From: Bacillota bacterium
GTDB lineage: Bacteria > Bacillota > Clostridia > Tissierellales > MES13
Reading direction: 5' to 3'
Assembly: GCA_009711765.1 (NCBI GenBank)
Contig: VEND01000129.1
Location: 1-44,205, forward strand
Length of the DNA: 44,205 nucleotides
The position numbers and the translations under genes are program-made. How positions within the stretch are numbered: the stretch's first letter is position 1; each line of letters begins with the position of its first letter. Shown here one piece after another: positions 1-44,205 of the stretch. Under the pieces are notes generated by a model that was not told where the DNA came from, made no database searches, and was given only the letters and a program-made list of their open reading frames with translations.

Positions 1-125
1 TTTTATAAGTTTATCTTCACAGTATGAAAAATTTAGATTGTCTTAATGAACCGCCGTATACCGAACGGTACGTATGGTGGTGTGAGAGGTCGGTAGATAA
101 AATAATTATCTACCTCCTACTCGAT
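1..125 (+). mobile_element. 3' end of a group II intron (domains V and VI)
   Basis: The segment at about 48-91 (GAACCGCCGTATACCG, then GGTACGTATGGTGG and TGTGAGAGG) has the sequence and fold of a bacterial group II intron domain V. It is followed by a domain VI hairpin: a 9-bp stem pairs 92-100 with 106-114, then a CTACTCGAT 3' end. The intron/exon boundary is best placed after base 125, because the downstream sequence reads without interruption as a CgeB-like protein from about base 126. The rest of the intron, including any reverse transcriptase, is to the left of the window. Bases 1-47 are presumably the tail of domain IV. Confidence 0.85.
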
Positions 126-1548
126 TTGGAACATTGAAGACCCTTATCATTTTAATGAATTTATACCATTAGCAATATATTTTGATTATATTTTTACAAC
201 AGATTCAGCATCTATTAAAAAGTACAAAAAAATACTAAAACATAATCACATTTATACCTTACCTTTTGCTGCCCAGCCTAAGATTCATAATCCTATCAAT
301 AAAGGAGAAGAAAAAAAAGGAGATATAGCTTTTGCTGGTTCTTGGTATAGCAGTGGTCATGATGCACGAAAAAAAGATATGGAGAGAATATTAACTCCAG
401 CACTAGATTATGATTTAACTATCTATGATAGGATGTACAATGCTAAAAACAATAAATTTCATATATACCCTAAGAAGTACCAACCATATATAGTAGGAGG
501 TCTTGATTATCATGAAATGAATAAAGCTTATAAAAAATATAAAGTGTTTTTAAATGTTAATACGGTTCAAAAAAGTCCAACAATGTTTGCATGTAGAGTT
601 TTTGAACTTTTGGCAAGTGGTACAAATGTTGTAAGCGGATACGCTGTTGGAATTGAGAAGTTTTTTAAAAATATAGTTAAATTATCAAAGTCTAAAGAAG
701 AAACTAAAGAACATATTGATAAACTGTTAGTTAATGAAGAACTAAGAGATAGACTATCCTTACTTGGACAGAGAGAAGTTTTTTTAAAACACACTTACAA
801 GCAAAGATTAGAAACTATTTTAGATTCAATAGGGTATAAGTATTATAAAGAAAAGAAAAAAGGAGTATCAGTTATAAGTTGTACTAATAAAATAGATTCT
901 ATTAAAACCATATATAGTAATTTTAAGAGACAAAAATATAATAAAAAAGAACTTATTATTATAGCTAATAATAACAAAATTGATATTAAAGAATGGGAAA
1001 AGTTCACTGAATATGATGATTTTATTCACATTTATTCTATGGAGGAGAAGGCTACTTTAGGGGAGTGTCTTAATTTTGCTGTTAAAAAATCAAAATATGA
1101 AATTATATCAAAATTTGATGATGATGATTATTATGGAGAAAAGTATCTTACAGATTCGATAAATGCTTTTATATATACAGAGGCATCTATAGTAGGAAAA
1201 CGCTCTACTTATGTTTATTTTAAAGACAAAAGAATTTTAGCTATACGTGATGTTAGACGTGAAAATCAATATATAGACCTAGTTACAGGACCTACTTTAA
1301 CTTTTAAAAAAGAAATTTTTAAACATGTTAAGTTTTCAAAACTTAATATAGGAGAGGATACTAAATTTCAAAAAGATGCTAAAGCCTTAGGTTTTAAAAT
1401 TTATTCAATAGATAGATTCAATCATGTATATTTGAGAGAAAAAAATGGTAATAACCATACTTGGAAAGTGAAGGATGAAGATATATTAAAATATAGTGTA
1501 ATTGTTAATAAAAATATTGATGATTATAAAAGTATTGTATGCGTTTAG
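126..1548 (+). CDS. CgeB-like glycosyltransferase, 3' exon of an intron-interrupted gene (partial)
   Basis: The reading frame ending at 1548 is open back to the intron boundary. The first residues, WNIEDPYHF, followed by a TLPFAAQPK segment, are typical of the CgeB/DUF3880 glycosyltransferase family. An annotation starting at the ATG at 379 would lose about 84 residues. A glycosyl-transferase group 1-like domain (RVFELLASG motif) occupies the first half. The second half (from about 860) resembles a GT2-like domain with a DDDDYY acidic motif, the usual place of the metal/nucleotide-binding DxD. In Bacillus subtilis CgeB acts late in spore-coat maturation, so a spore-surface glycan role is plausible but inferred. 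The 5' exon is not in the window. The gene can give full-length protein only if the intron splices. The next gene starts 26 bases downstream. Confidence 0.8.
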
Positions 1549-1574
1549 AAATATTAAAAGAAAGAGTGATTTTT

Positions 1575-3425
1575 ATGAAAAAAGCTTTACTACGTTTAGA
1601 AGACGTTGGTCCTGGGGGATTATATAGTTCACTTGAAAATTTAGAAAAGCTAAAAATTATTGCTGATTATCTTCATTCAGAAAATATATATTTTCAAGCT
1701 TCAATAATACCTCGTTATATTGATTCTGAAATAGGCTATGATAAATCTATTGCTGATACAGACGATCCATATATTCAAGTGTTTAATGAAACAATAGAAT
1801 ATTTAAGTAATGTAAGTGGAGATTCATTAGGTATGCACGGATATACCCATCAATATTCTAGGTCAATAAGTGGTAATGGTTTTGAGTTTTCATATCCTAA
1901 TTGTATTGATAATTGTCCGCCTGATGATTCTAAAAAAGCTTGCGAAGATAGAAGTGCATTTTCTACTTCCTATGCTTCAAGTCGTATGAGACAGGGATAT
2001 GTATCATTTGATGAATCTGGTTTAAAGCTAGGTTGGGGATATTCCATTCCCCATTATATTATATCTGAAAATCAACAATGTATTTTAGAATCTTGGTCTG
2101 GCATTTTCTTTCAACCATATCCAGAAACCCCTTTTAAAAAAAATATGTCTATTCTTGATAAGGATAGTCCATTCTATAGAGGGGTTATATATGTACCCAC
2201 ACCATTAGGCTATGTGGAAGGAGGAAAAGAAGAAGAATCCGTTAATAGAATATGTAATGAAGTAAAAACTTATTCAGAAAATGATTTAGCCTCTTTTTTC
2301 TATCATCCTTATTTAGAGTTTCCCTTTATAGAAATAACAGAAGAAGGTGTTATATATGATGATAATTCTTATTTAAAACGTATTATCAGATGCATAAAAG
2401 AAGAGGGATTCACTTTTGTTCCACTAATAAGTTTAGTAAATTTTATCCCTTCTGTAAGAGCTACTAACCTTTTCGAAGGAGACTTATATAAATTCTATGT
2501 AGCTAAGTTAGATAATGTAGATGTTTTTTATGTATGGAATCCAAGTGTTGGATATTGGTATCGTATTAAGAGTGAAATTGATAAATTTCCTAGTAGACAA
2601 CCAGATGCTATACATTATCCTGTGCTTTTATTATCTGACTGGGCACAAGGAGATTATTGGACTCCACTAGTAGGAGATTTTAATGGTGATGGTGAGGATG
2701 ATGTAGCTGTATGGGATTCATATAATGGAGATTGGCAAGTTGCTATTCATAAAAGCTCATTATTAACACCTTCAATAGGAAGAGGGGATTATAGTTGGTT
2801 AAAGCCTTGGGCTGTTGGAGATTACTGGATTCCTTTGGTAGGAGATTTTAATGGTGATGGTAAAGATGATATTGTTGTATGGAATCCCTACTCAGGAGAC
2901 TGGCAAGTAGCACTAAGTGATGGTACAAAATTTATTCCTAGTCCTGGATTAGGTGATTATAACTGGTTGACATCCTGGGGAGAAGGAACTTATTGGACTC
3001 CATTAGTAGGAGATTTTAATGGTGATGGTAAAGATGATATTTTAATTTGGGATGCTTTAAGTGGTAATTGGAGAGTAGCTTTAAGTGATGGTACAAAGTT
3101 TGTTCCAGATCCAATAAATAATACTAATAGTTGGCTTAGACCTTGGGCAGTTGGAACTTATTGGACTCCACTAGTAGGAGACTTTAATGGTGATGGTAAG
3201 GATGATATTTTAGTTGTAATAAAAGATACTGGAGAATGGCAAATTGCTCTAAGTGATGGAGAAAAGTTTATACCAAATAGTAATATTTTCAAGCCTTGGG
3301 CAGCAGATTCAGATATGCAGCCATTTGTAGGAGATTTTGATGGAGATGGAAAAGCTGGTATTGTTGCAAGACATCCATTTTTAAGAAATGGAACTGTAGA
3401 TGGAGCTGCATCTGTTGTTAAATAA
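1575..3425 (+). CDS. DUF2334 polysaccharide deacetylase-like protein with C-terminal FG-GAP/VCBS repeats
   Basis: The protein is 616 residues. An ATG at 1575 is preferred to an in-frame codon at 1539 because 1539 overlaps the previous gene, while 1575 has a GAAAGAG-type ribosome site. The N-terminal ~290 residues resemble DUF2334/NodB-like carbohydrate esterases (LRLEDVGPGG near the start, LGMHGYTHQ as the likely metal/catalytic motif). The C-terminal part holds five repeats with VGDFNGDGKDD-type calcium-loop motifs. The first four are about 168 bases apart (near 2670, 2838, 3006 and 3174); the fifth is near 3330. This is the FG-GAP/VCBS pattern of a beta-propeller. No signal peptide is visible, so a mother-cell or non-classical location is possible. 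It probably trims or binds the polysaccharide made by the neighbouring genes; the substrate is unknown. Confidence 0.75.
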   Translation: MKKALLRLEDVGPGGLYSSLENLEKLKIIADYLHSENIYFQASIIPRYIDSEIGYDKSIADTDDPYIQVFNETIEYLSNVSGDSLGMHGYTHQYSRSISGNGFEFSYPNCIDNCPPDDSKKACEDRSAFSTSYASSRMRQGYVSFDESGLKLGWGYSIPHYIISENQQCILESWSGIFFQPYPETPFKKNMSILDKDSPFYRGVIYVPTPLGYVEGGKEEESVNRICNEVKTYSENDLASFFYHPYLEFPFIEITEEGVIYDDNSYLKRIIRCIKEEGFTFVPLISLVNFIPSVRATNLFEGDLYKFYVAKLDNVDVFYVWNPSVGYWYRIKSEIDKFPSRQPDAIHYPVLLLSDWAQGDYWTPLVGDFNGDGEDDVAVWDSYNGDWQVAIHKSSLLTPSIGRGDYSWLKPWAVGDYWIPLVGDFNGDGKDDIVVWNPYSGDWQVALSDGTKFIPSPGLGDYNWLTSWGEGTYWTPLVGDFNGDGKDDILIWDALSGNWRVALSDGTKFVPDPINNTNSWLRPWAVGTYWTPLVGDFNGDGKDDILVVIKDTGEWQIALSDGEKFIPNSNIFKPWAADSDMQPFVGDFDGDGKAGIVARHPFLRNGTVDGAASVVK

Positions 3426-3429
3426 TTTT

Positions 3430-3470
3430 AAAAAGCAATCATATCATGCTAATGGATATGATTGCTTTTT
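3430..3470. terminator. Bidirectional intrinsic terminator
   Basis: A 16-bp perfect stem (3430-3445 with 3455-3470) has a 9-nt loop and ends in a T-run on the plus strand and, from the other side, on the minus strand. It separates the rightward deacetylase-like gene from the leftward GT2-like gene. Confidence 0.8.
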
Positions 3471-3539
3471 ATCATAGTACATTTGATTTTATAAAAAAAT
3501 TGAGATTGATTTATCATTTAAAAGCATATAATATTTCTA

Positions 3540-4388
3540 TCATACTCCTGTGTAGTCATCTGTTTTAGCTATAACTATACAATCTTTTAGTAAATCATCT
3601 TCTTCCATAACGCAAGCATAACCATTTCTGTCATTTGAATAAATTTTTATACTTGTATTACTTTTATTCAGTTCTAGTGATGTTAAACTATTTTTAATAA
3701 GGTTATCATATATATTTTTCTTAAATAATATGGTTGGTCCATTTAAATATTTAGTGTAACTATTTTCTACACCGAATTTTTTAATCGCTAATATTTTTCT
3801 ATTTTTAAAGTAAATATAGTATTTAGTTTTTTCAACTATATCTGCATCTGTATTTTTAAAGACATTTACAGAGTTTATCAAATAATCTGAAGCATAAAAA
3901 TCCTTATCATCAAATCTAGCAATAGTATCATATTTAGCTTGTTTTAAACCTAAATTAAAACGGTATAAAAGATTCTTTTCTTTGGGAACCTGAAATATTT
4001 TAACATTTTCACTGGAATTTGCTCTTTCCTTCCATACATCAGTTTTGATATTTTTATTTATTATTAAAATTAATTCTTTACTTTTATAACTTTGTCTTTC
4101 ATAATTTTTGAAAATATTATTAATATATTTCTGTCTATTTACTAAAGTAATAATTGAAACACCTAAAGGTAGTTCTGTATCATTTTGTTTAGGTTCTCTT
4201 ACAATATTAGAGTTATATTTTCTTTTTATGTTTTTTTTAGCTATGTTCTTTTTAATTAATTTATCTAAAGATTTATTAACAGGATTATTGATGGGGTTAA
4301 AAATTTCACTCTTTTTATTTCTCTTGTATTTGATGGTAATAGTTTTTGACTTATTAATTGAAATCTTCACCTCATTAGATCCAACCAT
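3540..4388 (-). CDS. GT2-like glycosyltransferase-related protein, paralogue of the C-terminal domain of the first gene
   Basis: The protein is 282 residues. The first ~90 residues are basic and low in complexity. From PLGVSIITLVNRQ onwards it aligns by eye with the C-terminal half of the intron-interrupted gene: FDDKDFYASDYL against FDDDDYYGEKYL, YIYFKNRKILAI against YVYFKDKRILAI, and NGPTILFKKNIY against TGPTLTFKKEIF. The third acidic residue of the DDDD motif is Lys here, so catalytic competence is uncertain. It may be a divergent transferase or a non-catalytic glycan-binding copy. An AGGAGG lies 12 bases before the ATG, a rather long spacing. It sits 50 bases after the acyltransferase gene and probably shares its transcript. 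Confidence 0.65.
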   Translation of the reverse strand: MVGSNEVKISINKSKTITIKYKRNKKSEIFNPINNPVNKSLDKLIKKNIAKKNIKRKYNSNIVREPKQNDTELPLGVSIITLVNRQKYINNIFKNYERQSYKSKELILIINKNIKTDVWKERANSSENVKIFQVPKEKNLLYRFNLGLKQAKYDTIARFDDKDFYASDYLINSVNVFKNTDADIVEKTKYYIYFKNRKILAIKKFGVENSYTKYLNGPTILFKKNIYDNLIKNSLTSLELNKSNTSIKIYSNDRNGYACVMEEDDLLKDCIVIAKTDDYTGV

Positions 4389-4438
4389 AAAGTTTTAAAA
4401 CCTCCTAATAAAATATTACTCTCTAAAGTAAACTGAAA

Positions 4439-5341
4439 CTATCTTATTGTTTTGATAAACTCTATAAACTTCTTGTGCTCAATAGCAAAATTACCTGTTA
4501 CAGTCTGGTTATCCATTACATCCTTTGTAACAACTGAACCTATTGAAATTCTTGCATCATTTCCTATACTTATTCCATTAGAAACACTTGCTGAAGCTCC
4601 AATCCAAACACCATCTTTAATTCTCACACGTCCTGCTATTAGAGAGCTTGCAACTATCATACATCTTTTTCCCATTTTCACATCATGTGCGATATGCACT
4701 AAATTATCAACTTTTGTATATTGACCAATTTCAGTATTTCCTTTAAAAACCCCCTTATCTATACAAGTGTTTGATTGAATTTCAACGTTGTCATGTATTT
4801 TGACTCCTCCCGCACTAAATACTGGAATAACTTCATCTGAAGTTCTTACAAATTGAAAACCTTCGCTCCCAATTACTGTCCCCGCTCTAATTACTACATT
4901 TTCACCAATTTCTACGTTATTAAGAATAGTTACATTAGCTTCTATTATTGTTTTTTTACCAATTGTGATATTACTTTCACCTATATTAGCTGAAGGATGT
5001 ATTTTAGCACTTTTAGCTATTTTATTAGCTTTCTTTTCTCCGTAGAATCTTGTATTTTTAAATAAATAATTATGAAACTCAAAAAATAATTTTTTTGGAT
5101 TAGCAGTTACACATATTCCAATATCTTTTTTATTATTTATTATTTTAGCAATATCCTTTACACATATCACACATGCAATATTACTATTAACTTCAAATTC
5201 ATGCAAGTATTTCAAATCGTTTAAAAAAACTAACACCCTTTCATCAATATATTTATTGGATGTTAATCCAAGAGTATCAAAATAATCGTCTTTTATAATT
5301 TGGACTCCATCTGAGATATTACTTATTGAAGACAATAACAT
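4439..5341 (-). CDS. LpxD-like hexapeptide-repeat N-acyltransferase
   Basis: The protein is 300 residues. The first ~100 residues resemble the uridine-binding N-domain of LpxD (LVFLNDLKYL region). They are followed by a left-handed beta-helix of hexapeptide repeats (IGESNITIGKKTIIEANVTI and onwards) and the segment VDNLVHIAHDV, which carries the LpxD catalytic His. The start is supported by a GAGGGG ribosome site. In Gram-negative bacteria LpxD acylates UDP-3-O-acyl-glucosamine for lipid A. This host appears Gram-positive, so the enzyme more likely N-acylates an amino sugar made by the dehydrogenase and DegT genes nearby. The acyl donor and chain length cannot be told from sequence. Confidence 0.75.
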   Translation of the reverse strand: MLLSSISNISDGVQIIKDDYFDTLGLTSNKYIDERVLVFLNDLKYLHEFEVNSNIACVICVKDIAKIINNKKDIGICVTANPKKLFFEFHNYLFKNTRFYGEKKANKIAKSAKIHPSANIGESNITIGKKTIIEANVTILNNVEIGENVVIRAGTVIGSEGFQFVRTSDEVIPVFSAGGVKIHDNVEIQSNTCIDKGVFKGNTEIGQYTKVDNLVHIAHDVKMGKRCMIVASSLIAGRVRIKDGVWIGASASVSNGISIGNDARISIGSVVTKDVMDNQTVTGNFAIEHKKFIEFIKTIR

Positions 5342-5802
5342 TTTATCCCCTCACTTAAAAATTTGTGACCTTAAACTTTTATATTTAACATATTTCATTT
5401 TGAAGATATACATTTTTCTTTTCTACGTAGAAAAAAATTATTTTTAATACCTTTCTATTCTTAAACCCTTAATTTATTATATGATATATAGAAATTTTAG
5501 TTCATTTGAGATTAATTACAATGTTCTAATAAATAATAAAAATATTATTGTAACTAATCTAAAAAAAGGATAATATTTTTAAAATTTCTACTAAATTTTT
5601 CTTAGTTTAAAATTACATTTTTTATTTATTATATTATGTTAATTCTCTCACCAATAAATACATGCTACTTCTAGTAACTATATTCTTGTATTATCATATA
5701 TTAAACTAACAATAGATAGTTTAGTATTAGTTTTAAACATATAATTTCAAATCATATAACTATATGTATAAAAACGTATACATTTATGAAAGGAGAGTCT
5801 TC
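5342..5802. promoter_or_regulatory. Divergent intergenic region with palindromes and a SigK-like promoter match
   Basis: This 461-base, very AT-rich gap separates the leftward acyltransferase from the rightward sugar block. It contains a perfect 16-bp palindrome at 5419-5434 (TTTTCTACGTAGAAAA). It also holds a 13-bp inverted repeat with one mismatch (5510-5522 with 5547-5559). An AC at 5677-5678, 16 bases before CATATATTA (5695-5703), fits the SigK -35/-10 pattern. No gene or RNA is recognisable. Chance matches are likely in DNA this rich in A and T, so the promoter is tentative. Confidence 0.35.
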
Positions 5803-6807
5803 ATGAATAAATTAAAAATATTAATACTCATTAGGAACTTTGGAAATAATTTGCCTAAACATAAGCATTTATTTGATTCTGTTACTGCTATAGAAGATTA
5901 TGCAGACGTCGAGTATTGGTATAATGATGGCAATATATTTGATATATTGGATAAAATAAGTTTTAAACCCGATTTTATATATCATTATGACATGTCTTGG
6001 GGGTATGCTGTTGCACCGGAGATAACAGGTTTGGATAAAGTAAGCATACCAAAAGGATGTCTTGTGGGTGATGTACATTATTTACCACAGAAGAGAATAG
6101 AATATATCGAAAAGAACAACATTAACATAATATTTTCATTGAGTAAATATCCTTTCTTGAAAGTTTTTCCACAATATGAAAGTAAATTCAGATGGTTACC
6201 ACATTCAATCAATGAGAATTATATCAAGGATTGGAAATTAGATAAAACAATTGATTTTTTGTTAATGGGACAATTATATTATGAAGACGAGAAGAATCCT
6301 CCAAAACAATTACCTCCAAAGGGGCGCTATAAATTTAGAGATACAGTTTTAGAGAGAATGAAACATGAAAAAGGATTTACTTTTCACCCACATCCAGGAC
6401 ATCGAGCAAAACCTTCAGAAAATCTTATTATAAATGAAAAATATGGATGTGAACTAAATAAATCTAAGATTTTTTTTACTTGTGGTAGTATTCTTAAAGG
6501 GCCTGTAAAAAAATTTTTCGAAGCTCCAGGATGCAAAACATTACTATTAGCAGAACCTAATAAAGATATTCTAGAGCTAGGTTTTAAAGATGGCATTAAT
6601 TTTGTAGCCTGTGATGAAACTGATTTTTATGATAAAGCTATGTATTATATTAGAAATGATAAAGAAAGAAAACGTATTACTAATAATGGTTACAAATTTA
6701 TACACACTTATCATACAGATAAAATAAGATCTCAACAATTTTTAAAATATATTAAAGATTACTTAGATAAAAATGAAGGGGGCTCTTGTAATGAAGGAGA
6801 AAATTAG
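5803..6807 (+). CDS. CgeB-like glycosyltransferase (copy A)
   Basis: The protein is 334 residues. The ATG at 5803 follows a GAAAGGAGAG ribosome site and is preferred to an upstream in-frame ATG at 5764, which has none. The C-terminal third carries the CgeB/glycosyl-transferase 1_2 pattern: FTCGSIL, KKFFEAPGCKTLLL, then a GFKDGINFV segment and an RNDKERKRITNNGY helix. A GFTFHPHPGH motif lies mid-protein. It is a close paralogue of the gene at 9415, roughly 60% identical by eye. It probably transfers a nucleotide sugar, possibly the one made by the three enzymes interleaved with it. Its stop overlaps the start of the next gene by 17 bases, indicating translational coupling. Confidence 0.75.
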   Translation: MNKLKILILIRNFGNNLPKHKHLFDSVTAIEDYADVEYWYNDGNIFDILDKISFKPDFIYHYDMSWGYAVAPEITGLDKVSIPKGCLVGDVHYLPQKRIEYIEKNNINIIFSLSKYPFLKVFPQYESKFRWLPHSINENYIKDWKLDKTIDFLLMGQLYYEDEKNPPKQLPPKGRYKFRDTVLERMKHEKGFTFHPHPGHRAKPSENLIINEKYGCELNKSKIFFTCGSILKGPVKKFFEAPGCKTLLLAEPNKDILELGFKDGINFVACDETDFYDKAMYYIRNDKERKRITNNGYKFIHTYHTDKIRSQQFLKYIKDYLDKNEGGSCNEGEN

Positions 6808-7795
6808 ATTTGCATTAATTGGCTGTGGAAGGATTTCTAAGAATCATTTTGAATCTATAAAAAATAATGAAGATTCTCAATTAGTTGCAGTTTGCGATGT
6901 TATAGAAGATAGAGCAAAAAAAGCTGGAGAAGAAAATGGTGTTCATTATTATACTTCATATAAAAAGATGTTAAAAAGAAATGATATAGATATAGTATCA
7001 ATATGTACTCCAAGTGGCTTGCATCCAATACATGGAATTATGGCAGCAGAAAAAGGTTATCACGTATTATCTGAAAAGCCAATGGCAACAAACCTTATAA
7101 TGGCAGATCGGTTAATAAAATCATGTGATAAAAACAATGTTAAATTATTTATAGTTTTACAAAATAGACTGAATAGTACATTACAACTTGTAAAGCAGGC
7201 TACTTCTAAAAATCTGTTTGGCAAGATTTATATGGTTACAGTAAATGTATTTTGGACTAGATTACAGGATTATTATGATCAAGCAGACTGGAGAGGTACG
7301 TGGAAGTTTGATGGAGGAGCTTTTATGAATCAAGCGACACATTATGTTGATATGATGTTATGGCTATTTGGCGATGTTAAAAAGGTATATGGAATAACTA
7401 AAACATTGTCTAGAAATATTGAGGGTGAAGATACAGGAAGTGCAATTATGGAGTTTGAAAATGGTGCTATTGGGAATATAAATGTTACTATGCTAACGTA
7501 TCCTCAAAATTATGAAGGTAGTTTAACTATATTAGGCGAAAAAGGAACTGTAAGGATTGGAGGAATAGCTTTAAATAAAATAAAAAAGTGGAAATTTGAA
7601 GAAAATGATAAGGATATTAACTTATCAGAAGATGTAAATTATGATCCTCCAAATGTATATGGCTATGGACATTTAGAATATTATAAGAATGTAATTAATG
7701 CTTTAAAAAATAAAACAAATCCAGAAATAGATGGTAAAGAAGGTAGAAAGTCCTTGGCCTTAATTGAAGAAATTTATAATCAGAAAATGATATAA
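6791..7795 (+). CDS. Gfo/Idh/MocA-family NAD(P)-dependent sugar dehydrogenase
   Basis: The protein is 334 residues. The ATG at 6791 has AAGGGGG 8 bases upstream inside the end of the previous gene; the ATG at 6773 lacks a site. A Rossmann fold starts at once (FALIGCGRISKNHF). The catalytic EKPMA motif is at about residue 92, and a GGAFMNQATHYVDM segment carries the family's active-site His. By context it is the likely C3-oxidising enzyme on a UDP-amino sugar (the role of WbpB/WlbA or GnnA), feeding the DegT aminotransferase at 10429. Sequence alone does not separate these from other Gfo/Idh/MocA oxidoreductases. Confidence 0.75.
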   Translation: MKEKIRFALIGCGRISKNHFESIKNNEDSQLVAVCDVIEDRAKKAGEENGVHYYTSYKKMLKRNDIDIVSICTPSGLHPIHGIMAAEKGYHVLSEKPMATNLIMADRLIKSCDKNNVKLFIVLQNRLNSTLQLVKQATSKNLFGKIYMVTVNVFWTRLQDYYDQADWRGTWKFDGGAFMNQATHYVDMMLWLFGDVKKVYGITKTLSRNIEGEDTGSAIMEFENGAIGNINVTMLTYPQNYEGSLTILGEKGTVRIGGIALNKIKKWKFEENDKDINLSEDVNYDPPNVYGYGHLEYYKNVINALKNKTNPEIDGKEGRKSLALIEEIYNQKMI

Positions 7796-7976
7796 AAGTC
7801 TATTATTTATTAACACATCTCAAATTATTCTCTTAGATATTTTATCACTTATATAATGATTTTAATATTATGAAGTATAGAATAATAATAAATTATGGCA
7901 TTTTAAGTTTTTATAGATAGTAGAGAAAATTTTATTGATTATAACAATTATTCCTATGTTAGGAGAGATGTGTGCT

Positions 7977-9278
7977 ATGAAACTTATAGAACGTATAAAA
8001 AATAAAGAAGTGTCAGTGGCAGTTATAGGTATGGGATATGTAGGATTACCTCTTATGTTAAGAATAGCTGAAAGTGGCTTTAAGGTTACTGGAATAGATT
8101 TAGATATTAATAAAGTAAATATGATAAATCAAGGAAATTCATATATAGAGTATATTAATGACGAAGATATAAAAAGCCTAGTAACTAATAATAGATTAGA
8201 TGTTAAAAATAATTATAATATCTTAGAAGAATATGATGTGATTATAATATGCGTTCCTACTCCAATTACAATTAATAATAAACCAGATTTAAGTTACGTT
8301 AAGCAAGCTATAGAAACTATTACTAATCATTTAAGAAGTAATCATCTAATAGTACTTGAAAGTACTACCTTCCCTGGTACCACTGATGAAATAATATTAC
8401 CTATTTTAAGTCAAACTGAATTTAAAGTAGGTAAAGACTTTTTTCTAGGCTTTTCCCCTGAAAGAGTTGACCCTGGAAATATAAAATATGAAATAAAGAA
8501 TACCTCAAAATTAGTAAGTGGAATTACTGAAAAGTGTACTAATTTAATATACACCTTTTATAGTCAATTTATTGATGATGTATATAAAACTTCAAACACA
8601 AAAATAGCAGAGATGTCTAAATTATTAGAAAATACCTTTAGAAACGTAAATATCGCTTTAGTAAATCAATTATCTCTTTTTTGCAATGTAGTAGGTATAG
8701 ATGTATGGGAAGTTATTGAAGCAGCTTCTACAAAATCTTTTGGATATATGCCATTTTATCCAGGTCCTGGTATTGGTGGTCACTGCATTCCCATTGATCC
8801 TTTATATTTAACATGGAAAGCAAATGAGTATGATTTTTTATTTTCACTCGTTGAAATTTCAAATTATATCAATAATAATATGCCAAATATTGTTATTAAT
8901 AGATTGAAAGATATTTTAAATAATTTTGGGAAAGCACTATCGGGGGCTAAAATTATGCTGCTTGGTATGTCATATAAAAAAAATATTTCTGATATTAGAG
9001 AATCTCCTGGATTAAAAATTTTCAAACAACTTCAAAAAAATGGAGCTTCTGTGATGTATAATGATCCCTTTGTGGATGAAATAGATATAGATAATAAAAA
9101 GCATATTTCTCAAAACCTCAATGAAAATATCTTAAATGATTGTGACTGTACTGTAATACTAACATCCCATAGCAGTTATGATTATAAGTGGATTTTAAAA
9201 AACTCAACAGCAGTATTTGACACGAGAAATGCGACTAAAGATATAAAACAATATAGAGAAAAGATTGTTAAACTTTAA
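7977..9278 (+). CDS. UDP-N-acetylhexosamine 6-dehydrogenase (WbpA-type nucleotide-sugar dehydrogenase)
   Basis: The protein is 433 residues. The ATG at 7977 lies 9 bases after AGGAGAG; earlier in-frame ATGs (7935, 7968) have no usable site. Family marks are the NAD site VIGMGYVGLPL, ESTTFPGTT, FSPERVDPGN, KLLENTFRNVNIAL, and the catalytic Cys in YPGPGIGGHCIPIDPLYL. The last is the form typical of UDP-GlcNAc/GalNAc dehydrogenases rather than UDP-glucose dehydrogenases. A GMSYKKNISDIRESPG segment opens the C-terminal domain. It would oxidise C6 twice to give a UDP-HexNAc uronate. A 181-base gap precedes it, so it may have its own promoter. Confidence 0.85.
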   Translation: MKLIERIKNKEVSVAVIGMGYVGLPLMLRIAESGFKVTGIDLDINKVNMINQGNSYIEYINDEDIKSLVTNNRLDVKNNYNILEEYDVIIICVPTPITINNKPDLSYVKQAIETITNHLRSNHLIVLESTTFPGTTDEIILPILSQTEFKVGKDFFLGFSPERVDPGNIKYEIKNTSKLVSGITEKCTNLIYTFYSQFIDDVYKTSNTKIAEMSKLLENTFRNVNIALVNQLSLFCNVVGIDVWEVIEAASTKSFGYMPFYPGPGIGGHCIPIDPLYLTWKANEYDFLFSLVEISNYINNNMPNIVINRLKDILNNFGKALSGAKIMLLGMSYKKNISDIRESPGLKIFKQLQKNGASVMYNDPFVDEIDIDNKKHISQNLNENILNDCDCTVILTSHSSYDYKWILKNSTAVFDTRNATKDIKQYREKIVKL

Positions 9279-9291
9279 GTATCCAAATTTT

Positions 9292-9350
9292 AATTAGTTA
9301 CAAATAAAGGTATCCCATTAATTTGGAGATACCTTTATTTGTAACTAATT
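9292..9350 (+). terminator. Long stem-loop after the nucleotide-sugar dehydrogenase gene
   Basis: A perfect 23-bp stem (9292-9314 with 9328-9350) with a 13-nt loop lies 13 bases after the stop codon. Only a short, broken T-run follows on the plus strand. It may be a terminator, an attenuator or an mRNA-stabilising hairpin before the next glycosyltransferase gene. Confidence 0.6.
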
Positions 9351-9414
9351 TTATTGTTTAAAATATTATATTCTATAAGGAATCTAGTTAGATAATGGTT
9401 TTTGGAGGTATTTG

Positions 9415-10389
9415 ATGAAAAAGATAAAAATCTTAATTATTATAAAACAATTTGCAGATAAGTGGCCAAAACATAAACATAAATATGATATGATAACAGC
9501 CGTAGAAGAATTCGCTGAAGTTAAGTATTGGCATACAAGTGGTGATATTATTAATATATTAAAAGACATAAAGTTTATTCCAGACTTTATTCTTCACTAT
9601 GATATTGAATGGAATTATTCTTATTCTCCTTTAATAACTGGATTGGACAAAGTAAATATACCAAAGGGATTTTATATACTTGATATACATTATTCTAAAA
9701 AAAATCGAATTAAATATTTTGGAAAAAACAAAATAGATTTAATATTTTCTGCTTCTAGATCCCCTTTTCTAAACGTTTTTCCACAATATAAAGATGAATT
9801 TCGTTGGATGCCTTTTTCAATAAACACTAACATTATTAAAGATTGGGGGTTAAATAAGGATATAGACTATCTTTTAATGGGTCAGTTTTATTATAAAGAT
9901 AAAATAAATCCGCCTAAAAGACTTCCGCCAAAGGGCCGTTATATTTTTAGAGAATTTGTTTATAGTAAAATGAAAGAAAAAAAGGAATTTATCTTCCATC
10001 CTCACCCAGGGCATTATGCATTACCATCCAAAGATCTTATAGTAAATGAAAAATATGCACAGGAACTAAATAGGTCCAAAATGTTCTTTACTTGTGGTAG
10101 TATATTTAAAGCACCTGTAGCTAAATTTTTTGAAGCACCTGGTTGTAAAACACTTTTATTAGCTAAGCCTAATAAAGATATATTCAATCTTGGCTTTAAG
10201 GATGGAGTTAATTTCGTAGCTTGTGATGAATTCGACTTTTATGATAAAGCAATGTATTATATTAGGAACAAAAAAGAGAGAGAACGTATTACTAACAATG
10301 GTTATAAACTTATACACAATTATCATACAAATAGAGTAAGAGCTCAGCAATTCATAAAATATATTGATGATTTTTTATGTAATAAGTAA
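9415..10389 (+). CDS. CgeB-like glycosyltransferase (copy B)
   Basis: The protein is 324 residues. The ATG at 9415 follows GGAGG by 6 bases; the adjacent TTG at 9412 is too close. It is collinear with the gene at 5803 over its whole length. Shared segments include PKHKH near the N-terminus, PPKGRY, FHPHPGH, FFTCGSI and FFEAPGCKTLLLA. The two flank the dehydrogenase genes, which suggests local duplication with divergence of acceptor or donor. No signal peptide or membrane segment is evident, so it should act in the cytoplasm. Confidence 0.75.
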   Translation: MKKIKILIIIKQFADKWPKHKHKYDMITAVEEFAEVKYWHTSGDIINILKDIKFIPDFILHYDIEWNYSYSPLITGLDKVNIPKGFYILDIHYSKKNRIKYFGKNKIDLIFSASRSPFLNVFPQYKDEFRWMPFSINTNIIKDWGLNKDIDYLLMGQFYYKDKINPPKRLPPKGRYIFREFVYSKMKEKKEFIFHPHPGHYALPSKDLIVNEKYAQELNRSKMFFTCGSIFKAPVAKFFEAPGCKTLLLAKPNKDIFNLGFKDGVNFVACDEFDFYDKAMYYIRNKKERERITNNGYKLIHNYHTNRVRAQQFIKYIDDFLCNK

Positions 10390-10428
10390 AAATCTATTAT
10401 AGATATTTTTAAAATGGGGGTATTATTG

Positions 10429-11634
10429 ATGCAAATTCCTTTATTAAATCTCAAAAGACAGACTAAAATATTGAACGATGAAATAATAAAAGCATTAGAT
10501 AAAGTAATATCAGATACTAATTTTATTATGGGGACAGAAGTAGAAGGTTTTGAACAAGAAATTGCAGATTTTTTAGACTGTAAATATGCTATTTCATGTG
10601 CAAATGGTACTGATGCCCTGATTCTATCACTTGAATCTCTTGGTATTACTAAAGGTGATGAAGTAATTACTACTCCATTTACTTTTTTTGCAACTGCAGA
10701 AGCAATATCAAGAGTAGGTGCAACTCCAATTTTTATAGACGTTAGAAGAGATACCTATAATATAGATCCTTATCAAATAAAAAAACATTTAACATCAAAA
10801 ACAAAGGCTATATTGCCTGTTCATATATTTGGTCAACCAGCTGATATGGATAAAGTAATGGACATTGCAAAACAAAATAACTTATATGTAATAGAAGATG
10901 CTTGCCAAGCGATTGGTGCAAAATATAAGGATAGAAAAGTTGGTGGTATAGGCGATATTGGTTGCTTTTCATTTTATCCCACAAAAAACTTAGGAGCATT
11001 CGGAGATGGTGGAATGATAACAACTAATGAAAAAAGATTAGCTTTAATACTAAAAGGGTTACGTGTGCATGGTAGTGGTAATTCAGGCAGAAAAGCATAT
11101 AATGTTATCAATGGTTTGAGTGATAATGAACTCAAATTTAAAGAAACTAAATATAAAAATAAAACAGTATCTCAAAGTTCAAAATATTACAATTATTTGA
11201 TAGGTTATAACTCAAGACTTGATGAAATTCAAGCAAGTATTCTCAGAATTAAATTAAAGTATTTAGATATATGGAATCAAAAAAGAAAAGAAATTGCAAT
11301 GTATTATAATGAAAAACTTAAAAATACCTCCTTAACAATACCATACGTATCACAAGATGTAAAAAGTGTATATCATTTATTCGTTGTTCAGTCTAATAAA
11401 AGAGAGAAAATGATTAATTTCTTAAATGAAAAAGAAATTTCTACGGGCAGATATTATCCTACTTCTCTTCATCTACAGAAAGCGTATCATGATTTAAATT
11501 ATAATGTAGGAGATTTGAAAAATGCTGAGTATCTTTCAAAACGAACATTTGCACTGCCTTTATACCCAGAGCTAAGCAGAGAAGAACAGAATTATATAAT
11601 TGAAGCAATTTATGAATTTGATAAAAAATATTAA
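10429..11634 (+). CDS. DegT/DnrJ/EryC1-family sugar aminotransferase
   Basis: The protein is 401 residues. The ATG at 10429 has GGGGG at 10416-10420 upstream and is preferred to the in-frame ATG at 10414. Family marks are IPLLNLKRQ at the start, CANGTDALILSL (PLP phosphate pocket), VIEDACQAIGA (Asp for the pyridine N), and FSFYPTKNLGAFGDGG with the PLP-binding Lys. The C-terminal part has the YYPTSLHLQ/LPLYPEL pattern. Next to a UDP-HexNAc 6-dehydrogenase and a Gfo/Idh/MocA dehydrogenase it most likely aminates a 3-keto UDP-sugar, as WbpE/WlbC or GnnB do. This assignment rests on context. Confidence 0.8.
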   Translation: MQIPLLNLKRQTKILNDEIIKALDKVISDTNFIMGTEVEGFEQEIADFLDCKYAISCANGTDALILSLESLGITKGDEVITTPFTFFATAEAISRVGATPIFIDVRRDTYNIDPYQIKKHLTSKTKAILPVHIFGQPADMDKVMDIAKQNNLYVIEDACQAIGAKYKDRKVGGIGDIGCFSFYPTKNLGAFGDGGMITTNEKRLALILKGLRVHGSGNSGRKAYNVINGLSDNELKFKETKYKNKTVSQSSKYYNYLIGYNSRLDEIQASILRIKLKYLDIWNQKRKEIAMYYNEKLKNTSLTIPYVSQDVKSVYHLFVVQSNKREKMINFLNEKEISTGRYYPTSLHLQKAYHDLNYNVGDLKNAEYLSKRTFALPLYPELSREEQNYIIEAIYEFDKKY

Positions 11635-11927
11635 TTTATAAAAAATTATTTTTAGGATTTTCGTATATGATAGTGTTCTATAGTTAGTATGAGATCTAAA
11701 GGCATAAGAAAATTAAGGTTCATTTACTATTAAATTGCATATAACTTATTGCAGAAACTATTGCTTTAAATTCAAGTAAGTGTGTTAATAAATCTGAATA
11801 TATCTTTTTAAAAAACTCATTTCTTATTATCTTTAGCTCTATGGTCTTTTTTAGTTTATAAAAAATAATTATATCTACTGATGAATTCATGAAAGAAACA
11901 TATAAAGGAAATATTTTAAATGAAGGT

Positions 11928-12001
11928 CTTTTATTAGGTATAGTATATATTATGAACCTTTTTTTATTTAATTTCATAATATATACTATACCTAATAAAA
12001 G
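11928..12001. repeat. 29-bp perfect inverted repeat
   Basis: Bases 11928-11956 are the exact reverse complement of 11973-12001, with a 16-nt loop. The arm begins CTTTTATTAGGTATAGTATA. Neither side has a T-run, so it is not an ordinary terminator. Both strands carry a short open frame through it, and both therefore encode the same IIYTIPNKR peptide. The gap from 11635 to here contains no other recognisable feature. It could be a remnant of a small mobile palindrome, or a strong hairpin just upstream of the next gene's ribosome site. Confidence 0.75.
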
Positions 12002-12011
12002 GGTGATGGAT

Positions 12012-12326
12012 ATGTTAATGACTCTCTGTATGCTTATAATATATGTTTTTTTTATTTATGGTGTTATAGAATTTTTTAAAAAAGTTTATCTTGATTTTAA
12101 TATTTCAAATAACAAAAAAAAAGAAAGAGAAATACAAATATTAATAGAAGATATAGAGGATTTAGAATATACAATAAGAACACTAAAATCTAACTTTCAA
12201 CATATAATTGTAATAGTAAAGGAAGATAATAAAGAGACTATAGAAATACTTGAAACACTTAAAAAAAACATATCCATAGATATTAAATATCTCAAAGATT
12301 TAAAAGAAGTTAAAAAGTCATTGTAG
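12012..12326 (+). CDS. Small membrane-anchored coiled-coil protein, function unknown
   Basis: The open frame starts at 11889, but its first ~40 codons run through a perfect inverted repeat and have no ribosome site. An AAAAGGG at 11997-12003, 8 bases before the ATG at 12012, makes 12012 the better start (104 residues). The protein begins with one hydrophobic segment (MLIIYVFFIYGVIEFF). Next is a Lys/Glu-rich, probably coiled-coil region (KKEREIQILIEDIEDLEYTI), then an alpha/beta-like tail. The first segment predicts a membrane anchor with a cytoplasmic helical part. No family is recognised. If 11889 is used the protein has 145 residues and two membrane segments. Confidence 0.5.
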   Translation: MLMTLCMLIIYVFFIYGVIEFFKKVYLDFNISNNKKKEREIQILIEDIEDLEYTIRTLKSNFQHIIVIVKEDNKETIEILETLKKNISIDIKYLKDLKEVKKSL

Positions 12327-12343
12327 ACTTTTTAACTTTTTTA
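12309..12343 (+). terminator. Intrinsic terminator overlapping the stop codon
   Basis: An 11-bp perfect stem (12309-12319 with 12326-12336) with a 6-nt loop is followed by a run of T. The TAG stop at 12324-12326 lies in the loop and right arm. Confidence 0.85.
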
Positions 12344-12418
12344 GTGTATAAGAAAGTATAATTATTTGATATAATGAAATACATAAAGTTTCTGAATATA
12401 GTTATTTTGGAGGGGAAA

Positions 12419-12826
12419 ATGAAAAAATATATATCTATTGTTGTTTTATCAATTATAATTATGGGTTTAATTGTTACGATAAACAACAAATTTTCTTCAA
12501 TACATAGGAAAACAGAAAAACTAAAAGCTCCAGTAATAAACATACATAATGATGAAAAATTAGAATTAGACGGTATTTCTCTATACTCAGAAGTTAATTC
12601 TAATGAGTTATTTATACATACTTATAAAATTAAAAAGGAAGATAAAATTTTATCTTTGCCAATTTCTTATGAAACAAACATAGCTAAATTTATTTTACGT
12701 GCTAAAAAAGAAAATATTGTGATTGCTGAACATAAGTTTACTATGGATAGATCATATATTGGTAGTGAAAAAACATATGATATTTATTTAAAACAAAAAA
12801 ATGGGAAAATATATTTTGAGCGTTAA
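12419..12826 (+). CDS. Membrane-anchored hypothetical protein
   Basis: The protein is 135 residues. The ATG at 12419 follows GGAGGGG and is preferred to the in-frame ATG at 12374. A Lys pair followed by a hydrophobic stretch (IVVLSIIIMGLIVTI) forms an N-terminal signal anchor or uncleaved signal. The remaining ~110 residues are hydrophilic and beta-rich in appearance, so the domain should be outside the membrane. No cysteine or lipobox is present. No family is recognised. A terminator closes the gene before it, and it appears to be a single-gene unit. Confidence 0.6.
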   Translation: MKKYISIVVLSIIIMGLIVTINNKFSSIHRKTEKLKAPVINIHNDEKLELDGISLYSEVNSNELFIHTYKIKKEDKILSLPISYETNIAKFILRAKKENIVIAEHKFTMDRSYIGSEKTYDIYLKQKNGKIYFER

Positions 12827-12859
12827 AAAGACTATTTAAATACACAACTTGTATAATAA

Positions 12860-12900
12860 AGCTTATATCTTACTTTGCTTAGTAATTTAAGATATAGGCT
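12860..12900 (+). terminator. Stem-loop terminator
   Basis: A 13-bp stem (12860-12872 with 12888-12900, one G-T pair) is followed by AAATTTATTTTT. It lies 33 bases after the hypothetical gene. Confidence 0.65.
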
Positions 12901-13037
12901 AAATTTATTTTTAAGTGAATAAATTTTTACGAAAGTTTTTAAAAGATATTATTTTAGTATGTTCATTTTAAATTTAAAATAAGTCTAAATGTATAGTAAG
13001 AAGTAAAAGGATTGTAAGTATAGATATTAAGAATATA

Positions 13038-13046
13038 TGTTATAAT
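13038..13046 (+). promoter_or_regulatory. Extended -10 promoter element for recD2
   Basis: TGTTATAAT matches an extended -10 element (TGnTATAAT) and lies 16 bases before the ribosome site of recD2. No good -35 is present at 17 bases, which is usual for extended -10 promoters. Confidence 0.5.
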
Positions 13047-13075
13047 GTAAAAAAAAGCGAAGCGGAGGGTTACTT

Positions 13076-15292
13076 TTGGTCACTGTAGAGGGTACCGTTG
13101 AAGAAATAATATTTCAAAACGAAAGTAATGGTTATACAGTTGCAATATTAGAAACTAGTGATGATGTGGTTACTATAGTTGGTATAATACCAATTTTAAA
13201 TATAGGTGAAACACTTAAGATAGAAGGTGAGTGGGAAAGACATCCTAATTATGGTCAGCAACTAAAGGTAGAAACATATTCTATGGTAGTGCCTGCAACA
13301 CTAAATGGAATAGTAAAATATTTATCATCAGGAATGATACCAGGGATAGGACCTAAAACTGCTGAAAAGATAGTTGAAAAGTTTGGAAAGGATTCTTTAG
13401 ATATATTACAATATAATCCCCATAAGCTTAAGGTTATAGAGGGAATAGGTGAAAAAAAGGCTGAAAAGGTAGCAGAAGCATTTCATGAACAAAGAGAACT
13501 TAGGGATGTAATGATATTTTTACAAAGCTATGGCATAAGTGCAAATTATGGTATAAAAATATATAAAAAATATGGGGATGAAACCATAAAAAAAGTAAAG
13601 GAAAATCCCTATAGACTTACAGAAGACGTTTTTGGTATAGGATTTAAAATGGCAGATAAAATAGCTCAAAATATGGGGATAAATTTTAATTCTAAATATA
13701 GAGTTAATGCGGGTATAAAGTATGTATTAATGGATTTTTCTTCTTCAGGTCATACTTATGTACCTAAAGAACAACTTATAAAAAAGGCAGAGGAACTTCT
13801 AGAATTAAAAAAGGAAGCAGTAGAAGATGGACTTAGTAATTTAGCTTTAAAACATGATATTAAGCTTGAAAATATAGATGGTGAAATATGCGTATATTAT
13901 ATGCCCTTTTTCTATGCTGAAACCAGTGTAAGTCAAAAGATATTAGAACTTTCTAATGCTGAAGTTAATGGTATAGACATAGAAACAGAAATAGAAGTTA
14001 AGGAATTAGAAAAAGAAAATAATATAGAATTTGCAAAAAAACAAAAACAGGCAATAATGGAGGCTATAAATACAGGGGTTTTAATTATTACAGGGGGACC
14101 AGGAACAGGGAAAACAACAACTATTAATAGTATAATTAAAATACTTGAAAAAAAGGATTTAGAAATATCTCTAGCAGCCCCTACTGGTAGAGCTGCAAAA
14201 AGGATGAGTGAAGCCACAGGTAAGGAAGCTAAAACAATACATAGAATGCTTGAGTATAGCTTTATTGATGATGAAAATGGGATGGATTTTGGAAAAGGTG
14301 ATGGTGAACCCTTAGATACTGATGTAGTTATCATTGATGAGGTTTCTATGGTTGATATATTACTTATGAATAGTTTATTAAAAGCTATACAACCAGGGAC
14401 TAGACTAATATTAGTAGGAGATGTAGATCAGCTCCCTTCTGTTGGGCCTGGTAATGTATTAAGAGATATTATAGATAGTAAAATGATAAAAGTTGTTATG
14501 TTAGATGAAATATTTAGACAAGCAAAGGAAAGTATGATAGTTGTAAATGCCCATAGAATAAATAAAGGGAAATTACCGAAATTAAATGTTAAGGATAAAG
14601 ATTTTTTCTTTATGGAAAGAAGAAATGGAACGGATATAACAAAAACTGTTTTAAGTTTATGCAAGGAAAGACTACCTAACTTTAATGATTATGACCCATT
14701 AAAGGATATGCAAGTTTTAACTCCAATGAAAAAGGGAGAAACAGGTGTAATAGCACTAAATAAAAAGTTACAAGAAACTTTAAATCCAAAGGAATCTTTT
14801 AAAAATGAAAGAGAAAATGGAGATGATATTTTTAGGGTTGGGGATAAGGTGATGCAAATTAAAAACAATTATAAAACTAAGTGGAAGTCTATAGAAACAA
14901 ATGAAGAAGGAGAAGGGGTATTTAATGGAGACTTTGGATATATTACAGATATAGACAATGAAGAAAGTGAGATAACAGTTCTATTTGATGATATAAAAAG
15001 TGTTGTATATCCCTTTAATCAAACAGATGAACTTAGATTAGCATATGCTACAACTATACATAAAAGTCAGGGAAGTGAATTTCCCGTAGTGATTATACCA
15101 ATTAATTGGGGACCTCCTATGCTTTTAACTAGAAACTTATTATATACAGCTGTTACTAGAGCAAAGGAGTTAGTAGTTTTAGTAGGGATGCAGAAGTATT
15201 TAAATATGATGGTAAGAAATAATAGAATAACAAAAAGGTATTCAGGACTTAATAAAAGACTAATAAACGTATTGGAATTTTTTGATAAATAG
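13076..15292 (+). CDS. recD2: RecD2-type 5'-3' DNA helicase
   Basis: The protein is 738 residues, the normal length for the RecD2 subgroup that works without RecB and RecC. The start is TTG at 13076, placed by GGAGGG 6 bases upstream. The N-terminal part has an OB-like domain and helix-hairpin-helix motifs (MIPGIGPKTAEKIV). The superfamily 1B motor follows, with Walker A GGPGTGKTT at about residue 340, Walker B VVIIDEVSMVD, GDVDQLPSVGPGN, and late motifs ATTIHKSQGSEF and LYTAVTRAKE. RecD2 acts in DNA repair and replication-fork maintenance. comF follows, separated by a hairpin. Confidence 0.95.
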   Translation: MVTVEGTVEEIIFQNESNGYTVAILETSDDVVTIVGIIPILNIGETLKIEGEWERHPNYGQQLKVETYSMVVPATLNGIVKYLSSGMIPGIGPKTAEKIVEKFGKDSLDILQYNPHKLKVIEGIGEKKAEKVAEAFHEQRELRDVMIFLQSYGISANYGIKIYKKYGDETIKKVKENPYRLTEDVFGIGFKMADKIAQNMGINFNSKYRVNAGIKYVLMDFSSSGHTYVPKEQLIKKAEELLELKKEAVEDGLSNLALKHDIKLENIDGEICVYYMPFFYAETSVSQKILELSNAEVNGIDIETEIEVKELEKENNIEFAKKQKQAIMEAINTGVLIITGGPGTGKTTTINSIIKILEKKDLEISLAAPTGRAAKRMSEATGKEAKTIHRMLEYSFIDDENGMDFGKGDGEPLDTDVVIIDEVSMVDILLMNSLLKAIQPGTRLILVGDVDQLPSVGPGNVLRDIIDSKMIKVVMLDEIFRQAKESMIVVNAHRINKGKLPKLNVKDKDFFFMERRNGTDITKTVLSLCKERLPNFNDYDPLKDMQVLTPMKKGETGVIALNKKLQETLNPKESFKNERENGDDIFRVGDKVMQIKNNYKTKWKSIETNEEGEGVFNGDFGYITDIDNEESEITVLFDDIKSVVYPFNQTDELRLAYATTIHKSQGSEFPVVIIPINWGPPMLLTRNLLYTAVTRAKELVVLVGMQKYLNMMVRNNRITKRYSGLNKRLINVLEFFDK

Positions 15293-15330
15293 TATATAGA
15301 AAAATAAAAGTGGAAATAATTATAATAAAC

Positions 15331-15360
15331 TAAAGCCATCGACTCATGTCGATGGCTTTA
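15331..15360 (+). terminator. Stem-loop between recD2 and comF
   Basis: A 13-bp perfect stem (15331-15343 with 15348-15360) with a TCAT loop is followed by a weak T-rich stretch. It lies directly before the comF ribosome site, so it may attenuate rather than fully stop transcription. Confidence 0.6.
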
Positions 15361-15377
15361 TATCTAGTGGAGGATAA

Positions 15378-16094
15378 ATGGGTTTAATAAAATATTTAAA
15401 AAGTTTTTTAGATTTAATTTTTCCTGAGAAATATATCTGTTTTATATGTGATAAATATGATGAGTCTATAAGTATGCATATATGTGATGATTGTCTAGAA
15501 AGCTTTGAGTATGTAATAGATGGGTGTAAAATCTGTGGGAAACCTTTTTATGAGCTTTCTGAAATATGTGATGGATGTAAAGAAAGTAATCGTTATTTTT
15601 ATAAAGCGACAGCTGTTTTTGAGTATAATAACTCTATTAAAAAAGCTATATATAAATATAAGTATTATAAAAGATCATATATGTATAAAGCATTTGGAGA
15701 ATTAATGCTTAATTTATTAAAGGCAAATCATCTAGAGGATATAGATTATATTGTAGCTGTACCTTTACATAAAACAAAAGAATTAAAAAGAGGATTTAAT
15801 CAAGCATATTTACTGGCTAAATATATTTCAGAAAAGACATTTATACCCTTAGATAAAAGTCTTTTAAGAATTAAAAAAACAGTTGTACAAAATAATTTAA
15901 AAAGTATACAAAGACATAATAATATTAAGGGAGCATTTAGCTTAAAGAAGAATAATTTAAAGGATAAAAATATATTGTTAATAGATGATATTTTAACTAC
16001 TGGTGCTACTGCAGATGAATGTTCAAAGACCCTTTTAAATGGAGGTGTAAAAAGAGTATATGTTCTCACTTTAGCTACGACAAGGTATAATTAA
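15378..16094 (+). CDS. comF: ComF-family phosphoribosyltransferase-like protein
   Basis: The protein is 238 residues, starting at an ATG after TGGAGGA. The N-terminal ~65 residues carry four CxxC-type pairs (CFIC, CDDC, CKIC, CDGC) that should bind zinc. The C-terminal domain is a type I phosphoribosyltransferase fold with the PRPP loop ILLIDDILTTGATADEC. ComF proteins help move single-stranded DNA inward during competence and are also linked to recombination, which fits a place next to recD2. Whether this organism is competent cannot be seen here. Confidence 0.9.
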   Translation: MGLIKYLKSFLDLIFPEKYICFICDKYDESISMHICDDCLESFEYVIDGCKICGKPFYELSEICDGCKESNRYFYKATAVFEYNNSIKKAIYKYKYYKRSYMYKAFGELMLNLLKANHLEDIDYIVAVPLHKTKELKRGFNQAYLLAKYISEKTFIPLDKSLLRIKKTVVQNNLKSIQRHNNIKGAFSLKKNNLKDKNILLIDDILTTGATADECSKTLLNGGVKRVYVLTLATTRYN

Positions 16095-16098
16095 CTGT

Positions 16099-16357
16099 TT
16101 ATTAACATATTTATCAACATATTGTGGGTTACTTTCTTAATATACACAATGAAAATTATAAATATAATTGTATTAATATTCAATAAATTGTCGATATTAA
16201 TAAAAAAAATTAAAATTAACATCAAATAACAGGATATTCACATGACTTTCCACAGTCAAATGTGTATCAAACAACAGTTTTCCACAGAGTTATTCACATT
16301 ATCCACATATTTGACTTGTGTTTATCCACAAAAACATCAAAGGGAGCCTGTGGATAT
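16099..16357. other. DnaA-box cluster in the comF-hpf gap
   Basis: Three perfect TTATNCACA boxes lie at 16290-16298, 16299-16307 (directly abutting) and 16322-16330. One-mismatch boxes lie at 16099-16107, 16111-16119, 16234-16242, 16278-16286, 16261-16269 (minus) and 16349-16357 (minus). A weaker one is at 16246-16254. This is the density of a replication origin or a DnaA-titration locus, yet no dnaA or dnaN is in the window. The DNA on both sides is very AT-rich. The rest of the gap, to about 16690, shows no gene. Confidence 0.75.
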
Positions 16358-16371
16358 ATTTATACATTGAT

Positions 16372-16401
16372 TTGTATAATGATTTGAAAAATATGTATTA
16401 T
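16372..16401 (+). promoter_or_regulatory. Possible promoter for the hpf leader
   Basis: TTGTAT (16372-16377) and TATTAT (16396-16401) are separated by 18 bases, just downstream of the DnaA boxes. If used, the hpf mRNA would carry a leader of about 345 bases. Confidence 0.3.
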
Positions 16402-16694
16402 ATTAAGAGAAAATATCATAAGAGGTTACGTTAAAGTAAATACCTTAAGAACTAAGGGTTTAATAAAAGTGTAAGTTTTAATAATTTCAAATTCAATTAT
16501 ATAAAAAAGGTAATGTAGAAATATGACTTTTAAATTAGATGTTTTTTTTATTTTACTATGGGTATCATATATTATATAGATATTAAGAAATTAACTTATA
16601 GTTAAAATTACTAAATGTTTTGAAAATTTAAAGGATAAAAGTAACTTTTGTAGAATATTTATATATAGGAAGATATTTTACTTATGATTAAAAT

Positions 16695-16724
16695 TTTAAT
16701 TGATAAATCAATTTATCAATTAAA
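16695..16724 (+). promoter_or_regulatory. Hairpin in the hpf leader
   Basis: A 13-bp perfect stem (16695-16707 with 16712-16724), extendable by three pairs past a one-base bulge, encloses a TCAA loop. It ends 12 bases before the hpf ribosome site. No long T-run follows, so a role in translation or mRNA stability is more likely than termination. Confidence 0.45.
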
Positions 16725-16752
16725 TTTCATAGATTGAAGGGAGTTGTTGTTT

Positions 16753-17286
16753 ATGAAAATTATAGTAAGTGGTAAGAACATGCAAGTTACAAATGCACTA
16801 AAAGATACTGCAATTAAAAAGTTAGGAAAGTTAGATAAGTATTTTCACAAAGATGTAGAAGCAGAAGTAACAATGAGTGTTGAAAAGGATAGACAGATTT
16901 TAGAGGTAACTATTCCCTTTGCAGGAACAATTTTAAGAGCTGAAGAAGCTACATCTGATATGTATGCTTCAATTGACAAAGCAGTTGATATATTAGAAAG
17001 ACAAGTTAAAAAGCATAAAACAAAGTTAGAAAAAAGACATCGCGGTTCTGAAACTATTAGATTTGAAAATATTCCTTCTATGAGGGAAGAAAAAGAGGAT
17101 GATGAACCCAAAATAGTTAAAACTAAGAAATTTGCAATGAAGCCAATGGACGAAGAAGAAGCTGTTTTACAAATGGAGCTTTTAGGACATAATTTCTTTG
17201 TATTTACCAATGGAGAAACAGAAGAGGTAAATGTTGTTTATAAAAGAAAAGATGGAGATTATGGTTTAATAGAACCAGAGATATAA
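16753..17286 (+). CDS. hpf: Ribosome hibernation promoting factor, long form
   Basis: The protein is 177 residues. The ATG at 16753 has AAGGGAG 9 bases upstream; the TTG codons before it are not needed. The N-terminal ~100 residues are the S30AE/YfiA domain (MKIIVSGKNMQVTNALKD start, basic RQVKKHKTKLEKRH helix). An acidic linker follows, and then the ~55-residue C-terminal dimerisation domain (KKFAMKPMDEEEAVLQMEL, HNFFVF, YKRKDGDYGLIEP). The long form alone makes 100S ribosome dimers in Gram-positive bacteria during slow growth. Confidence 0.95.
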   Translation: MKIIVSGKNMQVTNALKDTAIKKLGKLDKYFHKDVEAEVTMSVEKDRQILEVTIPFAGTILRAEEATSDMYASIDKAVDILERQVKKHKTKLEKRHRGSETIRFENIPSMREEKEDDEPKIVKTKKFAMKPMDEEEAVLQMELLGHNFFVFTNGETEEVNVVYKRKDGDYGLIEPEI

Positions 17287-17300
17287 AATAGACTTTTAAG

Positions 17301-17326
17301 CCCACGATATTAATCGTGGGTTTTTT
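17301..17326 (+). terminator. Intrinsic terminator of hpf
   Basis: An 8-bp GC-rich stem (17301-17308 with 17313-17320) is followed by six T. Confidence 0.9.
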
Positions 17327-17406
17327 ATGTCTAAATTGAAGGAATTTTCAAAAATTTATAGAAATATTACAAATGAATGCTTATACTTATGAAGGGAGAT
17401 GGTTTT

Positions 17407-18000
17407 ATGATATGGACCTTTTTAGTTTTATCAGTTGTAGTAGGACTTATTAGAGGTGGAAAAATATCAAGACTTAGTGGATTAAAGTTTCAAAGTTTAT
17501 GGTTATTTATTTTAGCCTTAGCTATACAAGCTGTAATTATATTATTTGGTGTTAATACTGATTCTATTGTTTTAGAATATATTAAGGAATTATATGTCGC
17601 TTCATATGCACTTTTATTTATTGGTATAATATTAAACATAAAAATAAGGTCTTTAATAGTAATAGCTTTAGGGGCTATATCTAATATATTAGTTTTTGCA
17701 GTAAATAAAGGTAAAATACCTATATCTATGGAAGGATTAAAATTAGCTGGATATAATGATTTAATTGAACTATTAAAAAATGGTGAAATTGCTTTATATA
17801 CCCCTTTGACAAGTGATACTAAATATGCTTATTTATCTAAACTTATTACGATACAAAAGCCATATCCCTTTCCGCAAGTATTAAGTATAGGCGATGTAAT
17901 AATAGCTTTAGGACTTTTTATATTTATACAAAGTGTTATGCTTAATCCAAATTTAACTAAGAGTAATATGCTGAAATTTGGTTATAAAAATAAATTTTAG
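17407..18000 (+). CDS. DUF5317 family membrane protein
   Basis: The protein is 197 residues. The ATG at 17407 follows GAAGGGAG; an in-frame ATG at 17377 lacks a site. It is very hydrophobic, with about five membrane segments (near residues 1-15, 25-45, 58-75, 80-100 and 160-180). It starts MIWTFLVLSVVVGLIRGGK and has a GGKISRLSGLKFQ loop, which fits the DUF5317 family of Clostridia. No enzyme motif is visible and the function is unknown. It stands alone between two terminators. Confidence 0.65.
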   Translation: MIWTFLVLSVVVGLIRGGKISRLSGLKFQSLWLFILALAIQAVIILFGVNTDSIVLEYIKELYVASYALLFIGIILNIKIRSLIVIALGAISNILVFAVNKGKIPISMEGLKLAGYNDLIELLKNGEIALYTPLTSDTKYAYLSKLITIQKPYPFPQVLSIGDVIIALGLFIFIQSVMLNPNLTKSNMLKFGYKNKF

Positions 18001-18100
18001 ATAAAAAAGTTTAGGCGCAATTTACTTTATATAATATATGCTTAGATAGTTTTAAAAGTGTAATCTAGAAATGATTTTATTATAAAAGTATAATAGTTAA

Positions 18101-18156
18101 AAAGAGGCTTTATTACAATGATTTTTAAAACCATTGTAATAAAGCCTCTTTTTTAG
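18101..18156. terminator. Bidirectional terminator between convergent genes
   Basis: A 20-bp perfect stem (18101-18120 with 18132-18151) has T-runs on both strands. It serves the rightward DUF5317 gene and the leftward gntR gene. Confidence 0.9.
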
Positions 18157-18188
18157 ATAGTTGAAATAATATATATTATTTAATTTTC

Positions 18189-18839
18189 TTAAAGTTTTTC
18201 TAAACTTGCATGGGAAATATCCCAATGAATATCTTTTATATATTTTTCGACCTGTTTTTTTTCTCTTTTTTTAAATAAATCTACTATGTTTTCATGTTCT
18301 TTATTTGTAGCTTTAAGTATTTCAGATATAGAATCCTCTTTCTTATCTTCAGAATATGAATGTTTTATAAAATTTCTTCTTAATTGATTAATTACACGTA
18401 TAAGTTCTTCATTGTTGCATTTATTGATGTAGATGTCGTGGAAGTTTGTCTGCAATTTATTATATAACTTACAATCCTTATCTTCGATAGCTTTATAAAT
18501 ATTTTTTATTTCCTTCTGCATTTTTTTTATATCCTCATCAGTAATATAGTCTATAGCTAACGAAGCTGCTAACCCATCAAGGGTACCAATTAAAGTATAT
18601 AGCTCTTTAGCTTTCTTATCATCGATAGGTTTTACAATGAATCCTCTTCTTGGTATTTTTTCTAAGTATCCTTCAGTAGCTAATTGTATTAATGCTTCCC
18701 GTACTGGGGTTCTACTAATTTGAAGATTTTCTTGAATCATTTTTTCATTAATTTTTTCATTAGCAACTAAAGTCCCATCATTTATTTTTTCTTGTATAAA
18801 ATTATATACGTGATCTTTTAAAGATAAATATGTAGTCAT
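18189..18839 (-). CDS. GntR-family transcriptional regulator (FCD type)
   Basis: The protein is 216 residues. The start at 18839 is set by AAGGAGG on the minus strand; an upstream in-frame ATG at 18896 has no site. The N-terminal winged helix has the GntR pattern (INEKMIQENLQISRTPVREA, then EGYLEKIPRRGFIV). The C-terminal all-helical part looks like an FCD ligand domain (DLYKLQ-like helices, FHDIYINKCNNEEL). It is divergent from the arginine/methylarginine operon and very likely controls that operon and itself; the ligand is probably an intermediate of that pathway. Confidence 0.85.
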   Translation of the reverse strand: MTTYLSLKDHVYNFIQEKINDGTLVANEKINEKMIQENLQISRTPVREALIQLATEGYLEKIPRRGFIVKPIDDKKAKELYTLIGTLDGLAASLAIDYITDEDIKKMQKEIKNIYKAIEDKDCKLYNKLQTNFHDIYINKCNNEELIRVINQLRRNFIKHSYSEDKKEDSISEILKATNKEHENIVDLFKKREKKQVEKYIKDIHWDISHASLEKL

Positions 18840-18867
18840 CTTATTCCTCCTTATGACTATTATACTA

Positions 18868-18877
18868 TATACAAAAT
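18868..18877 (-). promoter_or_regulatory. Possible gntR autoregulatory site
   Basis: Read on the minus strand the sequence is TTGTATATAG, eight of ten matching the operator at 18988. It sits just upstream of a TATAAT (plus 18859-18864, read leftward) and so within the gntR promoter. Confidence 0.35.
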
Positions 18878-18978
18878 ATTTTAAAAGAAAATACAACTTA
18901 TTTTAAAATATTCAAAAAATTCTTTACTTTTACCAAATATTATCATATCATATTATATATAAAGTATTATATATTAAA

Positions 18979-18997
18979 TATAATATATTGTATACAA
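18979..18997 (+). promoter_or_regulatory. Promoter -10 and GntR operator of the arginine/methylarginine operon
   Basis: A TATAAT at 18979-18984 is followed by the perfect palindrome TTGTATACAA at 18988-18997, at the expected transcription start. This is the form of operator bound by FCD-type GntR regulators. Repressor bound here would block transcription; the ribosome site follows at once. Confidence 0.6.
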
Positions 18998-19010
18998 AAA
19001 GGGGGTAGTC

Positions 19011-19886
19011 ATGAAATATTTTTGTGAGTCAATGGTAAAACCAATTAAAAGTATTTTGTTAAAGCATCCTAGAAATGTTTTTATAAGTCAGGAAAATTTA
19101 AATAAGAGTTATGAAAAGTATAATTATGTTAAATGTCCTGATTATAAAAAAGTTCTTAAGGAATATGAATCTTTTGAAAAAATAATTAAAGACAATGTAG
19201 AAAATGTATTTTATTTACCTAAAGATAATAATACTGGTTTAGATTCAATTTATACTCATGATACTGCTAAGATAACGAAGAAAGGTGCAATATATTTTAA
19301 TATGGGAAAGCCTTTAAGAAGGGGTGAACCTAACACAACAAGAAAATATTTAGAATCATTAGGGATTCCAACTCTTGGTTTTATTCAAGGGGATGGGAGA
19401 ATGGAAGGAGGAGATGTAGTCTGGTTAGATGAAAAAACTGTAGCCATAGGTAGAGGTTATAGAACTAATTATGAGGGGATTAGACAATTTAAAGAATTAG
19501 TTAAAGATTTTATAGATGAAATTATAGTGGTTCCTTTACCCCATGCAGAGGGTAAGGATGAATGCCTACATTTGATGAGTTTAATTAGTATGGTAGATAA
19601 GGATTTAGCTGTAGTATATTCTAGATATATGCCTGTGTTTTTTAGAGAATATCTACAAAAGAGAGGAATTAAATTGCTTGAAGTAAATGAAAAAGAATAT
19701 GAATATTTAGGATCTAATGTACTAGCTTTAGCTCCAAGGAAATGTTTACTTATTAAGGGTAATCCTAATATTAAAGAAAAACTTACTAAATTTAAAGTTA
19801 AGGTTTATGAGTATGAAGGGTATGATCTTTCTTACTTAGGAACAGGGGGACCAACTTGTTTAACCATGCCTCTACATAGAGAATAA
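19011..19886 (+). CDS. Amidinotransferase/DDAH-superfamily hydrolase (first copy)
   Basis: The protein is 291 residues, starting 5 bases after GGGGG. It has the five-bladed guanidine-modifying fold pattern: THDTAKI region, RMEGGDVVWL (Glu and Asp), the segment DECLHLMSL with the catalytic His, and a C-terminal GTGGPTCLTMPLHRE with the catalytic Cys. The family includes dimethylarginine dimethylaminohydrolase, arginine deiminase and amidinotransferases. The length and C-terminus fit a DDAH-like hydrolase acting on arginine or a substituted arginine. It heads an operon with a RocB-like protein, a second family member and a symporter. Confidence 0.75.
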   Translation: MKYFCESMVKPIKSILLKHPRNVFISQENLNKSYEKYNYVKCPDYKKVLKEYESFEKIIKDNVENVFYLPKDNNTGLDSIYTHDTAKITKKGAIYFNMGKPLRRGEPNTTRKYLESLGIPTLGFIQGDGRMEGGDVVWLDEKTVAIGRGYRTNYEGIRQFKELVKDFIDEIIVVPLPHAEGKDECLHLMSLISMVDKDLAVVYSRYMPVFFREYLQKRGIKLLEVNEKEYEYLGSNVLALAPRKCLLIKGNPNIKEKLTKFKVKVYEYEGYDLSYLGTGGPTCLTMPLHRE

Positions 19887-19912
19887 ATGTTTAAGACAAG
19901 TGAGGGATTATT

Positions 19913-21565
19913 ATGAAAAATATGTTCTTAAATGATATTGATATAGAAATCAAAGATATTTTTTATTCTTATATAAAAATTAAAAGTTATACTTCAACTA
20001 AAAATGAAAATGATGCATCGAATTTTTTAATTAATTTTTTTAAAAGTATTGATTATTTTAAAGAAAACCCTCAACTATATGGCCTCTTTCCAATAGAAGA
20101 TGATAACCTTAATAGATCTGTATCCTGGGCTATGGTAAAGGGGAAAGGACCTGATACTGTTGTATTAATTCATCATAATGACATTGTAGGTATTGAAGAT
20201 TTTAAAAACTTTAAACCCTATGCATATGACCCTTGTAATCTTGAAAAACAATTATTTAATTATAAGGATAATTTATTAGATGAAGCTAAAAAGGATCTAT
20301 TAAGTGGAGAATATATTTTTGGTAGAGGCACTGCAGATATGAAAGCAGGTGGTTCAATACAGCTTGCATTATTAAAAAGATATTCTTCTATTAAAAATAT
20401 AAAAGGAAATGTAATAATATTAAGTGTTCCTGATGAGGAAAATACATCAGCTGGTATGAGATCAGGAGTATTACTTCTTGATAAATTAAGAAAAAAATAT
20501 AACTTAGATTATAAGTTAATGATAAATTCAGAGCCCCATCAAAGAGTGGATAAAAATATTGGAGTTTTATCAGAAGGTTCTGTAGGAAAAATAATGCCCT
20601 TTGTATATGTTAGAGGATCATTATCCCATGCAGGAAAGGTATTTGAAGGGCTTAATCCATTAAATATTTTAAGTGAAATAGTAAGAAAAATAGAGCTTAA
20701 TATTAAATTAATAGATTCTATTAAAGGAGAATCTTCACCACCGCCTACTTGGCTATATTTAAAGGATAGAAAAAAACATTATGATGTATCTATGCCACTA
20801 AGCGTTGGAGGATGTTTTAGTATTTTAACATTAAATAAAAGTCCCGATAAAGTACTAAGGGATGTAAAAAATATATGTTTAGATTCTTTTAAAAATATAG
20901 TAACTCAAATGAATGAAATATATAAATTATATAACAAAACTTGTGAAGATTTACCATGGGAAGCAAAAGTGGTTACATTTAGAGAATTATATAAGGAAGC
21001 TTATAAGGATTGTGGAGAGAATTTCACCATAGATTATGATAGATTACTTGAAAAAGTTATAAAAAAAATAAAATCCAATGAAATATCTATGATTGAAGGG
21101 AATTTAGAGTTAGTAGATTTAATCTTTGATTATATAAAAGATTTGTCACCAAAAGTAGTAATAGGTTTAGTACCCCCTTATTATCCAAATGTATCAAATA
21201 TATACTTCGATAGTTTAGATGATAATATTAAAAATCTTTCAAAAGACATACAAACATATGCAAAAGAAGTATTTAACCAAGAATATACAAAGGAAAATTT
21301 TTATACAGGTATTTCTGATTTAAGCTATTCTTCAATAAAAAATAGAAAATCAATAGAAGAAAGTTTAATAGGAAACATGGCTTTTTTTGATAAATATTAT
21401 ACTATACCTTTAAAGGTAATAGAAAAAAATTCAATGCCTTGTATAAATATAGGACCTTGGGGTAAAGATTTTCACAAATTAACAGAAAGAGTTCTAAAGG
21501 AAGACCTTTTTAATAGAACACCAAATTTATTAAATTATGCTATATCAAAAACATTGAAATGGTAA
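19913..21565 (+). CDS. rocB: RocB-like M20-family peptidase/amidohydrolase
   Basis: The protein is 550 residues, the length of RocB. Metal-binding features of the M20 family are visible: VLIHHNDIVG, GRGTADMKAGG (bridging Asp), and LSVPDEENTSAGMRSG (catalytic and metal Glu). A LSHAGKVFEGLNP segment follows. RocB is required for arginine use in Bacillus, but its exact reaction is not settled. Its place between two guanidine-modifying hydrolases supports the same pathway here. The gap to the preceding gene is 26 bases. Confidence 0.8.
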   Translation: MKNMFLNDIDIEIKDIFYSYIKIKSYTSTKNENDASNFLINFFKSIDYFKENPQLYGLFPIEDDNLNRSVSWAMVKGKGPDTVVLIHHNDIVGIEDFKNFKPYAYDPCNLEKQLFNYKDNLLDEAKKDLLSGEYIFGRGTADMKAGGSIQLALLKRYSSIKNIKGNVIILSVPDEENTSAGMRSGVLLLDKLRKKYNLDYKLMINSEPHQRVDKNIGVLSEGSVGKIMPFVYVRGSLSHAGKVFEGLNPLNILSEIVRKIELNIKLIDSIKGESSPPPTWLYLKDRKKHYDVSMPLSVGGCFSILTLNKSPDKVLRDVKNICLDSFKNIVTQMNEIYKLYNKTCEDLPWEAKVVTFRELYKEAYKDCGENFTIDYDRLLEKVIKKIKSNEISMIEGNLELVDLIFDYIKDLSPKVVIGLVPPYYPNVSNIYFDSLDDNIKNLSKDIQTYAKEVFNQEYTKENFYTGISDLSYSSIKNRKSIEESLIGNMAFFDKYYTIPLKVIEKNSMPCINIGPWGKDFHKLTERVLKEDLFNRTPNLLNYAISKTLKW

Positions 21566-21602
21566 TTATATTTAAAAAATAAAATTATATGGAGGGGTTT
21601 AT

Positions 21603-22373
21603 ATGTTTAAAAATGTAATAGTAAGAAAGCCAAGCAAAAATATGGTGGAGGGTATTACCTCTGCACCAGAACTAGGAAAACCAGATTATAAACTAGCTTT
21701 AAAACAACATGAAGATTATATTAATGCTTTAAAATCCTGTGGAGTAGAAGTAACTAAATTAGAGGAAGATGATAGATATCCTGATTCATGCTTTGTAGAG
21801 GATGTTGCAGTACTTACAAGAAAATGTGCTATTATAACAAATCCTGGAGCTTTAAGTAGAAAGGGAGAAGAAAAGGAAATTATAGAGACAATTAAAAAAT
21901 TTTATAAAGAAGATAAAATAGAATACATAAAAGGTTCAGCAACTTTAGAAGGTGGAGATGTAATGATGGTAGGGGATCACTTCTATGTTGGATTATCAGA
22001 TAGAACTAATAAAGAGGGAATAAATCAGTTTATAAGTATTCTTAAGAAATATGGATTAACAGGCTCGGCAGTTGAAATGAAAGAATTTTTACATTTGAAA
22101 ACAGGGGTTGCCTATTTAGAGAATAATAACATGTTAGTATCTGGTGAGTTTGTGGATCATCCTGATTTTAAAAAGTATAATAAAATAGTAATAGATGAAG
22201 AGGATCAGTATTCAGCAAATAGTATTTGGGTAAATGACAAAGTATTAGTTCCTAAGGGTTATGAAAAGACTAAAAAAGCAATAGAAAATGCAGGTTATGA
22301 AGTAATAGTGGTAGATACATCTGAATATAGAAAGCTAGATGGAGGTTTAAGTTGTTTATCATTAAGATTTTAA
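21603..22373 (+). CDS. Dimethylarginine dimethylaminohydrolase-like protein (second copy)
   Basis: The protein is 256 residues, the usual DDAH length. Motifs are DSCFVEDVAV, ATLEGGDVMMVG, FLHLKTGVAYL with the catalytic His, and the C-terminal LDGGLSCLSLRF with the catalytic Cys. DDAH splits N-methylated arginines to citrulline and methylamines. It is only distantly like the first copy (19011), so the two probably act on different substrates. The start follows GGAGGGG. A weak stem-loop lies after it and before the symporter. Confidence 0.85.
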   Translation: MFKNVIVRKPSKNMVEGITSAPELGKPDYKLALKQHEDYINALKSCGVEVTKLEEDDRYPDSCFVEDVAVLTRKCAIITNPGALSRKGEEKEIIETIKKFYKEDKIEYIKGSATLEGGDVMMVGDHFYVGLSDRTNKEGINQFISILKKYGLTGSAVEMKEFLHLKTGVAYLENNNMLVSGEFVDHPDFKKYNKIVIDEEDQYSANSIWVNDKVLVPKGYEKTKKAIENAGYEVIVVDTSEYRKLDGGLSCLSLRF

Positions 22374-22378
22374 GTAAA

Positions 22379-22406
22379 AATATAGGGGCTTAATTAGCTC
22401 CTATAT
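22379..22406 (+). terminator. Weak intra-operon stem-loop
   Basis: A stem of about 10-11 bp (TATAGGGGCT with AGCTCCTATA, one G-T pair) has no strong T-run. It may reduce read-through into the symporter gene. Confidence 0.45.
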
Positions 22407-22474
22407 AGTTTAATATCTTCCAGTTAATTATCAGAATAGTTAGTATATTTTAATATAAAAGGGGAGGATTATTT

Positions 22475-23923
22475 ATGGCTTTGTTAGAAACTATAGTTTA
22501 TGACTATTTATGGGGGTTACCATTAATTATTTTAGTTTTAGTTGCAGGAATATATTTCACTATAAATACTAAGTTTTATCAATTTAGAAAATTTAAGCAT
22601 TCAGCAAAGACAACTTTTAGTAATCTTAAAAGTGATGGCGAAGATGGAGAAGGAGTTATATCACCCTTTGAGGCTCTTAGTGTAGCATTAGGGGCAACAA
22701 TAGGTGTAGGAAATATTGGTGGTGTGGCCACTGCAATTGCATTTGGGGGTCCTGGAGCTATATTTTGGTTATGGGTTGCTGGTCTTTTAGGTCCGATTAT
22801 AAAAATGGCTGAGATTACTCTAGCAGTACATTATCGCTCAAGGGATAAAAAAAATGAAACATATGGTGGACCAACTTATTATATATCTAGGGGATTAGGA
22901 AAGGAGAGAAATCTTAAGAAATTATCAAAGGTATTAAACTTTATTTTCATATGTGGTTTCGCAACTGGATTCTTTCTTACGGTACAAAATTATACGATAT
23001 CAGAAGCCATTGCAACTACTTTTGATATAAATATGATTTTAGTAAGTGCTGTATTTACTCTATTATTATATATAATTATTGCTGGAGGATTAAGCTCTCT
23101 TGCTAGATATGCAGCTAAAATAGTTCCTTTTATGGTTGTTTTTTATTTGGCAGCTGGATTATTTATTATATTTAAAAATATAGATATGATACCAGAGTCA
23201 TTAAGATTAATATTTACTAGTGCTTTTAATGGAACCGCAGCTACTGGAGGGTTTATTGGAGCTACTGTAGCACAAGCAATAAAAGTAGGTATGTCAAGGG
23301 CTGTGTTTAGTAATGAAGCCGGATGGGGATCATCACCTATGATTCATGCATCTGCAAAAACTGACCATCCAGTAAGGCAAGGATTATTAGGGATATTTGA
23401 AGTTTTTATGGATACGATAGTTGTACTTACAATTACAGCTTTAGTAATCATGGTAACAGGAGAATGGAGTTCTGGTCTTGATGGAGCGGCTTTAAGTTTA
23501 AGTGCATTTGAAACTGGAATTGGACAAGTAGGTAGGGTAATATTAACAATAGGTATATTTTTATTTGGATTAACTACAGTTTCAGGTATATATGCACAGA
23601 TCGAAGTATTACTTAGGTATTTACTAGGAAATAAATCTAAAAAGAAAGAAAAAATTCTAACAGTTTATAAATGGTTATATCCTTTACCAGGTTTTATAAT
23701 GGTAGTAGTGGCTGTATATCATGGTATGCCAGGAACACAAGTATGGTTATTTGCTGATATGTCTACGGCTTTACCTATATTTGCAAATATTGTAGCACTA
23801 TTATTATTAAGTCCTAAATTCATAGAATTATTAAAGGATTATCATGCTAGATATATTAAAAAGAAAGATGTTGATGAGAATTTTAAAGTTTTTTATGAAG
23901 AAAAAAATATAAAAAAGATATAA
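22475..23923 (+). CDS. AGCS-family sodium:amino-acid symporter
   Basis: The protein is 482 residues with about 11 membrane segments, starting after GGGGAGG. Family signatures include GATIGVGNIGGVATAI and the segment SRAVFSNEAGWGSSPMIHAS, characteristic of alanine/glycine:cation symporters (AlsT/AgcS). In this operon it may import the arginine derivative or export a product such as alanine; the substrate cannot be told from sequence. Confidence 0.9.
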   Translation: MALLETIVYDYLWGLPLIILVLVAGIYFTINTKFYQFRKFKHSAKTTFSNLKSDGEDGEGVISPFEALSVALGATIGVGNIGGVATAIAFGGPGAIFWLWVAGLLGPIIKMAEITLAVHYRSRDKKNETYGGPTYYISRGLGKERNLKKLSKVLNFIFICGFATGFFLTVQNYTISEAIATTFDINMILVSAVFTLLLYIIIAGGLSSLARYAAKIVPFMVVFYLAAGLFIIFKNIDMIPESLRLIFTSAFNGTAATGGFIGATVAQAIKVGMSRAVFSNEAGWGSSPMIHASAKTDHPVRQGLLGIFEVFMDTIVVLTITALVIMVTGEWSSGLDGAALSLSAFETGIGQVGRVILTIGIFLFGLTTVSGIYAQIEVLLRYLLGNKSKKKEKILTVYKWLYPLPGFIMVVVAVYHGMPGTQVWLFADMSTALPIFANIVALLLLSPKFIELLKDYHARYIKKKDVDENFKVFYEEKNIKKI

Positions 23924-23954
23924 AAGCTGATTTTAAAAGAACTTAAGATTAAAG

Positions 23955-23984
23955 GTGGGTATTCTTAGAATATCCACTTTTTTT
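23955..23984 (+). terminator. Terminator of the arginine/methylarginine operon
   Basis: A 10-bp stem (23955-23964 with 23968-23977, one G-T pair) with a 3-nt loop is followed by seven T. Confidence 0.85.
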
Positions 23985-24140
23985 AATAATAGTATTTTTT
24001 ATAATTAGTGGACTTATTAGATTCAGATGGGTTTATTATAGTATTTTAAATAGAAACTAATTTACACATCTTGTAAGTTAGTTAGTATAATGATAAAATA
24101 TTATGATAGGATGAACCATATACTTGAAGGGTGGTAGAAT

Positions 24141-26882
24141 ATGAAAAAATTTTTTGAAAAATTGTTTGGATCCTATAGTTCTAGAGAAATAAAAAGATTA
24201 AATCCTATTATTGAAAAAATAGAATCCTATGAAGACGAAATAAGTAAGTTATCAGATGATGAATTGACAAATAAAACAGAAGAATTTAAAAATAGAATTA
24301 ATAATGGAGAAACTTTAGATGACATATTACCAGAAGCTTATGCTGTAGTAAGGGAAGCAGCAGTAAGAGTACTTGGAATGAAACACTATAGAGTTCAGTT
24401 AATAGGTGGTATAACTCTACATCAAGGAAGAACAGCAGAGATGAAAACAGGAGAAGGTAAAACTTTAGCAGCAACACTACCTGTTTATCTTAATGCTCTA
24501 ACTGAAAAAGGAGTTCACGTTATAACGGTTAATGATTATTTAGCACAAAGAGATAAGGAATGGATGGGTAAAATATATGAATTTTTAGGCCTATCAGTTG
24601 GATGTATAGTACATGGTATGGATAATGAAGAACGAAAAAAAGCATATAATTGTGACATAACATATGGAACTAATAATGAATTTGGATTTGATTATCTTAG
24701 AGATAATATGGTCATATATAAAAAGGAAATGGTTCAAAGAGAACTTAATTATTGTATTATAGATGAGGTTGACAGTATTTTAATAGATGAAGCGAGAACC
24801 CCTTTAATCATTTCAGGTTCAGGAGATAAGTCAACTAGCCTTTATTTTGCAGCTAATTCCTTTGCAAAGACACTTACAGGTAGAATTAAAGACCCTGATG
24901 AAGATACAAAACGGGATAAATTTAGTAGAGAAATGAAAGTTGAAACAGTAGATTATACAGTGGATGAAAAGGCTAAAAGTGTTATTTTATCTGAAAAGGG
25001 AGTTAAAAAGGCTGAAAGCTTTTTTAATGTGGAAAATTTAGCAGATCCTAAAAATATGCAGATATCCCATCATATAAATCAAGCATTAAAGGCCCATAAT
25101 TTAATGCATAGAGATAAAGATTATGTAATAAAGGATGGAGAAGTTGTTATAGTTGATGATTTTACAGGAAGATTAATGTTTGGAAGAAGATATAGTGATG
25201 GATTACATCAAGCAATAGAAGCAAAGGAAGGCTTAGATGTTAGAAGAGAATCAAAGACTTTAGCAACAATAACATTTCAAAATTATTTTAGAATGTATAA
25301 TAAATTAGCGGGTATGACAGGTACAGCTAAAACAGAGGAAGAAGAATTTAAACATATATATGGTATGGATGTTATAGAAATACCAACAAATGAACCGGTT
25401 ATAAGAAAAGACCATCCAGATATAGTGTATAAAAATATAGAAGGTAAATTTAAAGCTGTAGTTGAAGAAATAAAAGAAAGATATGAAATAGGTCAGCCTG
25501 TGTTAGTTGGTACTATTTCTATAGAAAATTCAGAAATACTTAGTAAGATGCTTAAAAAAGAAGGTATTACCCATGAAGTTTTAAATGCAAAGCATCATGA
25601 AAGAGAAGCTGAGATTGTTGCCCAAGCAGGTAGATATAAAGCAGTAACCATTGCAACAAATATGGCCGGACGTGGTACAGATATTGTACTTGGTGGTAAT
25701 CCTGATTTTATGGCTAAGAGTGAAATGAAGAAAAAAGGCTATGATGAACATATGATAGCACTTTCAGATAGTCATGCTAAAACAGATGATGAAGAAATAC
25801 TAAAGGCTAGAGAAACTTATAGAAAGTTACTTAAAAAATATAAAGAAGAAACTAAGGATGAAAATAAAAAGGTTATTAATGCAGGTGGACTTCATATTAT
25901 AGGTACTGAAAGACATGAGTCAAGACGTATAGATAATCAGTTAAGGGGTAGAAGTGGACGTCAAGGAGACCCTGGTTCATCTAAATTTTATATTTCTTTA
26001 GAAGATGATTTAATGAGGCTATTTGGAAGTGATAAAATTAAATCAATGGTTGATAATCTAGGAATGCCAGAGGATGAACCATTAGAGCATAAGATATTAT
26101 CTAGATCTATAGAAAGTGCTCAAAGTAAAGTTGAAGGAAGAAACTTTGGAATAAGAAAGCATGTTTTACAGTATGATGATGTTATGAATAAACAAAGAAA
26201 GGTTATATACGAAGAAAGAAGAAAAGTTTTAGAAGGAGAAAACTTAAAGGATTATATCTATTCAATGGTTGAAAAATCAATAGATGATGTTATTGAACTT
26301 TACACTGCAGGAATTAAGTATCCTGAAGATTGGAATATTAAAGATATAGAAAAGTATTTATCGAATATATTCCTGCCAGAGAATGGATTAAACATTGAAG
26401 ATAAAGAATCTTTAACTAAGGAAAAGCTAAAAGAAATGCTACTAAATATTGCTAAAGATAAATATGAAGAAAAGGAAAAGGAAGTTGGTAAAGATCAGTT
26501 AAGGGAATTAGAAAGAGTTATTCTTTTAAGAGTTGTTGATACAAAATGGATGGATCATATAGATGCTATGCAACAACTTAAACAGGGTATAGGACTTAGA
26601 GCGATGGGGAATGAAGACCCAGTTCGTGCATATCAAACTGAAGGCTTTGATATGTTTGAAGAAATGATAAAAAATATCCAAGAAGATACTCTAAAATACT
26701 TATATAACTTACAAACAGAAGAAAAATTAGAAAGAAAAAGAGTAGCTAAAGTAACAGGGGCTAGCCACGGAGATGAAAAACCAAAGCAAAAGACAGTTGT
26801 TAAGGGTAAAAAGGTAGGCAGAAACGATCCATGTCCTTGTGGAAGTGGCAAGAAATATAAAAAGTGCTGTGGCAGAAATTAA
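24141..26882 (+). CDS. secA: Preprotein translocase ATPase SecA
   Basis: The protein is 913 residues, longer than many Firmicute SecAs. The N-terminal nucleotide-binding fold has [16 protein letters not shown] (Walker A) near residue 100 and [17 protein letters not shown] (DEAD-like box). The second fold has [17 protein letters not shown] and [20 protein letters not shown]. The C-terminus ends [19 protein letters not shown], a zinc tail that binds SecB or phospholipid. SecA drives proteins through SecYEG. Downstream prfB starts 18 bases later, as in many Bacillota. Confidence 0.97.
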
Positions 26883-26899
26883 AAGAGTGGAGTGATATT

Positions 26900-28004
26900 T
26901 TGTTAGAATTAGAATCATTTAAAAATAAAATATCTAAGTTTAGGGAGGATATTAAAGAAATAGGTGTCTCTCTTTGACATAGAAAAACTTAGAGAAAAAT
27001 CAGAGGAATATGATGAAAAGATGTCAGAACCTAACTTTTGGGATAATCCTAATAAAGCACAAGAAATAGTTAAAGAAGCAAACGATATAAAATTAAAAAT
27101 AAAGGCTTTTGAAAAATTAAAAGAAGACTTTGAAGAGTTAGAGGTATTAATAGAACTATCAGAAGAAGAAAATGATGATTCAGTAATAGATGAGATAGAT
27201 AAAAATACTAAGGATATAGAAAAAAGAATAGATAAGTTAAGAATTAGTACTCTTTTAGATGGGGATTATGATGAAAATAATGCCATACTTTCTATCAACT
27301 CAGGAGCAGGAGGCTTAGAAGCACAGGATTGGGCTGAAATGCTTCTAAGAATGTATAAAAGATGGTCTGAAAGAAAAGGATTTGGAGTTGATACATTAGA
27401 TATTCTTCCTGATACTGAAGGAGGAATAAAAAGTGTAACTTTAAGAATAAAGGGCATAAATGCCTATGGATATTTAAAGTGTGAAAAGGGAGTTCATAGA
27501 CTTGTAAGAATATCACCCTTTGATTCCTCGGGAAGAAGACATACATCCTTTGCATCTGTAGATGTAACCCCAGAGTTAGATGATGATATAGATATTAATA
27601 TAAATAATAGTGATATAAGGATAGATACCTATAGGGCAAGTGGTGCTGGAGGTCAGCATGTAAATACTACTGATTCAGCTATAAGAATTACCCATTTACC
27701 TACAGGAGTTGTAGTACAATGTCAAAATGAAAGATCTCAACATAATAATAAAGTTACTGCAATGAAAATGTTAAAAGCAAAGCTTGTAGAATTAAAAGAA
27801 AGGGAGCAAAAGGAAGAAATAGAAGATTTGCAAGGGGAATATAATCAAATATCCTGGGGCTCTCAAATACGTTCCTATGTTTTTCATCCATATAATATGA
27901 TAAAAGACCATAGAACAGATACTGAAGTAGGAAATACTTCAGCTGTGATGGATGGAGATATTGATATTTTTATAAATGAATATTTGAAAAAGCAAAAGAG
28001 CTAG
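26900..28004 (+). CDS. prfB: Peptide chain release factor 2, with programmed +1 frameshift
   Basis: The frame begins at TTG 26900 (GGAG 7 bases upstream) and runs 25 codons to a CTT TGA C site, with the TGA at 26975-26977. A +1 slip on CTT continues as DIEKLREK to the stop at 28004, giving about 367 residues, the normal RF2 length. A start at GTG 26964 would miss the real N-terminus. RF2 marks are SPFDSSGRRH (stop-codon-reading SPF) and GAGGQHVNTTDS (GGQ, peptide release). The frameshift lets RF2 regulate its own synthesis, since RF2 itself reads the internal TGA. An AGGTG lies 5 bases before the CTT. Confidence 0.95.
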
Positions 28005-28022
28005 GATTTTTTCCTAGCTCTT
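27996..28022 (+). terminator. Stem-loop overlapping the prfB stop
   Basis: An 11-bp stem (27996-28006 with 28012-28022) has a T-rich loop. The TAG stop at 28002-28004 is inside the left arm. Little T-run follows. Confidence 0.65.
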
Positions 28023-28173
28023 AAAATTTATATATTAAATAGTAATAAATATTTCCTTTAGATTTAGTTATTACAATTTCACAATATAAAAGGAAATTGA
28101 AGAAAATTGTAGAATTATATAAATGAGGAGAAATAATATGACATAATTTATTTACTAGGATGGGGGAGATAGT

Positions 28174-30240
28174 ATGGGGAAAAAAGATAAAAGCAAAAAA
28201 ATGAAAAATCAGAAAGTTTCTAAAGTTAAAAAAAGATTTAAAAAGAAAAAGGAAAAATTAAATTCAAAGCGTAAAATAAAAAATCAGTTAATTATTGCTA
28301 CGTTACTATTAGGAATAATTCCAATGTTAGCTGTTGGGATATTAAATTATTACTTTGAAAAGGGTAATATGGAGGAAATGCTTGAAGAATCTAATTTGAC
28401 AATAGCAAAGTCTATGGCAGGGGAAATTGATGTTTTTATTAATAGTTCCTTTAATGTGTTAGATACTTTGTCAGGGACTCATAACTTTTTAGATATGGAT
28501 GATTTTGAAAGTAGGAAAGTTTTAAGAACAACAATCGATAAGGTTAAACATATACAACAAATCTATGTATTTGATAAATATGGTAATGAAATTACTGCTA
28601 GTCAAAGCATGGGGAGTAATGATATAGATAGCAAGAAATGGTTTAATAATGCTTTAGAGGGAAAAAAACATATCTCAGATTCATATTTAGATAAAAAATC
28701 TAATCTTCCTGGAATAATTATTTCAACACCAGTAAAAAATTTCATGGGTGAAATAGAAGGAGTTATAGCTGCAAAAATAGGGTTAAATGAGTTAGTAACT
28801 TTGGCAAATGAACAAAATATAGGTAAGACTGGACTTGCTTATATAATAGATAAAACAGGAGTAATAATAGGACATAAAGAAGTTAAGAAAATGGTACTAG
28901 ATAGATATAATATAAATGAAAAGAATATTAAAGGAGCAAAGTTAGCTTTACAAGGGAAAACTGACTATTCTACATATAAAAATATTGATGGTAATTTGGT
29001 CATAGGAGCATATACTAAAGTTCCATCTACAGGTTGGGGAGTTGTAATTGAACAAGATAAAAGTGAAGTTACTAGTATGGCCTCAGAAGGATTAATAAGA
29101 AATCTTGGAATTATTAGTATTGCAATCATACTTATACTTATTTTCACATCTATTATAGCAAGAAGATTTTCTAAACCACTGGTAAATTTGGCCTTAGTTG
29201 TTAATAAAATTAAGGATGGAGATCTTACAAAAAGATCAAAAGTGGATACTAAAAATGAAATAGGAGAATTACAAAAGTCTTTCAATAAAATGGCTGAGTC
29301 TTTATATGGTGTTATTTCTAGTGCTAAGGGAGTAGTTACTAATGTGGAAGAGTCTTCTAAAGAATTAAGTAATAATGTTGATTTAACATTAAATGCTTCC
29401 CAGGAAATATCAAGTGTAGTAGAGCAAGTGGCATCGGGAACAGAAAATCAAATGGAAAGTGTTGAAACTACAACTAATGTTATACATAATATGTCAGATC
29501 AGGTTAAGGATGTAGAAAAAAGATCTAGTAATATATTACAAGCTGCAAATCAAGCATCTAATATCGCAAAGGATGGTTCTAAGGATATAGAAGAAACAAA
29601 GACAGTTATGAATAATATAGTAAGTAAAGTTAAAGAATCCTCAGACCAAATATCAGAGCTTACAAAATATACTGATGATATAGGTAAAATGATAACTTTT
29701 ATAGATGGAATATCAGAACAAACAAACTTACTTGCATTAAATGCAGCAATAGAAGCTGCTCGTGCTGGGGAATATGGAAAAGGATTTGCAGTTGTAGCAG
29801 AAGAGATAAGAAAATTAGCAGAACAGTCAGGAAATGCTTCTAAAGAAATAGTAAATATTATAGAAAAGATTCAAAAGGAAACAAAATTAGTTTCTAAATC
29901 AATGGATGATGGAATAAAGGAAGTTAATAAAGGTACTAAGGTTATAGATGAAACAACTAAATCCTTTGAAAACATACACAAAGAAACAGATGGAGTTAGT
30001 AAGATAATTGAAGAGTTTTCTAGTATAGTTAAAGAGCTTTCAAAGGGTATGGATGATATTGAAAAATCTATTACTAAAGTTAGTTCTATTTCACAAGAAA
30101 CAGGAGCAGGTACTCAACAGGTTCTTGCAAGTACAGAAGAGCAAGTTTCAGCTATACATGATATAAATAAATCAGCAGAAGAACTTAATGCTATGGCAGA
30201 GGAACTTAGAGATTTAGTTAAAGAATTTAAATTAGATTAG
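28174..30240 (+). CDS. Methyl-accepting chemotaxis protein with Cache-type sensor
   Basis: The protein is 688 residues, starting after GGGGGAG. A very basic N-terminus (~35 residues rich in Lys) precedes the first membrane segment ([18 protein letters not shown]). A ~245-residue outer domain with dCache features follows ([39 protein letters not shown]). The second membrane segment is near residues 308-330. Then come HAMP and a signalling coiled coil with the CheA/CheW tip [19 protein letters not shown]. It should sense a small outside ligand, often an amino acid or carboxylate. Nothing nearby fixes the ligand. Confidence 0.92.
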
Positions 30241-30241
30241 T

Positions 30242-30270
30242 AAAAGGGGGCTTAAAGCCCCTTTTATTTG
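30242..30270 (+). terminator. Terminator of the chemoreceptor gene
   Basis: A GC-rich stem (AAAAGGGG..CTT with AAGCCCCTTTT, one bulged G) lies right after the stop and ends in a T-rich tail. Confidence 0.8.
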
Positions 30271-30338
30271 TCTAAACTTGTATATAAGGATTAGTAGTTA
30301 TATAATGAAAAAAGAAATAATAATAAAGGAGCGTTTTT

Positions 30339-32492
30339 ATGGATATAGTTTCAAAACTTATTAAGGAGCTTAAATTAAAGAAATTTCAAGTTGAAAATAC
30401 TATAAAACTTATTGATGAAGGAAATACAATTCCCTTTATAGCAAGGTATAGAAAGGAAATGACTGGAGAGTTAAGTGATGTTTTACTAAGGGATTTTGAT
30501 GAAAGATTAACTTACTTAAGAAACTTAGAAAGTAGAAAAGAAGAAGTAATAAGGCTTATAGATGATCAGGATAAATTAACAGATGAACTAAATAAAAAGA
30601 TTGAAAAGGCAGAAACCTTACAAAGAGTAGAAGATCTTTATAGACCTTATAAAAAGAAAAGAAGAACAAGGGCTACAAAGGCAAAGGAAAAAGGGCTAGA
30701 GCCACTTGCTAAGATTATATTAGACCAAGAGATACTAAAAGGTGATCTTAAAAAAATAGCAACACCTTTTATTGATGAAGAAAAGGATGTTAAAACTATT
30801 GAAGATGCCTATAAGGGAGCTATGGATATAATAGCTGAAATAGTTTCAGATAATCCAGAGTTTAGAAAGAAAATAAGGGAGTTAACCTTTGAAAAGGGAA
30901 TTTTAGTAACTAGTGCTGTTGATGGGGATAAAGAATCTGTTTATGAGATGTATTATGATTATAAAGAACCTGTTAAAAAAATAGCTAATCATAGGGTATT
31001 AGCAATAAATAGAGCTGAAAAAGAAAAATATATTAGGGTTAAAATTGATATTCAAGAAGAAGAAATTTTAAGTATATTAAAAAAAGGTGTAATTAATAAT
31101 AAAAAAGCTATAACAAACGAATACTTAATAAGTAGTATAGAGGATTCATATAAAAGATTAATAGGTCCTTCTATAGAGAGGGATATAAGAAGTACTTTAA
31201 CTGAAATAGCAGAGGAAAAAGCGATAAATGTATTTTCTGAAAATCTAAAGCCTTTACTTATGCAACCACCTATTAATGGAAAAGTAGTAATGGGATTTGA
31301 CCCAGCCTATAGAACAGGATGTAAAATTGCTATTGTAGATGGGATAGGAAATTTACTAGATTATACTACTATTTATCCAACAGAGCCTCAAAATAAAGTT
31401 AAAGAAAGTAAAATCATATTAACTGAGCTTATAAAAAAACATAATATAGATATTATAGCCATAGGAAATGGTACAGCAAGTAGAGAGTCTGAGATGATTA
31501 TTGCAGATCTTTTAAAAGAAGTTGATAGAAAGGTTTATTATACTATAGTAAACGAGGCAGGAGCTTCAGTATATTCAGCATCTAAAATTGCTAATGAAGA
31601 GTATCCTGATATAAATGTATCTATAAGAGGAGCAATATCCATAGCTAGAAGATTACAAGACCCTTTAGCTGAACTTGTTAAAATTGATCCAAAACATGTC
31701 GGAGTAGGACAATATCAACATGATTTAAACCAAAAGAAATTAGATGAGTCTTTAAAGGCAGTGGTAGAAGATTGTGTTAATAGTGTAGGTGTAGATTTAA
31801 ATACAGCATCAACATCATTACTTAGATATATATCGGGAATATCAAAGAGTGTGGCTAAAAATATAGTAAAAAGAAGGGAAGAAGTAGGTAAGTTTAAAAA
31901 TAGAAAAGAGCTTTTAGATGTAAAAAGATTAGGAGAACAAACCTATATTCAATGTGCAGGTTTTTTAAGAATATCAGGTGGAGATAATCCTTTAGATAAT
32001 ACAAGTGTTCACCCTGAATCCTATTCGGTTACAATGAATTTAATAGATAAATTAAATTTAAGTAAAGAGGATATAAATGAAGGTAAATTTAAAATGATAG
32101 ATTTATTATTAAAGGATAAGAGTATGGATGAATTAGCCGATGAATTAGAAGTAGGTCTTCCAACATTAAGAGATATTATAAATGAACTTAAAAAGCCTGG
32201 AAGGGACCCTAGAGAAGAAATGCCAAAGCCTGTATTTAGAACAGATGTACTTAAAATGGAAGATTTAAAACCAGATATGATATTAACAGGAACTGTTAGA
32301 AATGTTGTTGATTTTGGTGCTTTTGTTGATATAGGTGTTAAGCAAGATGGATTAGTTCATATATCTCAGTTAAGTAATAGATTTGTTAAAAATCCAATGG
32401 AAGTAGTATCGGTAGGGGATATAGTAAAGGTTAGAATTATAGACCTTGATATAGATAAAGGAAGAATTTCTCTAACAATGAAGGATGTTTAA
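30339..32492 (+). CDS. tex: Tex-family RNA-binding transcription accessory protein
   Basis: The protein is 717 residues, the usual Tex length. The start follows AAAGGAG. Features in order are an N-terminal helical domain with PFIARYRKEMTGELSD and LYRPYKKKRRTRATKAKEKG; a YqgF/RuvC-like domain from about residue 325 (VVMGFDPAYRTGCKIAIVDG); helix-hairpin-helix motifs (RREEVGKFKNRKELLDVKRL); and a C-terminal S1 domain (GTVRNVVDFGAFVDIGVKQD, LVHISQLS). Tex binds nucleic acid and supports transcription and, in several pathogens, toxin expression. Confidence 0.95.
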   Translation: MDIVSKLIKELKLKKFQVENTIKLIDEGNTIPFIARYRKEMTGELSDVLLRDFDERLTYLRNLESRKEEVIRLIDDQDKLTDELNKKIEKAETLQRVEDLYRPYKKKRRTRATKAKEKGLEPLAKIILDQEILKGDLKKIATPFIDEEKDVKTIEDAYKGAMDIIAEIVSDNPEFRKKIRELTFEKGILVTSAVDGDKESVYEMYYDYKEPVKKIANHRVLAINRAEKEKYIRVKIDIQEEEILSILKKGVINNKKAITNEYLISSIEDSYKRLIGPSIERDIRSTLTEIAEEKAINVFSENLKPLLMQPPINGKVVMGFDPAYRTGCKIAIVDGIGNLLDYTTIYPTEPQNKVKESKIILTELIKKHNIDIIAIGNGTASRESEMIIADLLKEVDRKVYYTIVNEAGASVYSASKIANEEYPDINVSIRGAISIARRLQDPLAELVKIDPKHVGVGQYQHDLNQKKLDESLKAVVEDCVNSVGVDLNTASTSLLRYISGISKSVAKNIVKRREEVGKFKNRKELLDVKRLGEQTYIQCAGFLRISGGDNPLDNTSVHPESYSVTMNLIDKLNLSKEDINEGKFKMIDLLLKDKSMDELADELEVGLPTLRDIINELKKPGRDPREEMPKPVFRTDVLKMEDLKPDMILTGTVRNVVDFGAFVDIGVKQDGLVHISQLSNRFVKNPMEVVSVGDIVKVRIIDLDIDKGRISLTMKDV

Positions 32493-32518
32493 AAAGAACA
32501 CGGGAGACCGTGTTCTTT
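32493..32518 (+). terminator. Terminator of tex
   Basis: An 11-bp perfect stem (32493-32503 with 32508-32518) with a GAGA loop starts directly after the stop codon; a TTTT run follows three bases later. Confidence 0.85.
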
Positions 32519-32598
32519 ACTTTTCTGTAAAAAACTCTAGGACTAAAGTAACATCTTAATTAATTTTATGAAAAAATTACCATATTAAAGGGAAAAGT

Positions 32599-34911
32599 AT
32601 GTCTTTTATAGAAATCTATATCAACAAGGTTTTGGGGGCGGTTTCTGTGGATAGACATATTATTAAAAAAGAAGATAATGGTTTAGAGTACATACCTGGG
32701 GCATTTTGTGGCTTAATAGGTTCATCTGTAAATAATATTAAGGATAATCAACTAAAGGAACTTATTGTAAGTGTAATAAATGATAATGGTTGTTTAATAA
32801 GTATATATAATAATCAGAAACAGTTTGAAACCAATAAATATAAACTTATCAGTTGGGGACTTGATTTTGATAAACTAATAAAACAGGGTAGAATAATATT
32901 TATATCTGCAAAGGATGATTATTTAGAAAATAATGATTTTCAACCTGATGAAATTATAAATGTATATAAAAAACTTTTAAATAGTCTACATAAAAGAGGA
33001 ATTAAAAAAATAGTTATAGAAGGCACTAGGGATGAATTTTATAACAGTAGAATAGATATGGATGATTTATATAATTTCCATGAAGAAGTAGAAAAATTAG
33101 CAAAAGAAAAAAGTGTTATGATACTTACTAAATATATTCTTGATAGTTTTACTGAAAAGGGTTTTTATAGGTTATTATCTTTACATGATATGTTTTTAAT
33201 TGATGATGGAGAAAAAAGACATGTATTTAAGTGGAATGACTTTGGTAAGTTAAAAATTTTATTTAAATATGTAAGGGAACTTTTTATTGATAAAAGAGAG
33301 CTTTATGAAGAAAATAAAAAGCTTGAGCTGTTAAATGAACTTATTATGGAGATATCTTATAAACAAAGTAGTGATGAGCTATTAAATTCTGCATTAAAGA
33401 AAGTTTCTGAAATAGTAAATGTGGATTTTGGATATATAATGACCTTTGATAATGAATTTAATCAAAAGGTTATAGCTAAGCATAATATACCAACGGGTTT
33501 TTATGATGATTTATTTAATTTAGATATGAAGCTAAAAGATATGTTTTATTATTTAAATAAAGGTATAAGTTTAAATATGTCTAAGGATATTAAAAATGAA
33601 TGTATCAAGGATTTATTTAATAAATATTATATAAAATCATCAATACAGATACCTATAAATGATAATAATGGGAAAATTACAGGAGTTATACTATTATTTA
33701 CAACCAAAAAGAGAAGTTTGTTTTATAGACATAAACCTTTTTTAGAAGCTGTTAGAAATTCAATATTAGTATTATTAGAAAAGCAAAAGAGAAATCAAGA
33801 GTATCAAAATAATTTAATAAAGGCAGAAAAATTAAAGGCTTTAGGAGAACTTTCTGGTGGTATTGCCCATGATTTTAATAATGTACTTACTTCAATTTTA
33901 GGGTATTCACAAATGGCTTTATTAAAGGTTAATGATGAAAATATTAAAAAGTATCTAAGTGTTATATATAACTCTTCCTTAGATGGAAAGGCTATAGTAG
34001 ATAAAATTCAAAATTTCACAAAAAAAAGAAATAAAAACAAAAAAAGTGTATTTAGTGTAAATAATATAGTAGCCACAAGCCTTGAGATGGCAAGACCTAG
34101 ATGGGAGAATGATTATAAGATTAAGAATATAGATATAGAAACTAAGGTGTTATTAAAATCAAATAGCAAAATACTTTGTAATCAACATGAACTTAGAGAA
34201 GTATTATTAAATATTATATTAAATGCAATGGATGCTATGGAATCTGGTGGAAAGTTAATTTTAAGGACCTATGATAAAGAAGATGAGGCTTATATAGAAA
34301 TTGAGGATAATGGTAGTGGTATGCCTGAAGATATAAAGAAGAAAATATTTGAACCATTTTTTAGTACTAAAGAAGCAAGGGGTACTGGTCTAGGATTAAG
34401 TATTTCAAAAAATATAATAAAAGAACATAAAGGTGAAATATATGTAGAAAGCAAATTAGGAAAAGGAACCAAGTTTACTATTAAATTACAAAGATATATA
34501 AACTTAGAAAAAGACAATGAATTTGAGAAAGAGGATATTATATCTTCCTTTGAAAATATAAAAGCTTTAGTAATTGATGATAAGAAAAAGGTAGCAGATT
34601 CTATAGCTTTAATGCTTAGAGAATTAAAAGTTAATAGTGATGTTGAATTAGATAGTATGAAAGCTATGGGTAAAATAAAAAATAGTAGTTATGATATAGT
34701 TATTTGTGATTTAGCAATGCCTAAAATAAATGGATTAGAATTAGCGAAAAAAATCAAGGAAAATAATAAGGATATAAAAATAATATTAATGACAGGTTGG
34801 CCTGGGGATATAGAGAAAGATAATTTAACTATAGTAGATTACTTACTTGAAAAACCATGTACACTTAATGAGGTTTCTAAAGCTTTAGAAAAAACAGTTA
34901 AAAATGTTTGA
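32599..34911 (+). CDS. Hybrid sensor histidine kinase/response regulator
   Basis: The protein is 770 residues. It has an N-terminal ~220-residue domain resembling MEDS/DICT-type sensor modules. A GAF-like domain (about 235-390) follows. The kinase core has an H-box GELSGGIAHDFNNVLTSILG with His near 423, an N-box LLNAMDAM, and ATP motifs EIEDNGSGMPEDI and ARGTGLGLSISK. A C-terminal receiver has VIDD, phospho-acceptor Asp in VICDLAMPKINGLEL near 702, MTGWPGD and KP. No membrane segment is seen, so it senses in the cytoplasm. No output regulator is adjacent. The ATG follows AAAGGGA. Confidence 0.88.
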   Translation: MSFIEIYINKVLGAVSVDRHIIKKEDNGLEYIPGAFCGLIGSSVNNIKDNQLKELIVSVINDNGCLISIYNNQKQFETNKYKLISWGLDFDKLIKQGRIIFISAKDDYLENNDFQPDEIINVYKKLLNSLHKRGIKKIVIEGTRDEFYNSRIDMDDLYNFHEEVEKLAKEKSVMILTKYILDSFTEKGFYRLLSLHDMFLIDDGEKRHVFKWNDFGKLKILFKYVRELFIDKRELYEENKKLELLNELIMEISYKQSSDELLNSALKKVSEIVNVDFGYIMTFDNEFNQKVIAKHNIPTGFYDDLFNLDMKLKDMFYYLNKGISLNMSKDIKNECIKDLFNKYYIKSSIQIPINDNNGKITGVILLFTTKKRSLFYRHKPFLEAVRNSILVLLEKQKRNQEYQNNLIKAEKLKALGELSGGIAHDFNNVLTSILGYSQMALLKVNDENIKKYLSVIYNSSLDGKAIVDKIQNFTKKRNKNKKSVFSVNNIVATSLEMARPRWENDYKIKNIDIETKVLLKSNSKILCNQHELREVLLNIILNAMDAMESGGKLILRTYDKEDEAYIEIEDNGSGMPEDIKKKIFEPFFSTKEARGTGLGLSISKNIIKEHKGEIYVESKLGKGTKFTIKLQRYINLEKDNEFEKEDIISSFENIKALVIDDKKKVADSIALMLRELKVNSDVELDSMKAMGKIKNSSYDIVICDLAMPKINGLELAKKIKENNKDIKIILMTGWPGDIEKDNLTIVDYLLEKPCTLNEVSKALEKTVKNV

Positions 34912-34981
34912 TTAATTTAAATTTACTTTATATAATATTATTTAGATGGTCGAAATAAAATTAGAGGAGGTACAATACATA

Positions 34982-36142
34982 ATGAAATTAATAAAGAACG
35001 GAAAAATTTTTACCATGGCAGGAGAGGTTATTGAAAAAGGGAGTATATTAATAGAAGATGGAAAAATAAAGGAGATAGGTAAGGATATAGTGGCTCCTTT
35101 AGATGTTGAGATAATAGATGCTGAAGGTAAACTTGTTATGCCAGGATTTATTGATGCCCATTGCCATTTAGGATTATTTGAAGATGGAATCGGATTTGAA
35201 GGTGATGATGTAAATGAAATGGTTGATCCTGTAACCCCTCAGGTTAGGGCTATAGATGGCATTAATCCATTTGATAGAACCTTTAAGGAAGCATATGAAG
35301 GTGGAGTGACTTTAGCAGCCACAGGACCTGGAAGTGCCAATGTTATAGGGGGACAATTTGCAGCTATAAAAACCTATGGAAAAAGAATTGATGATATGAT
35401 AGTTAAAGAACCTTTAGCTATGAAAATAGCATTTGGAGAAAATCCAAAGAGGGTATATCATGAACAGAAAAAATCACCTATGACTAGAATGGCAACTGCT
35501 GCTGTTTTAAGGGAAAATCTTTATAAAGCTAAGGATTATGTTAAAAAACAAGAATCAGATGATAAATCAAAGAAGCCAGAATTTGATTTAAAAATGGAAG
35601 CTTTAGCAAAGGTTATAAGAAGAGAAATTCCATTAAAAGCCCATGCCCATAGAGCTGATGATATACTTACTGCTATTAGAATAGCTAAGGAATTTGAGGT
35701 TGATATAACACTAGATCATTGTACAGAGGGACATTTAATAAAGAATTATTTAAAAGAAGAAGGAAAAAGTGTTATAGTTGGACCAAGTTTAAGTCATAGA
35801 TCAAAATTTGAACTTAAAAACTTAACATTTGAAACACCGGGAGTATTAAATAAAGAGGGTGTAAAGGTTGCTATAATGACTGATTCACCTGTTATACCCC
35901 TACAATATTTATCATTATGTGCAGGATTAGCTGTAAAAGCAGGGATGGATAAAATGGATGCTTTAAAGGCTATAACTATAAATGCTGCTGAGATTTTAGG
36001 TATTAGTGAAAGGGTAGGAAGTATAGAAGTTGGTAAGGATGCTGATATTGTTATATTTGATGGAAATCCTTTATCTAATGTAGACCATAAAACATATGCT
36101 ACAATTATTGATGGTAATATAGTTTATAAAAGAGAAAAGTAA
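34982..36142 (+). CDS. Amidohydrolase-family metal-dependent hydrolase
   Basis: The protein is 386 residues. The ATG at 34982 follows AGAGGAGG by 11 bases; an in-frame ATG at 34946 has no site. It has the composite amidohydrolase layout: an N-terminal beta-sandwich (GKIFTMAGEVIEKGSILIEDGKI), then PGFIDAHCHLG with the HxH metal ligands. Further His are in LKAHAHRADD and LDHCTEGH, and there is an Asp in MTDSP. The C-terminus ends GKDADIVIFDGNPLS. This subgroup resembles imidazolonepropionase-like or dipeptidase-like enzymes; the substrate is not known. Confidence 0.85.
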   Translation: MKLIKNGKIFTMAGEVIEKGSILIEDGKIKEIGKDIVAPLDVEIIDAEGKLVMPGFIDAHCHLGLFEDGIGFEGDDVNEMVDPVTPQVRAIDGINPFDRTFKEAYEGGVTLAATGPGSANVIGGQFAAIKTYGKRIDDMIVKEPLAMKIAFGENPKRVYHEQKKSPMTRMATAAVLRENLYKAKDYVKKQESDDKSKKPEFDLKMEALAKVIRREIPLKAHAHRADDILTAIRIAKEFEVDITLDHCTEGHLIKNYLKEEGKSVIVGPSLSHRSKFELKNLTFETPGVLNKEGVKVAIMTDSPVIPLQYLSLCAGLAVKAGMDKMDALKAITINAAEILGISERVGSIEVGKDADIVIFDGNPLSNVDHKTYATIIDGNIVYKREK

Positions 36143-36145
36143 ATA

Positions 36146-36174
36146 TTGACAATTTTACTATTTAATTTTATAAT
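36146..36174 (+). promoter_or_regulatory. Consensus housekeeping promoter for the FMN riboswitch-ribU unit
   Basis: TTGACA (36146-36151) and TATAAT (36169-36174) are exact consensus elements with the ideal 17-base spacer, ending 24 bases before the riboswitch. Confidence 0.85.
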
Positions 36175-36197
36175 TATAGTAGATAATAAAATAAAAA

Positions 36198-36309
36198 GAT
36201 CTTCAGGGCAGGGTGAAATTCCCGACCGGCGGTAAAGTCCGCGAACCTTAAATGGTTGACTTGGTGAGATTCCAAGACCGACAGTAAAGTCTGGATGGAA
36301 GAGGATAGC
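36198..36309 (+). ncRNA. FMN riboswitch (RFN element)
   Basis: The conserved RFN segments are present in order: TCTTCAGGGCAGGGTGAAAT, CCCGACCGGCGGT, GTCCGCGA, GATTCCAAGACCGACAGT and AGTCTGGATGGAAGAGGAT. Its outer stem pairs ATCTTC with GAAGAGGAT. It binds flavin mononucleotide. A terminator follows at once, so FMN should stop transcription of ribU. Confidence 0.97.
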
Positions 36310-36328
36310 TGTTTAATATGTGTATATT

Positions 36329-36358
36329 AACCCCTGAAGGATACCTTCAGGGGTTTTA
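36329..36358 (+). terminator. Riboswitch-controlled terminator
   Basis: A 12-bp stem (36329-36340 with 36344-36355) with an ATA loop is followed by T. Its left arm (CCCCTGAAGGAT) can also pair with the start of the riboswitch (ATCTTCAGGG), giving an antiterminator when FMN is absent. Confidence 0.9.
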
Positions 36359-36395
36359 AAATGTTCAGCTTTCCTAAAAAAAGGGAGGAAATAAT

Positions 36396-36998
36396 ATGAT
36401 AACAGTAAAAGAAAGATTAGATACTAAAACTATGATAAAGATATCAGTTTTATCAGTAATAGCTTTTTTAATAATGCTTTTAGAAATACCGATGTGGTTT
36501 ACACCTGTATTTTTAAAAGTGGACTTAAGTGATATAGCTCCATTAATAGGTGCATTTGCATTAGGACCATTTGCAGGAGTAGTTATTGAATTTATTAAAA
36601 ACATATTACACATAGCGCTTAGGGGTACAACAACTATGGGAATTGGAGAGCTTGCAAATTTCTTTGTAGGAAGTGTTTTTGTATATACTGCAGGTGTTAT
36701 ATATCATAAAAATAAATCCTTTAAAAATGCAATTATAGGTATGGCTTTAGGAACTATATTTATGACTGTTTTAGCTTCAATAGTTAACTATATATTCTTA
36801 ATTCCATTTTATGCTAAGTTATATGGTTTTCCTATTAATGCATTTATAGAGATGGGCTCTAAAGTAAATAAATTTGTTGTAGATTATAAGTCTTTTATAC
36901 TTTGTGCTATACTACCTTTTAATTTAATAAAGGGTATTATGATATCTTTAGTAACATTACCATTATACAAAAAAATATCATGGCTACTTCATAAATAA
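36396..36998 (+). CDS. ribU: Riboflavin ECF transporter substrate-binding subunit RibU
   Basis: The protein is 200 residues with about six membrane segments, the size of ECF S-components. It starts after GGGAGG. The segment VFLKVDLSDIAPLIGAFALG, followed by GPFAGVVIEFIKNILH, is typical of RibU. The FMN riboswitch in front confirms a flavin role. It should work with the general ECF energising module (EcfA, EcfA', EcfT), which is encoded elsewhere. Confidence 0.95.
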   Translation: MITVKERLDTKTMIKISVLSVIAFLIMLLEIPMWFTPVFLKVDLSDIAPLIGAFALGPFAGVVIEFIKNILHIALRGTTTMGIGELANFFVGSVFVYTAGVIYHKNKSFKNAIIGMALGTIFMTVLASIVNYIFLIPFYAKLYGFPINAFIEMGSKVNKFVVDYKSFILCAILPFNLIKGIMISLVTLPLYKKISWLLHK

Positions 36999-37056
36999 GA
37001 AAAGAGACCGTTTATGAACTAACCATGTCAAGTAGACAGATAATTAAACTTAAATG

Positions 37057-37297
37057 TTATGCACATATGGATGCATGGTTTCGATATTCTAGAGGAGCCA
37101 TGCATCTTAACTTTTTTTGAAATCTTTCTTTGTTGTAAAACTCAATGTATTCAACTATTTTTTCTATTAGTTCTTCAAGTGACTGGAACTTATTTCCATA
37201 AAACATTTCAGACTTTAGCGTACCAAAGAAACCTTCCATAGGACCATTATCAATACATTTATCAACATTGACGTACAGTGCTCTTTGCAGCTCTAAG
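37057..37297 (-). pseudogene. IS3-family transposase, C-terminal fragment
   Basis: The minus-strand frame reads ELQRALYVNVDKCIDNG, then PMEGFFGTLKSEMFYGNKF and YIEFYNKERFQKKLRCMAP, ending LEYRNHA. This is the last third of an IS150-type OrfB, including the conserved catalytic Glu region (E in MEGFFGTLK). The upstream part, with the two catalytic Asp, is missing and is replaced by IS1182-like sequence at about 37310. Confidence 0.8.
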
Positions 37298-37312
37298 AAG
37301 TTTTGCGATACT

Positions 37313-37830
37313 TATCCAAAAAATGATGTGTCTTTTGTTTTATGGCTTACTTTTGCATCTTTATCTTTAGATAATTCCAACTGTTCTATGTCATCTTTTA
37401 TAGCTTCCTTTAAGAAGTTTAACCGTTCTTTTATATTTTCCCTTGCTAGAAGTTCTGGCATCTTCTCAACTGTTTTATTAATAAGTAAATCTAATAAATG
37501 CATATCTTTCAAGCGAAGCTTTTTACACTTCGTAAGCGTACTGGGATTTATCAAATCAGTGTCTTCCGGAGCAAGTTAAAAAGTATTTAAAAGACATATC
37601 ATAAAGAGTTTTTTAACAACATCTTCATCTGATAATTTATATATCACTTTTAAAAGCAAATATTTAAATAGCATGATTGGGACAATGGCCCCACGTCCCA
37701 TTGAAGGGCTATAATTAGTCATTAATTCCTCATAAGCAACTGAAAAATCAACAAGATCATTAATTTATTTTAATATATGATCTTTTGGAATAATATGCGA
37801 ATAGAAATCATGATACTTGTTTTTTTGCAT
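37313..37830 (-). pseudogene. IS1182-like transposase, broken N-terminal part
   Basis: Reading on the minus strand from an ATG at 37830 gives MQKNKYHDFYSHIIPKDH, then an in-frame TAA (37765-37767). It continues INDLVDFSVAYEELM and GRGAIVPIMLFKYLLLK, has a second in-frame stop, then reads APEDTDLINPSTLTK and ends at KDTSFFG. The order matches the N-terminal half of IS1182-family transposases. The catalytic C-terminal half is absent. Confidence 0.7.
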
Positions 37831-38057
37831 AATAATTTCTCGCTTCCTTTATAAATTCTTCTATTATACTTATTCGATATAGCCTTGTAATTCCCTTTTT
37901 GTTTTTTAGAATTTTACATAAAAAAATCGCCATCTAAGAAAAATGACGATTTTTTATAGACTTTTTCAGTGACCTCAAGTAGATAGTCTATATTAATTAA
38001 TTAGACTGTCTACTTTGGAAGTATCATATGATTAAGTGGTCTCTTTTAGATATAAAG

Positions 38058-38837
38058 TTATAGTTGGGATAATTTAATTTGTTTTGAAATGTCATCGGTT
38101 ATTTTTTTTAGTTTATCAGCTAAATTATCTATACCCTTAAATTCTAATCTGCTTGTTGGGCCAGAAATGCTCAAGCCTGCAATTATTTTTCCATCTTTAT
38201 TTACGATTGGATAGGCTATACAAGTTAAGCCGTATTCGTATTCTTCGTTATCATAGGATATTTTTTCTTTAAGTATCTTTTCCCGTTCTTTTAGAAAATA
38301 ATTGAAATCTATTATGGTATTTATTGTTCTTTGTTGTAAGTTATTAGTATTAAAATAATTTTGTATTTCATTTTCATCCATTTCAGATAATAGAATTTTT
38401 CCTATTGAAGAACAATGTAGTGGAGATATAGGTATTAATTTTGAAACTAAAACAGAGGATTCTCCCTCTGTACTAAATATAGTAATAACATTTCCCTCAT
38501 ATGGAATTCCTAAGTTAATAGTTTCACCAATTTCTTCACACAATTTTTCCATAAAAGGTGCTGAAATATTTTTCAAATTAAGTTTTGATTTAACCTTTTG
38601 ACCATATTGTATAAAAATTAAGCCAAGATAATATTTATCAGTTGTTAAATCCTTTTCAATAAAATTTCTATTAGATAAAGTATTTAAAATTCTATAAACG
38701 GTTGCCTTTGGCAAATCTAGTTTTTGAGAAATTTGAGATACTCCCATAGGCTCGTTTGAATTAAATAATTCTTGAAGAATATTTATTGCTCTATCTACCA
38801 TAGTTACATTATTATAATTGTTTGAATTGCCTACCAT
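38058..38837 (-). CDS. IclR-family transcriptional regulator
   Basis: The protein is 259 residues. The start has AGGAGTG upstream on the minus strand. The N-terminal winged helix (VSQISQKLDLPKATVYRILN, then FIEKDLTTDKYYLG) precedes the IclR ligand domain (CSSIGKILLSEM, YGLTCIAYPIVNKDGKIIAGLSISGP). It faces the alcohol dehydrogenase operon across a 330-base region. A palindrome repeated three times there and downstream is its likely operator. The effector is probably a substrate or product of that operon. Confidence 0.9.
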   Translation of the reverse strand: MVGNSNNYNNVTMVDRAINILQELFNSNEPMGVSQISQKLDLPKATVYRILNTLSNRNFIEKDLTTDKYYLGLIFIQYGQKVKSKLNLKNISAPFMEKLCEEIGETINLGIPYEGNVITIFSTEGESSVLVSKLIPISPLHCSSIGKILLSEMDENEIQNYFNTNNLQQRTINTIIDFNYFLKEREKILKEKISYDNEEYEYGLTCIAYPIVNKDGKIIAGLSISGPTSRLEFKGIDNLADKLKKITDDISKQIKLSQL

Positions 38838-38967
38838 AAAAACACTCCTCGTACTCTACATTAATTTACTTTAAAATAATTTTATCATTAAGTTCAGTAT
38901 TATTAAAGTAAATTAAATAATTTAACTGGTTTTAAAAAGGATATCTGTGATTAAATCATAAATAAAT

Positions 38968-38996
38968 TTGCATTTTTTAGAAAAAAATAGTATAAT
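38968..38996 (+). promoter_or_regulatory. Promoter of the dehydrogenase-permease-aminotransferase operon
   Basis: TTGCAT (38968-38973) and TATAAT (38991-38996) are 17 bases apart. The first operator copy begins 10 bases downstream, at the expected transcription start. Confidence 0.7.
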
Positions 38997-39006
38997 TTCA
39001 TTAAAC

Positions 39007-39019
39007 GAAACGATGTTTC
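39007..39019. promoter_or_regulatory. Palindromic operator, copy 1 (likely IclR site)
   Basis: GAAACGATGTTTC lies at the transcription start of the operon promoter, a position suited to repression. Confidence 0.6.
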
Positions 39020-39082
39020 AGAATATTGAAGCATTAAAAAATAAGAATTGAAGGAGGGGGGGATATTTTTTTCTGCAATGCT

Positions 39083-39095
39083 GAAACGGCGTTTC
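39083..39095. promoter_or_regulatory. Palindromic operator, copy 2
   Basis: GAAACGGCGTTTC is 76 bases downstream of copy 1 (same end to same end), inside the leader before the dehydrogenase gene. Two sites in a row suit binding by an IclR tetramer or two dimers. Confidence 0.55.
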
Positions 39096-39167
39096 GGGTA
39101 TAGTGTAAGGGAATATGCTATAGTTCTAAGTGCTTATATTACATTTTCAGGGGAAGGTGAAGGAGAT

Positions 39168-40244
39168 ATGAAAAATTTAAAAGTTTCATTTCCTAACTAC
39201 ATGATTGGTGAAGATGCATTAAAAGATTTAGATAAGACATGTTTAACTTATGGGAAAAATGCTTTAATAGTAGGGGGTAAAACTGCTTTAAGAAAGGTAA
39301 AACCTAAATTAGAAAAAACTTTTGAAAAAAGTGAGTTAAAAGTTACTGATTATATGTACTATGGTGGAGAATGTACGTATAAAAACATAGAAAAGATAGC
39401 TAAACGATATAGTATAAATGAAATAGACATGATAATAGGTGTAGGGGGCGGGAAAGCATTAGATACCGCAAAAGGAGCAGCTGATATTTTAAATATTCCA
39501 GCTTTTACAGTTCCAACAATTGCAGCTACTTGTGCTGCTACAACTAGTTTATCAGTAGTTTATACAGAAAAAGGGGATTTTCATTCGTTTAAATTTTTAA
39601 ATAAACCACCTATTTGTATTTTCATAGATAGTGAAATAATTTCTAAGGCACCAAAAAAATATCTATGGGCAGGTATTGGAGATACCATGGCTAAACATTA
39701 TGAGTCTACATTTGCATCAAGGGGTGATAAGTTAGATCATAGTTGTGGAATGGGGATTGAGATAAGTTCAATGTGTGTTAAACCAATGTTAGAATATGGA
39801 CATAAGGCTTTATTAGATTGTAAAGAAGATAAAAGTACATTTGAAATTAAACAAGTTATTTTAAATAATATTATAAGTACAGGGTTAGTATCAATGCTTG
39901 TTAAAGAGGAATATAATGGTGCTATTGCCCACTCATTATTTTATGGATTAACAATTCTAGAACATATAGAAAATAACCATTTACATGGTGAGGTTGTAGC
40001 TTATGGGGTTTTAGTGCAATTAGCTATGGATGATCAAAGAGAGGAATTACATAAACTAATTAAATTTTATAAAGGAATAAATCTTCCAACTAGTTTACAA
40101 GATATAGGTGTTAAAAAGAATAGGGAATATTTAGAAGAAGTACTTGAAGCTACAGTTAAGGGCCCGGATATGAAGTATCTACCTTATAAAGTTTCAAAAG
40201 ATATGATTTACAACGCTATTGAAGAAGTTGAGAATATTAATTAA
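39168..40244 (+). CDS. Iron-containing alcohol dehydrogenase family protein (GldA/HcxA-like)
   Basis: The protein is 358 residues. The ATG at 39168 follows AAGGAG and matches the family N-terminus; an upstream in-frame TTG at 39048 would add 40 residues that run through an operator. NAD-binding is shown by IIGVGGGKALDTAKGAAD. Metal ligands are expected at Asp in GIGDTMAKHYE and at the His in AHSLFYG and LHGEVVAYG. The subgroup resembles glycerol dehydrogenase and the E. coli 2-oxoacid reductase HcxA. With an aminotransferase in the same operon, a 2-oxo acid/hydroxy acid substrate is attractive but inferred. Confidence 0.85.
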   Translation: MKNLKVSFPNYMIGEDALKDLDKTCLTYGKNALIVGGKTALRKVKPKLEKTFEKSELKVTDYMYYGGECTYKNIEKIAKRYSINEIDMIIGVGGGKALDTAKGAADILNIPAFTVPTIAATCAATTSLSVVYTEKGDFHSFKFLNKPPICIFIDSEIISKAPKKYLWAGIGDTMAKHYESTFASRGDKLDHSCGMGIEISSMCVKPMLEYGHKALLDCKEDKSTFEIKQVILNNIISTGLVSMLVKEEYNGAIAHSLFYGLTILEHIENNHLHGEVVAYGVLVQLAMDDQREELHKLIKFYKGINLPTSLQDIGVKKNREYLEEVLEATVKGPDMKYLPYKVSKDMIYNAIEEVENIN

Positions 40245-40308
40245 ATATAAAGGGGGGAAGTGGAACACTAATTAGTTTGTAATTAACTTTTAGTGTGACG
40301 CATTGATT

Positions 40309-41682
40309 ATGAATAGTGAAAATATAAAGGATGAAGATTTTATAAAATTAAACAGTAGTAATATTTTAAAGTTTTTAATACCATCTGTATTGGGAATAAG
40401 CATATTTTTATTTCCTCTACCCTATGAAGGTGCCATAAGTACTCCCGTAGGGATAATATCTGAATGGTTAGCAAAGGTATCTAAACCCTACGCATCGCAG
40501 TTTATAACTACTATAATAGTAATATCTGCAATACTATCATCAATAACATCAATTTTTAAACCGAAATTTATAGTAGAAAATAAGTTTTTAAGTAAACTTT
40601 TTGTAACTGAGAAGATATATTTATTATTTAGAATATTAGGGGCAATTATTGCTTTATTAGTACTTAATGAATGGGGGACAGAAGTTATTTATTCAGGAGA
40701 TACAGGTGGAACGATGATGTCTTTGGTTTCTACATTAGTAGCGTGGTTTTTTGCAGCATCCTTTTTATTACCACTATTAATAGACTTTGGAGCAATGGAT
40801 TATACAGGAACAGTGTTAAGGGGATTAGTAAAACCTTTATTTAAACTTCCAGGCCGTTCTGCTATAGATCTAGTAACTTCATGGATAGGTAATTGTAATG
40901 TTGGAGTTGTTTTAACTAGCATGCAATATAATAAAGGATATTATACAGGAAGAGAAGCTACACTAATAGCAACATGCTTTTCTGCTGTGTCGTTACCATT
41001 TTGTTTAGTGGTTGCAGCTTTATTAAATGTTGATGCATTATTTGTACCTTTTTATATAACTATATTAATTACTGGAACAATTAGTGTTATGGTAATGGCA
41101 AGAATTTGGCCTTTAAATTCAATTAGTGATAAATATCATCCTAAGGCAGAAAAACAAATTAATGAAGTTGAACCTGAAGGTATGAAAAAATCAACATGGG
41201 CTCTACAATTGGCTGTAAAAAGAGCACAGAAAGCTGATAATATAGGAAGTTTATTATATAGAGGTGCTGAAACATTTTCTAGTATAATATTTTCACTTAG
41301 TCCTTTAGTAATGGCATGGGGAACTTTAGCTCTTATAGTAGCTACTTATACCCCCATATTTGATTGGCTTTCATTACCATTTGGATATTACTTAAATTTT
41401 TTAGGCGTAGAGGAAGCATTTAAGGCTGCACCAGCTACAATTGTTGGGTTCGCAGATATGTTTATTCCTGCAATATTAGCAGCGGATATAGTATCAGTAA
41501 AGACTAGATTTATCATTGGGGCACTGTCTTTAGTTCAAATAATTTATATGACAGAAGTAGGAACATTAATAGTAACTTCAGATATTCCAGCTAATATTAA
41601 GGATTTAGTAATTATTTTCATAGAAAAAACTATTATTGCTATACCTATAATAGTACTTTTAGCTAATATTTTTGTTAAATAG
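40309..41682 (+). CDS. YjiH-type membrane permease with nucleoside-recognition (Gate) domain
   Basis: The protein is 457 residues with about ten hydrophobic segments. The segment LPGRSAIDLVTSWIGNCNVG and the repeat half near VGFADMFIPAILA fit the YjiH family (Gate domain). It likely moves a small organic acid or amino acid used by the flanking enzymes, though substrates of YjiH proteins are poorly known. The ATG at 40309 has no close ribosome site; a strong AGGGGGG lies about 50 bases upstream, before a possible hairpin. Confidence 0.75.
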   Translation: MNSENIKDEDFIKLNSSNILKFLIPSVLGISIFLFPLPYEGAISTPVGIISEWLAKVSKPYASQFITTIIVISAILSSITSIFKPKFIVENKFLSKLFVTEKIYLLFRILGAIIALLVLNEWGTEVIYSGDTGGTMMSLVSTLVAWFFAASFLLPLLIDFGAMDYTGTVLRGLVKPLFKLPGRSAIDLVTSWIGNCNVGVVLTSMQYNKGYYTGREATLIATCFSAVSLPFCLVVAALLNVDALFVPFYITILITGTISVMVMARIWPLNSISDKYHPKAEKQINEVEPEGMKKSTWALQLAVKRAQKADNIGSLLYRGAETFSSIIFSLSPLVMAWGTLALIVATYTPIFDWLSLPFGYYLNFLGVEEAFKAAPATIVGFADMFIPAILAADIVSVKTRFIIGALSLVQIIYMTEVGTLIVTSDIPANIKDLVIIFIEKTIIAIPIIVLLANIFVK

Positions 41683-41725
41683 TAACTTTTAATAATATAT
41701 AATTTATTTTTTTTTAAGCTTTATA

Positions 41726-41742
41726 TTGAAACGATGTTTCAA
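41726..41742. promoter_or_regulatory. Palindromic operator, copy 3
   Basis: TTGAAACGATGTTTCAA is a perfect palindrome 24 bases before the aminotransferase start. It shares its core with the two sites ahead of the dehydrogenase gene, so the aminotransferase probably has a second regulated promoter or a roadblock site. Confidence 0.6.
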
Positions 41743-41765
41743 TTAGTAAAGGAGGAGATTTCTCA

Positions 41766-42926
41766 GTGAAACATAGATTTTTATCAAAAAGATATTGGAA
41801 TGATATCTCAACCCCTATGGGAGAAAGTGGAAATCTAGCAAAAGAATATGACGATCTTATTAATTTCAGTTTAGGAGATCCAGATTTAATAACTGACAAA
41901 AGAATTATAGAGGAAGCATTTAAAGACGCAAAGGATGGTCATACACATTATACTGACTTTTTAGGAGACCAAGAATTAAGAAATGAAATAAGTAATTATT
42001 ATAAAAATGAGTACGATTATGAAGTTAATTTAGAAGAGTGCATGGTTACAACAAGTGGGTGTCACGCTATGTGGCTTATTTTAGAATCTATTTTAGATGA
42101 TGGAGATGAGGTAATAATTCACGAACCATATTTTACTCCATATCCACAACAAATTGAATTAGCAAGGGGTAAACCAGTTATACTAAAAACCTTTGAAGAA
42201 GATGCATTTCAAGTGGATGCTAAAAGGCTTGAAAATCTTATTACTAATAGAACCAAAGCTATTATAATAAATACACCAAACAATCCAACGGGTACCTGTT
42301 TTAGTGTAGAGACATTGAATTTAATAGCAAAAGTTGCAATTAAATATGATTTAATTGTAATAGCAGATGATATCTATACTGCTTTTAGTTATGCTGAACC
42401 TTTTATACCCATAACAACTCTAAAGGGAATGAAAAATAGAACAATAACAATAGGAAGTTTTTCTAAGGACTTTTGTATGACTGGATGGCGGATAGGGTAT
42501 GTATTAGCTCCATCATTTGTAATAAAAACAATGAAGGATGTAAATGAAAATAATGTATTTACATCTCCTTCTATATCTCAAAGGGCAGCATTGCATGCCT
42601 TAAAAATGAGAAAAGAAATACAACCACCTATGATAGAGGAATACAAAAAAAGAACTTTTTATGCATATGAAAGAATAAAAGAAATTCCTAACATGTCTGT
42701 TTTACCTCCAAGGGGAAGTATATATATGTTTATAAATATTAAAAAGACAGGACTAAGTTCTAAAGAGGTATCAGATAAAATATTACGTGAGGCACATGTG
42801 TTAGTTTTACCTGGAAATGCCTTTGGATATTGTGGAGAGGGATATATTAGAATAGCAGTTACAGTAGGATTATCAAAATTAAAGGAAGCATTCGATAGAA
42901 TTAAGAGTATGGAAATATTTTCATAG
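41766..42926 (+). CDS. Class I/II PLP-dependent aminotransferase
   Basis: The protein is 386 residues. The start is GTG at 41766, after AGGAGG. Marks of fold-type I aminotransferases are FSLGDPDLIT, TSGCHAMWLI, NTPNNPTGTCF (Asn), IADDIYTAF (Asp and Tyr), SFSKDFCMTGWRIGY with the PLP Lys, and a C-terminal GYIRIAVTVG with the carboxylate-binding Arg. It should interconvert an amino acid and its 2-oxo acid, which the dehydrogenase in the operon could then reduce. The exact amino acid is not defined. Confidence 0.88.
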   Translation: MKHRFLSKRYWNDISTPMGESGNLAKEYDDLINFSLGDPDLITDKRIIEEAFKDAKDGHTHYTDFLGDQELRNEISNYYKNEYDYEVNLEECMVTTSGCHAMWLILESILDDGDEVIIHEPYFTPYPQQIELARGKPVILKTFEEDAFQVDAKRLENLITNRTKAIIINTPNNPTGTCFSVETLNLIAKVAIKYDLIVIADDIYTAFSYAEPFIPITTLKGMKNRTITIGSFSKDFCMTGWRIGYVLAPSFVIKTMKDVNENNVFTSPSISQRAALHALKMRKEIQPPMIEEYKKRTFYAYERIKEIPNMSVLPPRGSIYMFINIKKTGLSSKEVSDKILREAHVLVLPGNAFGYCGEGYIRIAVTVGLSKLKEAFDRIKSMEIFS

Positions 42927-42931
42927 ATAGA

Positions 42932-42959
42932 GGGTGACTGTTTAAAAAACGGTCACCTT
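42932..42959 (+). terminator. Terminator of the aminotransferase operon
   Basis: An 11-bp stem (42933-42943 with 42947-42957, one G-T pair) has an AAA loop. Its T-rich tail is short. The group II intron fragment begins 12 bases after the stem. Confidence 0.75.
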
Positions 42960-42968
42960 AATTTATAT

Positions 42969-43458
42969 GTGACCAGCATGGGCACAGTCTATAGGGTGAA
43001 AGTCCTGAACATCGAAGGTGGTATAGGTGTTAGCTTAAGACAAGGGTGTCCATCGTGAGGTAGAATCTGAAGGGAGTCGGCGGCAAAATTCCGGTCTGAG
43101 GAATACGAACCACATATGAGGCTGGCTATAGCTGGATGAGTTTGCATAACAAAACAAAGTTCGTATCACCCGCAGCTATTGCAGTAAATGTGGTAGATAT
43201 ATGAAATGAAAGACTGTGCTTTTACCTGGGGAGGTCTCATGGACGTGTGGAGATGTAACTTCAAAACATAATTGAAACAAGATTTATCATGAGAAGTCAG
43301 CCGAGGTCATAGTATTAGAATAGCTATAGATATTCTAGGAAGGACTTAACATTAAGGAGGTTAGTATATTGAATGAAATGATAAACACGTACGGACGGAA
43401 AACTTCATATGAAGGCTGGACTGAGGAAGTAAAGTTGGAAACTAAACTCACTATTTAA
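42969..43458 (+). mobile_element. 5' part of a group II intron (domain I and start of its ORF)
   Basis: The sequence GTGACCAGCATGGGCACAGT, followed by AGGGTGAAAGTCC, GTGGTATAGGTGTTAGCTTA, GTCCATCGTGAGGTAG and CTGAAGGGAGTCGGCGGC, is the 5' end and domain I of a common Firmicute group II intron. A GGGAGGTCTCATGGACGTG segment follows, then the beginning of the intron-encoded protein. The intron stops a few dozen bases into that gene, where sequence from a different intron takes over. It could be the same intron family as the 3' end at 1-125, but this cannot be proved here. Confidence 0.75.
43369..43458 (+). pseudogene. Truncated start of a group II intron reverse transcriptase/maturase (LtrA-type)
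   Basis: After AAGGAGG, a TTG at 43369 opens a frame reading MNEMINTYGRKTSYEGW and then TEEVKLETKLTI before a stop. This is the N-terminus of LtrA-type proteins, cut after 29 codons. The catalytic domains are absent. Confidence 0.7.
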
Positions 43459-43499
43459 TTAGGATAATATAATTTGACTTTTTTTAGAAGTATTAGGTT

Positions 43500-43770
43500 G
43501 AAATAAACTGCCGTATAACACTGTTTATCTGTGGGACGGTATTAAGATGGCACGAGCATATATTAGGCACCTGTATGAAACATGGGAACCTGTGGTGTGA
43601 TGGTAATCAAAAATGTTCAAGTCACAGAAAGACAAGACAGAAAGTAGAAATGCACATTATAGGGACGGAGACATCCGTAGTAGTGATGAAGCTTCTGTAA
43701 TGGCAGTGGAACAAAGGGATGTCGTCATTCTGCTTAAATCAGATAACAACTACAAGAGTAGGAGGATTTG
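43500..43770 (+). mobile_element. Internal part of a second group II intron (domains I-III) before its ORF
   Basis: The segment TAAGATGGCACGAGCATA, then AGGCACCTGTATGAAACATG and GGAACCTGTGGTG, is the end of domain I of a class B-like intron. GAAGCTTCTGTAATGGCAGT, followed by GGAACAAAGGGATGTCGTC, fits domain III. The 5' end of this intron is not found; it joins the first intron fragment near 43459-43500. Confidence 0.65.
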
Positions 43771-44139
43771 ATGAGGAAAAGCAAATCATATGAAATACCT
43801 AAGAGAGTAGTGTTTGAAGCCTACAAGAAAGTTAAGAAAAACAAAGGAAGTGCTGGTATAGATGAAATTACCTTTGAAGATTTTGAAAGAGATTTAGGAG
43901 GAAATTTATATAAAATATGGAATCGAATGAGTTCAGGAAGTTACTTTCCCTCACCAGTACTAGCAGTAGAAATACCAAAGAAGAATGGTGGAACAAGAAG
44001 ACTTGGAATTCCAACCATAGCAGATAGAATTGCACAGATGGTTGCAAGAATGTATGTAGAATATAAAGTTGAACCAATTGTATATAGTAAACTAAAAGTA
44101 CCCACTATTATAATTGAAAACTCCCCAGTAAAAATATAA
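43771..44139 (+). pseudogene. Truncated group II intron reverse transcriptase
   Basis: The ATG at 43771 follows GGAGG. The frame begins MRKSKSYEIPKRVVFEAYKK and VKKNKGSAGIDEITFEDFE, then VLAVEIPKKNGGTRRLGIP and IADRIAQMVARMYVE, the RT-0/RT-1 region of group II intron proteins. The family pattern is lost at about 44085, where EPIFHEDSYGYRP would be expected. The frame stops at 44139. RT domains 3-7 (including the catalytic YADD), the maturase domain and any endonuclease are missing, so it is inactive. Confidence 0.8.
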
Positions 44140-44205
44140 ACTACCTATATAAATATAATTTTATAGGTGGTGTAACTGGAGATGATAAATTTGGATAAAA
44201 AGAGA
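44085..44205 (+). mobile_element. Unidentified sequence replacing the rest of the reverse transcriptase
   Basis: From about 44085 the sequence no longer matches an intron. It holds a 10-bp stem-loop (44140-44149 with 44162-44171, one G-T pair) followed by AACTGGAG and a possible frame start (MINLDKKR from 44181, to the window end). This looks like the left end of another insertion, but the family is not recognisable from 120 bases. Confidence 0.35.

Follow-up and report, generated by a model that had tools for sequence, protein, structure and literature searches.

The gap between comF and hpf in the DNA studied here (44,205 nucleotides from a Bacillota bacterium, hereafter the window) holds a genuine cluster of DnaA boxes, one that greatly exceeds chance expectation and whose conservation is deep. 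DnaA is the protein that starts chromosome copying. The cluster is an organised element of about 150 bp, and its presence at the same spot in many distantly related Clostridia points, as far as sequence can tell, to a conserved site controlling replication timing. It is best read as a syntenically fixed addition to the DnaA-box clusters (DBCs) outside oriC of the type known in B. subtilis, distinguished by a fixed geometry that was not expected and by two constant locations.

The comF-hpf gap spans 658 bp (16095-16752) and has a GC content of 20.8%, as against 28.4% in the window, in agreement with the AT-rich flanks of the original prediction. That prediction had also described three perfect boxes, two of them abutting, and about six near-matches in some 260 bases. 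The three perfect copies of TTATNCACA were recovered (16290 and 16299 abut; the third is at 16322), and the near-matches number seven, each with one mismatch (Table 1); a further one-mismatch box at 16371, on the minus strand, falls outside the 16099-16357 stretch. At the array there are 10 boxes with at most one mismatch per 260 bp, while the rest of the window reaches a maximum of 3, 60 order-2 Markov windows a maximum of 5, and none of 2000 order-1 simulations of the gap as many as 9. In the whole genome (3.83 Mb), TTATNCACA and its reversed control are about equally frequent (207 and 204 copies). Same-strand perfect pairs within 30 bp, by comparison, give five matches at only four places, with none for the reversed-pattern control, and two of the five are the window array; the prediction had asked whether AT-rich sites elsewhere are as dense. 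Chance or AT-richness as the cause of the cluster is ruled out by the genome-wide pair scan together with the Markov and gap simulations. The DnaA of the same genome contains the helix-turn-helix domain PF08299 (E=2.6e-31) and likewise the AAA+ domain.

Table 1. Features in and around the comF-hpf gap, in window coordinates.
Feature	Position	Strand	Basis or remark
comF (ComF-family phosphoribosyltransferase)	15378..16094	+	NCBIfam TIGR00201; array starts directly 3'
Outer weak boxes, one mismatch each: TTATTAACA 16099, TTATCAACA 16111, ATATACACA 16140	16099..16148	+	
Weak boxes, one mismatch each: ATATTCACA 16234 (+), TGATACACA 16261 (-)	16234..16269	both strands	
Core triad: TTTTCCACA 16278 (one mismatch), TTATTCACA 16290, TTATCCACA 16299	16277..16307	+	37-locus alignment, profile R1
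Perfect box TTATCCACA, 3' of triad	16322..16330	+	
Inverted box ATATCCACA (one mismatch)	16349..16357	-	
Putative SigH-type hpf promoter AAAGGATAAAAGTAACTTTTGTAGAAT	16630..16656	+	motif pattern across hpf loci
hpf (long-form ribosome hibernation-promoting factor)	16753..17286	+	TIGR00741, PF16321

Elsewhere in the window, an ORF at 1539-3425 joins a DUF2334 domain to FG-GAP repeats and lies beside glycosyltransferase-like and sugar-nucleotide genes.

The core of the array is a tandem triad, GTTWTCMACAGA-TTATNCACA-TTATCCACAG, arranged as box, 3 bp, box, box, with spacings of 12 and 9 bp and all three boxes on one strand. Eighty hpf loci were fetched, of which 75 had enough upstream sequence to examine, and a common element was present 90-720 bp 5' of hpf in more than 50 of the 75, always on the hpf strand. 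An alignment of 37 loci yielded the consensus GTTATCCACAGAnTTATCCACATTATCCACAG, again three same-strand boxes at 12 and 9 bp, and each of its nine invariant columns is a box position. In the 30 best order-level loci the surroundings of the triad are also maintained: forward boxes are frequent 20-60 bp 5' of it, a forward box is kept about 40-50 bp from its start, and an inverted box is kept 60-80 bp from its start in 23 of the 30. The window copy follows the same plan.

A sequence-only profile of the triad, R1, was run over whole genomes without any constraint on position. In the source genome R1 ranked the window site first (E=1.5e-11). The next best were a site on contig C12 close to an amidase gene (E=0.003) and oriC (E=0.004), the latter with an E-value about 10^8 worse. 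In the order (60 genomes), all but one of the 36 matches with E<1e-8 lie upstream of hpf, a share that is partly by construction because hpf loci served as training data for R1 and several of the genomes used for training are also among the 60; the results for tsaD and for the phylum described below are not subject to this. These 35 sit about 1 kb or less upstream of the match to the hpf C-terminal domain (one at 1.5 kb), and the sole exception (G021) adjoins flgN near a contig end. Overall, 42 of the 60 genomes have a match upstream of hpf, all but one on the hpf strand, so that the conservation in relatives on which the original prediction depended is strong; within the order, the hpf array is missing from most genomes of three families, f3, f4 and f19. 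Only 24 R1 matches were found near dnaA in this search.

The C12 site of the source genome (C12:51035-51210; L129:2035-2210) adds a third DnaA-box group of lesser strength, next to an Amidase_3 (CwlD-like) gene. In a second genome (L138) a DnaA-box group again adjoins Amidase_3.

Additionally, we identified a second array 3' of tsaD (gcp) in 31 of the 60 order genomes. It lies 70-390 bp past the 3' end of the tsaD match (706 bp in one case) and on the strand opposite to tsaD in 34 of 35 matches. Nearly all order genomes with hpf and tsaD on a single contig have the two genes in the same orientation, at a distance of 10-48 kb. The source genome carries its own second array at C75:1224-1350 (L084), between bioY and tsaD at the 3' end of each gene, and its core is made of three similar boxes, TTATTCACA, TTTTCCACA and TTATCCACA. 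In the source genome, the order and the phylum alike, this position matches the gcp/ydiF DnaA region of B. subtilis.

A truncated ORF resembling a reverse transcriptase lies at 43768-44139, at the contig end of the window; by eye it is like the group II intron protein LtrA, and it gave no Pfam match. The assembly break before tsaD is likely due to this ORF.

At the level of the phylum, 122 of 299 genomes gave a match at E<1e-7, and flanks were read for 110 of the best matches. Among these 110, 45 lie just 3' of tsaD, every one on the opposite strand, and 25 lie upstream of hpf, every one on the hpf strand. A further 9 are just 3' of comF and 12 just 3' of a gene for a zf_Tbcl zinc ribbon, a gene that at one locus (L274) is next to comF; neighbours of the remaining 19 include flgN and amino-acid-ABC genes. 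In two other clostridial families the array adjoins sigH. Given these varied neighbours, the array follows the comF-hpf locus and the 3' end of tsaD, and not strictly the hpf promoter. That arrays occupy the same two gene ends throughout the phylum, with the tsaD one corresponding to a site proven in B. subtilis, suggests an ancient, selected control of the chromosome and not incidental binding.

At three loci from other clostridial families (L141, L158 and L165), this DnaA triad was seen just 3' of sigH or of the zf_Tbcl zinc-ribbon gene.

The position upstream of hpf raises a further reading, also put forward in the original prediction, in which the array serves to regulate hpf under the control of DnaA. 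Upstream DnaA would modulate a SigH-type promoter and tie ribosome hibernation to the state of replication, as for sda, the DnaA-activated sporulation checkpoint gene of B. subtilis. The SigH-type motif AAAGGATAAAAGTAACTTTTGTAGAAT occurs between array and gene in 34 of the 80 hpf loci, with none on the reverse strand and 2.3 expected from Markov controls, and in the window it starts about 270 bp 3' of the box at 16349-16357; a scan for sigma-70 promoters gave no more matches than shuffled sequence. This motif, and the upstream placement on the hpf strand in the order (one exception) and in all 25 phylum matches at hpf, are consistent with such a role. However, the distance from array to hpf ATG varies from 71 to about 700 bp, and in about 21 phylum loci the array is kept 3' of comF or the zinc-ribbon gene when the retrieved flank, of up to 2.5 kb, contains no hpf match. 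Furthermore, an ABC-transporter solute-binding gene separates array and hpf in Caldicoprobacter, and the sister array at tsaD sits at 3' gene ends. The array resembles the sda promoter in that DnaA boxes precede a gene belonging to the starvation/sporulation transition. Boxes fixed relative to the regulated promoter, the mark of an sda-type arrangement, are not what we found: hundreds of bp, a variable distance, separate the array boxes from the hpf promoter, and the boxes are kept when hpf is not adjacent. Retention of the array next to comF in the absence of hpf speaks against a role at the hpf promoter as the conserved function, and we consider hpf control a rather unlikely explanation of the array. 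A local, secondary effect on hpf transcription in the source lineage is possible, and to this extent the proposal stands.

Two other features near hpf were observed. A GGGTAT-centred AT-rich motif at 16558-16580, 5' of hpf, recurs by eye in several relatives and is possibly a second promoter type. Between hpf and secA, a gene for a DUF5317 membrane protein (17377-18000) has the same place in a same-genus genome and adjoins hpf in G016.

Many boxes and an AT-rich flank might also mark a second or cryptic chromosomal origin, an option the original prediction had raised along with the absence of dnaA and dnaN. That absence is true of the window, but the genome has both genes on contig C103, with many boxes 5' of dnaA and more between dnaA and dnaN, a normal box-rich oriC. 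GC skew is positive throughout the array site with no switch, and comF, hpf, secA and prfB all run in the same direction. The distance between hpf and dnaA amounts to 5-25% of the genome in relatives whose genomes are complete or nearly so. No DnaA-trio was seen by eye in the sequence, whose flank is AT-rich. An origin is rejected on the basis of skew, gene strand and the separate dnaA-dnaN oriC, and we regard its probability as negligible.

It is also conceivable that the conserved bases belong to an RNA element, for example a relative of raiA RNA, or to the site of another protein. In many species the raiA RNA follows comFC and precedes raiA, and these two genes are its commonest neighbours (PMC11706538); it is found upstream of hpf in several relatives. 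In related Clostridia the raiA (ModT) RNA is found in the same intergenic slot as the array, comF-raiA(hpf), but it is a structured RNA, and the two co-exist as separate elements: in Geosporobacter, Marinisporobacter and Tepidibacter the order is raiA RNA, DnaA array, hpf, with the triad between the RNA and the gene. The gap has no Rfam match, and the raiA covariance model (RF03072) found nothing in window 15300-17400 while detecting its positive controls in L008, L018 and L072; a raiA search of 60 relatives gave no matches, but its controls were equally silent. The triad alignment has no consensus RNA fold, and its conserved bases spell the DnaA consensus three times. A structured RNA is rejected for want of an Rfam match and a consensus fold, and the reading as a whole, other proteins included, is very improbable.

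In Geosporobacter ferrireducens (L008:4159-4661), a raiA RNA, a c-di-GMP-I riboswitch and the DnaA array were seen in a row 5' of hpf.

Based on our results here, the B. subtilis-type DnaA-box cluster is the best supported of the options in the original prediction, given the conservation at a fixed locus, the tsaD(gcp) 3' partner at a proven site and the separate oriC. By analogy, the comF-hpf array is probably an extra-oriC DnaA-binding array fixed in this neighbourhood of Clostridia, which would sequester DnaA and restrain initiation. The gcp 3' region (gcp/ydiF) is a proven DnaA-binding site in B. subtilis that prefers ATP-DnaA 16-fold (PMC4447404), and deletion of six extra-oriC clusters in that organism leads to early initiation (PMC5295017, PMC13220808). 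Sequestration by both clostridial arrays is proposed by analogy, because the tsaD array is at the gcp-equivalent place and the hpf array shares its triad. DnaA would bind the same-strand triad (box, 3 bp, box, box) cooperatively and spread from there to the flanking boxes. Once the origin-side region had been copied, the array would hold DnaA back, less DnaA would be free, and re-initiation at oriC would be restrained; the tsaD partner array would act likewise. Given the distance of hpf from dnaA, the hpf array would duplicate early in the cycle, as sequestration needs, a placement that may instead be explained by the position of hpf itself. Occupancy by DnaA in vivo, cooperativity and an effect of the array on initiation timing are thus what we infer from the B. 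subtilis clusters. The constant strand orientation is needless for simple titration and might reflect an orientation-dependent role.

A further reading is a dedicated nucleotide switch, functionally analogous to E. coli datA/DARS, in which triad-bound DnaA hydrolyses ATP or releases ADP. Box number, order, spacing and orientation are fixed over the whole phylum, suggesting a precise nucleoprotein shape, and the 16-fold preference for ATP-DnaA at gcp/ydiF (PMC4447404) fits this view. However, B. subtilis is without IHF and Hda (PMC13220808, a 2026 review), and its regulation targets DnaA cooperativity and not nucleotide state (PMC5295017), which makes a nucleotide switch decidedly unlikely. A broader possibility, slightly less doubtful and still unlikely, is that the comF-hpf and tsaD arrays form a phylum-wide paired DnaA control module, the Clostridia counterpart of datA/DARS. 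Its triads, of the same geometry and in opposite directions, would together time initiation through a DnaA assembly of defined form, either a bridged loop or a switch of nucleotide state.

No prior report of DnaA boxes linked to hpf, raiA or comFC was found in the literature searched, which was largely limited to papers available outside subscription. To our knowledge, little is known of DnaA limitation in Gram-positive anaerobes, and the arrays offer exact deletion targets with a clear prediction.

The E. coli datA/DARS loci depend on IHF/Fis and change the nucleotide state of DnaA. Like the array, datA, DARS1 and DARS2 are non-coding DnaA-box loci outside oriC at conserved chromosomal places. 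Similarly, the B. subtilis DBCs (gcp/ydiF, sda/yqeG, ywlC, ywcI, yydA and trmE) are, like the clostridial arrays, clusters of TTATNCACA outside oriC. The gcp/ydiF region occupies the equivalent gene end to the clostridial tsaD(gcp) 3' array, and the hpf/comF place is absent among the eight strong B. subtilis DnaA regions (PMC4447404). In contrast to the B. subtilis DBCs, the clostridial arrays have a strict common triad geometry and orientation.
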